Virus record (IMG/VR): IMGVR_UViG_3300036804_000351
Span: 1 to 44,957 of that record
DNA length: 44,957 bases
Source: a virus
Reading direction: 5' to 3' (one strand)
The notes beneath the pieces were generated by a model. It was not told where the DNA came from, made no database searches, and saw nothing but the letters and a program-made list of their open reading frames with translations. Position numbers and translations under genes: made by a program. Below, in pieces: positions 1 through 44,957 of this stretch (position 1 is the first letter of the stretch; each line of letters starts with the position of its first letter).

Positions 1-261
1 TCACGCTCTGCTTTGCATGCTTTCGAAAAGCTCCTTTCCCTTCTGCCTCTGCCTGTCCAGATGATCCGCTAAGTCCTGAATGTGGATCATCCGCGGCGAC
101 TTCTGGCTATCGCTGGCGCGGAAGGTTGGTAACGGAAATTGACCGATGGCCGCTTTGCTTTCTGCCGTTGACGGCTTCATTCCGAAATAGCGCTCTGCAA
201 CATCTGAGAGACTAATGGTGGCTGTTTCAAACTCGGCCATTAATAAAAAAGCTGTGTTCAT
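1..261 (-). CDS. PrtN-like pyocin-activator family regulator
   Basis: This 86-residue protein resembles the pyocin activator PrtN family: a small DNA-binding protein with the hallmark N-terminal stretch NTAFLLMAEF, followed by an 'ATISLSDVAERYFGM' helix-turn-helix-like segment. PrtN activates pyocin genes in Pseudomonas. Enterobacterial prophage copies usually sit beside the integrase gene and are thought to act as regulators or excisionase-like proteins. I chose the ATG at 261 because a GGAG motif lies 8 bases upstream; an upstream in-frame start at 276 lacks a good ribosome site. The stop codon is exactly at the window edge, so its downstream neighbour is not visible. It is the last visible gene of the leftward pL operon. 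Family assignment is good; function in this phage is inferred. Confidence 0.8.
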   Translation of the reverse strand: MNTAFLLMAEFETATISLSDVAERYFGMKPSTAESKAAIGQFPLPTFRASDSQKSPRMIHIQDLADHLDRQRQKGKELFESMQSRA

Positions 262-304
262 AAGTATTCTCCACACGGTTAGTTATTGTCGGCTGCACAC
301 CGGC

Positions 305-487
305 TTACTGGCTGATCCGAAATCGGCCGTAATATTTCCCAGCTCGCCACCAGAGCATTTTCTTCCCTGGTGGCATTGCTGGCGCAAACTCAACTGGAAC
401 AAACCACAAGTTGAGCATTCGTTTCACGCAAATACGCCTGACGAGATGCGAACGGGTTGCCTCTGACACTACCTGTGTCCCTCGCAT
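305..487 (-). CDS. Small uncharacterised pL-operon protein
   Basis: A 60-residue, basic open frame that starts (MRGTQ) 19 bases inside the 3' end of the preceding zinc-ribbon gene and ends 44 bases before the PrtN-like gene, so it fills the only gap in this part of the leftward operon. The C-terminus is rich in aromatic and basic residues (LWWRAGKYYGRFR). I do not recognise a family. The only support for it is position, overlap and strand; it could be a chance frame. Confidence 0.4.
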   Translation of the reverse strand: MRGTQVVSEATRSHLVRRICVKRMLNLWFVPVEFAPAMPPGKKMLWWRAGKYYGRFRISQ

Positions 488-1101
488 GACCAATCCCGGC
501 ATCCGTCAAAGTCATAAGGGTTTTCCTGCCAACTGATTTTTCCGCAGTATGGGCAGTTCCAGCGGGTCTTACCTGATGATTTTCGACGCTTCTGACGTTT
601 AAACCATTCAGGCTGGCGCAGGCCCGCACCTTGAATCATGGTCCGGCGGTCGAGCAGGTTGATGTTGAACGTCCTGCGCTTCACTGCGTCAGCATTAGTG
701 AACGGCAACCAGACCAGGTCGCTATCGGTTGTATCAGGGTGAGCAAAAACTCTGGCCTTGCTGAAATCATCAGTCGGCAGCAGATCAGAAAGCCAATACA
801 GATCATTGCCATTCCATCTGCCTTTCACGAAAGCCACATATTCTTTGCAGCCGTCTTCGATAACGGTCTCCCCCGGGATATGTTGGTGATCAACATGCCA
901 AACAGCAGCGTTGTCGATTGCATCAGCTGAAATAGGTAGGTCGATATCACGGCCACGATTCCAACTGTTTTGAGCTTCTTCCAGTGTGTAAACGTGGGCT
1001 TTGTTGATATCAGAGGCATAACCCTGCCCGTTTCGGCAGTGGAAAGACATGTTGCTGCCGACCGTGTCACGCAGGCACGCCAAATAGAAACGGTCAGCCA
1101 T
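469..1101 (-). CDS. Uncharacterised early phage protein with C-terminal zinc ribbon
   Basis: A 210-residue protein of the leftward operon. The last ~25 residues hold two Cys pairs (CPYCG, then about 15 residues later CRDWSC), which look like a zinc ribbon; the preceding basic run (KRQKRRKSSGK) would suit nucleic-acid binding. The N-terminal part has no motif I know. The ATG at 1101 is preferred over one at 1116 because GGGGAG lies 8 bases before it, and because it overlaps the upstream gene's stop codon as TAATG, which suggests coupled translation. Function unknown; DNA or RNA binding is inference from the zinc ribbon only. Confidence 0.7.
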   Translation of the reverse strand: MADRFYLACLRDTVGSNMSFHCRNGQGYASDINKAHVYTLEEAQNSWNRGRDIDLPISADAIDNAAVWHVDHQHIPGETVIEDGCKEYVAFVKGRWNGNDLYWLSDLLPTDDFSKARVFAHPDTTDSDLVWLPFTNADAVKRRTFNINLLDRRTMIQGAGLRQPEWFKRQKRRKSSGKTRWNCPYCGKISWQENPYDFDGCRDWSCEGHR

Positions 1102-1556
1102 TACCATTCTCCCCAACTAAACGACGCTGCGACCGGCCCGAGTTCTTCCGCTGCAACATAAACTCTACCTACCGGCGGCTTCACAGTTTCTGGCCGCCAC
1201 CCTTCGGTGATGTAACCACCTTCTTGCAACCCATCCAGGCACATTTTGGCGGTTTCCATCGTCAGGGCCATACGCTCGAGTTGATAGCGTTTGCGGTACA
1301 CAAATGCGCGCAGAGCCTCTTCCTTGGTTAAGTGGTAGCTTGAGCGTTCAGCTCCTTTAAGGCAGCGTTTTACTCCGCTTTTTCCGCGAGATTCCAATTT
1401 TATAATTTGCTCAGTTGTCATGCGCGGATAATCATAGCAATGCCAAAATGTTTTAGCGGTCTCGCGGATAATGACTCTCTCACGGAGCATGACAATCGGA
1501 AGTCCATCGTTGTTGTTGCCATCGACATAGCGATAGCAATATTTTTTCTCACTCAT
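1101..1556 (-). CDS. Uncharacterised early phage protein
   Basis: A 151-residue protein in the middle of the overlapping leftward gene string. Its start overlaps the previous gene's stop as ATGA, and its stop overlaps the next start as TAATG. The sequence is mixed alpha/beta with a basic central region (KSGVKRCLKGAER) and a Trp-terminated C-terminus (SFSWGEW). I recognise no domain. The tight overlaps on both sides make it a confident gene, but its role is unknown. Confidence 0.7.
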   Translation of the reverse strand: MSEKKYCYRYVDGNNNDGLPIVMLRERVIIRETAKTFWHCYDYPRMTTEQIIKLESRGKSGVKRCLKGAERSSYHLTKEEALRAFVYRKRYQLERMALTMETAKMCLDGLQEGGYITEGWRPETVKPPVGRVYVAAEELGPVAASFSWGEW

Positions 1557-1909
1557 GATGGGTCACCTGCTGGCGCTGGTTCATCCGGAATTGACGCCCA
1601 GTGAGTGATGCGGACGTCTTCGTGTTTCAGAGTTTCCAGTTGAAATGACCACTCCCATTCACCGGTTTCTTTCTGACCCATTGCCATCCACATAGAGCGC
1701 CATCCGATCACCCAGCCTTCGCCGTTGGCGTCAAATAGAAGCACCTCGTTATTTGCTGATGGCAGTTTCACTTCGACGGATACAGCCTCATCGTTAATCA
1801 GGTCACGCCACGCAAATGCAACCAGCTGGCCGCCGATGAGGGAGGTGGATGCGGTTAAAGCCGGTTCTTTTCCGTCTTCGAATTCAACAACAAAAGTTAT
1901 TTTTCCCAT
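1553..1909 (-). CDS. Uncharacterised early phage protein
   Basis: A 118-residue acidic protein, Trp-rich in its centre (WVIGWRSMWMAMGQ) and rich in Pro at its end (PDEPAPAGDP). It begins with AAGG about 9 bases upstream and shares ATGA with the downstream gene; it starts 2 bases after the stop of the Cys-rich protein gene. No recognised family. It belongs to the leftward early operon and is probably a dispensable host-takeover or replication-accessory protein, which is inference from position. Confidence 0.7.
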   Translation of the reverse strand: MGKITFVVEFEDGKEPALTASTSLIGGQLVAFAWRDLINDEAVSVEVKLPSANNEVLLFDANGEGWVIGWRSMWMAMGQKETGEWEWSFQLETLKHEDVRITHWASIPDEPAPAGDPS

Positions 1910-1911
1910 TG

Positions 1912-2241
1912 CTATCGCCTTAAATTGATTTGATAGTCAGCACAGAAGTCCAGCACATACAGGCATTCTGCAGGGCTTTCTGTTTCGTTAATAACGTCGC
2001 ATCCGTTGGCGTGGAGGCAGTTGCAGTTCTGGCAACTGATCCGGTTGTCGAAACAGTTTTTAGCCATGTGATAGCCGTTGCAGTTTCCGCCGCTAAACCG
2101 GTGGGGGAATTCGTAGGCCGGGCAGCGGCATGTAACCTGCTTTCCGTCCCAGTACACTTTCACGCCGTCCGGTTGCTCTGCGTGCAAAATAGAGTGACCG
2201 GTCATCGTATCTAGGGTGCCAAATTGCCGTGATTTCTTCAT
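1912..2241 (-). CDS. Cysteine-rich small early protein, probable zinc binder
   Basis: A 109-residue protein with ten cysteines and several histidines concentrated between residues ~40 and 100 (CRC, GNCNGYH, SCQNCNC, NGC). This pattern suggests two or more zinc sites. I do not recognise the family. Its ATG overlaps the stop of a 24-codon upstream frame as ATGA, so translation is probably coupled to it. It lies in the leftward early operon between rdgC and the other small genes. Confidence 0.65.
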   Translation of the reverse strand: MKKSRQFGTLDTMTGHSILHAEQPDGVKVYWDGKQVTCRCPAYEFPHRFSGGNCNGYHMAKNCFDNRISCQNCNCLHANGCDVINETESPAECLYVLDFCADYQINLRR

Positions 2242-2312
2242 GGCTGCATTCCTAAATAAGTGATTGCCATAACCACGCCGAGGACCAGATAGAAAGCGAT
2301 ATCAGTTTTCAT
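2238..2312 (-). CDS. 24-residue membrane peptide
   Basis: A very short frame with a strong ribosome site (GGGGGAT, 5-6 bases before the ATG at 2312). It encodes 24 residues beginning MKTDIAFYLVLG; the middle is uninterruptedly hydrophobic and would form one membrane helix. Its TGA overlaps the ATG of the Cys-rich protein gene (ATGA). The strong ribosome site, coherent membrane-helix composition and coupled overlap all argue that it is translated. It may be a small membrane effector, or only a leader that delivers ribosomes to the next gene. Confidence 0.6.
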   Translation of the reverse strand: MKTDIAFYLVLGVVMAITYLGMQP

Positions 2313-2392
2313 GAAATCCCCCTTTTGCTGATTTCGGCGTGAGCGAATCCCTTGCCAGTGATGGCAATTAATTAAAATCAGATGGTTTTAAA

Positions 2393-3313
2393 TTATCTTT
2401 GGGCTTCGCCGCCCAGAGCGGAAATAAGGTTCGATATCAGCGCTGAATATTCACTGGTGACCAGAATGAAATCAGCACCAAAGCGCGCGCCGAAATCTTC
2501 CCGGTCGATATCATCATTCTGATCGGCCAGTGTGTCGCTCGGTTTCAGCTTGTTCAGCGTGAAAGAGTCGTTGATCTGGAAGCTGACGCGTTCCTGCCAA
2601 TTCATCGACAACTGAGTAACCAGCTTGCCGTTTTCGATATGGCTGCTGATCTCGTCGCTGACCAATTCCTGTTTCTTACAACGGATAGTGCCGCCTTCCT
2701 CCAGAATAGCTTTCAGCTCGGCTTCATCCTGCAAAGCAAATCCCGCTGGCGGTTCGCCGGTACGCACCCAATCGGTCAGGCTCAATTCAATAGGCGTTTC
2801 CATCGTCAGCGGAACAACTGGCAGTGATCCGAGACTTTTACGCAGCAATGCCAGCAGGTCTTCAGCCTTTTTGGTACTCACCGCGGCGACCATGATCAGA
2901 CGGTTATCGAGGTCAATCCAAATAAAGGTCTGGCTGATGCGGCTGAACGCGCGCGGCATCAGGGTATGCAGCACTTCATCTTTCAGTGAATCCTTTTCGG
3001 TTTTCTTCAGCTTGCGATGCTGCTCGTTTTGAAGCTGATCAATCTTGTCCTGCAGCTCTTGTTTTATGACCGGAGCCGGAAGGATTTTCTCTTCACGTTT
3101 CGCGCATAGCAGCAGCTGATGGCCGGCGGTATGGATCAGGTTTTCGGTACCGAATTTACCCATCGGAGAAACCCAGCCTGTTTTCGCCATATCCTGGCTT
3201 CCACATGGGGAGAAAATGAAGGCGCTCAACTGGCGTTGCATTTCCTCGGCATCGAGCTTGATATCACGGCTCATGCGGTAAATCTGCAAACTCTTAAACC
3301 AAAGTTCTTTCAC
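2393..3313 (-). CDS. rdgC: Recombination-associated protein RdgC, phage copy
   Basis: A 306-residue homologue of RdgC, a ring-forming double-stranded DNA binding protein that modulates RecA and is associated with the nucleoid. Family blocks are present along the full length: [10 protein letters not shown] near the start, [55 protein letters not shown], and a C-terminal GGEAQR identical to E. coli. I place the start at the GTG at 3313 because AGGAG lies 9 bases upstream and this gives the family's usual length of about 303-306; a longer GTG-started frame at 3337 is less likely. The start is one base after the stop of a 44-codon frame. Several enterobacterial prophages carry rdgC in the early operon, presumably to control recombination of replicating phage DNA (inference). 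Confidence 0.93.
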
Positions 3314-3314
3314 G

Positions 3315-3449
3315 TTAATCACTCCTGTTATGCCCACTGCACTGGGGGAAACTCACACACATAGAAAAGGGCCACCGGTGACGCACTGGGTGTACTGGTG
3401 GGGCCAGCGAACCCTTGTCTATGTCTGCGAAAAAATTGGCGGTGGTCAT
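3315..3449 (-). CDS. Small frame directly ahead of rdgC
   Basis: A 44-residue frame (starts [13 protein letters not shown], ends SGHNRSD) whose TAA is one base before the rdgC GTG, with the rdgC ribosome site inside its last codons. The composition, with PP and Cys in a Phe/Trp-rich middle, is like the short host-inhibition (Icd/Ash-like) frames seen in P1- and P4-type early regions, but I cannot assign it. No good ribosome site precedes this ATG, and the frame stays open upstream to 3518, so the start is uncertain. Confidence 0.4.
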
Positions 3450-3544
3450 GATCAGAACACTATCTTCGCTCCCCCTGATGTTGGATGGTTGAAGAGTCAT
3501 GCCACCGCCGAAAGACAACTACACACAGCAATTATCGAGGTTCC

Positions 3545-3700
3545 ACGTCGATCTGATTGGGCGGCGGGAGTCGAACCCGCAATCGGGTAGGGAACCCGAC
3601 CATCACCTAATGCTTGCCACAACGGAGAGAGCACTATCGGGACTGTCGGACTGTGAAAGCTTCGCCAGCTTGCTCACCGTCAGTACTCTTTCCGTTGTGT
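3545..3700 (-). other. Structured non-coding module 1 in pL leader
   Basis: I find no convincing gene here. Two adjacent hairpins, each with a 5-bp stem and a 7-base loop, occupy 3564-3580 (GCGGG/CCCGC) and 3583-3599 (TCGGG/CCCGA). They are followed by a 17-bp inverted repeat with two mismatches at 3619-3635 and 3682-3698, whose arms begin ACAACGG and end CCGTTGT. The stretch lies in the leftward early transcript upstream of the 3449 frame and rdgC. It resembles the layout of phage antisense-RNA immunity or antitermination RNA regions (c4 RNA of P1, CI RNA of P4, put of HK022); that is an analogy only. The strand is inferred from pL. Confidence 0.45.
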
Positions 3701-3959
3701 GCCAGGCTCCCACTGGCTCCCATCTGTTTTTTAAGTCACTCAGATATCGTCTGGACTTGCGCGTCTTTCCCAGCTGTCACTGCAACGAGAGTGCAGGCAG
3801 GTCACTGACCAGATAACGCGCTGGATCAACTCGCGGTTGCGGTGGCCGGAGCTGATCCCGGCACGGATGGTATTTGCTGGCATACTTTCAGCCACGTCCC
3901 AAGTCTCCTATTTCCATCCATCTGGCTATTACAGGTGCGCATCAGCCTGCGCATTCACG

Positions 3960-4043
3960 ACAACGGGAAGAACACTGGGACTGTGGTCATACTGGGTTTA
4001 TGGTAAGTGAGTTCATCAACCCCCCCAGTGTTCTTCCCGTTGT
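3960..4043 (-). repeat. 20-bp perfect inverted repeat, structured module 2
   Basis: A perfect 20-bp inverted repeat: arm 3960-3979 (ACAACGGGAAGAACACTGGG) and arm 4024-4043, separated by 44 bases. Its outer bases match those of module 1 (ACAACGG ... CCGTTGTGTGCC), and GGGACTGT follows the left arm in both, so the modules look like diverged copies about 340 bases apart. It is too long and has no U-tract, so it is not a simple terminator. It could fold in RNA from either strand. The 3701-3959 stretch between the modules holds no gene I can support. Confidence 0.6.
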
Positions 4044-4117
4044 GTGCCTGGTCACTTCTCCACCTCAGGCGGCGGTGGTATCTTGGGAGTTCTCACGCAA
4101 CCAAGAAATTGAAACCT

Positions 4118-4441
4118 ATGGAAAATCCTTTATCAAAATTGGCGTTAGACGCTTGGTACAAAGTGTTAATCGTCATTGGTACTTTTGTTGTTCTTCTCAA
4201 TGGTGCTGGACTTCTTCCCAATTACCCGACTAAACAGACTTTTGTGATTGGTCTCGGGTGCATAATTTATGGTGTCGGAGAGTGGATTAACCATCCACTT
4301 AACGAAACGGTGCAGCCAAGAACTGCCACTACTCCCACACTTAAATGGACTGACCACTCCTGGAACCCGCGACCGTTCGGTTTGCTTTTTGATGGCATCG
4401 GCATATGTCTTCTTGTTTGGGGCTTCTACAAACTGATTTAA
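4118..4441 (+). CDS. Conserved small inner-membrane protein in the immunity region
   Basis: A 107-residue protein with three hydrophobic segments: ~residues 12-31 (VLIVIGTFVVLLNGAGLLP), ~41-52 (FVIGLGCIIYG) and the C-terminus (FGLLFDGIGICLLVWGFYKL). I start it at the ATG at 4118 (MENPLSKLA); the longer upstream frame reads through the inverted-repeat region. Similar proteins occur in enterobacterial genomes and prophages without a known role. It is the only rightward gene left of cI, antisense to the pL transcript and to the 4166-4534 frame, so it could be expressed in the lysogen as a conversion or exclusion protein (inference). The ribosome site is weak. Confidence 0.65.
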   Translation: MENPLSKLALDAWYKVLIVIGTFVVLLNGAGLLPNYPTKQTFVIGLGCIIYGVGEWINHPLNETVQPRTATTPTLKWTDHSWNPRPFGLLFDGIGICLLVWGFYKLI

Positions 4442-4534
4442 ATCGAACCCGCAGCAAGGACATTTGTCGTACAACGGTTTTACTGACCACCCAGCAGGGA
4501 ATACGAGAAGCTTCGGTTCATCAACTTTATCCAT
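4166..4534 (-). CDS. Possible first gene of the pL operon, zinc-knuckle N-terminus
   Basis: A 122-codon frame whose ATG follows GAGG by 7 bases, just downstream of the pL promoter. The N-terminal third (FPAGWSVKPLYDKCPCCGFDL) looks like genuine protein with a CPCC motif. The remainder runs antisense to the 4118-4441 membrane gene and is less protein-like (Ser/Lys-rich end). Either the two genes overlap tail to tail over 276 bases, or the true protein is shorter or decayed. It sits where lambda has N, but shows no arginine-rich N-like motif. Confidence 0.4.
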   Translation of the reverse strand: MDKVDEPKLLVFPAGWSVKPLYDKCPCCGFDLNQFVEAPNKKTYADAIKKQTERSRVPGVVSPFKCGSSGSSWLHRFVKWMVNPLSDTINYAPETNHKSLFSRVIGKKSSTIEKNNKSTNDD

Positions 4535-4586
4535 CCTGATACCTCATTAAGCTGCTGCGTTCTTGCCGTTGCGTGTGTTCCTTATG

Positions 4587-4619
4587 GATACATTATGTAT
4601 CTGCGGGGTACATTGTCAA
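4587..4619 (-). promoter_or_regulatory. pL promoter with operators
   Basis: Read leftward this segment has -35 TTGACA (4619-4614), a 16-base spacer, and -10 CATAAT (4597-4592). It overlaps a perfect 7-1-7 palindrome GATACATTATGTATC (4587-4601) and an operator copy GTATCTGCGGGGTAC (4597-4611) of the same type found between cI and cro. It lies just past the end of cI, exactly where lambda places pL/OL, and points into the leftward early operon. Confidence 0.8.
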
Positions 4620-4621
4620 GG

Positions 4622-4650
4622 CGAAAAAAAACCTGCCGAAGCAGGTTTCG
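4622..4650 (-). terminator. cI terminator
   Basis: Leftward intrinsic terminator: stem AACCTGC/GCAGGTT (4630-4636 and 4641-4647) with a 4-base loop, followed on the minus strand by a run of eight T. It lies 15 bases past the cI stop codon and separates cI transcription from pL. Confidence 0.85.
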
Positions 4651-4664
4651 TGAAAATAATTTAA

Positions 4665-5333
4665 TTAGGCTCTATAACGTCTTGGTTTTCCTGAGAAAAT
4701 AACAGTGCCAATTATTGAACAATTACCATCAATTTTGATGTACTGATCTGGCCAGCCCTTATTTAAGGCTTTCAGGTACTTTGTTCCCGCATCCTCAACG
4801 AGTCTTTTAAACGTTGTCTCCCCGGAATCAAGCAGCAACGCGACCACATCATCACCGTGGACAGGTGCAACCTCGGGATCAACGAAAATCATATCGCCTG
4901 GACGATACTCATCGATCATTGAATCGCCAATGACTCGAAGAATGTAGGTCATAGGCCCGCAAGGGACCGGACAGGGATATGTTTCGGATAAACTCAAATC
5001 TACCTCGGAATAACCAATTTCAGTCCAAGCTCCAGCCTGAACCCATGAAATCACCGGCACCATTTGAATGGTGAGTTCGGTGTCAGTGACATCCGGAGCT
5101 GAAGTTATATTCGTGGCCTGATGTTCCTTGTCCAACCAGCCATCTGGTAAATCAAAGCACTTTTCAATGTGACGTGCCAAATCATCCCCGATTTTTTTCG
5201 TAGGATTCTTCCCGATCACTCGGCTGACTTGGGTTGGTTCTCTTTCGATTAGGCCCGCAAAGGAAGAATTTCCCCCGGCACTATCTCTGAGCTTCCTGGC
5301 GTTATCCCGCCGGATTTCATCGTTTGTCTTCAT
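4665..5333 (-). CDS. cI: CI-type prophage repressor, S24 LexA-like
   Basis: A 222-residue lysogeny repressor. The N-terminal ~65 residues form the DNA-binding domain (GLIEREPTQVSRVIG helix-turn-helix region). The C-terminal S24 peptidase domain has the self-cleavage pair Ala100-Gly101 (VQAGAW), the catalytic Ser138 in GDSM and Lys176 in TFKRL. All three elements of the RecA-stimulated autocleavage machinery are present, so the prophage should be SOS inducible. It is divergent from cro with operators between, and ends in its own terminator before pL. The ATG at 5333 is used; the ribosome site is weak, as expected for a leader-poor repressor transcript. Confidence 0.95.
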   Translation of the reverse strand: MKTNDEIRRDNARKLRDSAGGNSSFAGLIEREPTQVSRVIGKNPTKKIGDDLARHIEKCFDLPDGWLDKEHQATNITSAPDVTDTELTIQMVPVISWVQAGAWTEIGYSEVDLSLSETYPCPVPCGPMTYILRVIGDSMIDEYRPGDMIFVDPEVAPVHGDDVVALLLDSGETTFKRLVEDAGTKYLKALNKGWPDQYIKIDGNCSIIGTVIFSGKPRRYRA

Positions 5334-5351
5334 ACACTCATTAAACTTCGT

Positions 5352-5416
5352 GTACCTATTGGGTACAAGTATCTTGCGGGTTCATTTAAATAGTGCATAA
5401 TGTATCTCGGAGGTAC
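5352..5416 (+). promoter_or_regulatory. OR operators and pR promoter
   Basis: Three 15-bp operator-like sites of the form GTAYCT-N3-RGGTAC: 5352-5366 (GTACCTATTGGGTAC), 5369-5383 (GTATCTTGCGGGTTC, one deviation) and 5402-5416 (GTATCTCGGAGGTAC). A rightward promoter fits -35 TTGCGG at 5374-5379, a 16-base spacer and -10 CATAAT at 5396-5401. The third operator contains the cro ribosome site GGAGG, so a bound repressor would block both transcription start and translation initiation. The pRM promoter for cI must overlap the left part, but I cannot place it reliably. Confidence 0.8.
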
Positions 5417-5418
5417 AT

Positions 5419-5637
5419 ATGATTAAAAACTATTGGGATGCTTTAACGAAACCAGAGCAAAACGCCCTGGCTAAAAAAGTCGGTAGCAGCAGTGGTTATC
5501 TCAGACTCGTTTTCAATGGCTACAAAAAAGCAGGTTTTTCACTTGCACAACGTCTTGAAGAAGAAACCGCTGGCGCTGTTACCAAGAGTCAATTACGGCC
5601 TGATATCTACGGGAATACTACTTCCCAAACGGCATGA
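5419..5637 (+). CDS. cro: Cro-like repressor
   Basis: A 72-residue, basic N-terminal helix-turn-helix protein (NALAKKVGSSSGYLRLVFNG is the likely HTH; 'AQRLEEETAGAVTKSQLRPDIYG' is the typical YdaS/Cro-like C-terminal motif). First gene of the rightward early operon, divergent from cI. The ribosome site GGAGG lies within an operator, 8 bases before the ATG. Expected to compete with CI at the shared operators and favour lytic growth. Confidence 0.88.
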   Translation: MIKNYWDALTKPEQNALAKKVGSSSGYLRLVFNGYKKAGFSLAQRLEEETAGAVTKSQLRPDIYGNTTSQTA

Positions 5638-5662
5638 GCATAACTACCGAAGGAAATGAGAA

Positions 5663-6169
5663 ATGGTAGACCTGAAATCAGTAGTTAAAGCGATGTGCAA
5701 AGCCTATCCCGGCGGTCGATCAGCAATGGCTGGCGCTCTGGGAATGACTGAAACGCAGTTCAACAACAACCTGTACGAAAAAAACGGCTGCCGGTTCTTC
5801 GAAATCGTTGAATTGGAGGCGATGGAAGACATCAGCGGTACCAACCATCTGGCGGATTATTTTGCTCAGCGCCGTGGGGGGTTTTTCGTTGAAATCCCCA
5901 ATCGTGACGAACTGGACCACGTTGATCTGTTTATCAAAGGGGTAAAGGTAGCTGCAAAGAGCGGGAAGGTTGATCAGCAAATCAATGCGTCAATTGCAGA
6001 TGATGGCGTTATTGACCAGGACGAAAAGGCCGAAATTATGGCTCTGCATCGTAAGCATTTAGCTGCCCGCGATGAGTATGTGAAGTCAGTGGTGGCTTTG
6101 CATGAAAAGGTTGACGCCTCAGGAGTGCAGTCCCGAGGCGTCGGTGCATTAAAAACGTGTGTGGAGTAA
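5663..6169 (+). CDS. CII/YmfL-type phage regulatory protein
   Basis: A 168-residue protein of the phage regulatory CII family (CP76/YmfL type): N-terminal HTH-like region with GGRSAMAGALGMTETQFNNN, then a helical C-terminus (DEKAEIMALHRKHLAARDEYV). It occupies the cII position after cro, 25 bases downstream, with a GGAAATGAG ribosome region. Family members are thought to steer establishment of lysogeny or early transcription. The assignment is by motif and position; regulatory targets are not visible. Confidence 0.8.
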   Translation: MVDLKSVVKAMCKAYPGGRSAMAGALGMTETQFNNNLYEKNGCRFFEIVELEAMEDISGTNHLADYFAQRRGGFFVEIPNRDELDHVDLFIKGVKVAAKSGKVDQQINASIADDGVIDQDEKAEIMALHRKHLAARDEYVKSVVALHEKVDASGVQSRGVGALKTCVE

Positions 6170-6176
6170 TTAACGC

Positions 6177-6536
6177 ATGAACAGTCTACTCATAAAAGCT
6201 GGCGTTCCGCAAATCCGCTGTGTTGCGACAGGCGGGGTCGCTGGCTCTCTTTCGTATGAAGTGATGATAGGTAACCGCTGGATCCCCTGCAACTACCAGT
6301 TCGCGGCGTGGTGGGTAGGTTATGTCTGTGAGCACAGCCGGAAGGTGAGCGCATGTCTGAAGAAATCCAGAAGCTGGACCGGAACTACAAGGATTGGCGG
6401 GGCGTTGTGGTACACGTCGTGGGCTTCGACAGAGCAGGGGATCGCGTCATCTTCATGCGCACCGGTTACCCGCATGAGTGTGCCCAGCCTACTGAACAAT
6501 TCCGGCGAAAGTTTAAGAGGGTCCTATGAGCGTTAA
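6177..6536 (+). CDS. Small conserved phage protein, C-terminus overprinted by DUF4222 gene
   Basis: A 119-codon frame. The first ~60 residues (IRCVATGGVAGSLSYEVMIG, AAWWVGYVCEHSRKV) look like a real conserved phage protein. From about residue 59 the frame runs through the DUF4222 gene in another frame and turns Ser/Thr/Trp-rich, as random translation does. A GGAG ribosome site lies 10 bases before the ATG. The functional protein probably ended near residue 60 in relatives; here no stop occurs until 6536. Function unknown. Confidence 0.6.
   Translation: MNSLLIKAGVPQIRCVATGGVAGSLSYEVMIGNRWIPCNYQFAAWWVGYVCEHSRKVSACLKKSRSWTGTTRIGGALWYTSWASTEQGIASSSCAPVTRMSVPSLLNNSGESLRGSYER
6353..6529 (+). CDS. 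DUF4222 family protein
   Basis: A 58-residue protein beginning MSEEIQKLDRNYKDWRGVVV with the internal block RVIFMRTGYPHEC. These blocks match the DUF4222 family of small proteins in the early operons of enterobacterial lambdoid phages; no function is known. It overlaps the preceding frame by 177 bases in a different frame, and its TGA overlaps the next gene's ATG (ATGA). Ribosome site GAAGGTGAG lies just upstream. Confidence 0.8.
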   Translation: MSEEIQKLDRNYKDWRGVVVHVVGFDRAGDRVIFMRTGYPHECAQPTEQFRRKFKRVL

Positions 6537-7530
6537 GTTATCCGCATATGTCTGGGATGGTTGCGCTGCTGCCGGTTTAAAAATATCGGCGGTGGCCATT
6601 ATGGCGCGCCTCGCTGACTTCAGTTCTGACGAGGGCCTGTGCTGGCCGTCTATCACTACGATTGCCCGCCAGCTGGGTGCAGGTGAAAGCACTGTGCGTA
6701 CAACGCTTGGCAAACTTGAGGCTGACGGCTGGATCACCAGTACCCAGCGCCGCAAGGGAAACCGCAACACATCGAACATGTACCAGCTGAATATCGCTAA
6801 GCTTCGTGCTGCTGCTGAACCGTCAGATTCTGACACATCAAAATCTGACACATCAAATTCTGACCGGTCAAAATCCGACGCATCAAAATCAAGCACGAAT
6901 ACCGGTTTTCACCCGCCAGAATCTGGGGGGGATCCGTTAGTAAATTCAAAACAAGATCCATCAGATATTAAAACCCCTTGTCAGCCTGCTGCGCAGACCG
7001 ACGCAGAAGTCGAAATTACTGATCAGGCTAAACAGGTTCTGAATTACCTGAACCAGACGACAGGCTCACGCTATCAGGTCAGCAAATCCTCACTGGATAA
7101 CATCCGCGCCAGACTGCGTGAAGGCTTCACCCGTGAAGAACAGCAACTGACCGTTGATTACATGCATGCCAAGTGGGGCGGAGATCTGGAAATGGCCGAG
7201 TACCTGCGACCGTCCACGCTGTTCCAGCCTTCAAAGTTCCCTGGCTACCTCGAGGGAGCCAACGCATGGAATCGTGCTGGCCGCCCAGCCCGTAAAAACG
7301 GTAAGTGGGATCGCGGCGAAGTAGCTGTTGATACCTCAGAACGCGATTCAGCTTACCGCCGGTTCATCAGTGGCGTTGCGGCGGCCAAAGCCCCGAGTGA
7401 TTTGGAAAAACTGGTTTGCACCGAGGCAAGTAAGGCAAGCGTGCGCGGTATGCGTAGTGATTTCGCGATCAGCACTTGGAACCGCATCTGGAAAGAATGC
7501 GCCCAGCGCCAGCAGGGAGTGAAAGCATGA
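6526..7530 (+). CDS. O-like replication initiator, winged helix plus conserved phage C-terminal domain
   Basis: A 334-residue protein. Residues ~20-95 form a winged helix (LCWPSITTIARQLGAGESTVRTTLGKL, shown here in part). A low-complexity linker at residues ~100-125 is encoded by four 15-bp tandem repeats. The C-terminal region (~165-260: VLNYLNQTTGSRYQ, FTREEQQLTVDYMHAKW, LRPSTLFQPSKFPGYLEG) is the conserved phage C-terminal domain typical of phage replisome organisers. It takes the place of lambda O. No P/DnaC-like helicase loader follows; the next gene is a methylase, so host helicase loading may be done by this protein's C-terminus (inference). The tandem repeats are a likely origin of replication. 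Confidence 0.82.
   Translation: MSVKLSAYVWDGCAAAGLKISAVAIMARLADFSSDEGLCWPSITTIARQLGAGESTVRTTLGKLEADGWITSTQRRKGNRNTSNMYQLNIAKLRAAAEPSDSDTSKSDTSNSDRSKSDASKSSTNTGFHPPESGGDPLVNSKQDPSDIKTPCQPAAQTDAEVEITDQAKQVLNYLNQTTGSRYQVSKSSLDNIRARLREGFTREEQQLTVDYMHAKWGGDLEMAEYLRPSTLFQPSKFPGYLEGANAWNRAGRPARKNGKWDRGEVAVDTSERDSAYRRFISGVAAAKAPSDLEKLVCTEASKASVRGMRSDFAISTWNRIWKECAQRQQGVKA
6829..6888 (+). repeat. Four 15-bp iterons, probable replication origin
   Basis: Four tandem copies of a 15-bp unit inside the initiator gene: TCTGACACATCAAAA, TCTGACACATCAAAT, TCTGACCGGTCAAAA, TCCGACGCATCAAAA. The array keeps the reading frame and encodes a Ser-Asp/Ser-Lys linker. In lambda the O-binding iterons also lie in the middle of gene O, so this is most simply the phage origin. 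An AT-rich stretch is less obvious than in lambda. Confidence 0.7.
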
Positions 7531-8468
7531 GCTACCAACTGATTTACGCCGATCCGGCTTGGCAGTATTCCAACAAGATAAGCAATGGCGCAGCGGGCTA
7601 CCATTACAGCACTATGCCAATCGAAGCAATGAAGCGCCTTCCGGTGTGGAGTATAGCTGATGAAAACGCCGTTCTCGCAATGTGGTACACCGGCAATTTT
7701 GCTTCAGAAGCGGTTGAGCTGGCGCAGGCGTGGGGCTTTAAAGTCAAAACCATGAAGGGCTTCACCTGGGTGAAACTCTACGAACAGGCCCGCAGCCGCA
7801 TTGAGCGCGCACTGGCAGAGCAGACCATGATGGACCTTGAAGACTTCATGGAAACTTTGAACGTCGAAACGGTTATGAATGGCGGCAACTATACGCGCGG
7901 CAATACCGAAGACGTGCTGATCGCAGTTCGCGGTTCTGGCCTCGATCGTCTCAGCGCCAGCGTTAAGCAGGTGGTATACAGCTGCCGCGGCGAGCATAGC
8001 GAAAAGCCAGCCGAGGTGCGCTTCCGTCTCGAAGAGCTTTACGGATCAGTATCCCGCATTGAGCTGTTCAGCCGTGGTGATGCTGCTGGCTGGCATCACT
8101 GGGGTAATGAAAACCCGTTCAACGATATCGAGCTGGTGCCTGCGACCTTCACCACGATTCCGCCTGCGCGCAATTCCCGCGTGAAATCCTTAGCCGGTCA
8201 TTATCTGGCTGTGCAGGCTGGCGCCTTACAACAAAACCAACCGCAAAATATTCCCGAAATTATTCCGGTACCAGAAACCAATAATCAGGTGTGGCCAGCC
8301 GAAGTGCATTACCTCTTCGACCAGGTGGCTGAGTCTTCAAACCTTGCCGCCCACCTCCAGAACAAACTGCGTCACCACATCAATCGCCTGAGAATGGACG
8401 GCCTGCCAACGGCTGAAATCATTAACACCGCTGGCACACTGGCCCGCGCAATGGGAGCAACAGCATGA
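7527..8468 (+). CDS. MT-A70 family DNA N6-adenine methyltransferase
   Basis: A 313-residue protein starting MSYQLIYADPAWQYSN. The DPAW catalytic tetrad at residues 9-12 is the DPPW-type signature of MT-A70/Dam-like adenine methylases. A second family block is 'NTEDVLIAVRG' with HSEKPAEVRFRLEELYG near residues 150-175. The C-terminal ~80 residues are an extension with a helical end. Start at 7527 by GGGAG ribosome site and ATGA overlap with the previous gene. Expected to methylate phage and host DNA, probably protecting phage DNA from restriction; the target sequence is unknown. No cognate nuclease lies next to it. Confidence 0.88.
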   Translation: MSYQLIYADPAWQYSNKISNGAAGYHYSTMPIEAMKRLPVWSIADENAVLAMWYTGNFASEAVELAQAWGFKVKTMKGFTWVKLYEQARSRIERALAEQTMMDLEDFMETLNVETVMNGGNYTRGNTEDVLIAVRGSGLDRLSASVKQVVYSCRGEHSEKPAEVRFRLEELYGSVSRIELFSRGDAAGWHHWGNENPFNDIELVPATFTTIPPARNSRVKSLAGHYLAVQAGALQQNQPQNIPEIIPVPETNNQVWPAEVHYLFDQVAESSNLAAHLQNKLRHHINRLRMDGLPTAEIINTAGTLARAMGATA

Positions 8469-10462
8469 AAGAAATCATCGTAGACAATTTTGCGGGCGGC
8501 GGCGGTGCGAGCACCGGTATTGAAATGGCAACGGGCCGCAGCGTGGATATCGCGATCAACCATGATGAGAACGCCATTGCTATGCACAGCACCAATCACC
8601 CTGAAACGCTGCATTACTGCGAATCGGTGTTCGACGTTGATCCTGTTGCGGCGACCGCTGGGCGTCCCGTTGGCCTGGCATGGTTCAGCCCGGATTGCCG
8701 TCACTTCAGCAAAGCGAAGGGCAGCAAACCGGTAAAAAAAGAAATCCGTGGTCTGGCCTGGATTGTGATCCGCTGGGCACTGGCGAAGCGCCCGCGCGTG
8801 ATGATGTTGGAGAACGTCGAAGAATTTAAAACGTGGGGTCCGCTGCTTACCGCAGAAGACGGCACCGAACATCCGGATCCGGCGCTTGCTGGCGAAACCT
8901 TTGCCGCGTTCATTGGCATGCTGACCACGGGCGTTCCGGCTGATCATCCAGCAATTGCCGAGTGCTGCGAAGTGCTGAACATCGATGTGAACAGCGACGA
9001 TGTCCGCCGTCTGGTGGCCGGTCTGGGCTATGTTGTCGATCACCGCGAGTTACGTGCCTGCGATTTCGGCGCGCCGACCATTCGCCGCCGGTTCTTCATG
9101 GTGATGCGTTGTGATGGCCAGCCGGTTCAGTGGCCATTGGCCAGCCACGGCGATCCCAAGTCTCTCGATGTACAGAGCGGCAAGCTGGCGCCATACCGCA
9201 TCGCAGCCGAGTGCATTGATTGGTCTATCCCATGCCCGAGCATCTTCGAACGCAAAAAGCCGCTGGCAGAGAACACCCTGAAACGTATTGCCCGTGGTAT
9301 CCAGCGCTTTGTAATCGACAACCCGACGCCGTTTATCGTGAAGTGCAATCACACCAGCACCAAATCCGTTTATAACTGCTTCCGTGGTCAGGCGCTGGAT
9401 GAGCCACTTCAGACGATCACCAAAACCCACGGTTATGCGGTCGTTACCCCGCACATCACCAAATTCCGCACCGGTGCGACTGGTCAGGAAGTTGATGAGC
9501 CATTGCCGACGATCACCGCTGGCAGTTCAGAACGCCCGGGTGGGAATGGGCATGCTTTGGGCATGGTTGAAGCAACCCTGGCACCAGCACTGATTCAGAT
9601 GGGTTATGGCGAACGTGAAGGACAGGCTCCCCGTGCACTGAATATCGAAAAACCGATCGGCACGGTAACTGCTGGCGGCAATAAGTTTGCGGTGGTAGCG
9701 CCAATCATTGCTCGTATCGGACAAACAGGCTTTGGTGGCGACCGCATGGCGTATGAAGCTGGCAAACCACTTACCACTGTAACCAGCAAAGCAGAACACC
9801 TGTTGGTGGCCCCGGTGATCGCCCGGCAGTTTGGCAACAGTGTTGGACACGCTGCTGATGAGCCAAACGGCACTATCACGGCGGGCGGTGGCGGCAAAAG
9901 TCAGTTATGCACGGCTTTCCTCGCGAAACACTTCGGCGGTAACTACACCGGTGCTGGCGCGGCGATGGATGCACCAGCTCACACCGTTACCACCACCGAT
10001 CATCATGCGCTGGTCACATCCAATCTGATTAAGTTGCGTGGCACCTGCAAAGACGGCCAGCCCGTCACTCAACCAGCCCCAACCATCACTGCCGGCGGCC
10101 TGCATATCGGAGAGGTTCGCGCTTTCTTACTCAAGTATTACGGCAACGAAAAAGAAGGCGTCAGCCTGGATGAATCCCTGCACACCGTAACCACGAATGA
10201 CCGGTTTGGCCTGGTCACGGTCGAGGGTGTTGATTATCAGATCGTTGATATCGGAATGCGCATGTTGCAACCGCACGAGCTTTACGCGGCACAGGGCTTC
10301 CCGAGCTGGTACATCATCGATCAGGACTATCGCGGCACTAAATACGCAAAAGACAAACAGGTCGCCCGCTGTGGCAACGCGGTTCCGCCACCGTTCGCAG
10401 AAGCTCTGGTGCGCGCCAACCTGCCGGAAATGTGTGGCGCTGATAAAGAGGTGGCCGCGTGA
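8465..10462 (+). CDS. C5 cytosine DNA methyltransferase with repeated central region
   Basis: A 665-residue protein. Motif I FAGGGGAS is at residues 9-16, the catalytic loop SPDCRHFS carries Cys78, motif VI LENV is near 115-118, and the C-terminal motifs PHELYAAQGFPSWY and RCGNAVPPPFA close the fold. It is far longer than a minimal C5 methylase because residues ~310-580 consist of about seven degenerate repeats of 35-50 residues, each with a core like 'DEPLxTITaGg' followed by a 'vvaPhI.k..G' block. This sits where the target recognition domain lies, between motifs VIII and IX. Start overlaps the previous stop (ATGA). Likely role: anti-restriction modification of phage DNA. Confidence 0.9.
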   Translation: MKEIIVDNFAGGGGASTGIEMATGRSVDIAINHDENAIAMHSTNHPETLHYCESVFDVDPVAATAGRPVGLAWFSPDCRHFSKAKGSKPVKKEIRGLAWIVIRWALAKRPRVMMLENVEEFKTWGPLLTAEDGTEHPDPALAGETFAAFIGMLTTGVPADHPAIAECCEVLNIDVNSDDVRRLVAGLGYVVDHRELRACDFGAPTIRRRFFMVMRCDGQPVQWPLASHGDPKSLDVQSGKLAPYRIAAECIDWSIPCPSIFERKKPLAENTLKRIARGIQRFVIDNPTPFIVKCNHTSTKSVYNCFRGQALDEPLQTITKTHGYAVVTPHITKFRTGATGQEVDEPLPTITAGSSERPGGNGHALGMVEATLAPALIQMGYGEREGQAPRALNIEKPIGTVTAGGNKFAVVAPIIARIGQTGFGGDRMAYEAGKPLTTVTSKAEHLLVAPVIARQFGNSVGHAADEPNGTITAGGGGKSQLCTAFLAKHFGGNYTGAGAAMDAPAHTVTTTDHHALVTSNLIKLRGTCKDGQPVTQPAPTITAGGLHIGEVRAFLLKYYGNEKEGVSLDESLHTVTTNDRFGLVTVEGVDYQIVDIGMRMLQPHELYAAQGFPSWYIIDQDYRGTKYAKDKQVARCGNAVPPPFAEALVRANLPEMCGADKEVAA

Positions 10463-10620
10463 ATCAACTCCAAAATATTTGGCTTGATGCTTATCGCGGT
10501 TGGTTAAAAGCAGTCTCCCCGGAGGGGGAGCTGCATCCCACTGATTACACCGCTGCGCGGGAACATGCTGACTCTGTGCTGAATAGCCTGATCAAGGCGG
10601 GGGAGGTTGCATGCAACTGA
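10459..10620 (+). CDS. Small early-operon protein
   Basis: A 53-residue frame starting at GTG (GTGA overlap with the methylase stop) and running 10 bases into rusA. It begins with NQLQNIWLDAYRGWLKAVSP and is mostly helical and acidic. Overlapping starts and stops on both sides (GTGA, and shared ATGCAACTGA with rusA) support translation. I do not recognise it beyond similar short frames before rusA in other lambdoid phages. Confidence 0.55.
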   Translation: MNQLQNIWLDAYRGWLKAVSPEGELHPTDYTAAREHADSVLNSLIKAGEVACN

Positions 10621-10985
10621 TCCTGCCATTCCCGCCTAGCGTCAACGGTTACTGGCGCTCCACCAGAAAAGGCGTGTTGATCAGCGAGCGCGGGCGGATC
10701 TTCCGGTCAAATGCGCTGGCGGCGATTTATCAGCAGTTGCGCTGCCGGCCACCGGCGCTGCTGACTGAGCTGGATGTGCATCTGGTTCTGTTCCCGCCGA
10801 CCAGAGCGAAACGCGATTTAGATAATTTCCAGAAGGCGTTGTTTGATGGCCTTACCCACGCGGGGATCTGGAAGGACGACAGCCAGGTCAAACGCATGAC
10901 GGTCGAATGGGGACCGGTTACCAAAGATGGGAAGGCAGAAATAACGATTACTGATTTCAAACCCGCCGGTGTGCAGCCGGCTTAA
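10611..10985 (+). CDS. rusA: RusA Holliday junction resolvase
   Basis: A 124-residue crossover junction endonuclease. The start 'MQLILPFPPSVNGYWRS' and the acidic catalytic motifs RAKRDLDNFQKALFDGL (Asp69, Asp71) and GIWKDDSQV (Asp89/Asp90) match RusA, whose essential aspartates are at about 70, 72 and 91. It resolves four-way junctions and D-loops arising in phage recombination and replication. Full length for the family (about 120). It is part of the tightly packed rightward early operon. Confidence 0.93.
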   Translation: MQLILPFPPSVNGYWRSTRKGVLISERGRIFRSNALAAIYQQLRCRPPALLTELDVHLVLFPPTRAKRDLDNFQKALFDGLTHAGIWKDDSQVKRMTVEWGPVTKDGKAEITITDFKPAGVQPA

Positions 10986-10999
10986 CGTGTGGGGTATTT

Positions 11000-11695
11000 A
11001 TGTCGAACAGTTTGCTGTCAGGAAAAGTGGTAACGATGTCGAGCCGTGAGATTGCTGCGCTGGTGCAGAGTAAGCACAGCAATGTCAAACGGTCGGCAGA
11101 ACGGCTGGTGGTTGCTGGTATTTTAAGCGCGCCGTTGGAGCACACCCCCTATCAACACGAACAGAACGGGGAAGAATATCAGGAGTATTGGTTCAATAAG
11201 CGCGACTCGCTGGTGCTGGTTGCCCGGCTGTCGCCCGAGTTCACCGCCGCAGTAGTTGACCGCTGGCAGGAGCTGGAATTGAAAAACCAGTTACCCCAGT
11301 CATTGCCGGAAGCTCTCCGCCTGGCAGCTGATCTGGCCGATGAAAAACAGGCACTGGAATCTCAGCTGGCGCTGGCCGCGCCGAAAGTTGATTTCGTTGA
11401 TCAGTACGTCATTGCGAAAGGGTCTATGGGATTCCGGTCAGTCTGCAAGCTGCTCAAGGCAAAAGAACCTGAATTTCGTTTATTCCTCATCGATGAAAAA
11501 ATTATTTACCGGCAGGACGGTCAGTTCACGCCCTACAGCACGCATACAGCCGCTGGCCGTTTTGAAATGAAGACAGGTACCAATCCGAATAATCAGCATG
11601 CATTCCGACAGGCAAGGTTTACCCCGAAAGGTATTCAGTGGGTCGCCGGGCTGTGGGCTGAGCATCTTCGGAAGAAACAGGAGAACGCCGCGTGA
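11000..11695 (+). CDS. Phage antirepressor: Rha-like N-terminus, KilA-C/ANT C-terminus
   Basis: A 231-residue two-domain protein. Residues ~8-95 contain MSSREIAALVQSKHSNVKRS and an 'EYWFNKRDSLVLVARLSPEF' block typical of Rha/antirepressor N-terminal domains. After a helical linker, residues ~120-225 form a KilA-C (ANT) domain (KGSMGFRSVCKLLKAKEPEF, QARFTPKGIQWVAGLW). Such proteins bind DNA or repressor and modulate the lysis-lysogeny choice. Fifteen bases follow rusA; the last bases overlap DUF968 by 4. Confidence 0.85.
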   Translation: MSNSLLSGKVVTMSSREIAALVQSKHSNVKRSAERLVVAGILSAPLEHTPYQHEQNGEEYQEYWFNKRDSLVLVARLSPEFTAAVVDRWQELELKNQLPQSLPEALRLAADLADEKQALESQLALAAPKVDFVDQYVIAKGSMGFRSVCKLLKAKEPEFRLFLIDEKIIYRQDGQFTPYSTHTAAGRFEMKTGTNPNNQHAFRQARFTPKGIQWVAGLWAEHLRKKQENAA

Positions 11696-12705
11696 GAGCA
11701 TTACTGAAACCATACCCGCAGCGGGATCTGGGGATCGTGTTGTTACGGCCGCCGGGCGACCTGCTGCAGCATTTCAGCGGAAAACGCCTGTTGATCACCG
11801 ATGAACCGGCTGACCTGCGGGGCGCGGCAGACGGACTGGTACCTGTGGAGGCTCAACCGTTATCGCGTGATCCGCGCCTTGCAATATTTCTTACATCAGA
11901 GCCGATTATCAATCTGGTTGGCGGGTGGGATGCCCTCACGTTGTGGGTTAAGCGCAATCGCGGCTGCCAATGCACCGACTTTGGCGGCCAGTACCATCAT
12001 CACGAACTGGTTCAGTCTCGCCGTGGGCATGGCGTGGTGTCCCTGTGCTGGTCCCATGACAACGAATATCACGGGAAAGAATCCGTGAAACTTGATGCGG
12101 CTGCCCGGGCGAACGCCACTGAATTTGTCTCTGAGATGATCCGTGCACGCTCCCGGTTACCTGCCGGACACCAACTGACTTTGCCGGAGCTTTGCTGGTG
12201 GGCAATTAGTAACGGTCTGGCGTCCCATCTGCCGGAGGAAATTATCTGCGAGGCGCTGGGGATGAGATACCGGCCGCCGGGCGAACAGCTGAAGGAATCC
12301 GATATCAACCCCGGCGAACGCGAGCCACGTGAAGTGCTGGCGAGCAACATCAAACCGGTGCTGGCGCTGGCCGTTGATCCGGAAACCCCTGAATCCTTCA
12401 TGCTGCGCCCGAAGCGCCGCCGGTACGAAAACACGAAATACACCCAATGGGTAAAGCGCCAGCCATGCTGCGGCTGTGGCAACGGGTCTGACGATCCGCA
12501 CCACATCACCGGCAATGGTTTTGGCGGTATGGCAACAAAGGCGCATGACCTGTTCGTGATCCCGCTGTGCAGACGGTGTCACGACTTACTTCATGCGAAT
12601 ACCCCGGATTGGGAAGAAGAACACGGTACACAGGAACACCTGTTACTGACGACATTAGACCGCGCGCTGGCGATGGGTGTTATCGCTACGGGCAAGCAAA
12701 AATAA
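11692..12705 (+). CDS. DUF968 protein, HNH-like zinc domain
   Basis: A 337-residue protein. The C-terminal ~90 residues hold PCCGCGNGSDDPHHITGNG, then LFVIPLCRRCHDLLH: CxxC-type zinc ligands around an HH...H nuclease-like core. This is the DUF968 family found before Q in lambdoid phages. It is thought to be HNH-related, probably acting in recombination (a NinB/NinG-region role), but activity is not established. The N-terminal ~190 residues have a Trp/Cys-rich region (RGCQCTDFGGQYHHHE) of unknown role. Starts at a GTG overlapping the antirepressor stop. Confidence 0.82.
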   Translation: MRALLKPYPQRDLGIVLLRPPGDLLQHFSGKRLLITDEPADLRGAADGLVPVEAQPLSRDPRLAIFLTSEPIINLVGGWDALTLWVKRNRGCQCTDFGGQYHHHELVQSRRGHGVVSLCWSHDNEYHGKESVKLDAAARANATEFVSEMIRARSRLPAGHQLTLPELCWWAISNGLASHLPEEIICEALGMRYRPPGEQLKESDINPGEREPREVLASNIKPVLALAVDPETPESFMLRPKRRRYENTKYTQWVKRQPCCGCGNGSDDPHHITGNGFGGMATKAHDLFVIPLCRRCHDLLHANTPDWEEEHGTQEHLLLTTLDRALAMGVIATGKQK

Positions 12706-12719
12706 GTGTGGAGAGAATA

Positions 12720-13079
12720 ATGCGTGATATTCAACTGGTTTTAGAGCGTTGGGGTGTATGGTCTCGGCATAGATATGAAATGGAATTCTCGCCTATAGCA
12801 GCAGGGTTCAAAGGTTTGTTACCTGAATCGGCAAGCTCGGCTAGCTGCACCGATTCAGACGCGATGATCATTGACTCATGTGTGGGCAAACTTAAGCAGA
12901 AGCGACCTGATGAGTGGAAATTCATTCATGACCATTACATAAAGGATATTCCTAAACGCAGGATAGCTAAAAAGTATCGCTGCGACGAAAAGATGATCCG
13001 TATAAAATTACAAATGGCAGAAGGTTTTATCGAAGGCTGCTTGTCGATGCTTGATGTTAGGCTTGAGATGGAAGTTTAA
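12720..13079 (+). CDS. Q-like late antiterminator
   Basis: A 119-residue protein with the antiterminator Q family layout: N-terminal RDIQLVLERWGVWSRHR, central 'SDAMIIDSCVGKLKQKRPDEW', and a C-terminal HTH-like segment (DIPKRRIAKKYRCDEKMIR). Start at 12720 by GGAGAG 5 bases upstream; a longer frame from 12567 runs inside DUF968 in another frame. It is the last gene of the rightward early operon, followed by a terminator and an inverted cargo segment. It should allow RNA polymerase to read through the terminator at 14299 into the late genes. Confidence 0.85.
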   Translation: MRDIQLVLERWGVWSRHRYEMEFSPIAAGFKGLLPESASSASCTDSDAMIIDSCVGKLKQKRPDEWKFIHDHYIKDIPKRRIAKKYRCDEKMIRIKLQMAEGFIEGCLSMLDVRLEMEV

Positions 13080-13084
13080 AGAAC

Positions 13085-13106
13085 AAAGCCCGATCACTCG
13101 GGCTTT
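13085..13106. terminator. Bidirectional terminator between Q and leftward cargo gene
   Basis: Perfect 9-bp stem AAAGCCCGA (13085-13093) and TCGGGCTTT (13098-13106) with a TCAC loop, flanked by T-rich sequence on the right. The stop codon of the leftward cargo gene lies in the loop. It separates converging transcripts. Confidence 0.75.
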
Positions 13107-14104
13107 TCTTCAACGTCTTTAACATACAGGATGACCGCAGACTTAATTTCACCATCAACATGTTTAGCGTTAATGCTTAAGTGAACAGGTTTTCTCTCCC
13201 ATTCGGCTTTCTGAAGGGCATCTTTGTTACCTGACTCATCCAAGAAGATATCTTGAACGACACATGTTAAACGCTGATCACCACCAACTCGGCGAACTTT
13301 CACCTTAAATGACTCAGGGTCAGTGTTGTTGACTTCTTCAATGCGATAGATTCCATCCACACGCATCTCAGTAGAGCGCCTGCGAGCGTTTTTAGTGAGT
13401 TCACTTGCCATATCAGAATCTAGTTGGACACCACCAATTTCTGCTGTGTCGGCTCTAACAAATGACTTGACCATTTCGGTCTTAGCATCATAAGACATGC
13501 GCTCCATGTTATCTAATAACGGCTTTTCATGGATGATTTGCTGGACAACCTTAAGTCGTTCGGTTTCATGGGAACTCATAGTTTCCATGGTTTTCAAGTG
13601 CGCTTTATCGCCATCTTTAGCGATTTCAGCCATGCGAATCTCTTTGCGGTTATCAAGGAATTTTTTGAAAAGGGATGTGCCACCCCATATCAAGGCGGCG
13701 CCCAGAACGATGATGACGATTTCTTGAGGGCTCATTTTGCCGATTAATTCCTGCATAAGTTTGGTTAAAAATCCGTCAATATTTACTTCGACAATTGACG
13801 AACCTTTTTCAACAGTTACCTCTATCTCTAAGGCATCCAGCTCTTCTTTAGTCAGTTTTCTTGAGTCTGGGACGCCGTATTTGGCTAATGCGTAAGATTT
13901 ATTGATCTGCGCCTGCATCTCAACAAAACCTTTCATCACTGAAGGAGTAAGACTGTTATTAAATTTTTTGCCAGTTAAGCGAAACGTTAGGTTCGGCCAA
14001 CCATCAAAAGAAATATGCTCAGGTAAGGAATAGCCAGATAGGTACTGCTGAACATACTCAAAGGCTTCATCCTCTGAGTTAATAGTAACCTTATTATCGT
14101 CCAA
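13094..14104 (-). CDS. Membrane-anchored cargo protein of unknown function
   Basis: A 336-residue protein on the strand opposite to the surrounding phage genes. Residues ~1-120 form a soluble, weakly acidic domain. One transmembrane helix lies at ~125-148 (IVIIVLGAALIWGGTSLFKKF), flanked by KMSPQE and a basic stop-transfer. The C-terminal ~180 residues (from MAEIAKDGDKAH) are cytoplasmic and helical, then beta-rich (SFKVKVRRVGGDQRLTCVV). No ATG fits the N-terminus; a TTG at 14104 follows AAGGAG by 6 bases and is my start (a TTG at 14149 has no ribosome site). Probable own promoter: -10 TATAAT at 14210-14205. This arrangement is typical of lysogen-expressed morons such as exclusion or abortive-infection genes; function is unknown. 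Confidence 0.7.
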   Translation of the reverse strand: MDDNKVTINSEDEAFEYVQQYLSGYSLPEHISFDGWPNLTFRLTGKKFNNSLTPSVMKGFVEMQAQINKSYALAKYGVPDSRKLTKEELDALEIEVTVEKGSSIVEVNIDGFLTKLMQELIGKMSPQEIVIIVLGAALIWGGTSLFKKFLDNRKEIRMAEIAKDGDKAHLKTMETMSSHETERLKVVQQIIHEKPLLDNMERMSYDAKTEMVKSFVRADTAEIGGVQLDSDMASELTKNARRRSTEMRVDGIYRIEEVNNTDPESFKVKVRRVGGDQRLTCVVQDIFLDESGNKDALQKAEWERKPVHLSINAKHVDGEIKSAVILYVKDVEEKPE

Positions 14105-14354
14105 TACGAACTCCTTGTGGAACAAAAATTCAGCAGCCAGAGGTTGCAACCTGGGTTGCCCGGCTTCTTTTAGTTTTGAGTAAGCTGTGTGTAAGCAAAC
14201 ATAAATTATATTGAAGAAAAAATCACTAACGCGGTCCGCAAATTTGCTTGTAACGTGTTAAGAGTGGTCACGTAGTCACAAAGCTTAAGTAATCTCAGAA
14301 CCCCGTCTTCACGGGGTTTTCTTGTTGTTAGAGGCCATCAGTGCACTCAACAAG
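14105..14354. promoter_or_regulatory. Late control region
   Basis: Gap without a gene between two leftward cargo genes. It holds the probable promoter of the 13094-14104 gene (minus-strand TATAAT at 14210-14205). A rightward intrinsic terminator lies at 14299-14322 (AACCCCGT/ACGGGGTT stem, TTTTC tail). By analogy with lambda pR'-tR', the Q-dependent late promoter should lie between ~14210 and 14299, but I cannot pick out its -35/-10 with confidence. Confidence 0.45.
14299..14322 (+). terminator. Rightward terminator upstream of late genes
   Basis: Perfect 8-bp stem AACCCCGT (14299-14306) / ACGGGGTT (14311-14318), CTTC loop, followed by TTTTC. No rightward gene ends just before it, which fits a short leader transcript from a late promoter that is terminated unless Q is present. 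Confidence 0.65.
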
Positions 14355-14744
14355 TTATTTGTACTTGCTAAAGTCGATACTACAAAGAAGGTCAGCAGCT
14401 GACGCAGCAATGCTGCTACCACCTTTTACATAGTCAATATTATTGGTGAGGCCGCCAGAGAGATTGTAAAGTTTGATAACCCCATATTCCTTTTTGCAAT
14501 CCAAGTCCGAAATTGTGAACTTGCTGTAATAAACAGATTTATCCTTTGTAGTTGGACCAGGCACAAATTGAATGATCATAGATCTTATGCCTTTAGAAAT
14601 TTCTCCAGAGCCATTTTTACCGTACTCAGATACCTCGTCATTACCAGAGAGATATGTCCATCCTGCAATAATAGGTGGAGCTTCAGCGTACGCGTTGTGT
14701 AGAGAGCTAAGCAAAAAAACACCAACAAGCCATTTGATCTTCAT
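14355..14744 (-). CDS. Secreted small cargo protein
   Basis: A 129-residue protein with a clear signal peptide (MKIKWLVGVFLLSSLHNAYA, cleavage after AYA). The mature domain of ~109 residues has two cysteines (DLDCKKEYG and DLLCSIDF) and blocks 'AGWTYLSGNDEVSEYG' and 'YYSKFTISDLDC', which recall the surface-adhesin E type domain of small periplasmic/surface proteins (uncertain). Leftward, outside the late operon, more AT-rich than the phage genes. Probably a lysogenic-conversion gene exported to the periplasm or surface. Confidence 0.65.
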   Translation of the reverse strand: MKIKWLVGVFLLSSLHNAYAEAPPIIAGWTYLSGNDEVSEYGKNGSGEISKGIRSMIIQFVPGPTTKDKSVYYSKFTISDLDCKKEYGVIKLYNLSGGLTNNIDYVKGGSSIAASAADLLCSIDFSKYK

Positions 14745-14888
14745 AAGCTACCTTTTTAAGAATTTTCGTATTGCTTGTATTTATTTACCATAAATTACAT
14801 ACCGAATCATTATCCCGCCGCATATATGCGGTTTTTTTATGCCCTCAATTCGGTTGTGAGGACACCAACAGCGATAAGGGGTTTATCA

Positions 14889-15269
14889 ATGTCCGAGCCG
14901 GTATCAGCTTCAGCGGCTTCAGCGGCGCTTGCCACAGTTGGCGTCTTCGGCTGGTTCACCGGTCTGGATTACGGCGTGGTTTTCGGTGCCTTTGCTGGTG
15001 CTGTCTTCTACGTCACGTCAGCCGTTGACCTGTCAGCGTGGCGCCGCATTTCGTATTTTGGTGTTTCATTCATGTGTGGCCTGCTCGGTGCCGGTGTTGC
15101 TGGCGCTAAGTTGGCGGCCTGGCTCAGTTACCCTGATAAACCATTGGATGCCTTGGGAGCGGTGATCATCTCCGCACTGGCGGTGCAGTTGCTTACGTTC
15201 GCCAGCAACCGGGCAAAGAACCCAACATCACTGATTGATCGGTGGAGGGGGCAAAGTGGTAATAAATGA
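14889..15269 (+). CDS. Holin
   Basis: A 126-residue membrane protein with three to four hydrophobic segments (ALATVGVFGWFTGLDYGVVF, AGAVFYVTSA, YFGVSFMCGLLGAGVAG, GAVIISALAVQLLTF) and a basic C-terminus (NRAKNPTSLIDRWRG). This is the putative phage holin type found ahead of GH19 endolysins. Start at 14889 (MSEPVSAS) by AAGGGG upstream; the longer frame from 14775 is non-coding leader. First gene of the lysis cassette, under Q control. It would form membrane lesions that release the endolysin. Confidence 0.82.
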   Translation: MSEPVSASAASAALATVGVFGWFTGLDYGVVFGAFAGAVFYVTSAVDLSAWRRISYFGVSFMCGLLGAGVAGAKLAAWLSYPDKPLDALGAVIISALAVQLLTFASNRAKNPTSLIDRWRGQSGNK

Positions 15270-15543
15270 CCCGCTGGTAATCCTGAACGTGGTGGTGTGT
15301 ACGCTGGTTGTTATCCGGCTGTGTTTCTTTCGTAAGCAGGGGGCGACGCATCGCCGCTGGGCATCGTGGTTGGCCTACTTGCTGATCCTGATTTACGGCC
15401 ATGTCCCGCTGCGCTTCCTGTTCGATCATTACGATGGTACGCGCTTAGCCATCTTCTTACTGAACGTCGTTATTTGCATCGCGTTATTCGTCACGCGCGG
15501 CAACGTGGCGAAAATCATTAAAGTCCTGAGACTTCCGCAATGA
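15256..15543 (+). CDS. Second holin-family protein
   Basis: A 95-residue protein with three transmembrane segments (PLVILNVVVCTLVVIRLCFF, WLAYLLILIYGHVPLRFLF, AIFLLNVVICIALFV) of the phage holin family seen as the second membrane gene in such cassettes (holin or antiholin). Starts at GTG 15256 with GGAGGGGG 8 bases upstream, overlapping the first holin's end by 14 bases, and overlaps the endolysin start by 4 bases. Confidence 0.8.
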   Translation: MVINDPLVILNVVVCTLVVIRLCFFRKQGATHRRWASWLAYLLILIYGHVPLRFLFDHYDGTRLAIFLLNVVICIALFVTRGNVAKIIKVLRLPQ

Positions 15544-16166
15544 CAAAAGACCAATTTACCCGGGCGGCTTCACTTAGCGCCGACTTAGCCACGCGCTGGT
15601 ATCCGCACCTGGTATCAACGATGGCTGAATTCGATATTTCCACGCCAGCGCGCCAGGCAGCATTCATTGCGCAGATAGGGCATGAATCCGGCGGATTCAA
15701 AACCCTGGTCGAGTCCTTCAACTATTCGATCGCCGGGCTGTCTGTGTTTACCCGCCTCACAGCATCACAACGGGAACAGCTGGGGCGCCGGAATGGGGAG
15801 GGACCTCTGCCGGTAGAACGCCAGCGTGCCATTGCCAATCTTGCCTATGGTGGCCGGTACGGCAACAAAGCGGCGGGCGATGGTTATAAATTCCGTGGTC
15901 GAGGGCTGAAGCAAATCACGTTCCTCGATAATTATCTGGCCTGTGGTCGCGCGCTGGGCATCGACCTGATCAGCAACCCTGATCTGCTCCTGCAGGATGA
16001 ATGCGCGGCGCGGTCGGCGGGCTGGTTCTGGAAGGCCAATAACTGCAACAGCTTTGCCGATTCTGGCGACTTTGTGGGGCTGACCAAACGCATTAACGGC
16101 GGTGACAACGGTCTGGCTGACCGTCAGGCCCGTTACGCGGTCGCCAAAAAGGCTTTAGGCATCTGA
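15540..16166 (+). CDS. Endolysin, glycoside hydrolase family 19
   Basis: A 208-residue GH19 (chitinase class I fold) lysozyme. The catalytic region is IGHESGGFKTLVESFNYS with Glu49 and Glu58 as likely acid and base. The family blocks YKFRGRGLKQITFLDNY and TKRINGGDNGLADRQARY follow. It has no signal peptide, so release needs the holin. It cleaves the peptidoglycan glycan strand. ATGA overlap with the preceding holin. Confidence 0.93.
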   Translation: MTKDQFTRAASLSADLATRWYPHLVSTMAEFDISTPARQAAFIAQIGHESGGFKTLVESFNYSIAGLSVFTRLTASQREQLGRRNGEGPLPVERQRAIANLAYGGRYGNKAAGDGYKFRGRGLKQITFLDNYLACGRALGIDLISNPDLLLQDECAARSAGWFWKANNCNSFADSGDFVGLTKRINGGDNGLADRQARYAVAKKALGI

Positions 16167-16176
16167 GGATCCGCCA

Positions 16177-16710
16177 GTGGAAACATCTCTTTTTACTGCT
16201 CTGCTGAAAGCTTACTGGAAAACGGCCGTTGCCATTGTTGCGGCTGCCGCGTTGGCGTGGTGGATAGAAGGGCTTCGCTGGGACGCTGAAGTTTCCAAAC
16301 TGAATGAATCCCACACCGCCGCGCTGAAGAAACAAAGCGATCAGGCAGTGATAGACCTGACCAACCAGCAGAAGCGCACCGAAGCGGCACAGGCCGCGCT
16401 GGCGGACCTTGATGCTAAGCACACGAAGGAAATGGCAGATGAACAGGCCAAGAATGACCGTTTGCGCGCTGATGTCGCTGCTGGCACTCGCCGGGTGCGG
16501 ATCGCCGCCGCAAACCTTGCCACCAGCCAGCTTATCAGGAACAGCACTTCCGGCACCGGCAGCCTGGGCGATGCAGTACAAATCGACCTCACGCCAGCAG
16601 GTGGATCAGCTGTTCTCAGTCTCAGAGAGTCAACCAGCAGAGACGCCGAAGTGATCCTATACCTTCAGGGCTATGCCACTGAAGCTCAGAAGCGTTGCAA
16701 GGTTAAGTGA
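16177..16710 (+). CDS. Rz: Rz-type i-spanin
   Basis: A 177-residue inner-membrane spanin. The N-terminal transmembrane helix is at ~12-29 (WKTAVAIVAAAALAWWI), then a long periplasmic coiled coil (~35-110, rich in Ala/Gln/Lys/Glu). Starts at GTG with GAGG 8 bases upstream. With Rz1 it bridges the periplasm and fuses inner and outer membranes at lysis. The position after the endolysin and the nested Rz1 confirm the call. Confidence 0.87.
   Translation: METSLFTALLKAYWKTAVAIVAAAALAWWIEGLRWDAEVSKLNESHTAALKKQSDQAVIDLTNQQKRTEAAQAALADLDAKHTKEMADEQAKNDRLRADVAAGTRRVRIAAANLATSQLIRNSTSGTGSLGDAVQIDLTPAGGSAVLSLRESTSRDAEVILYLQGYATEAQKRCKVK
16439..16654 (+). CDS. Rz1: Rz1-type o-spanin lipoprotein, nested in Rz
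   Basis: A 71-residue lipoprotein wholly inside the Rz gene in another frame. The signal peptide ends in the lipobox LALAGC (Cys20), followed by a proline-rich segment (GSPPQTLPPASLSGTALPAP), the hallmark of Rz1. The start ATG at 16439 follows AAGGA. It is the outer-membrane partner of Rz. Confidence 0.87.
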   Translation: MNRPRMTVCALMSLLALAGCGSPPQTLPPASLSGTALPAPAAWAMQYKSTSRQQVDQLFSVSESQPAETPK

Positions 16711-16785
16711 GCCTGACTGGGCGGATTGAAAAATAGTTTTTGAAATATGATAAAATTGGGACTCACTTTTGATGAGGAATCAATT

Positions 16786-17046
16786 ATGACTGATGTCATC
16801 GTTTCAATCATGACCCCTAAGGCATTTAGTTTAAACGCCGTTCAATGGAAAGATGTTGAATTCGATATTGAATATCTCGATATAAAAAATCAATTTGTGA
16901 GTTCCTTGGCTTTTTCCCCATACGAACGAGGGGCGCAAATCCCTACTTTTATAAATAAGGTACAAAGCGGTAGATATATGCTGATTGAAAAAAATCCAGA
17001 AAAATTCGTATTAGCTAAAGGCGATATCGACAAAATCAGAAGTTAA
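16786..17046 (+). CDS. Small protein after lysis cassette
   Basis: An 86-residue protein starting MTDVIVSIMTPKAF with GAGGAA 8 bases upstream. Mixed charge, no membrane segment or known motif. More AT-rich than the lysis genes. It and the next small gene form an insert between lysis and packaging genes; probable accessory genes. Function unknown. Confidence 0.6.
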   Translation: MTDVIVSIMTPKAFSLNAVQWKDVEFDIEYLDIKNQFVSSLAFSPYERGAQIPTFINKVQSGRYMLIEKNPEKFVLAKGDIDKIRS

Positions 17047-17115
17047 CACTACTGCCTTGGGTCTGTTTTTTATTGCTATTATCTTTTAGATTCAACGTAA
17101 CCAAAGGATAGCAAA

Positions 17116-17298
17116 ATGGACTGGATTAATATTGAAGTTGAGGAACCAGAAGTTGGGCAGGTGATATTCGTTAGAATGGGCATTCATGAGGTTCAAGTAA
17201 CCTACTTAGGCGAAAGACGCATTGACTACCCGAACGCGGGAGTGGTTGAAATTGACCATCGCGAATATGTTGTTGAGCAATGGAAGCCAATTGAATAA
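17116..17298 (+). CDS. DUF551-like small protein
   Basis: A 60-residue protein with a start MDWINIEVEEPEVGQVIFVR that resembles the 'W-I-V-E-x-P-x-G' pattern of DUF551 phage proteins; the match is by eye and tentative. AAGGA ribosome site 6 bases before the ATG. Followed at once by an intrinsic terminator. Confidence 0.55.
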   Translation: MDWINIEVEEPEVGQVIFVRMGIHEVQVTYLGERRIDYPNAGVVEIDHREYVVEQWKPIE

Positions 17299-17302
17299 CC
17301 CA

Positions 17303-17328
17303 AAGCCGCCTTCGAGCGGTTTTTTTTA
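17303..17328 (+). terminator. Intrinsic terminator after small gene pair
   Basis: Short GCCGC/GCGGT stem with a CTTCGA loop followed by eight T, just after the 17298 stop. The next gene starts 12 bases further, so late transcripts must be antiterminated or this only trims part of them. Confidence 0.65.
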
Positions 17329-17339
17329 TGGGAGCTTTT

Positions 17340-18797
17340 ATGCAGGTCTCTATAGATGGTGTCCAGTATGCGCCTACGTGTAATTCGGGCTCTCGGATTG
17401 GAATCGCCATCACGACGCATAACCGGCCTGCTGTTTTTTCGAATACGATTGAGCAACATCTGAAGCACTTCCCGGCTGGCGCTAAGTTGATCGTGATTGA
17501 TGATGGTTCAGCGCCAGCAGCCACGGCCGCCGGTATCGAAATAATCAGACATGAGAAATCATTCGGTATCGTGGCTTCGAAGAACCGGAGCCTCGAGGCT
17601 CTGATTGATGCTGGCTGTGAGCACCTTTTCCTGTGGGATGACGACGCTTATCCGATCAGCGATAACTGGCACATCCCATACGTCGAATCACCTGAACCTC
17701 ACTTGGCTTACCAGTTTCTCGATGTGAGCACCCCGCACAAAATTAAAGACATGACGATTTTATATCGTGATGACCGGCATATTGCTTACACCGGCCAGCG
17801 CGGCGTGATGCTGTATTACCACCGCAGCGCGATTGAGAAGGTCGGCGGGTTTGACCCGGTTTATGGTCGTGGCATGTACGAACATCCCGATCTGGCGCTG
17901 CGCATCCATAACGCTGGCCTATCTACGTGGGCATTCGCTGATGTGACTGGTTCGGAAAAGCTGATCCATTCCCTCGATGAGCACATGTCTGTCGAGCGTT
18001 CTGTTCCTCGGCCTGACCGTGAGGCGCTGGTAAAGCGCAACGTCGGGATTTACAACGGCAGGCGTGATGCTGGCTATACCGGCTTTGCCCCTTATCGGCG
18101 TGAGCGTGACGTGGTCATCACGACCCTGCTGACCAGCCAGCCAGATCCCCAGCGTGCAGCTGCAATGAAGCCCGACCAATCAGTTCTTTCTGCCTGGTCG
18201 TCTTCAATCCGCGGCGCTGCCGCTGTGGTGCTGGCTGACCAGCTCAGTGTTGCACCTGCTGGTGCTTCTCTGGTTATGGTGCCCGCGGTTCAGATGAGCC
18301 CGTACTTTGCCCGCTGGGTTCACATCTATCAGCACCTCAGAGCGCATCCTGAATACCGGTTCGTGTGGTGTACGGATGGGACTGACGTCGAGATGCTGCG
18401 TGAACCTTGGGCTGAGATGGTACCCGGCAAGATATACGTTGGCTCTGAGCATAAGACTTACGCCGACGGATGGATGAAGGCCAATCACCACGGGCGCGCA
18501 TACGGAGAATTCATTGATCAGCACCGCGATGACCCACTGCTTAACGCCGGTCTCCTCGGCGGCTCGCGCGCTGACGTGATGGAGTTCGCACACCGGATCG
18601 TCAGGCTGCATTACCGCATTGAGAGCCAGCGGTTCTGGAAGATGGAAACAGCGCCAGCGACCGCGGTTGATATGGGAGCATTTGGGATGGCTGCAAAGTC
18701 ATTCGGTGACCGCATCGTTACCGGGCCGAAGATCCACACCGTTTTTAAATCTGATGATGGTATGGGTAAGGAGTTCGCCTGGTGGAAGCACAAATAA
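17340..18797 (+). CDS. Glycosyltransferase, family 2 N-terminal domain with second C-terminal domain
   Basis: A 485-residue protein. Residues ~18-230 are a GT-A family 2 domain: GIAITTHNRPAVF at the start, VIDDGSAP, the metal-binding WDDDAYP at 99-105, and GGFDPVYGRGMYEHPDLALRI for the acceptor side. Residues ~250-485 are a second domain (FVWCTDGTDVEMLREPW, DPLLNAGLLGGSRADVMEF, TAVDMGAFG) that looks like another transferase-like fold. Start at 17340 by GGGAG upstream. It is encoded in the late operon between lysis and packaging, so it is made during assembly; substrates may be virion protein, phage DNA or cell-surface sugar. The choice is open. Confidence 0.8.
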   Translation: MQVSIDGVQYAPTCNSGSRIGIAITTHNRPAVFSNTIEQHLKHFPAGAKLIVIDDGSAPAATAAGIEIIRHEKSFGIVASKNRSLEALIDAGCEHLFLWDDDAYPISDNWHIPYVESPEPHLAYQFLDVSTPHKIKDMTILYRDDRHIAYTGQRGVMLYYHRSAIEKVGGFDPVYGRGMYEHPDLALRIHNAGLSTWAFADVTGSEKLIHSLDEHMSVERSVPRPDREALVKRNVGIYNGRRDAGYTGFAPYRRERDVVITTLLTSQPDPQRAAAMKPDQSVLSAWSSSIRGAAAVVLADQLSVAPAGASLVMVPAVQMSPYFARWVHIYQHLRAHPEYRFVWCTDGTDVEMLREPWAEMVPGKIYVGSEHKTYADGWMKANHHGRAYGEFIDQHRDDPLLNAGLLGGSRADVMEFAHRIVRLHYRIESQRFWKMETAPATAVDMGAFGMAAKSFGDRIVTGPKIHTVFKSDDGMGKEFAWWKHK

Positions 18798-19378
18798 AGG
18801 TTGTGGTGGTCGGCCATCATTCCCGGCGGCATCAGGCCAGCCAACTTGCGCACCTGCTTGATGCTCACCTGCTGATGGATGAAGGGGACAATGGCGCCAA
18901 CTGGAATCATCGGCGCGCTATCGGGTGGGCCAGCCAGCAGGAATGCCGTGTAGTGATAATGGAAGATGACGCGCTTCTGCTGCCTGGCTTCACCGATTCA
19001 GTACGTGAATGGGTGACCCGGTTCCCCGATCACCTCATCAGTTTCTATCTGGGTACCGGCCGCCCGCCACAGTATCAGCAGCAGATAGCAGCCAGCCTGA
19101 TTGATGCCGATAAGCGTCGCGGCGATTACATCACGATGGATCGCCTGATTCATGGCGTGTGCTACAGCCCGCCAGTCAGCGGACTAAGCCGCATCATCCA
19201 GAACTGGAACCGAACCAAAGCGGCTGACTATGCGGTCGGTGACGCTCTAGGCGGCAAGGTCATCTATCCCTGCTACTCGCTGGTGGATCATGCTGACGGC
19301 CTCACAGTCGAGCGACACCCAGACAATCAACCAAGGGTTGAACGGCGGCGCGCATGGCGTCTGGCTGTGTCCCCCTGA
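18782..19378 (+). CDS. Second glycosyltransferase-like protein
   Basis: A 198-residue protein starting at GTG with AAGGAG 8 bases upstream, overlapping the previous gene by 16 bases. It has VVVVGHHSRR at the start, GANWNHRRAIGWASQQ, and VVIMEDDALLLPGF at 58-71: the EDDA metal-binding motif and surroundings resemble family 25 (LPS-type) glycosyltransferases. The C-terminus is rich in basic residues. The coupled start suggests it works with the larger glycosyltransferase. Confidence 0.65.
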   Translation: MEAQIKVVVVGHHSRRHQASQLAHLLDAHLLMDEGDNGANWNHRRAIGWASQQECRVVIMEDDALLLPGFTDSVREWVTRFPDHLISFYLGTGRPPQYQQQIAASLIDADKRRGDYITMDRLIHGVCYSPPVSGLSRIIQNWNRTKAADYAVGDALGGKVIYPCYSLVDHADGLTVERHPDNQPRVERRRAWRLAVSP

Positions 19379-19391
19379 TAGGGAAACCAAT

Positions 19392-19745
19392 ATGCCAGCA
19401 GCAATTCCCCGTGCATGCCGTAAGCACGGATGCGGGCGAACCACGACAGACCGTTCTGGTTATTGTGAGACGCACCGTAATGAGGGATGGCAGCAGCACC
19501 AGCGGGGACAGTCACGGCATGAACGCGGCTACGGCACCAGCTGGGACAAACTCCGGCCGATGATCCTCGGTCGTGATAAGCACCTGTGCCAGGAGTGCGC
19601 GCGGCAGGGCAGGATCACACCTGCCACGACCGTCGACCACATCACAGCCAAAGCCAATGGGGGTACCGATGCCCCGGACAACCTCGAAAGCCTGTGCTGG
19701 CCCTGCCATCGGGCGAAAACAGGCCGCGAACGGCTCAATCGATAA
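19392..19745 (+). CDS. HNH endonuclease beside terminase
   Basis: A 117-residue HNH protein: N-terminal zinc pair CRKHGCGR...GYCETH, then CQECARQGRITPATTVDHI, NGGTDAPDNLESLCWPCH. All HNH residues (DH, N, H) are visible. HNH proteins just before P27-type small terminases are needed for cos cleavage in HK97-type phages. The start at 19392 is the first ATG that excludes frame overlap with the preceding gene's coding end. Confidence 0.85.
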   Translation: MPAAIPRACRKHGCGRTTTDRSGYCETHRNEGWQQHQRGQSRHERGYGTSWDKLRPMILGRDKHLCQECARQGRITPATTVDHITAKANGGTDAPDNLESLCWPCHRAKTGRERLNR

Positions 19746-19889
19746 TGGTTCTCATCAAGAGGGGAGGGCGGGTTGAGAGTTCAGGCCTTTAGCGCCTCAG
19801 GACCGCCGCCTTACTCTTTGTCGCAAGCCCGCAGGTTACAAATCTTTTTTAGGGGTCCCCTGAGGATCGATTAATAGGAGTTTTCAATC
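19746..19889 (+). other. Gap that probably holds cos
   Basis: The 144-base gap between HNH and terminase small subunit has no gene. It includes purine-rich and palindromic sequence (AGGGGTCCCCT near 19851-19861). In cos-type phages with HNH-TerS-TerL order the packaging site lies here. I see no way to place the nick from this sequence alone. Confidence 0.35.
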
Positions 19890-20363
19890 ATGTCCGGACC
19901 GCCGAGAACCCCGACAGCTCTGCGTTTGGTCAAGGGTAACCCATCGAAAAGGGCCTTGAACAAGGCAGAGCCAAAACCCCCTTCTGGGGTACCCCAAATT
20001 CCGAAGCATTTTAACAAGCAGGAAAAGTACTGGTTCAAACGGATAGGGGAAGAGTTGGATTGCTCCAATGTGATCACCAAGCTTGATGGCATGGCGCTTG
20101 AACTTCTCATCGGCGCGTATGTTGAATGGCGAAAACACCGTGATGTGATTGACCAGGTTGGCGAGACCTACAACGTAAAGAACATGCAGGGTGAGACGTT
20201 AGTAAAAGCCCATCCACAGGTTGCGATGATGTCCGATGCCTGGAAACGTTTGCGGGCAATGATGTCTGAATTCGGCATGACCCCAGCCGCTCGCAGCAAA
20301 GTCAGCAGCGAAGGGAAAGGGGAAGCTGACCCACTCGAAGAATTTTTGAAAAAGCGCAAATGA
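19890..20363 (+). CDS. Terminase small subunit, P27 family
   Basis: A 157-residue protein with the P27 family N-terminus (PPRTPTALRLVKGNPSKRALN) and helical body; ends in charged EEFLKKRK. It recognises the packaging site and recruits the large subunit. AGGAG lies 9 bases upstream of the ATG. Confidence 0.9.
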   Translation: MSGPPRTPTALRLVKGNPSKRALNKAEPKPPSGVPQIPKHFNKQEKYWFKRIGEELDCSNVITKLDGMALELLIGAYVEWRKHRDVIDQVGETYNVKNMQGETLVKAHPQVAMMSDAWKRLRAMMSEFGMTPAARSKVSSEGKGEADPLEEFLKKRK

Positions 20364-20366
20364 TGA

Positions 20367-22097
20367 ATGGCAACGGTTTCGGATGGTATCCAGTACGCCG
20401 AGCGCGTGCTCTCCGGCGAGATTGTTGCTGGCGAACTGGTGCGGCTTTCGTGCCAACGATTCCTTAACGATTTAGAGCATGGGCCGGAACGCGGCGTCTA
20501 CTTCAGTGAGGATCGCGCCCAGCACATCCTCGATTTCTATAACTTCGTCCCCCACGTAAAAGGCGCACTGGCTGGCAAGCCGATAGAGCTGATGGCGTGG
20601 GATATCTTCATTCTGATAAATCTTTTTGGCTTCGTTATCCCCCTGATCGATGAAATGACCGGGGAACAGGTTTTCGATGACGACGGCGATGCAATTATGG
20701 TTCGCCGCTTCCGTACTGCCTATAACGAGGTGGCGCGTAAAAACGCTAAGTCGACCCTCTCCTCGGGGATTGGCCTGTACATGACCGGCGCGGACGGAGA
20801 GGGCGGCGCCGAGGTTTACTCAGCTGCAACCACCCGTGACCAGGCCAGAATCGTGTTCGATGATGCAAAGAACATGATCAAGAAAGCCCCCCGGACACTG
20901 GGCAGACTGTTTGGTCACGTCAAACTGAACATCCATCAGGAGAGAACAGCCTCGAAGTTTGAACCGCTTTCCAGCGACGCAAATAACCTCGACGGTCTGA
21001 ACATTCATTGCGGGATCGTGGATGAGCTTCACGCTCACCGCACCCGTGACGTCTGGGACGTATTGGAAACGGCCACCGGCGCGCGTCTTCAATCATTGCT
21101 GTTTGCCATTACGACCGCAGGTTCTAACAAAGAGGGTATCTGTTTCGAACAGCGCGACTACGCGATAAAAGTGCTGCGTGGCGTGGTGGACGATGACACT
21201 TATTTTGCTGTCATTTATACGCTGGATGAAGACGACGACCCGTTCGATGAAAAGAACTGGCCGAAGGCGAATCCGGGGCTTGGCATCTGTAAGCGCTGGG
21301 ACGATATGCGCCGTCTTGCAAAAAAGGCGAAAGAGCAGATCGCCGCCCGTCCGAATTTCTTTACGAAGCATCTAAATATCTGGGTGACGGCTGAAAGTGC
21401 CTGGATGGATATGGACCGCTGGGCGAAGTGTGCAGATATTGCGCCCGATGATGAGTTGCGTAACTGGCCGCTTTGGGTAGGTATCGATCTTGCGAACAAA
21501 ATCGATATTTGCGCCGCGGTTAAAACGTGGCGTTCTCCATCCGGACACACTCACACGAAATCGAAATTCTGGATCCCAGAGGGAAGACTGGAGACCGCGC
21601 CGAAGCATATATCCGAATTGTACCGGAAGTGGGCAGATGCGGGTTATCTGGACTTAACCGATGGTGACGTTATCGATCACGGCTACATCAAAGCCGAAGT
21701 GGAAGAGTGGGTAAAAGGCGAAAGCCTGAAGGAAATCGCGTTCGACCCGTGGAGTGCAACACAGTTTAGTTTGGCACTGGCTGAAGAGGGATTGCCGCTG
21801 GTTGAGGTTGCACAGACAGTTAAAAACCTGTCTGAGGCGATGAAGTCAGTACAGGCCGATGTGTACGGAAGCAAAATCCACCACGACGGTAACCCGGTGA
21901 TGACCTGGATGATGTCAAACGTCACGGTTAAACCTGACAAAAACGACAATATCTTCCCCAATAAATCGACCCCGGAAAACAAAATCGACGGACCGGTTGC
22001 ACTGTTTACGGCGAAGAGCCGGTTACTGGTCAACGGCGGCGATGATAAACAGGACTTAACCGACTTCTTCGAAGATCCGATAATGATAGGTGTCTGA
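20367..22097 (+). CDS. Terminase large subunit
   Basis: A 576-residue packaging ATPase/nuclease. Walker A-like ARKNAKSTLSSG is at ~123-134, Walker B-like IVDELHAH at ~217-224, and the RNase H-fold nuclease begins with VGIDLANKIDICA around 375. Near the usual 560-590 residues for the HK97-like terminase group. The stop overlaps the portal start as TGATG. Confidence 0.93.
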   Translation: MATVSDGIQYAERVLSGEIVAGELVRLSCQRFLNDLEHGPERGVYFSEDRAQHILDFYNFVPHVKGALAGKPIELMAWDIFILINLFGFVIPLIDEMTGEQVFDDDGDAIMVRRFRTAYNEVARKNAKSTLSSGIGLYMTGADGEGGAEVYSAATTRDQARIVFDDAKNMIKKAPRTLGRLFGHVKLNIHQERTASKFEPLSSDANNLDGLNIHCGIVDELHAHRTRDVWDVLETATGARLQSLLFAITTAGSNKEGICFEQRDYAIKVLRGVVDDDTYFAVIYTLDEDDDPFDEKNWPKANPGLGICKRWDDMRRLAKKAKEQIAARPNFFTKHLNIWVTAESAWMDMDRWAKCADIAPDDELRNWPLWVGIDLANKIDICAAVKTWRSPSGHTHTKSKFWIPEGRLETAPKHISELYRKWADAGYLDLTDGDVIDHGYIKAEVEEWVKGESLKEIAFDPWSATQFSLALAEEGLPLVEVAQTVKNLSEAMKSVQADVYGSKIHHDGNPVMTWMMSNVTVKPDKNDNIFPNKSTPENKIDGPVALFTAKSRLLVNGGDDKQDLTDFFEDPIMIGV

Positions 22098-23401
22098 TGA
22101 AATCCAAAAAACAACCGGGGCGCGTAAAAAGCGCCCTTTTAAATTGGCTCGGTGTACCTATCAGTTTGACCACCGGCACATTTTGGCAAGAGTGGATGGG
22201 AACCAGCAGTAGCGGTAAAACGGTGACCGTCGATAAGGCGCTCATGTTGTCCGCCGTCTGGGCCTGCGCACGGTTGCTGAGTGAATCGGTATCAACGCTG
22301 CCGCTGAAAGTCTATAAGCGGGAAAAGGACGGTTCTCGGGAACTGGCCACCGACCACCCGGCATATAAAGTGCTCTGTAAGCAGCCCAACGGGGAAATGA
22401 CCCCGTCCAGATTTATGCTGATGCTCGTTGCCAGCATCTGCATGCGGGGCAATGCCTTCATAGAAAAGCTGATGATTGGTCAAAAGCTGGTTGGGCTTAA
22501 CCCGCTGTTACCGCAAAACATGGTCGTTAAGCGACTTGATAACGGGCAATTGCAATACACCTACACCGATAAAAACGGACAGCGCGTTATTCCTGTGAAA
22601 AACATGATGCATATTCGCGGCTTCGGGCTGGATGGTGTATGCGGCATGATGCCGATGATGACCGGTCGTGATGTCATTGGCTCGGCAATGGCGGTGGAGG
22701 AATCAGCCGCGAAAATCTTCGAGAACGGCATACAGAACTCAGGATTCATCAGCGCGAAGACCGATATAAACGCAGAGCAGAGAGCGCGTTTAAAGCAAAA
22801 CCTGAGTACGTTTGTAGGTTCAAAGAATGCCGGTAAAGTCATGGTGCTTGAAGGCGACATGACCTATCAGGGGGTAACGATGAACCCCGAGGCGGCGCAG
22901 ATGTTGGAGAGCCGTTCCTTCAGTATTGAAGAAATCTGCCGTTGGTTCCGGATCCCGCCATTTATGGTCGGGCATATGACCAAACAAAGCAGCTGGGCAT
23001 CCAGTGTCGAAGGCATGAACCTGTTATTTCTGACGAACACGCTGCGCCCGCTGCTGGTCAATATCGAGCAGGAGATAGCGCGCTGCCTGCTGGGTAACGA
23101 TGAAGATTATTTTGCTGAATTCGCGGTTGAAGGTTTACTCCGAGCTGACAGCGCAGGTCGCGCAGCGTATTACACGACTGCCCTGCAGAATGGCTGGATG
23201 AGCCGCAACGACGTCCGCCGACTGGAAAATCTGCCACCTATACCGGGCGGCGACATTTATACCGTGCAACTGAACCTCACCGCGCTTGAAGATTTACGTC
23301 AAAACAACCAGGCTGCGAGAGCTAAAGCATTGCTCGATCTTCATAACCAACTGTTCCCCGATATTTCTTTCGAACATTCCCCGCTGAAAAAGGCGGCTTA
23401 G
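22097..23401 (+). CDS. Portal protein, HK97 family
   Basis: A 434-residue portal of the HK97 type: LSAVWACARLLSESVSTLPL near the start, GFGLDGVCGMMP, the clip/stem region EEICRWFRIPPFMVGH, and a C-terminal helical crown. Forms the dodecameric ring at the packaging vertex. Follows terminase with a 1-base overlap. Confidence 0.93.
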   Translation: MKSKKQPGRVKSALLNWLGVPISLTTGTFWQEWMGTSSSGKTVTVDKALMLSAVWACARLLSESVSTLPLKVYKREKDGSRELATDHPAYKVLCKQPNGEMTPSRFMLMLVASICMRGNAFIEKLMIGQKLVGLNPLLPQNMVVKRLDNGQLQYTYTDKNGQRVIPVKNMMHIRGFGLDGVCGMMPMMTGRDVIGSAMAVEESAAKIFENGIQNSGFISAKTDINAEQRARLKQNLSTFVGSKNAGKVMVLEGDMTYQGVTMNPEAAQMLESRSFSIEEICRWFRIPPFMVGHMTKQSSWASSVEGMNLLFLTNTLRPLLVNIEQEIARCLLGNDEDYFAEFAVEGLLRADSAGRAAYYTTALQNGWMSRNDVRRLENLPPIPGGDIYTVQLNLTALEDLRQNNQAARAKALLDLHNQLFPDISFEHSPLKKAA

Positions 23402-23411
23402 GAGCCAATCC

Positions 23412-24260
23412 ATGTCATTAAAGAATCTTCCGGCTGCGCCGGAGGGGCGCCCGTGCGCGAAAGTCACCAGTGAGCTATCACCGGCCGCTTTGGATCGCTG
23501 GAACGGTGGCATCAAGGCTGCCAACAGTAACGACAACACGATCTCTATTTTCGATGTCATCGGCTCTGATTACTGGGGGGAAGGTTTTACCGCCAACCGA
23601 ATTGCTGGCGCGCTTCGTTCGATGAACGGGGAAGACGTCACTGTGAGCATCAACTCGCCGGGCGGGGACATGTTCGAAGGGCTGGCAATCTATAACCAGC
23701 TGCGCGAATACAGCGGCAAAGTCACCGTTAAGGTGATGGGCATCGCCGCTTCTGCAGCATCGATTATCGCAATGGCCGGTGATGATGTGCAGATCGGACG
23801 CGGGGCGTTCCTGATGATCCACAACTGTTGGGTGTACGCGGTGGGTAATCGGCATGACCTCGCGAGGGCAGCCCAAGATATGGAGCCGTTCGACCGTGCT
23901 ATGCAGGATATCTACTCCGCGCGTAGCGGCCTTGATGCGGCAACGGTGTCAGGAATGATGGACAACGAAACGTATATCGGCGGTAACGACGCGGTCGAGA
24001 AAGGTTTTGCTGATCGGCTCCTGTCAGCGGATGAAATTTCTGATGGTGACGAAAGCCCTGCAGCCGCGCTGCGAAAGCTTGATGCACTGTTAGCCAAAGC
24101 TAATACCCCGCGCTCTGAGCGTAGAAAACTTCTCAAATCTTTATCTGCCAGTACGCCGGGCGCTACTGGCAATCAAAAAGGTAAGCCGAGCGCTACCGAT
24201 GTCCCAAATCCTGAAGACCTCAAACAACTTGAAAACGCGCTGGCCGCGTTCGGCAAATAA
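23412..24260 (+). CDS. Head maturation protease, ClpP type
   Basis: A 282-residue S14 protease. INSPGGDMFEGLAIYNQLR leads to GIAASAAS with catalytic Ser114 and MIHNCW with His137. The C-terminal ~80 residues are a variable tail. It processes the capsid N-terminal region and itself during prohead maturation. Lies between portal and capsid as expected. Confidence 0.92.
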   Translation: MSLKNLPAAPEGRPCAKVTSELSPAALDRWNGGIKAANSNDNTISIFDVIGSDYWGEGFTANRIAGALRSMNGEDVTVSINSPGGDMFEGLAIYNQLREYSGKVTVKVMGIAASAASIIAMAGDDVQIGRGAFLMIHNCWVYAVGNRHDLARAAQDMEPFDRAMQDIYSARSGLDAATVSGMMDNETYIGGNDAVEKGFADRLLSADEISDGDESPAAALRKLDALLAKANTPRSERRKLLKSLSASTPGATGNQKGKPSATDVPNPEDLKQLENALAAFGK

Positions 24261-24269
24261 GGAAACACC

Positions 24270-25484
24270 ATGTCCGAAGTAAATGAAATTCTGAAAAAAG
24301 TAACGGCAAGCATTGAAGAAGCCAACGGCAAATTCAGTGCTAAGGCAGAAGAAGCTTTGACCGAAGCCCGCAAGTCTGGCTCTTTGTCAGAAGAAACAAA
24401 GGCAGCAGTGGATAAAATGGCATCAGAATTCAATGCCCTGCGTGAAGCTGAAAAAACGTTGAAAGCCGCACTCGGTGATCTGGAACAGCACGTCGCACAA
24501 ATGCCTCTGAACAATGCTGCTAAAGTTGCCGAGACCGTAGGTAAAGTAGTGATCAGTTCAGAAGCGCTGAAGAACTTTGCGGCGAGCGTTGAAGGCGGCA
24601 AGCGTGTAAACATTCCTGTGAATGCGGCGTTGCTGTCCACGGATGTTGCCGACGGTGTTGTGGAGCCTCAGCGTTTGCCTGGCATCGATACTGCCCCGAA
24701 ACAGCGTTTGTTCATCCGAGATTTGATTGCTCCGGGCCGCACCGGCGCCCCGGCGATTTTCTGGGTGCAGCAGACCGGTTTCACCAACGCAGCGAAGGTT
24801 GTTGCGGAAGGAACCACCAAGCCGTACAGCGACATTGAATTTGCCACCAAGATCACCCCGGTCACCACCATTGCTCACATGTTCAAAGCATCGAAACAGA
24901 TCCTCGATGACTTTGCTCAGCTGCAATCAACTGTGGACGCAGAAATGCGCTACGGCCTGAAATATGTTGAAGAGCAGGAAATTCTCTTCGGCGACGGTAC
25001 CGGCGTACACCTTCACGGCATCGTGCCTCAAGCCTCTGCGTTCGACCCAGCATTCTCGGTAGAGCAGCAGAACGGCATCGATGATCTGCGTCTGGCAATG
25101 TTGCAGGCACAGTTGGCGCGTTTCCCAGCATCAGGCCATGTACTGCACTTCATCGACTGGGCGAAGATCGAACTTACGAAAGACACGCTGGGCCGCTACA
25201 TTCTGGCGAACCCTTCAGCTCTGACGGGGCCTACTCTGTGGGGATTGCCGGTCGTGGCCACTGAAACTGCCGCCTTCCAGGGTAAATTCCTGACAGGTGC
25301 CTTTAATGCCGCCGCTCAGTTGTTCGACCGTGAAGACGCCAACGTAGTTATCAGTACAGAAAACGCCGACGATTTCGAAAAGAACATGATTTCCATTCGT
25401 TGCGAAGAGCGTCTGGCGCTGGCAGTTAAACGCCCGGAAGCTTTCATTTATGGTTCATTTACCGCACCGGGTTCCGGCAGCTAA
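24270..25484 (+). CDS. Major capsid protein, HK97 fold
   Basis: A 404-residue capsid protein. Residues ~1-100 are a charged coiled coil, the delta (scaffold) domain that the ClpP-like protease would remove. The mature fold follows with 'VEPQRLPGIDTAPKQRLFIRDL', 'GAPAIFWVQQTGFTNAAKVVAEG', and 'ISIRCEERLALAVKRPEAFIYG', all HK97 capsid blocks (quoted in short parts). Strong late-operon gene, followed by its own terminator. Confidence 0.95.
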   Translation: MSEVNEILKKVTASIEEANGKFSAKAEEALTEARKSGSLSEETKAAVDKMASEFNALREAEKTLKAALGDLEQHVAQMPLNNAAKVAETVGKVVISSEALKNFAASVEGGKRVNIPVNAALLSTDVADGVVEPQRLPGIDTAPKQRLFIRDLIAPGRTGAPAIFWVQQTGFTNAAKVVAEGTTKPYSDIEFATKITPVTTIAHMFKASKQILDDFAQLQSTVDAEMRYGLKYVEEQEILFGDGTGVHLHGIVPQASAFDPAFSVEQQNGIDDLRLAMLQAQLARFPASGHVLHFIDWAKIELTKDTLGRYILANPSALTGPTLWGLPVVATETAAFQGKFLTGAFNAAAQLFDREDANVVISTENADDFEKNMISIRCEERLALAVKRPEAFIYGSFTAPGSGS

Positions 25485-25498
25485 ATCTGTATCTTATG

Positions 25499-25518
25499 GC
25501 GGCCTTCGGGCCGCTATT
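25499..25518 (+). terminator. Terminator after major capsid gene
   Basis: GCGGCC (25499-25504), TTCG loop, GGCCGC (25509-25514), then TATTTCTT. It lies in the capsid/connector gap and may lower transcription of minor structural genes. Confidence 0.65.
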
Positions 25519-25543
25519 TCTTACGTAAAAGGTTGGGCGAAAG

Positions 25544-25888
25544 ATGGCCGATCCCGCCGCAGTACTTGATCTCGATATCGTAAAAAATCATTGTCGGGTT
25601 GAATCTGATTTCACCCTGGATGATTCGTTATTCCAAATTTATACCGGTGCAGCGAAGCGCTACGTTGAAACGTGGACGCGCCGCACGCTTTACTTATTAA
25701 ACACGGATCCTGGCTTCGACACAGACGAAAACCGGCTGCTGCTTGATGACGATATCCGGGCAGCGATGCTTTTGCTAATAGGCCACTGGTATGCCAATCG
25801 GGAATCTGTTGTGGTTGGTGACAATGTGGTGACTTTACCTCTGGCTGTAGAGTCTCTTTTACAGCCTTACAGGGTTTATGGCTTATGA
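25544..25888 (+). CDS. Head-tail connector, gp6-like
   Basis: A 114-residue adaptor of the HK97 gp6/SPP1 gp15 family: DLDIVKNHCRVESDFTLDDSL at the start, YVETWTRRTLY, and DDIRAAMLLLIGHWYANRE. Forms the ring below the portal. Overlaps the next gene by 4 bases. Confidence 0.88.
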   Translation: MADPAAVLDLDIVKNHCRVESDFTLDDSLFQIYTGAAKRYVETWTRRTLYLLNTDPGFDTDENRLLLDDDIRAAMLLLIGHWYANRESVVVGDNVVTLPLAVESLLQPYRVYGL

Positions 25889-26220
25889 GCACATTGCGCG
25901 CGGGTGATTTGAAACATCGAATCACATTAAGAAAAGGGGCAATTGTTCGAGATCAGTCAGGCTCTCCACAGCCAACATTCGAGACTGTATCGACAGTTTG
26001 GTCCGCAGTGGAAGCTATATCCAATCGGAAAATTCGAACCTTGGACCAAGGTCAGGTTGTTGAAACAATGATGTTTACCATCCGGCCCCGTTCTGATGTT
26101 GGGATTGACTGGCAGGTGTTATACCGAGAACGGCTTTTCACCGTCCGGGCAGTAGACAGGACTCTGCCAGACCGCGCACTGATAACCGCAGAGGCAGATA
26201 CCCGCCATGATCGAGTATGA
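25885..26220 (+). CDS. Head closure protein
   Basis: A 111-residue protein of the SPP1 gp16-like head-tail joining family: AGDLKHRITLRKGAIVRDQSG, TVWSAVEAIS, and a C-terminal beta barrel (YRERLFTVRAVDRTLPDRAL). Caps the connector after packaging. Confidence 0.85.
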   Translation: MSTLRAGDLKHRITLRKGAIVRDQSGSPQPTFETVSTVWSAVEAISNRKIRTLDQGQVVETMMFTIRPRSDVGIDWQVLYRERLFTVRAVDRTLPDRALITAEADTRHDRV

Positions 26221-26596
26221 AATTAAAGCTGATCTTGAATTGCTAACGGGATTGAACGCATATCCGCTTTTGCTTCCTGATGCTGAACAGGAAGGTATCA
26301 CGTACCAGAAAGTCAGCGATCCGCTATTTGAAACCGGAATGGTTAAGACTGCATTAGTACAGGCGAGATTTCAGATCAGTTTCTACATTATCAATGATTA
26401 TCCGCGTCTGCTCGAGCTTGATAAAAAAGTGCGTGATGCCTGGGAAATTATTGAACACGGTCATATCGGAGCTTGGCCGGTGCAAACCGTGACAAGGGGG
26501 GGGATTCAGCAAAACCAACAAACTCTGACGAATAATAGCGTTCAGTTCCAGTTGGTCCGTGATTTTATCATCTGCTATCCGGAGGATGCTTCATGA
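26207..26596 (+). CDS. Tail completion/terminator-like protein
   Basis: A 129-residue protein in the tail-terminator slot, resembling DUF3168-type or HK97 gp9-like proteins (LTGLNAYPLLLPD, VQARFQISFYI, NSVQFQLVRDFIICY). Overlaps the closure gene by 14 bases and the gp10-like gene by 4. In many relatives this gene follows rather than precedes the gp10 homologue. Family call is tentative. Confidence 0.65.
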   Translation: MIEYEIKADLELLTGLNAYPLLLPDAEQEGITYQKVSDPLFETGMVKTALVQARFQISFYIINDYPRLLELDKKVRDAWEIIEHGHIGAWPVQTVTRGGIQQNQQTLTNNSVQFQLVRDFIICYPEDAS

Positions 26597-27003
26597 TCCG
26601 AATGGAAGTTAAGGGGCTGCAAGAACTTGAAAGGCAGCTTGTTGCGATGGGTGACAAAATAGCTGTAAAAGTGCTGTCTTCTGCGGGTAAAGAGGCCATG
26701 CAAATAGTCAGCACCGATATGCAGCAGCATGCCGGTTATGATGAAGAAAGTCCCGGTCCGCATATGCGTGACAACATCAAAACCACCTCCCGTAATCGAA
26801 TGAAAGATGGACGGTATCTTACCGTTGTCACCATCAGGGTTGGTCCTTCCAAAGAACACACAATGAAAGCGCTGGCGCAAGAGTTTGGCACTGTAAAACA
26901 GGTCGCCAGCCCTTTTATGCGTCCTGCGCTGGACTTTAACCGTTCCAAAATACTGAGCATTCTTGCGGTACGTCTCCGTGAGGGTATCGAAAACAATCGT
27001 TAA
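26593..27003 (+). CDS. HK97 gp10-like tail component
   Basis: A 136-residue protein with the gp10 family pattern: MEVKGLQELERQLVAMGD at the start, GPHMRDNIKTTS, VGPSKEHTMKALAQEFGT and a PFMRPALDFN end block. It joins tail and head. A ribosome-site-bearing overlap with the previous gene suggests coupled translation. Confidence 0.85.
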   Translation: MIRMEVKGLQELERQLVAMGDKIAVKVLSSAGKEAMQIVSTDMQQHAGYDEESPGPHMRDNIKTTSRNRMKDGRYLTVVTIRVGPSKEHTMKALAQEFGTVKQVASPFMRPALDFNRSKILSILAVRLREGIENNR

Positions 27004-27016
27004 ATGAGGCAATGAA

Positions 27017-27472
27017 ATGGCAGATAAAAGCTCTCCGGAATACGCAATGCTGCCCGCTGGAACAGTTGTTCTGTGGGGTGAAATCGGCGATGCCGTGGCA
27101 GATATGCAGCCGCTGATTAACTGTAAAGCTCTTGGCGCGACAGGTGCCACGGGTTCTTTTGTTGACTGTACGACCCTTATTGATAAACAGAAACAGTTTA
27201 TTTCTGACCTGCCGGAAGGCCCGGAAAAATCACTCGGATTTGTCGATGATCCGTCTAACACCAGCTTTACCGCTTTTATCAATGCGGCAGAACAACGTCA
27301 AACCGTGCAGTTTTATATCCAACTGCCGAACGGGCGTACCGCGACGATGGTGATGGCATTATCTGGCTGGCAGTTGAATGAAATCACGGCGCCGGCCAGT
27401 GATGTTATTCAGATCACGGTTAACGGCAAGCAGAACAATATCGACTGGGGTTATACGGCGCCTGGCAGCTGA
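27017..27472 (+). CDS. Major tail tube protein
   Basis: A 151-residue beta-rich protein (lambda V-like): AGTVVLWGEIGDAVADMQPL, TGATGSFVDCTTLIDKQKQF, and ITAPASDVIQITVNGKQNN. Position directly ahead of the G/GT chaperone and tape measure supports it. Makes up the tube of the flexible tail. Confidence 0.88.
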   Translation: MADKSSPEYAMLPAGTVVLWGEIGDAVADMQPLINCKALGATGATGSFVDCTTLIDKQKQFISDLPEGPEKSLGFVDDPSNTSFTAFINAAEQRQTVQFYIQLPNGRTATMVMALSGWQLNEITAPASDVIQITVNGKQNNIDWGYTAPGS

Positions 27473-27496
27473 TAGCCCAACAAATAAACCTTTCTG

Positions 27497-27519
27497 GCCG
27501 CCATCTTGGCGGCTTTTTT
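27497..27519 (+). terminator. Terminator after tail tube gene
   Basis: GCCGCC (27497-27502), ATCTT loop, GGCGGC (27508-27513), then six T. Would reduce readthrough from the highly expressed tube gene into the chaperone genes. Confidence 0.7.
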
Positions 27520-27533
27520 AATGGAGATATTTT

Positions 27534-27875
27534 ATGAAAGACCTGAAAACCCGTCTGCTGTCCCCTGAAACTGTCGCTCATCCCATTGTCTTGTTAGGCA
27601 CGGATCTGTTTATTCGCCGACTCACTGCCTATGAACTGGCCGACTTTGAAGACAAGGCCGCACAGCTTCGTGCTGACGGTAATACCCGTGACATGGCGCT
27701 GGCTGGCGCGTCACTCGTCCTGAATTCTCTGGTTGATGAGAACGGTCTCCCGGTTCAGGGATTACCTGCGCCGGATGAATTGATGAAGTCGCATTCCTAT
27801 GCGTCGCTGATTGAGGCGCTGACCAAAGTTCAGCGTCACAGTTACGGCACGCTTGAGGAAGCGAAAAAAAACTAA
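27534..27875 (+). CDS. Tail assembly chaperone, gpG-like
   Basis: A 113-residue protein (LLSPETVAHPIVLLGTDLFI, LTAYELADFEDKAAQL, TLEEAKKN end). Equivalent of lambda gpG; binds the tape measure during assembly. The last codons lie in a run of eight A (27864-27871), which is the frameshift site for the longer GT product. Confidence 0.88.
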   Translation: MKDLKTRLLSPETVAHPIVLLGTDLFIRRLTAYELADFEDKAAQLRADGNTRDMALAGASLVLNSLVDENGLPVQGLPAPDELMKSHSYASLIEALTKVQRHSYGTLEEAKKN

Positions 27876-28084
27876 GGGACTCCCCCTGGCTGACGCTGGT
27901 TTTTTCACTGGCTGAACGCTTCGGGGAGTCTGACCCACGGAAAATTGCCAACTTACCGGCTGATATTCTTTTGCACTGGGAAGCCTGGTTCTCTGCCGAA
28001 CCGACGGCGCCGGTGGCGGGTGTCGTCACCAATACTCCGGCTGACCGACAGTGCGCAGATGTTATGAGGATCCTCGGACAATGA
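27534..28084 (+). CDS. Tail assembly chaperone, gpGT-like -1 frameshift product
   Basis: A -1 shift in the A8 run (27864-27871) joins the G frame to a frame that stays open to 28084 and ends at the tape measure start (ATGA). The extension reads LRDSPWLTLVFSLAERFG, then DPRKIANLPADILLHWEAWF, the standard T-domain sequence. Product is about 183 residues. The T frame has no ribosome site or start of its own. Frameshift ratio cannot be read from sequence. Confidence 0.88.
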
Positions 28085-31050
28085 GTGATGTCGCAAGCCT
28101 GTCAGTTGCTCTGCATCTGAATTCAGCCACATTCAAATCTCAGATTACGGACGCTTATCAGAAGGCAGGGCAGGCCAGCAAGAAATTCAACGATCAAGCG
28201 ACGTCTCAGGCAAACGAGCTGTCCGACGCCATTGCAAAGACCGTTAGCGCTGCAAAAAATATTGGTGGGCAAACGGCGGGAGCTGATCAGTTTTCCGGGG
28301 CGACCCGGGGCGCTGGTCAGCTAAACTTTGTTCTTCATGAGGTCGCTGCAGGCAGTAATGTTGCCAGCAGCACGATCATTAATGCGCTGATCCCGGCGGT
28401 TCACTCCCTCAAAGGCCAGCTTGATGGTTCTACTACCGGATGGCAGGCGCAGCAAGAAGCCGCAAAAAACGCCGCTGCTGAGTTGGCAACAGTCGCACAG
28501 GCACAGATTGCTGCGGCTCAGGCAGAAAAACAGGCAGCCATTAACAAAGCTGCTATTGCTGAAAAAACGATTGTGGCCGCGCAGGCGCAGCGCGATCAGG
28601 CCATTGCGCTTGACGAGTATTACGCTAAACAAACTGAAGTAAATAAGCTCTATGGTCTCAGCGTCAGCTATCAGGATGAACACCTGAAAAACGAACGTGC
28701 GATCATTGAAGCGAACCGGCTCGAAACCAGCGGTCTGGACAAACTGAAAGCGGCAAAAGCGTCTGCGATTGCTGCAGATCTGGCAGAAACGGAAGGTAAA
28801 GCGGCGCTTGTTGGGGCTACAGAGGCGGCGGCGGCGGCCAATACTCAACTATCTGTAACCCAGCGTGTAGCAGCGACCAGCAGCAGGGCGATCAGTTCGG
28901 CGTTGAGCCTATTGGGTGGGCCGGTTGGGATTGGCCTCAGCGTTTTGGCGGCCGGTGGCGCATATCTTTACGGGGAGTTCAAAAAGGCTGAAGAGCAGAC
29001 TAAAAAGCTGACTGCTGCTGTTCTTGACCTCCACACTTCTTCCCTTGTATCCGCAACTGATCTGGAAAAGCTAAACAGTCGGTTAGGTGACACCGAAGCC
29101 TCAGTAGATGCCGTGACTTCAGCGGCAAAAGCGGGGTTCAGCGGACAGTTGCTGACGGATGTGGCTACGCTGGCGAATGCGTATGCTCAGGCTGGAGGAA
29201 ATGCGCAGGAGTTGGTGAATTCTCTTTCATCACTGCGCGGCGATCCTGTTGCGGCGATGGAAAAGCTGACGGCATCCGGCGTGGCGCTAAGCAGTTCGGT
29301 GATTAGCCAAGTTCTCGCTCTTAATCAGCGCGGTGATGCTGCACAGGCCAGTCAAATCCTTATAGATGCGTCGATTCAGTCTTGGAAAGGGCGCCTTTCT
29401 GAGTTGGGCATTGAAGTAGATAAGACATCTGACTCTGTCAACAATCTTGGTCAGATGTGGCTTGCCATGGCTAACCCGGCGGGTGTTGCTATTGATAATG
29501 TCGCCGGCAGGGCCAGAGAAGCCCAGAAGAATCTCGCCTCGCTGGCAGGGACATTGCAAGCTGATATCCAAACGGCTCTTGCTTCCGCTCAAAACGCACG
29601 TATAAAAAACTCCGCCGGACTCAAAAATTATCTTGATGCCGGGACCACGGCAACAGAGAAACGTGCGGCCGCTATCAAGAATCTTAACAATAGCCTCTAT
29701 TCTCCGGGTTCATCAGATTATCAGCGCATCCTGAAAGGGATTAATGATGAATACGAAAAAGCGACGAAAAAGCGCAAAACCGGCGCAGGTGAAAGTGAAG
29801 GCCAGCGTACGCTTGAGCAGGCACAACAGCGTAATGCTGTGTTGCGTGAGCAGGCTCTGACAACCGACAAAATGACGGAGTCTCAGAGCCAACTTGCAGC
29901 ATTCGACCAAAAAATTGCGGGGCTGAAAGGCCAAACCTTGAGTGTCAGCCAGCAGAGCCTGGTCAACATGCAGGGCCAAATCCGCGCGCAAATGCAGTCA
30001 AATGTCCAGTTGGAAAAAGAAGCGGCGCTGCGCAAAGTTTCGCAGAAATACCAGGAAGAAAGCCGTAAATGGACGGAAGAAGCGGATGCCATGCAGCGAG
30101 AAGCCGCGATTAATCTCGGTAAATACAGTCTGTCTGACAGTGAATCCGCAGATGCTGATGCGCGAAATGCCATCATAAACCGGTTTAACCAACGACGGAT
30201 CGCTCTGGAAAAAGACTTTACGGATAAATCCTCAACGGAATATCAGGCCCGTTTGGCAGATTTGGAGAACGCCAAACAACGGGAACTGCAGATCACCGAG
30301 CAAACCAATCAGGATAAACTCACCGCTGAGCAGGATTACAGCGCGGGTTTCCGTCGCGGCACGATCAACTGGGTAGACAGTGCCCGGGATGCAAACAGCC
30401 AGATGGCCAGTTTCTCCTCGGGGCTTTTTGATAGCATGACCGATTCGCTTGCAAACTTTGCCACCACGGGAAAATTCAGTTTCCGGTCATTCACTACTTC
30501 CATACTTTCAGATCTGGCAAAAATTTCTGCACGCATTGCCTTAAGCAGCGCTCTTCAGGGTATTTTGGGGAGTGCGGGAGCATTTATAGGTGCTGGCGCT
30601 ACTGCAACTGCAGGTGCATCTTCTTCAAGTGGTTTCACGACTGGTGCTTACAGCAATCTCCAGTTCAACGCAAAGGGAGGCGTTTACGAATCTCCCGGAC
30701 TCAGCGCTTACAGCAACAGTATTGTCAGTTCTCCAACGATGTTCGCGTTTGCCAAAGGCGCTGGACTGATGGGCGAAGCGGGTCCGGAAGCTATCATGCC
30801 CCTAACCCGTGCCGCGAATGGTTCATTGGGGGTAAGGTCTATCTCTGATGGTCGAAGCTCTGGTGGAACCACTTACATCCAAGTCGATGCTCCTGTGACA
30901 ATCGTTCAAAGCGAGGGGGCAGGAGATTCAAGCGGTGCGGGAACTTCTACAGCGGCGAACCAACTGAAGGCAATCGTCCAAACCACGATCACCGAGCGGT
31001 TACGAAAGGAGATTTCGCCGGGAGGGATCCTCTACAGCTCAAGCAGGTGA
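28081..31050 (+). CDS. Tape measure protein
   Basis: A 989-residue protein, lambda gpH-like. Long Ala/Gln/Lys-rich coiled coils (~90-270, ~540-740), a hydrophobic region near 275-310 (ALSLLGGPVGIGLSVLAAGG), and a Gly/Ser-rich C-terminal part with RGTINWVDSARDANSQMASF typical of lambda-like tape measures. The start at 28081 (MSDVASLSVALH) overlaps the GT stop. It sets tail length; 989 residues would predict a tail of roughly lambda length. Confidence 0.93.
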   Translation: MSDVASLSVALHLNSATFKSQITDAYQKAGQASKKFNDQATSQANELSDAIAKTVSAAKNIGGQTAGADQFSGATRGAGQLNFVLHEVAAGSNVASSTIINALIPAVHSLKGQLDGSTTGWQAQQEAAKNAAAELATVAQAQIAAAQAEKQAAINKAAIAEKTIVAAQAQRDQAIALDEYYAKQTEVNKLYGLSVSYQDEHLKNERAIIEANRLETSGLDKLKAAKASAIAADLAETEGKAALVGATEAAAAANTQLSVTQRVAATSSRAISSALSLLGGPVGIGLSVLAAGGAYLYGEFKKAEEQTKKLTAAVLDLHTSSLVSATDLEKLNSRLGDTEASVDAVTSAAKAGFSGQLLTDVATLANAYAQAGGNAQELVNSLSSLRGDPVAAMEKLTASGVALSSSVISQVLALNQRGDAAQASQILIDASIQSWKGRLSELGIEVDKTSDSVNNLGQMWLAMANPAGVAIDNVAGRAREAQKNLASLAGTLQADIQTALASAQNARIKNSAGLKNYLDAGTTATEKRAAAIKNLNNSLYSPGSSDYQRILKGINDEYEKATKKRKTGAGESEGQRTLEQAQQRNAVLREQALTTDKMTESQSQLAAFDQKIAGLKGQTLSVSQQSLVNMQGQIRAQMQSNVQLEKEAALRKVSQKYQEESRKWTEEADAMQREAAINLGKYSLSDSESADADARNAIINRFNQRRIALEKDFTDKSSTEYQARLADLENAKQRELQITEQTNQDKLTAEQDYSAGFRRGTINWVDSARDANSQMASFSSGLFDSMTDSLANFATTGKFSFRSFTTSILSDLAKISARIALSSALQGILGSAGAFIGAGATATAGASSSSGFTTGAYSNLQFNAKGGVYESPGLSAYSNSIVSSPTMFAFAKGAGLMGEAGPEAIMPLTRAANGSLGVRSISDGRSSGGTTYIQVDAPVTIVQSEGAGDSSGAGTSTAANQLKAIVQTTITERLRKEISPGGILYSSSR

Positions 31051-31057
31051 GGGAAAT

Positions 31058-31399
31058 ATGGCAACAGACACTTTTACCTGGCCCGTAAGGATCAGCAGTA
31101 GTGAAGATCTGAAAGTTTCAACTAATCAGGCTCAATTCGGTGAAGGTTATAAGCAAATCAGCAGCATGGGGATAAACACCGCCGTTGAAACATGGACGCT
31201 TACCTGTAATGGCATTGCTGCCAATATAAGTCCCGTTCGCATTTTTTTACGAGAACATGTCATCAGTTCATTTTGGTGGGTAAACCCTTGGGGAGAAGAA
31301 AAGCTTTATCGCGTTAAGTCGGACTCCATCAATTCAAAGTTTGTTAACGGCGGTTTTGTGGAGATTTCTTTCACCTTTGAACAGGCGTTTGCACCATAA
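31058..31399 (+). CDS. Minor tail protein, gpM-like
   Basis: A 113-residue protein with the gpM pattern: TFTWPVRISSSEDLKVS, AQFGEGYKQISSMGIN, and SFWWVNPWGEEKLYRVKSD. Lies between tape measure and L as in lambda. Part of the tail tip. Confidence 0.9.
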   Translation: MATDTFTWPVRISSSEDLKVSTNQAQFGEGYKQISSMGINTAVETWTLTCNGIAANISPVRIFLREHVISSFWWVNPWGEEKLYRVKSDSINSKFVNGGFVEISFTFEQAFAP

Positions 31400-31647
31400 A
31401 GTACATGCCAGAGTTTCGGTCCTGTGCAGGCGTCAAGGGATAGGTAAATTTCACCAGCGAAAGCTTTGATCATGTCGCTGATGGGTATCTAGCGAAGAAG
31501 GGGCGGGGCTGGGATGTTGTCGCAACCCACGTGCAGTGCGCTCAAGATCTTCACCTGATACTCAATAACTACAGCTAACCATTTTGCATTGCCTTGCGCT
31601 CCCTCAGTGGTAGGATGTTGCCACTTGTAACGGAGAGGGATAGGGAT
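31400..31647. other. Gap with possible gene remnant
   Basis: About 250 bases between M and a lipoprotein gene. A frame without start codon (about 31444-31578: SFDHVADGYLAKKGRGWDVV) reads like protein, so this may be the residue of an earlier cargo gene. No other feature seen. Confidence 0.3.
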
Positions 31648-31986
31648 GTGAAGATTAAGATATTGTTGTTTTCCATTTTTGCGTTAATCGGTTGTCAATC
31701 ACTAAACGACACTCGAGGTAATGGTAAAGAATTGACATTCATATCAAAAAATAGCGTCGATGAAGTTTCGCAGTGTATTCTTGTTAAATGGCAAAATGAA
31801 AAAGATATTTTCGGCGTTCCCTATGGCGCATTTATTCAGCCACTTCCCGACGGCAAGACAGTATATGTGAATGGTAATTATTTTATAGCTGATGTGACAT
31901 CATCAGGAGTAAATAAAACTCAAGTTAAATTATATCAGTTAGCATCAAAAGAAAGATGGATTAAAATTACTACTAGCTGCATCTAA
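31648..31986 (+). CDS. Small lipoprotein inserted in tail operon
   Basis: A 112-residue lipoprotein: signal KIKILLFSIFALIGC with lipobox Cys16, then ~95 periplasmic residues with a conserved-looking core (VSQCILVKWQNEKDIFG, GKTVYVNGNYFIADV) and two further Cys. Starts at a GTG preceded by GGAGAGGGATAGGG. Clearly AT-rich against the flanking tail genes. It separates M and L, which are adjacent in lambda. Position and lipid anchor recall exclusion lipoproteins such as Cor or Llp, but the sequence is not one I recognise; function is unknown. Confidence 0.7.
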   Translation: MKIKILLFSIFALIGCQSLNDTRGNGKELTFISKNSVDEVSQCILVKWQNEKDIFGVPYGAFIQPLPDGKTVYVNGNYFIADVTSSGVNKTQVKLYQLASKERWIKITTSCI

Positions 31987-32024
31987 TCCATACTTTAAAA
32001 TTAGATAATACTGATAAAACATAC

Positions 32025-32049
32025 AAACCCGCCTTGTTGCGGGTTTTTT
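32025..32049 (+). terminator. Terminator after lipoprotein gene
   Basis: AAACCCGC (32025-32032), CTTGTT loop, GCGGGTTT (32039-32046) and a T run. It makes the lipoprotein gene a self-contained unit within the late operon. Confidence 0.75.
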
Positions 32050-32065
32050 ATCGCCCGGAGAAAGT

Positions 32066-32803
32066 ATGAGCTTTAATCAGGATATTCAGGCGCTGGAGCC
32101 GGGCCAACTGGTTCAGCTAATTGAAATAGACGGCACGGCGTTTGGCTTAGATACGGTTTTACGTTTTCATGCGCACAATATTGACCCCACCGGCTGGAAG
32201 TCATTTGCCTCTGATAACCTCCCATCTATCATCTGGCAGGGAAACGAATACGATCCCCATCCCTACGAGTTAAAGGGGCTGGAGTTATCCAGCACGGGCT
32301 CACAGCCGACCCCGACGCTTTCGGTTGGCAACGTGGGCAACTACGTCACGGCGCTGTGCCTGCAGTACGACGACATGGTAAAAGCAAAAGTTAAAGTGCA
32401 CACCACGCTGGCCAAATACCTTGATGCAGCGAACTGGACGGCGGGCAACCCGACGGCCAGCCCGATTGATGAACGCGTACAGCTTTACTACATCAACGCC
32501 AAAAAAGCCGAGACGCGCATTCAGATCGACTTCGAACTGTGTTCTCCCTTCGATGTTCAGAGCCTGCAACTTCCGACTCGCCAGATAACCCCGGTTTGCA
32601 CCTGGTGCATGCGCGGATGGTATCGAACGGGGACCGGCTGCGATTACAACGGCACTAATTACTTTCTGAAAGACGGAACGCCGACGAGCAATCCCGCGTT
32701 GGATGTGTGCGGCGGCCGGATGTCGGATTGTAAATTGCGGTTTGGTACCGAAAATCCGTTACCTTTCGGCGGCTTCCCGGCGGCTAACCTGCAGGGGAAA
32801 TAA
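32066..32803 (+). CDS. Minor tail protein, gpL-like
   Basis: A 245-residue protein with the gpL pattern (SFNQDIQALEPGQLVQLIEI at the start; a C-terminal Cys cluster CTWCMRG...GTGC...DVCGGRMSDC). In lambda gpL this cluster binds an iron-sulfur centre; the same Cys are present here. Tail-tip hub component. Confidence 0.92.
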   Translation: MSFNQDIQALEPGQLVQLIEIDGTAFGLDTVLRFHAHNIDPTGWKSFASDNLPSIIWQGNEYDPHPYELKGLELSSTGSQPTPTLSVGNVGNYVTALCLQYDDMVKAKVKVHTTLAKYLDAANWTAGNPTASPIDERVQLYYINAKKAETRIQIDFELCSPFDVQSLQLPTRQITPVCTWCMRGWYRTGTGCDYNGTNYFLKDGTPTSNPALDVCGGRMSDCKLRFGTENPLPFGGFPAANLQGK

Positions 32804-32805
32804 TC

Positions 32806-33525
32806 ATGCGAAAAAAACTGATCAGCGAAATCCGCGCGCACGTGGCTGCCGAGTATCCGAACGAGGCCTGTGGGCTGATCGTCGAAACCGGTACCGGTCA
32901 GCGTTTTATTCCCTGTCGTAACATCGCCGAAAACGCGGCTGAAACCTTCACGCTGTCGCCGGATGATTATTTGGCGGCGGCTGAGGCCGGTGACGTCATC
33001 ATGGTGATCCACTCTCACCCCGATGTGGTGCAGCTGGTGCCGTCAGAAATGGACCGCATCCAGTGCGACCACTCCGGCGTTGAGTGGGGGATCATGTCGT
33101 GGCCGGACGGTGATTTTTGTACGCTGTCACCGCGCGGAGATCGTGAACTCGCGGGGCGGCGCTGGGTGCTGGGGCATGCTGACTGCTGGTCACTCATCAT
33201 GGACTACTACCGGATGGAGCACGGCATTGCCGTAAAAGATTACTCGGTTGACCGTGAGTGGTGGGTCGACGGGAAAGAAAATCTCTATGACGATAACTGG
33301 CAGGCAGAAGGGTTCGTTGAAATTGATGCCAGCAGCATGCAGCCTGGCGATATGATCATGATGCGCGTTCAGGCGCCGGTGACCAATCACGCGGCGATTT
33401 ATCTTGGCGATAACATCATGGTTCACCACCTGTTTGGCAACCTTTCTGCCCGCGTTCCGTACGGCAAATATTATCGTGACCGGACGGTGCGCGTCGTCCG
33501 CCATAAGGAGTTAATGCATGCTTAA
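32806..33525 (+). CDS. Tail tip peptidase, gpK-like
   Basis: A 239-residue two-domain protein. The N-terminal JAMM/MPN domain has HSHPDVVQLVPSEMD (His69, His71, Ser80, Asp83). The C-terminal NlpC/P60 domain has HADCWSLIMDYY with catalytic Cys127 and NHAAIYLG with His195. Both catalytic sets are intact. Needed for tail-tip assembly and perhaps peptidoglycan opening at entry. Confidence 0.92.
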   Translation: MRKKLISEIRAHVAAEYPNEACGLIVETGTGQRFIPCRNIAENAAETFTLSPDDYLAAAEAGDVIMVIHSHPDVVQLVPSEMDRIQCDHSGVEWGIMSWPDGDFCTLSPRGDRELAGRRWVLGHADCWSLIMDYYRMEHGIAVKDYSVDREWWVDGKENLYDDNWQAEGFVEIDASSMQPGDMIMMRVQAPVTNHAAIYLGDNIMVHHLFGNLSARVPYGKYYRDRTVRVVRHKELMHA

Positions 33526-34135
33526 GACAATGACCCTGAAAGGTGGTCTTGCGAAGAAATTCGGTAAAGTTCACCGGTTCCACGTGGGGGATCTAAATGA
33601 GTTTCTGCGCGCGATGTGCTCGCAGGTTAAGGGGTTCAAAAAATACGTATCGAATGCGCACCTCAAAGGTGTGAAGTTCGCTTTCTACAGCGGCAAGAAT
33701 AATATCTCACTCGAGGAGTTCGATATGTCCGCGGCTGCCACCGAATACACGATGGTGCCGGTGATTGAAGGGGCGAAACAGGCCGGTGTGCTGCAGATCG
33801 TGATTGGGGCCGTGGCTCTGGTTGCTGCGTTCTTTACAGCCGGCGCATCATTCGCAGCGTTTGCCGGGATAAGTGCGGCCACTGCGGCGGCGACAACGAC
33901 TGCGCTGGTAGGTATTGGTCTTAGTATGACGATCGGCGGTGTGGTGCAGATGCTCACGCCACAGCCAAGTTTTAACGTCGGGGCATCGTCTGATTCCGAC
34001 AACAAAGCCAACTATGCCTTCGGCGCGCCGGTGAATACGGTGGCTATGGGTTATCCGGTACCGCTGCTTTATGGTCAGCGTGAAATCGGCGGTGCAATCA
34101 TCAGCGCGGGGATTTTCTCCAGCGATCAGCAGTGA
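33518..34135 (+). CDS. Tail assembly protein, gpI-like
   Basis: A 205-residue protein with LKGGLAKKFGKVHRFHVGD at the start, a long hydrophobic/Ala-Gly segment near 90-150 (VLQIVIGAVALVAAFFTAG), and the C-terminal APVNTVAMGYPVPLLYGQR block of gpI. Overlaps K by 8 bases. Confidence 0.9.
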   Translation: MLKTMTLKGGLAKKFGKVHRFHVGDLNEFLRAMCSQVKGFKKYVSNAHLKGVKFAFYSGKNNISLEEFDMSAAATEYTMVPVIEGAKQAGVLQIVIGAVALVAAFFTAGASFAAFAGISAATAAATTTALVGIGLSMTIGGVVQMLTPQPSFNVGASSDSDNKANYAFGAPVNTVAMGYPVPLLYGQREIGGAIISAGIFSSDQQ

Positions 34136-34155
34136 AAAAAATACAATTTCCAACT

Positions 34156-34177
34156 AACCCGCTTCGGCGGGTTTTTT
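34156..34177 (+). terminator. Terminator between I and J
   Basis: AACCCGC (34156-34162), TTCG, GCGGGTT (34167-34173), T run. Followed 13 bases later by the J start. Confidence 0.75.
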
Positions 34178-34189
34178 AATGGGTGAAAT

Positions 34190-37100
34190 ATGCGACTTCT
34201 TGAAGGTGATACCATTATCCAGGGTGCAAAAGGTGGCGGGGGCAGTGCCCATACACCAGTCGAACAGGCCGACGATCTGCTCTCGGAAGCAAAACTAAAA
34301 ATGGTTATCGCCCTTTCAGAGGGTGAGATTCAGGGTGATCTGGTTGCTCAGCAAATTTTCCTTAACGATACCCAGCTGGCTAACGACGACGGCACGTATA
34401 ACTTCACCGGTGTAAAATGGGATTACCGCAAAGGAACGCAGGATCAGACCTATCTGCAGGGCATGCCGGAAATTGACAACGAATCTTCCGTAGGCATTGA
34501 AGTCAAAGAAGCCTCGCCGTGGACACGTCAGTTTTCAAACCTGACGCTCGATGCCATCCGTATCAAGCTGAGCCTGCCTATTCAGTATCAGTACAAAGAT
34601 AACGGTGACATGGTGGGTACCGTCACCCAGTATGCAATTGACCTTTCTACTGATGGCGCCGCCTACAAGACAGTGGTAAACGGCAAATTCGATGGGAAAA
34701 CCACATCGGAGTATCAGCGAGATCACCGTATTGATCTCCCCTCCGCCACTACTGGCTGGACGATACGTGTCCGGCGCATCACCGCCGATTCGACTTCGAC
34801 CAAACTCATCAATGCCTTCAAAGTATTTTCATTTGCTGAGGTGATCGACAGCAAGCTGCGCTATCCGAATACTGCACTGCTCTATATCGAACTGGATTCC
34901 AGCCAGTTCAACGGAAGCGTGCCGAAAACAACGTGCAAGCCAAAGGGAAAGCTGATCCGGGTGCCCACCACCTATGATCCGGTAACCAGAACTTACAGCG
35001 GGACGTGGGCAGGTGATTTCAAAATTGCCTACAGCAATAATCCAGCGTGGATTTTTTACGACCTGGTGCTGGATGAAATTTACGGCATGGGCAACCGCGT
35101 AGACGCAACCATGATCGACAAATGGGAGCTTTACAGCATCGCGCAATATTGCGACGCGGCAGTGTCCGACGGCGCCGGCGGCACCGAACCACGCTTTACC
35201 TGTAACGTTTTCATTCAGAGACAGCAGGACGCTTATACCGTTTTGCGAGATCTTGCCGCCATCTTCCGTGGGATCACGTTCTGGGGAAACGATCAGATAT
35301 TTGTGCGCGCTGATGTGCCACAGGATGATGTTGATTTCACATACCACAGCTCTAACGTAGTCGACGGCCTGTTCACCTACGCTGGGGGTTCCTATAAAAA
35401 CCGGTTTTCATCCTGTCAGGTCAGTTGGTCTGATCCGGGTAATCACTTTTCCGACACCCCTGAAAGTGTTTACGAGCCAGAACTGGTAGAGCGTTATAAC
35501 TGGAATGAAACTCAGCTGACGGCAATTGGTTGCACCTCTCAGAGTGAGGCACACCGTCGCGGTCGCTGGGTGATCCTGTCAAATGCGAAAGACGGTACGG
35601 TCTCATTCGGCGTCGGTCTTGATGGTTACATTCCGATGCCCGCTGAGATTATCGGGATTGCCGATCCGTTCAGAGCCGGGAAAGCCAACGGTGGACGCAT
35701 CAGTGCGGTGAATGGCAGAAATGTCACGCTTGATCGTACAGCTGACTATGGGATCGGCGATCGTCTTGTGGTGAACTTACCGGATGGTACAGCGCAGACC
35801 CGGACAATCAGCGCCGTGAGCACCGATAAGAAAACGTTCACGGTGGCAACAGCATACCGGATGACGCCGGTCGCTGGCGCTGTATGGGCCATCGACAGCG
35901 ATAACTTAGCGATACAATATTTTCGGATCACGTCCATCGCGTCGAATGATGACGGCACCTTTACGGTAGCCGGTGTTCAGCACGACCCTAATAAATACCG
36001 GTATATCGATGACGGCGTAAAAGTCGACTCTGCGCCGATCACCGTGACGCCAACCAACGTCATGAAAGCACCTGCCAATATCGTGGTCACAGAAGTTGAC
36101 CATATCGCGCAGGGGCTTACCGTTGCGACGCTGCAGGCGTCTTGGGACAAAGTGGAAGGGGCAATCAATTACACCGCGCAGTGGCGCAAAGACAACGGCG
36201 ACTGGGTAAACGTAGGAAAAACCAGTGCTCAGGGCTTCACCATTCAGGGGATTTATGCCGGTGTTTATGATGTGCGGGTGCGTGCTGTTAATGCCGTAGA
36301 TGTTTCTTCTCCGTGGGGATACGCTGATTCCACAGCTTTAAACGGCAAAGTGGGCAGGCCCGGAACACCTACCAATCTGCTGGCCAGCGACAATGTCATT
36401 TTCAATATCAACGTAACCTGGGCCTTTCCGGAAGGTTCCGGAGATACTGCTTATACAGAAATCCAGCAATCCACAACGGCTGATAATGAGAATGCACAAC
36501 TTCTGGCGTTGGTCCCGTATCCTTCGGCAAGTTATCAGCATGGGCCACTGGCCGCCGGAATACGGCGCTGGTATCGCGCCCGGCTCATTGACAGGATTGG
36601 TAACGTTGGGGGCTGGACTGATTTTGTTACCGGGATGTCTTCGACCGACGCTGAGGCAATTCTTACTTACCTCACCGGGCAGATTAATGAGACTCAACTT
36701 GCTCAGGATCTGCTGTCTAAAATCAACAACGCAATCACTGAGGAGGAGCTGGCTGACGTTCGCAGCGATATCGGGGAAACGAAAGGCCGCCTTGGTTCTC
36801 TGGCTGAAGGTGTCCTGAATAACATCATTGCCATAAAAGACAATGACGAGTTGATCCGCGAGCTGTCTGCACAGACAGGCCAGAACGTTGCGACCATCTA
36901 CCAGAAACTGCAGGTGCTTACGTCCGCCGACAGCGCCTTTGCACAGCAGCTGGATGTTATTGGCGCACAGATGGCGAATAACACCGCGGCGATCACCACT
37001 GAGCAAACCGCGCGGGTAGAGGGCGATCTGGCTTTAGCTTCCCGCATCACATTGCTGGGTACATCCGTGGGAGACAACAGCGCCGCTATTCTGGCCGAGC

Positions 37101-37891
37101 AAACTGCGCGGGTGGAAGGGGACACTGCCAACGCTCAGGCGATCACTGACCTTTCAACAACCGTTGGGCAGAACACCGCTCAGATCACCAATCTCAGTGA
37201 AGTGGTCAGTGATATCAGCGGTTCGGTGGCCACACAGTTGGATGGTGTAAATGCATCGAACCACAACAATGCCGAAGCCAATTTGTTCCAGGCAGTATCA
37301 GAAGTGTTGGCCGACGCCAGTGTTACGACCCTGACAAAAGCGGTAGCGAATAACGAGGTTGCTTCTGCTCAGAAGATTGAGACGCTGACGGCGCAAATGA
37401 ATGACACCAAAGCACAGGTTCAAACAACCGCGGCTGCGGTTACCACTCTTTCAGGGCAGGTCACCGCAAGCTACAACATCAAGGTTGGGGTGACATCAGG
37501 CGGAGCCTATTACGGTGCCGGGATGGCGATTGGTCTTAGCAACGAAACCGGCACCGTACAGTCTCAGGTGCTCTTTTCCACCGACCGGTTTGCAATCCTC
37601 CCCGGCTCAACGGGAAGCGCGAGCAGTGCGGTTGCCCCGTTCGTTCTTGATGGCGGTCAGGTATTCATGAACTCAGCGGTGATTAAAGACGGGTTCATCA
37701 CGAATGCTATGATCGGTAGTTACATTCAGTCGAACAATTACGTTGCGAATACCTCAGGCTGGCAAATTAACAAGTCGGGGACATTTTATATCAACGGTAC
37801 GGCGGGGACGGGTAAAATGGTCATTACCAATACGCTTATCCAGATATATGACAATAATAATGTCCTGCGGGTCCGAATGGGCCTTTGGTAA
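34190..37891 (+). CDS. Host specificity protein J, central tail fibre
   Basis: A 1233-residue tail tip/fibre protein. N-terminal GAKGGGGSAHTPVEQADDLL and the LSEGEIQGDL hub region; fibronectin-type domains around 640-830 (VTLQASWDKVEGAINYTAQW shown in part); long helical stalk 840-1090 with repeated 'TEQTARVEGD' units; C-terminal ~110 residues (GGAYYGAGMAIGLSNETG, IKDGFITNAMIGSYIQS) is the DUF1983-type receptor end. It picks the outer-membrane receptor. Lambda J uses LamB and relatives use FhuA; the receptor here is unknown. Confidence 0.93.
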   Translation: MRLLEGDTIIQGAKGGGGSAHTPVEQADDLLSEAKLKMVIALSEGEIQGDLVAQQIFLNDTQLANDDGTYNFTGVKWDYRKGTQDQTYLQGMPEIDNESSVGIEVKEASPWTRQFSNLTLDAIRIKLSLPIQYQYKDNGDMVGTVTQYAIDLSTDGAAYKTVVNGKFDGKTTSEYQRDHRIDLPSATTGWTIRVRRITADSTSTKLINAFKVFSFAEVIDSKLRYPNTALLYIELDSSQFNGSVPKTTCKPKGKLIRVPTTYDPVTRTYSGTWAGDFKIAYSNNPAWIFYDLVLDEIYGMGNRVDATMIDKWELYSIAQYCDAAVSDGAGGTEPRFTCNVFIQRQQDAYTVLRDLAAIFRGITFWGNDQIFVRADVPQDDVDFTYHSSNVVDGLFTYAGGSYKNRFSSCQVSWSDPGNHFSDTPESVYEPELVERYNWNETQLTAIGCTSQSEAHRRGRWVILSNAKDGTVSFGVGLDGYIPMPAEIIGIADPFRAGKANGGRISAVNGRNVTLDRTADYGIGDRLVVNLPDGTAQTRTISAVSTDKKTFTVATAYRMTPVAGAVWAIDSDNLAIQYFRITSIASNDDGTFTVAGVQHDPNKYRYIDDGVKVDSAPITVTPTNVMKAPANIVVTEVDHIAQGLTVATLQASWDKVEGAINYTAQWRKDNGDWVNVGKTSAQGFTIQGIYAGVYDVRVRAVNAVDVSSPWGYADSTALNGKVGRPGTPTNLLASDNVIFNINVTWAFPEGSGDTAYTEIQQSTTADNENAQLLALVPYPSASYQHGPLAAGIRRWYRARLIDRIGNVGGWTDFVTGMSSTDAEAILTYLTGQINETQLAQDLLSKINNAITEEELADVRSDIGETKGRLGSLAEGVLNNIIAIKDNDELIRELSAQTGQNVATIYQKLQVLTSADSAFAQQLDVIGAQMANNTAAITTEQTARVEGDLALASRITLLGTSVGDNSAAILAEQTARVEGDTANAQAITDLSTTVGQNTAQITNLSEVVSDISGSVATQLDGVNASNHNNAEANLFQAVSEVLADASVTTLTKAVANNEVASAQKIETLTAQMNDTKAQVQTTAAAVTTLSGQVTASYNIKVGVTSGGAYYGAGMAIGLSNETGTVQSQVLFSTDRFAILPGSTGSASSAVAPFVLDGGQVFMNSAVIKDGFITNAMIGSYIQSNNYVANTSGWQINKSGTFYINGTAGTGKMVITNTLIQIYDNNNVLRVRMGLW

Positions 37892-37900
37892 GGAGACAGC

Positions 37901-38203
37901 ATGCCACAGGGGATACAATGCTGGGATGCCTCAGGAAATTTAGTCGCTGACATTGGCGACTATAACCTGCGGCTAATCGGGTCAGTAAATATTACCGCAC
38001 CAACAGGCAGCACGCCGGTAACAACCGCCTATGCAGGTGTGACGTCTGCGGGTTATTTTGCTGTTCCGGTGGCTGCTTCCAGCGGGGCTTACACTCTAAA
38101 TTATTACGCATGCAGGGCTTATGATGGCGGGATAAGGACGTATGCTACGTTACCGGCTGCTGTTGCTAACACCTTAACAATAAACATATACGGGTTTATA
38201 TGA
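37901..38203 (+). CDS. Tail-tip accessory protein
   Basis: A 100-residue protein starting MPQGIQCWDASGNLVADIGD, of the short-beta-strand type that follows J in many lambda-like phages (DUF6453-like). It begins 10 bases after J. Shares the 'NA-x-Tyr-Gly-Val-T-Ala-GYF' pattern with the next gene, so the two may be diverged copies. Probably a J-associated or side structure. Confidence 0.7.
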   Translation: MPQGIQCWDASGNLVADIGDYNLRLIGSVNITAPTGSTPVTTAYAGVTSAGYFAVPVAASSGAYTLNYYACRAYDGGIRTYATLPAAVANTLTINIYGFI

Positions 38204-38847
38204 GTGGATTTCAGACATATAACACGAATGGCGCGCTGGTCGTTAGTTCTGATCATACTGGTACTTATTATCGGGATTCCAAAGCATATGCCGCTATAAC
38301 TGACGCCGGATATTTTAATATAAACACAGCATTAGGTAATGGTACTGATATGGGGTATGTCAGTAATCCCTATGTTGCCGACGCTAATTTGCTGTGGTTT
38401 AAATTTAATAACAACGCCAAAATGATTTTCAATGGAGGCTCTCCATATGCAACAGCCAATGCGGGGACAATGGCAAGGACAGCCAGTAATATAGCTGTTA
38501 CAAGTGGTTATCTTGACGTATTCGACTCAACAGGAAAGCTGGTCTGGTCAGCGGTAACTGCGTCTAAGATACCGCGTATCCAAGGTTTTTTTGATATACC
38601 GGCCAATTACGACCTGGACAACACTGCATACTCTCAGGCCATAGGCACGAACTCATGGCTGCTTTCAAGTAACGCACCATCCAATATGGGCGGGGATGGC
38701 GGAACGTCCGGTTACTCGGGGATCATGTTCAAATATGCGTCAGGCACCTTACAGGCAATATGGGCAAGGCAGAATCAGTACACCTGGGCACAGATGATGA
38801 AACCTTATGGTCTGAGGATCCCTTATGCAATTTTCCCTAATCTTTGA
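38200..38847 (+). CDS. Tail-tip/fibre accessory protein
   Basis: A 215-residue protein starting MSGFQTYNTNGALVVSSDH (ATGA overlap with the previous gene). Beta-rich and Asn/Thr/Gly-rich, with a repeat of the short accessory domain (DSTGKLVWSAVTASKIPR) in the second half. Likely part of the distal tail. No catalytic motif. Confidence 0.7.
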   Translation: MSGFQTYNTNGALVVSSDHTGTYYRDSKAYAAITDAGYFNINTALGNGTDMGYVSNPYVADANLLWFKFNNNAKMIFNGGSPYATANAGTMARTASNIAVTSGYLDVFDSTGKLVWSAVTASKIPRIQGFFDIPANYDLDNTAYSQAIGTNSWLLSSNAPSNMGGDGGTSGYSGIMFKYASGTLQAIWARQNQYTWAQMMKPYGLRIPYAIFPNL

Positions 38848-38929
38848 TTAAATATATTTATCTAAGAGATCTCTTTTCGGATTTGATTTATTTGAACCGC
38901 AAGGATTAAATAAAAAGAAAGGAGTGAAA

Positions 38930-39217
38930 ATGAAAGGCTATTTGATACTGCTTCTCGTAATGATATTTACCGGATGCTCCTCAGGAGATAATAATGCAAC
39001 TTATCCATTTCGTGCAGGAGAACTAAGAGTAACCGGTAATGCAACTGCGTTATATGATGTTAACGAAAATGGAGAAGCGACAAATATTCGTATTTTAAGC
39101 GCGGAGCCACGCTATTATTTTGAAAAATCGCTTTATAAGGATATAGAGAAATGGCACTTCAAAAAGTCACACCCGCGAAAAAATGTGCAGGTTACTGTCC
39201 ATTATCAAATTGACTGA
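38930..39217 (+). CDS. Lipoprotein with TonB C-terminal domain
   Basis: A 95-residue lipoprotein. Signal peptide KGYLILLLVMIFTGC with lipobox Cys16, then directly a TonB-type C-terminal domain: ELRVTGNATALYDVNENGEA, NIRILSAEPRYYFEKSLYKD, IEKWHFKK. The E. coli TonB tail has the same blocks in order: 'ALRIEGQVKVKFDVTPDG', 'NVQILSAKPANMFEREV' and 'MRRWRYEPG'. It lacks the N-terminal helix and Pro-rich linker of TonB, so it cannot draw energy from ExbB/D. AAAGGAG lies 6 bases before the ATG; terminator follows. AT-rich insert between J-region genes and the side fibre. Likely made in the lysogen or late and could bind TonB boxes of outer-membrane receptors (inference). Confidence 0.88.
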   Translation: MKGYLILLLVMIFTGCSSGDNNATYPFRAGELRVTGNATALYDVNENGEATNIRILSAEPRYYFEKSLYKDIEKWHFKKSHPRKNVQVTVHYQID

Positions 39218-39232
39218 CAATCTATAAATCAG

Positions 39233-39256
39233 AACTCGCTTCGGCGGGTTTTTTTA
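39233..39256 (+). terminator. Terminator after TonB-domain lipoprotein
   Basis: AACTCGC (39233-39239), TTCG, GCGGGTT (39244-39250), seven T. It is followed 17 bases later by the tail fibre start and marks the lipoprotein as an independent insert. Confidence 0.75.
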
Positions 39257-39272
39257 TGCCCGGAGAAAATGA

Positions 39273-40304
39273 ATGGGACTTTACAAAGCAGGTACAATCG
39301 CAATTTCCACCGCTGGCGCGGCCACCGGTACCGGAACAGCATGGACCACAGCAGGCACGGGGATCAGAACCGGACAGACTATTCTGGTGAATACTAATCC
39401 TGCGCAGCAGTTCACCATCCAGGCGATTAACAACGCGACGAGTCTGACGCTCTCACCAAATCCGACAGCTGCCATCGCCGCCGGAACAACTTATGCCATT
39501 CTGACAACAGATGCGCTTTCGGTTGACGGCCTCGGTTCGCAGGTTGCAGAAGCCATCACCTATTTCAAAACATCTCTTAATGACAGAGCGGCTGCGGGTG
39601 CGAATGCTGATATCACATCATTGGGCGGTTTAACCACACCATTATCTATTGGGCAGGGCGGCACAGGCGCAAATGCGGCATCAGTTGCCCGTACAAACCT
39701 TGGCGCTGCCGGAATTAACTTCGCCAATGAATTTCAGGGGATCCAGACATTCAACGATGTTCTGCGTATTAAACCTTCAAGTTCAGCAACAGCATTGGCG
39801 CATTTATGGTTCTACGATTTGGGCGCTACTCAATCGCGTGGCTTAGTTTATGCAGCCCCTGCAAGTACGGGGCGGATTTCGATAAGACCAGATAGCACTG
39901 CCGGAGATGGTTACTCATGCACTTTTGATACGGCAGGTAAGATCACGTGTGCATCGTTAACACAGACATCTGATGCCCGCTCGAAGAAAGTCGTTGAGCA
40001 GGTGACAGGTGCCTTAGCGAAACTGGGCCAGATAAGAGGTCTGACATACAGCCTTCGTGTGACAGAAAACCAATGGGTCGATGGTGCCGGGGTATTGGCG
40101 CAGGAATTAGAAGCCGTATTGCCATGTGCTGTTACATCGGGTAATGATGGGTTTGATACTGATGGAAATAAGATAACAGACGCCAAGTCAGTAGATTACT
40201 CAGCCCTATCGGCGCTTTATGTAGAAGCATTCAGAGAGGTTACTGAGAGGCTAGAGGCTTTAGAAAAAAGCTTGCCCAAACAGGATGCTGAAAAAACTTC
40301 ATAA
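39273..40304 (+). CDS. Tail fibre with S74 autocleaving chaperone domain
   Basis: A 343-residue fibre. N-terminal ~90 residues attach to the tail (GLYKAGTIAISTAGAATGTG, shared with many lambda side fibres), then 'LSIGQGGTGANAASVARTNLG', the usual fibre repeat. The C-terminal ~115 residues are an S74 intramolecular chaperone: TSDARSKKVVEQ with the Ser/Asp cleavage site, DGAGVLAQELEAVLP, VDYSALSALYVEAFRE. It helps trimerise the fibre and then cuts itself off. Confidence 0.9.
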   Translation: MGLYKAGTIAISTAGAATGTGTAWTTAGTGIRTGQTILVNTNPAQQFTIQAINNATSLTLSPNPTAAIAAGTTYAILTTDALSVDGLGSQVAEAITYFKTSLNDRAAAGANADITSLGGLTTPLSIGQGGTGANAASVARTNLGAAGINFANEFQGIQTFNDVLRIKPSSSATALAHLWFYDLGATQSRGLVYAAPASTGRISIRPDSTAGDGYSCTFDTAGKITCASLTQTSDARSKKVVEQVTGALAKLGQIRGLTYSLRVTENQWVDGAGVLAQELEAVLPCAVTSGNDGFDTDGNKITDAKSVDYSALSALYVEAFREVTERLEALEKSLPKQDAEKTS

Positions 40305-40396
40305 CTTTCTTCCTTTGCCGATCAGAAAACTAACTCGCCTCAAAACCCCTTTCCTCATTTTCGTATGCTAGGCTCATAAAAAACTTTGAGGTGTTT

Positions 40397-40591
40397 ATGC
40401 TTACAGACGAAGAACATTTGTTAATACGTCAGGAGATCGGTGATGCGGTCGCTGTTGTCCTTGAACAAGGTAAGATTGTGAGTGTGGAAACAATCATTAC
40501 GCAGCTGGAGCAAAAACAGCAAAAAGTGGTTCATCTGCATCATAAAGATAGGTTCAAGCACGCCATCGAATTTCTGATCTCAATGTCATAA
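40397..40591 (+). CDS. Small protein downstream of tail fibre
   Basis: A 64-residue helical protein starting MLTDEEHLLIRQEIGDAV with GAGG 6 bases upstream. Gln/His-rich centre (QLEQKQQKVVHLHHKD). Similar short proteins often follow the last tail gene in enterobacterial prophages. Function unknown; it may belong to the accessory end. Confidence 0.6.
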   Translation: MLTDEEHLLIRQEIGDAVAVVLEQGKIVSVETIITQLEQKQQKVVHLHHKDRFKHAIEFLISMS

Positions 40592-41173
40592 AAAAGCCCT
40601 CGCAAGAGGGCCAGTGAACATCACCAAATTTAGTTTCGGAACGAGAGCTATGCTCCCGAAGAGATATTAGTGGCTTTAATAAATTTCGCTTAAGAAAAAA
40701 GGTTTCGTAATTAAAGAAACTCTGGGATGTTTTACGAATAAAAAAAGCCCGCTCGGACAGCGGGCTAATATCAAAGTTATCAACATTACTTAGTACTGGA
40801 AGGTAGTCACTCCATCCAATGTTAATTTTAGTTTAAGACAGTATAAAAGCTATTTTTTGGACAAAAAGAACCCACCGGCTAGGTGGGCTATTCAAGGAAA
40901 GAATGTTTGCGGCCTTGGCAGGCTTGCTGCTCTTTTGTCAGCTCCTCTAAGAATAGTCTGATGCCTTGTGTTTTCCAGATTGAAAGCAAAAAAACACTTT
41001 CGGTAGAGAGTGGGCAGAATGCGTGTTCTAAGGCTTGCTTACGAAATGTAATGGTTTAACGGCCTCAATCATTTCATGACTTCCCTTTCAGGCAAGTTTA
41101 TTTTCCCTAAGATCAGGCCCCTAAGATTTACTTCCCCATCAGACCTTCACAATCCCAGTCCACCATGATTATA
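40592..41173 (-). other. Gene-free stretch with four leftward terminators
   Basis: About 580 bases without a supported gene. Four hairpins are each preceded on the plus strand by an A-tract, so each would end leftward transcription: 40596-40611 (GCCCTC/GAGGGC), 40746-40766 (8-bp AGCCCGCT/AGCGGGCT), 40871-40887 (CCCACC/GGTGGG) and 40995-41012 (CACTTTC/GAGAGTG). No leftward gene lies to the right before 41838. They may end small leftward RNAs, or insulate the prophage end from the integrase transcript. Confidence 0.55.
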
Positions 41174-41189
41174 CTGTATGCATAACCAG
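41146..41189 (+). promoter_or_regulatory. LexA-controlled promoter
   Basis: TTCACA at 41146-41151, an 18-base spacer and TATACT at 41170-41175. The LexA-box-like sequence CTGTATGCATAACCAG lies at 41174-41189, overlapping the -10. It matches the consensus CTGT-N8-ACAG except for one base (CCAG). Compare the umuDC box TACTGTATATAAAAACAGTA. It drives the two genes that follow. Confidence 0.75.
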
Positions 41190-41205
41190 TGTTCATGAGG
41201 TGGCT

Positions 41206-41445
41206 ATGCCAAGATATTCAGACATCAAAGGTGCTTTCATCAAAAGCATTACCCTTGATCCAAAGCGTGGGCAGATAGTGACAACTGTCCGCTTCGTAGA
41301 GGAGCTGGGGAAGGTGAATCATCACTGGACGCTTCAGCATGCCAATGAGTGGATAGAGCACTATCAGTCGTACTTCCGCGATTACTCAGATCATGACAGG
41401 GAAGATAAGCGATATTTTCTGCAAAATATGGGCTATGTGCGATAA
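41206..41445 (+). CDS. Small SOS-controlled prophage protein
   Basis: A 79-residue protein (MPRYSDIKGAFIKSITLDPK, then HHWTLQHANEWIEHYQSYF). Start at 41206 with GAGG upstream and 17 bases after the LexA box. Rich in charged and aromatic residues. Related small proteins seem to pair with UmuD-like genes in other prophages; function unknown. First gene of a two-gene LexA operon. Confidence 0.65.
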   Translation: MPRYSDIKGAFIKSITLDPKRGQIVTTVRFVEELGKVNHHWTLQHANEWIEHYQSYFRDYSDHDREDKRYFLQNMGYVR

Positions 41446-41454
41446 GGAGGAGCT

Positions 41455-41838
41455 ATGGGATTTCCATCACCTGCAGGTGACTACATTGAATCGCGTATCG
41501 ACCTGAATAAAGTCTGCAATTGCACCGGGCCGGCATCTCGCCTGTACATCTCCGAGCGGTACCATGGGAAACATATCATCTCCGGCACGATGCTGCTGAT
41601 AGATCCGGCAATCAAGCCGGTCGACGGTAATTTGCTGCTGGCATGCATTAACGGTGAGCATGAGGTATACAAGCTTGTGACAATACTGCGACACGGGCTG
41701 GAATCATTGATCGACCAAAACGACTTCATTGCTTTTGGTGATGAGTTCTTAGACGACGAGATAATTATCGAAGGTGTGGTGACATTCATCATCTACGACG
41801 CAAGGAATGAAGTGTTCGATGACACCGTGGTGTTTTGA
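41455..41838 (+). CDS. UmuD'-like protein (HumD type)
   Basis: A 127-residue protein that begins MGFPSPAGDYIESRIDLNK. UmuD is cut after Cys24 to give UmuD', which starts GFPSPAADYVEQRIDLN, so this gene encodes the processed form directly. The middle aligns further (TMLLIDPAIKPVDGNLLLACINGEHEVYKL), but the serine protease signature GDSM is replaced by ERYHGKHI, so no self-cleavage is expected. Phage N15 HumD has the same design and can act in error-prone repair. Strong GGAGGAGCT ribosome site. Follows the LexA box gene by 9 bases. Confidence 0.85.
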   Translation: MGFPSPAGDYIESRIDLNKVCNCTGPASRLYISERYHGKHIISGTMLLIDPAIKPVDGNLLLACINGEHEVYKLVTILRHGLESLIDQNDFIAFGDEFLDDEIIIEGVVTFIIYDARNEVFDDTVVF

Positions 41839-41864
41839 TTTGTGGCTGGTGATTTATAAGGGCG

Positions 41865-41893
41865 AAAAAAAACCTCCGTTGGTGACGGAGGTT
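41865..41893 (-). terminator. Leftward terminator downstream of the attachment-site fragment
   Basis: AACCTCCGT (41871-41879), 5-base loop, ACGGAGGTT (41885-41893), with eight A on the left, i.e. a U-tract on the leftward transcript. It would end the integrase transcript, or that of a tmRNA restored at this site. Confidence 0.8.
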
Positions 41894-41957
41894 CTCTTAA
41901 CAGAAGGAGCCGCGTATCTTTTACGTATCCTTTTCTGTCCAGATGGTGTCAGCGCGT

Positions 41958-42015
41958 GGTCCTAACTCCGCTCATAACTTACTGGTTTATATGAGCTTGT
42001 CCTACCACTGTCCTA
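41958..42015. promoter_or_regulatory. Possible integrase arm-type sites
   Basis: GGTCCTA at 41958-41964 and two TGTCCTA copies at 41998-42004 and 42009-42015, the latter two 11 bp apart (one helical turn) and next to the tmRNA-like core. Spacing and place fit tyrosine-integrase arm sites of attP. Binding is not shown. Confidence 0.4.
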
Positions 42016-42022
42016 TCTAAAT

Positions 42023-42053
42023 TGGTGGAGCTGGGGGGATTTGAACCCCCGGA
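42023..42053 (-). other. tmRNA-like 3' fragment: candidate att core
   Basis: Minus-strand sequence ends CAGCTCCACCA with a 5-bp T-arm GGGGG-TTCAAAT-CCCCC before it. The acceptor half CAGCTCC with U70 would pair with GGGGCTG, the 5' end of tmRNA, forming the G3-U70 pair; tRNA-Ala differs (TAGCTCC). The rest of the tmRNA body is absent, so it is a 3' fragment as left or carried by ssrA-integrating elements. It sits 18 bases past the integrase stop, the usual attP place. Confidence 0.65.
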
Positions 42054-42070
42054 TAAAATCCAGAAGTCTG

Positions 42071-43165
42071 TCATTCCGCAGGCATGGATTTCTGTTTTAG
42101 TATTTCGAATTTGTCATGTAATGACTGCGGATATATTTCTCTATATACCTTCCAAAGAATGTCTAATGACTTATGTCCGGTAACCTGGGCAACCTCCTCA
42201 AGACTAAACCCCGCTTCAAATAATCTGCTGGCTCCTTCCCTTCGAAGATCATGGTAGTGAAGGTCATTTACTCCCAATTCGTTTGTGACCTGCCGGAATG
42301 TTTGAGTAACAGAACGTTCTCTGTAAGGGAATACTCGATCATCAACTTCCGGCTGCCGTTTCAATATTTCCCAGGCTTCACCAAGAAGCGGTACCACCAT
42401 GTGGTTGCCTTGCTTTTTGCGCGGGTCCTTCCTATCACGCACCAACACAGCCCTGTTAGTTTGGTCCACATCGGACCATGTAATGCGAGTAACCTCACCT
42501 ATGCGCATGCAGGAGAGAATTGAAAACATCAAAATGTCTGCGAAAGGAGTCCCAGAATATGAGGTAAGCGTTTTTTCCTTGAGTCTTGCCATTATTTTGT
42601 CTATTTCAACTGTAGTCGGCCTGCGGCTTCGGGTGTTTCCAATACCAATGATCCCCATCTGGCGCATCGTTTCTCTGGCAGTGGTGAACGAGTCATAATC
42701 AACAACGATGTCGAATAGTGGTTTTGCAGAACTAAGTGCCTTACCAATATAATTGATATCATGCGCTGCGGTAGATGGCTGAACAGTAGTTCTCCTCATC
42801 ACTGCATGGTCGATATACGAGCTCATGGTAAGCTCATTTAATGGGATTGTTGCAATGTGAGCCCGCAGCACCTGGTTGAGAGTATCTCGTTTAGTTCGCC
42901 CGAATTTGACATGGGGGTGATCCATGTATTTCTGGATCAGTTGGCCAAGCGTTAGAATTTTGTCAGAAGGTTTGGCCGTTCGAGGCAGGCCATTTTGTTC
43001 AATGTCAGCAACCCGGTTTATCCCCCAGGCTTTTGCCAAACTTTGCTTCAGGAAGGTTTTTCTCTCCCGATGAAGATATGCGCCATCTTCTTTGACGCCG
43101 ACTGTACAGCGGTACCGCAATTCACCAGACGCGGTGGGTCTTTTTTCAATACTGTAATAAGCCAT
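42071..43165 (-). CDS. int: Tyrosine recombinase (integrase)
   Basis: A 364-residue phage integrase. N-terminal arm-binding region (YYSIEKRPTASGELRYRCTV), core-binding helices, and catalytic domain with Arg221 (CMRIGEVTRI), Lys246, His305-x-x-Arg308 (HYHDLRREGASRLF), His331 (VTGHKSLD) and nucleophile Tyr341 (WKVYREIYP). All active-site residues are present. Start at 43165 (MAYYS); an ATG at 43207 lies within an inverted repeat and has no ribosome site. Its 3' end faces the tmRNA-like fragment, as in lambda. Confidence 0.93.
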   Translation of the reverse strand: MAYYSIEKRPTASGELRYRCTVGVKEDGAYLHRERKTFLKQSLAKAWGINRVADIEQNGLPRTAKPSDKILTLGQLIQKYMDHPHVKFGRTKRDTLNQVLRAHIATIPLNELTMSSYIDHAVMRRTTVQPSTAAHDINYIGKALSSAKPLFDIVVDYDSFTTARETMRQMGIIGIGNTRSRRPTTVEIDKIMARLKEKTLTSYSGTPFADILMFSILSCMRIGEVTRITWSDVDQTNRAVLVRDRKDPRKKQGNHMVVPLLGEAWEILKRQPEVDDRVFPYRERSVTQTFRQVTNELGVNDLHYHDLRREGASRLFEAGFSLEEVAQVTGHKSLDILWKVYREIYPQSLHDKFEILKQKSMPAE

Positions 43166-43171
43166 CTTAAA

Positions 43172-43207
43172 ATGCCTCAGGGGGTGCTGGAAGGGGTGCT
43201 GAGGCAT
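43172..43207. repeat. Inverted and direct repeat at integrase start
   Basis: ATGCCTCAG (43172-43180) and CTGAGGCAT (43199-43207) form a perfect 9-bp inverted repeat. Between them GGGGTGCT occurs twice (43181-43188 and 43193-43200) around GGAA. Placed immediately ahead of the integrase start; may be a control site or an integrase/excisionase binding site. Confidence 0.55.
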
Positions 43208-43353
43208 ATAAAATAACTTAAAACGTCTGAATAATCGACAAAATACTACAGTATAAATAAACAGTGTTTATCATAACTTCATGATAGTATTATTATAAAT
43301 ATTTTAACGTAAATCGGCAACCCCGTCACATTGGCGGGGCTTTTTTTATGCGC
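43208..43353. other. AT-rich boundary region and hairpin
   Basis: AT-rich spacer to about 43315, then a rightward hairpin CCCCG/CGGGG near 43321-43341 followed by seven T. No gene. This is the other place where the prophage could meet host DNA, since nothing to the right looks phage-like. No second copy of an att core is in the window to test it. Confidence 0.35.
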
Positions 43354-43470
43354 TCAGCCCCAGGTGAGCAATGCCACGCCAAACATTCCTGCTTTCACGA
43401 CCAGGCACATCACAAAAAGGCCTAAAACAATCACGGCCCGGTCAAACAGGAATCGGATCCTTCTGCGCAT
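43354..43470 (-). CDS. Small membrane protein
   Basis: A 38-residue frame starting MRRRIRFLFDRAVIVLGLF with GGGGAAA ahead; one long hydrophobic helix. An upstream ATG at 43560 would give 68 residues but has no ribosome site. Unknown role; likely host flank or element cargo. Confidence 0.5.
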   Translation of the reverse strand: MRRRIRFLFDRAVIVLGLFVMCLVVKAGMFGVALLTWG

Positions 43471-43604
43471 TGGTTTCCCCACGAAATATTCGCGTACTGG
43501 TGAATAGGTTTTGCCGAGTTTATACACGAAATGATATGAATCAATCCATTGATTAAGCATACAGAGAGGAAGATTTACAAAGGCTTGTGATAGAGCGCAG
43601 GAGG

Positions 43605-43808
43605 CTACTTCTCGTAGAAATTTTTAATTCTGATGGCGACGTCGATATTTGCCCAGTGTAATTCGTTCTCCTGATGCAGGCTGCTGCTGCCATCTTCCCA
43701 GGAAACGTAATATGACACGTTGTCCGCTTGTGATTCAAAAGTATTCATGACAGTACCTTTGATTTCACCGGATCTGTGTTTCACGATGCTGCCTTTAGGG
43801 AACTTCAT
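43605..43808 (-). CDS. Small beta-rich protein
   Basis: A 67-residue protein (MKFPKGSIVKHRSGEIKGTV, then YYVSWEDGSSSLHQENEL) with GGAGG just before the ATG. The pattern of short strands with a WEDG turn suggests an SH3/Tudor-like barrel; this is by eye. Unknown function. Between the integrase area and cmoB. Confidence 0.6.
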   Translation of the reverse strand: MKFPKGSIVKHRSGEIKGTVMNTFESQADNVSYYVSWEDGSSSLHQENELHWANIDVAIRIKNFYEK

Positions 43809-43985
43809 ACATCCTCCCGTAACGTCAACGACGATCTCCGCCAGAAAACCCCGATAGCTTTCTGAAAGGTTAGACCTTTTTAACGCAGGATGTACAGCGC
43901 AGCGTGAGAGAATATACGGATAAAGTGTGAGGATGATTGACAGGGCACATGCCGCCAGAAAAAACTCCGGCGGCAAAAAGGCAGG

Positions 43986-44957
43986 TTATGGTTTGCGGGC
44001 AATCAGCAAGGCACGGCGTGGTGCCGGATAGCCTTCGATGGTTTTGCCCGGATCGTTCGGGTCGAGGAATTCCGCCAGTGATTCGCTGGTCATCCAGTCG
44101 GTGCGGCGTTGCTCTTCCAGCGTGGTGACGCTGACGTCCGCAATACGCACATCAACAAACCCACATTTGATCAGCCAGTTTTTCAGTGCGGCGGCGGAAG
44201 GGATGAAGTAAATATTGCCCATCTGCGCGTAACGATCACCCGGCACCAGCACCTGTTCACTGTCGCCTTCGATGACTAAGGTTTCCAGCACCAGTTCGCC
44301 TTCGCTGACCAGCTGATTTTTCAGCTGCAGAAGATGATCCAGGGGCGAACGACGATGATACAGCACGCCCATGGAGAAAACGGTATCAAACGCATTCAGT
44401 TCAGGCAGTTGCTCGATGCCCAGCGGCAGTAAATGCGCACGCTGATCGCCGCCCAGTAATTTACGTACGGCCTCGAACTGACACAGGAAAAGCTGCATCG
44501 GGTCGATACCGACCGCCAGATGTGCGCCTGCGCCAATCATGCGCCACATATGGTAACCGCTGCCGCAGCCGACATCTAAAATGGTGCGCCCCGCCAGTGA
44601 GGAAATGTGCGGAAGAACTCGATCCCATTTCCAGTCTGAACGCCATTCGGTATTGATTTCCACGTCGTACAGCGAAAACGGCCCTTTGCGCCACGGCATC
44701 ATGTTGCGCAGCAGATTTTCAATCCCTTCGCGCTGACCGGCTGGCAAAGGCACTTCCATATTCGCGCTGACGCTGTGCAGCAAATCCAGACGCTCCGGCT
44801 GCAACAACGGCAGGCGATCGACGGAGTTAAACCACAATTTGAACTTGCCGTGCAGGGATTCTTTCTGCCACGCAGTCAGCTGAGAAGGCAGGGTATTGAG
44901 CCAGGGACTTAACGGCCCTTTGGCGATAACGCGATAAAAATCACCAAAATCAATCAT
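43986..44957 (-). CDS. cmoB: tRNA U34 carboxymethyltransferase CmoB
   Basis: A 323-residue enzyme that converts 5-hydroxyuridine at tRNA position 34 to cmo5U using carboxy-S-adenosylmethionine made by CmoA. SAM-binding motif [19 protein letters not shown] at ~125-143, plus [16 protein letters not shown] and the C-terminal [15 protein letters not shown], all near identical to E. coli CmoB (323 residues). Complete; the start codon is the window's last three bases. Core host gene, so it marks the right flank of the prophage. Confidence 0.97.

Follow-up and report, generated by a model that had tools for sequence, protein, structure and literature searches.

Arrays of structured RNA modules with conserved frames and exchangeable inserts in a phage pL leader and its relatives

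The leader region between the predicted pL promoter and rdgC of the IMG/VR virus record IMGVR_UViG_3300036804_000351 (44,957 nucleotides, analysed at full length and called the window below) harbours several structured RNA modules that form an array on its minus strand, at positions 4107-3429. Read in the direction of pL transcription, the array consists of module D (4107-4044), a first copy of module A (A1, 4043-3960), module B (3966-3834), module C (3758-3701), a second copy of module A (A2, 3699-3618), a tRNA-Gly(CCC)-like element (3622-3550) and a terminator-like hairpin (3510-3429). By comparing the window with related loci, designated below by L numbers, we show that such arrays have predicted secondary structures with kissing loops, a modular order, swapping of the inserts, a wide spread among phages and co-orientation with tRNA genes. 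Based on these features, we lean towards the view that the arrays are leader-borne small-RNA modules, in which the fixed frame would provide stability or processing and the variable arm would define the target.

The location of these elements between pL and rdgC, proposed in the initial annotation, was confirmed. A consensus scan identified a pL-type promoter (TTGACA-16-CATAAT, 11/12 matches) on the minus strand at 4619-4592, immediately left of the cI gene (4665-5333), whose product a protein family scan identified as an S24-type CI repressor. The next gene downstream of the array is rdgC (2393-3337, minus strand; Pfam RdgC, E 4.6e-115). The region had also been described as lacking good genes, and this part was incorrect. 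A 107-aa membrane-protein ORF is found on the plus strand at 4118-4441, opposite the pL transcript, and it is 52% identical to a protein of mEp390, with other tblastn matches in Bcep176 and HannyBb. This ORF has no Pfam or PHROG family; its placement is reminiscent of that of sieB in P22 and lambda. A 122-aa ORF on the minus strand (4166-4534) was rejected as a gene, having no phage relative and no Pfam or PHROG family.

C4 and P4 CI RNAs are leader-encoded, and both the leader location and the tRNA-like hairpins of the array are reminiscent of them. The RNA-based immunity initially put forward for this region would correspond to an antisense RNA of that type, which we regard as highly improbable. 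The C4 model of Rfam has no match in positions 2300-6300, even at an E value of 10, and the modules are common to phages with different repressors and to virulent phages. In addition, the presence of a CI repressor protein makes RNA immunity unneeded, albeit being compatible with it.

Module A is present twice in the array. The arms of A1 (3960-3979 and 4024-4043; 20 nt, 100% complementary) form a perfect 20-bp stem around a 44-nt insert, and those of A2 (3618-3640 and 3677-3699; 23 nt, 83% complementary) enclose a different insert. The two inverted-repeat modules reported at the outset, about 340 bp apart, are both real and represent copies of this one module, with the direct repeat CAGTACTCTTTCCGTTGTGTGCC and its 85% identical copy spaced by 345 bp. 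The perfect 20-bp inverted repeat, also correctly reported, is the longest in positions 3000-4800, compared with a maximum of 11 bp in 40 dinucleotide shuffles. The 3' arm consensus of module A has four matches with at most three mismatches in the window, for 0.06 expected. The initial two-module description thus stands for both hairpins but omits a third structured module, B, that lies between them.

The consensus of module A is ACAACAGGUAAGAGCAYUG - insert - CAGUGCUCUUUCCGUUGU, and its stem comprises 18 base pairs. In a set of 31 A frames collected without reference to pairing, 14 of these pairs show compensatory changes. The frames contain 48 double-change cells versus 7.9 in shuffles, a number reached by none of 500 shuffles. 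Furthermore, one pair of the stem is U-G in 25 of the 31 frames and would be an A-C mismatch on the opposite strand. Hence the molecule that folds is likely to be the minus-strand (pL-strand) RNA. In 84 of 187 cases, versus 3.7 in shuffles, an exact closing partner of the last 7 nt of module A lies downstream, so that a closed domain often follows module A on its 3' side. Module A shares the sequence UUGU with the closing stem of that downstream domain, and the two pairings are mutually exclusive.

Module B of the window matches our covariance model R1 with 35.2 bits (E 1.2e-9), a score to be read knowing that the window frame is itself included among the 35 rows from which the model was built. 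The predicted fold of this module is a three-way junction with an 8-pair closing stem and two hairpins whose loops, GCUGAU and AUCAGC, would kiss in the manner of a tRNA elbow. Its consensus is (N)5GUGAAUGCGCAGGCUGAUGCGC - insert - GCCGGAGAUCAGCACCGGCCAC(N)5. P2, the first hairpin, is GCGC-AGGCTGAT-GCGC in the window copy and is followed by a variable arm of 74 nt and by the hairpin P4, GCCGG-GATCAGCT-CCGGC, with GCTGAT facing ATCAGC. Compensatory changes were found in 15 of the 23 pairs among the 35 B frames, with 72 double-change cells versus 18.3 in shuffles; none of 500 shuffles reached that number, and slid controls gave 27 at most. The closing stem ends sharply after eight pairs. In phage DS8, both sides of the kissing interaction are altered together (GGUCGAU with UUCGAC). 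The closing stem of module B in the window has one C-C mismatch and A2 has some mismatches as well, hence the window copy of the array may be decaying.

The covariance check suggested in the initial annotation thus gave positive results for both modules, and the proposal that they are RNA modules is strongly supported by the compensatory changes, the frequent U-G pair and the same orientation of the neighbouring tRNA genes. The inverted repeats might alternatively function at the DNA level, as recombination joints or mobile miniature elements with an incidental RNA fold. Their presence across unrelated phages and the mosaic exchange at the frame borders described below would fit such elements. 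Nevertheless, the compensatory changes proceed via many pair types, and together with the U-G pair of the A frames, the co-variation of the kissing loops and the same-strand tRNA neighbours, they point to a single-stranded product. We consider a DNA-level element very unlikely.

Module D consists of a CTTGG..CCAAG hairpin and a CCACC-loop-GGTGG hairpin, and by inspection its GCCTG loop can pair with a downstream CAGGC. Module C (GTCCAGACGATATCTGAGTGACTTAAAAAACAGATGGGAGCC..) is conserved in many phages. In the tRNA-Gly(CCC)-like element, the closing stem overlaps the 3' arm of A2. The twin hairpins with 7-base loops that had been noticed early on belong to this element. They have 5-bp stems, GCGGG-AGTCGAA-CCCGC at 3564-3580 and TCGGG-TAGGGAA-CCCGA at 3583-3599, and on the minus strand they resemble a T arm with the loop TTCGACT and an anticodon arm whose loop, TTCCCTA, contains the anticodon CCC, respectively. 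The element was rejected as a true tRNA, since ARAGORN was negative and the Rfam tRNA-Sec model scored 19.6 bits, below gathering; the corresponding element of L148 closes better. Ahead of rdgC, the array ends with a long terminator-like hairpin, GGCGGTGG..CCACCGCC followed by TTTTTT. Similar, DicF-like hairpins were found downstream of 44 of 248 arrays (18%), compared with 2.4% of random windows. In many phages (L004, L005, L011), A or B is preceded by another conserved module, E (GGCACATGNNGCGTTAGCGG..CCGGAATGTGCAAGC).

The inserts of both modules are highly diverse. We distinguished 85 families of A inserts and 83 families of B inserts, between which the frames are 88% and 91% identical, respectively, values raised in part by the search itself, as many loci were retrieved with fixed frame patterns. 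Syntenic relatives of the window array show mosaic exchange at the frame borders. Their tRNA-like element and terminator are 89-100% identical to those of the window, and module C is 95-100% identical. For L012, L031, L018 and L148, the similarity of the B payload to that of the window does not exceed the similarity of its own shuffles; the L020 payload is 99% identical to that of the window. In L013 the B payload is wholly lost, and in L022 the A2 stem is entirely different in sequence with its complementarity kept. In L013 and L020, the segment between modules C and A2 also contains an inserted short frame with coding capacity for a protein (MFKFELGQKVKVTISGETGFVKG...). Antisense matches between the inserts and their own loci are no longer than for shuffled inserts, and self-antisense action was therefore discarded. 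The folding excess of the inserts is weak (mean z of -0.5 to -0.7).

BLAST searches with the leader matched short pieces of it in very different phages, in mosaic order and mostly in unannotated stretches. Pattern scans of IMG/VR with the fixed frame patterns added more than 200 loci, across which modules recur in fixed combinations. In lambda, module A occupies 44788-44866, with a perfect 5' arm at 44788-44806, in the late leader directly after tR' and before S. The lambda PreS sRNA, encoded between ea10 and ral, was discarded as a candidate for this module as it lies elsewhere. Three lambda-sized, 48.5-kb 'plasmids' of Stenotrophomonas, Paenibacillus and Salmonella (NZ_CP104294.1, NZ_CP068597.1 and NZ_CP082339.1, respectively) match the lambda module; they probably represent lambda DNA contamination. 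HK620 has module B between pR'/qut and S, and mEp460 has it in the pL leader, with the same placement as in the window. Modules were also identified in the N4-like phage IME11, in DS8, in the P1-like RCS47, in the Burkholderia phage CSP3 and in Ackermannviridae phages. In the Pseudomonas phage D3, a module is located inside a tRNA cluster. In Klebsiella phage KP6 (L290, 580-3694), a CDS and tRNA-Met flank an RNA-rich stretch of about 3 kb that has no annotated genes and contains module A, module B, STnc100 and several more long hairpins. Lastly, the exact 22-mer of module B is present in 73 bacterial contigs, for about 0.03 expected by our own calculation, which range from Enterobacterales to beta-proteobacteria and to Verrucomicrobiota and Phycisphaerales bins. 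Two of these occurrences are CRISPR spacers, in Halomonas (L314) and Magnetaquicoccus (L359), indicating that bacteria have sampled the B frame.

These locations bear on whether the structures affect only their own transcript, by antitermination, processing, insulation or timing of rdgC or of the lysis genes, with passive inserts. The presence of modules in early leaders (the window and mEp460) as well as late ones (lambda and HK620), the terminator-like hairpin after the array and the orientation of the next ORF, which is co-directional with the modules in 159 of 205 cases, are consistent with such a cis-acting leader. However, modules are also present in virulent phages and in tRNA clusters without leaders of this kind, the lambda module is downstream of the terminator that it would need to overcome, and the swapping of inserts within a strictly conserved frame would be unexpected if they were passive. 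We thus consider a purely cis-acting role improbable. Antitermination of the put type, the second function initially proposed, is disfavoured because the first reported hairpin is about 550 nt from pL, and because modules occur after tR' in lambda, in a Q-dependent operon, and in virulent phages.

Several features link the modules with tRNAs. Of 254 arrays, 24 (9.4%) have a tRNA gene no more than 500 bp away, compared with 2.4% of random positions, and in all 24 cases it lies on the strand of the array. Module B resembles a tRNA by its two-hairpin elbow and its acceptor-like closing stem; it differs by the eight pairs of that stem, by Watson-Crick kissing loops and by the absence of an anticodon arm and of an encoded CCA. 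In two relatives, the domain directly after module A matches the tRNA model, at 605-712 of L216 (108 nt, 46.4 bits) and at 1116-1241 of L263 (126 nt, 39.9 bits), unlike the tRNA-like element of the window. Both domains score as tRNAs with an enlarged middle, in the anticodon region, which suggests that the scaffold of the modules may derive from tRNA. The frames might thus be tRNA mimics or decoys that bind host factors handling tRNAs, such as processing enzymes, anticodon nucleases or other tRNA-targeting defences, with arms that follow the host factor. The elbow-like kissing hairpins, T-arm-like elements in several inserts, the tRNA-derived forms of L216 and L263 and the same-strand tRNA neighbours are in line with this possibility. 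Nevertheless, module B is devoid of a standard T loop and many inserts do not resemble tRNAs, and we regard decoys as unlikely.

We also compared the modules with known RNAs. No family of Rfam 15 matches the modules, and no match in the window reaches the gathering threshold. The three module strings that we searched for are absent from the open-access papers covered by our search, in which the work on tRNA-like, hypervariable or kissing-loop phage RNAs that is relevant here is limited to GOLLD and ROOL and to Pas and STnc100. DicF is a known RNA of prophage leaders, with GGCGG..CCGCC-Un as its terminal hairpin. The DicF model (RF00039) has no match in the window, and it gave sub-threshold matches near two arrays (L148, 5797-5846, and L263, 1506-1554; 33 bits versus a gathering threshold of 48).

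Among prophage RNAs, the Pas sRNAs and STnc100 are expressed, and RIL-seq suggested base-pairing targets for Pas. By inspection of the Rfam consensus, STnc100 (RF02076), of which PasD is a relative, resembles module B in its 8-pair closing stem ending in GGUG/CACC, AAU linker, 5' hairpin, variable middle and 3' CCGG..CCGG hairpin, but its hairpin and loop sequences differ. The STnc100 model has no match at gathering in the window and matches only the separate element that shares the Ackermannviridae RNA region of L290 with a B module. A comparison of R1 with STnc100 gave a non-significant 5 bits (E 1.3), and the two were not merged into one family; we retain an architectural likeness. The literature that we examined describes no payload swapping for STnc100.

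Module D was compared with the sas RNA of P22, a product of the pL leader observed by RNA-seq, whose sequence is given in table 2 of PMC13397905, and resembles its 3' part. The sas core, ACCACCGAGCCUGA..GUGG..AAAAGACAGGCAC, resembles module D of the window (ACCACC..GCCTGA.GTGG..GAC.AGGCAC) and of its relatives L007 and L010, a likeness established by inspection and without a score. The sas RNA is antisense to sieB, whereas the ORF on the opposite strand in the window is not known to code for SieB. In terms of life style, the nearest analogues of the arrays are GOLLD and ROOL, large ornate phage RNAs without assigned function that are often found by tRNA islands (PMC12286853). The Rfam models of GOLLD and ROOL did not match the modules, which instead form chains of small exchangeable units in proteobacterial phages.

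For the small-RNA modules that we favour, the following scheme can be proposed. The array would be transcribed from pL early in lytic growth, or from pR' in lambda-like phages, and the tRNA-like frames would confer stability and allow processing by RNase P, RNase E or RNase III. Once released, the RNAs might act in trans, with their specificity set by the variable arm, as with DicF and sas. In favour of this scheme, RNA is produced from comparable leader positions, as shown by sas of P22. Candidate targets include host mRNAs, host RNA-binding proteins and defence factors. A bolder version, which we advance tentatively as a minority view, is that the arrays are display RNAs used phage-wide. A fixed tRNA-like scaffold would present exchangeable arms selected by an arms race with host factors, for instance defences that target RNA or tRNA, and the arms would be swapped like anti-CRISPR genes. 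A role as tRNA decoys or in anti-defence would be the most interesting reading of the arrays.

This structured RNA design with exchangeable inserts appears to be uncatalogued in Rfam and in the open-access papers that we searched. Its conservation extends from contigs of Pseudomonas, Burkholderia and Verrucomicrobiota to phages of Enterobacterales. The modules would account for part of the unannotated RNA-rich stretches found by phage tRNA genes, such as the 3 kb of KP6. Since module A is present in the late leader of lambda, the best-studied phage offers an immediate system in which to examine its function.
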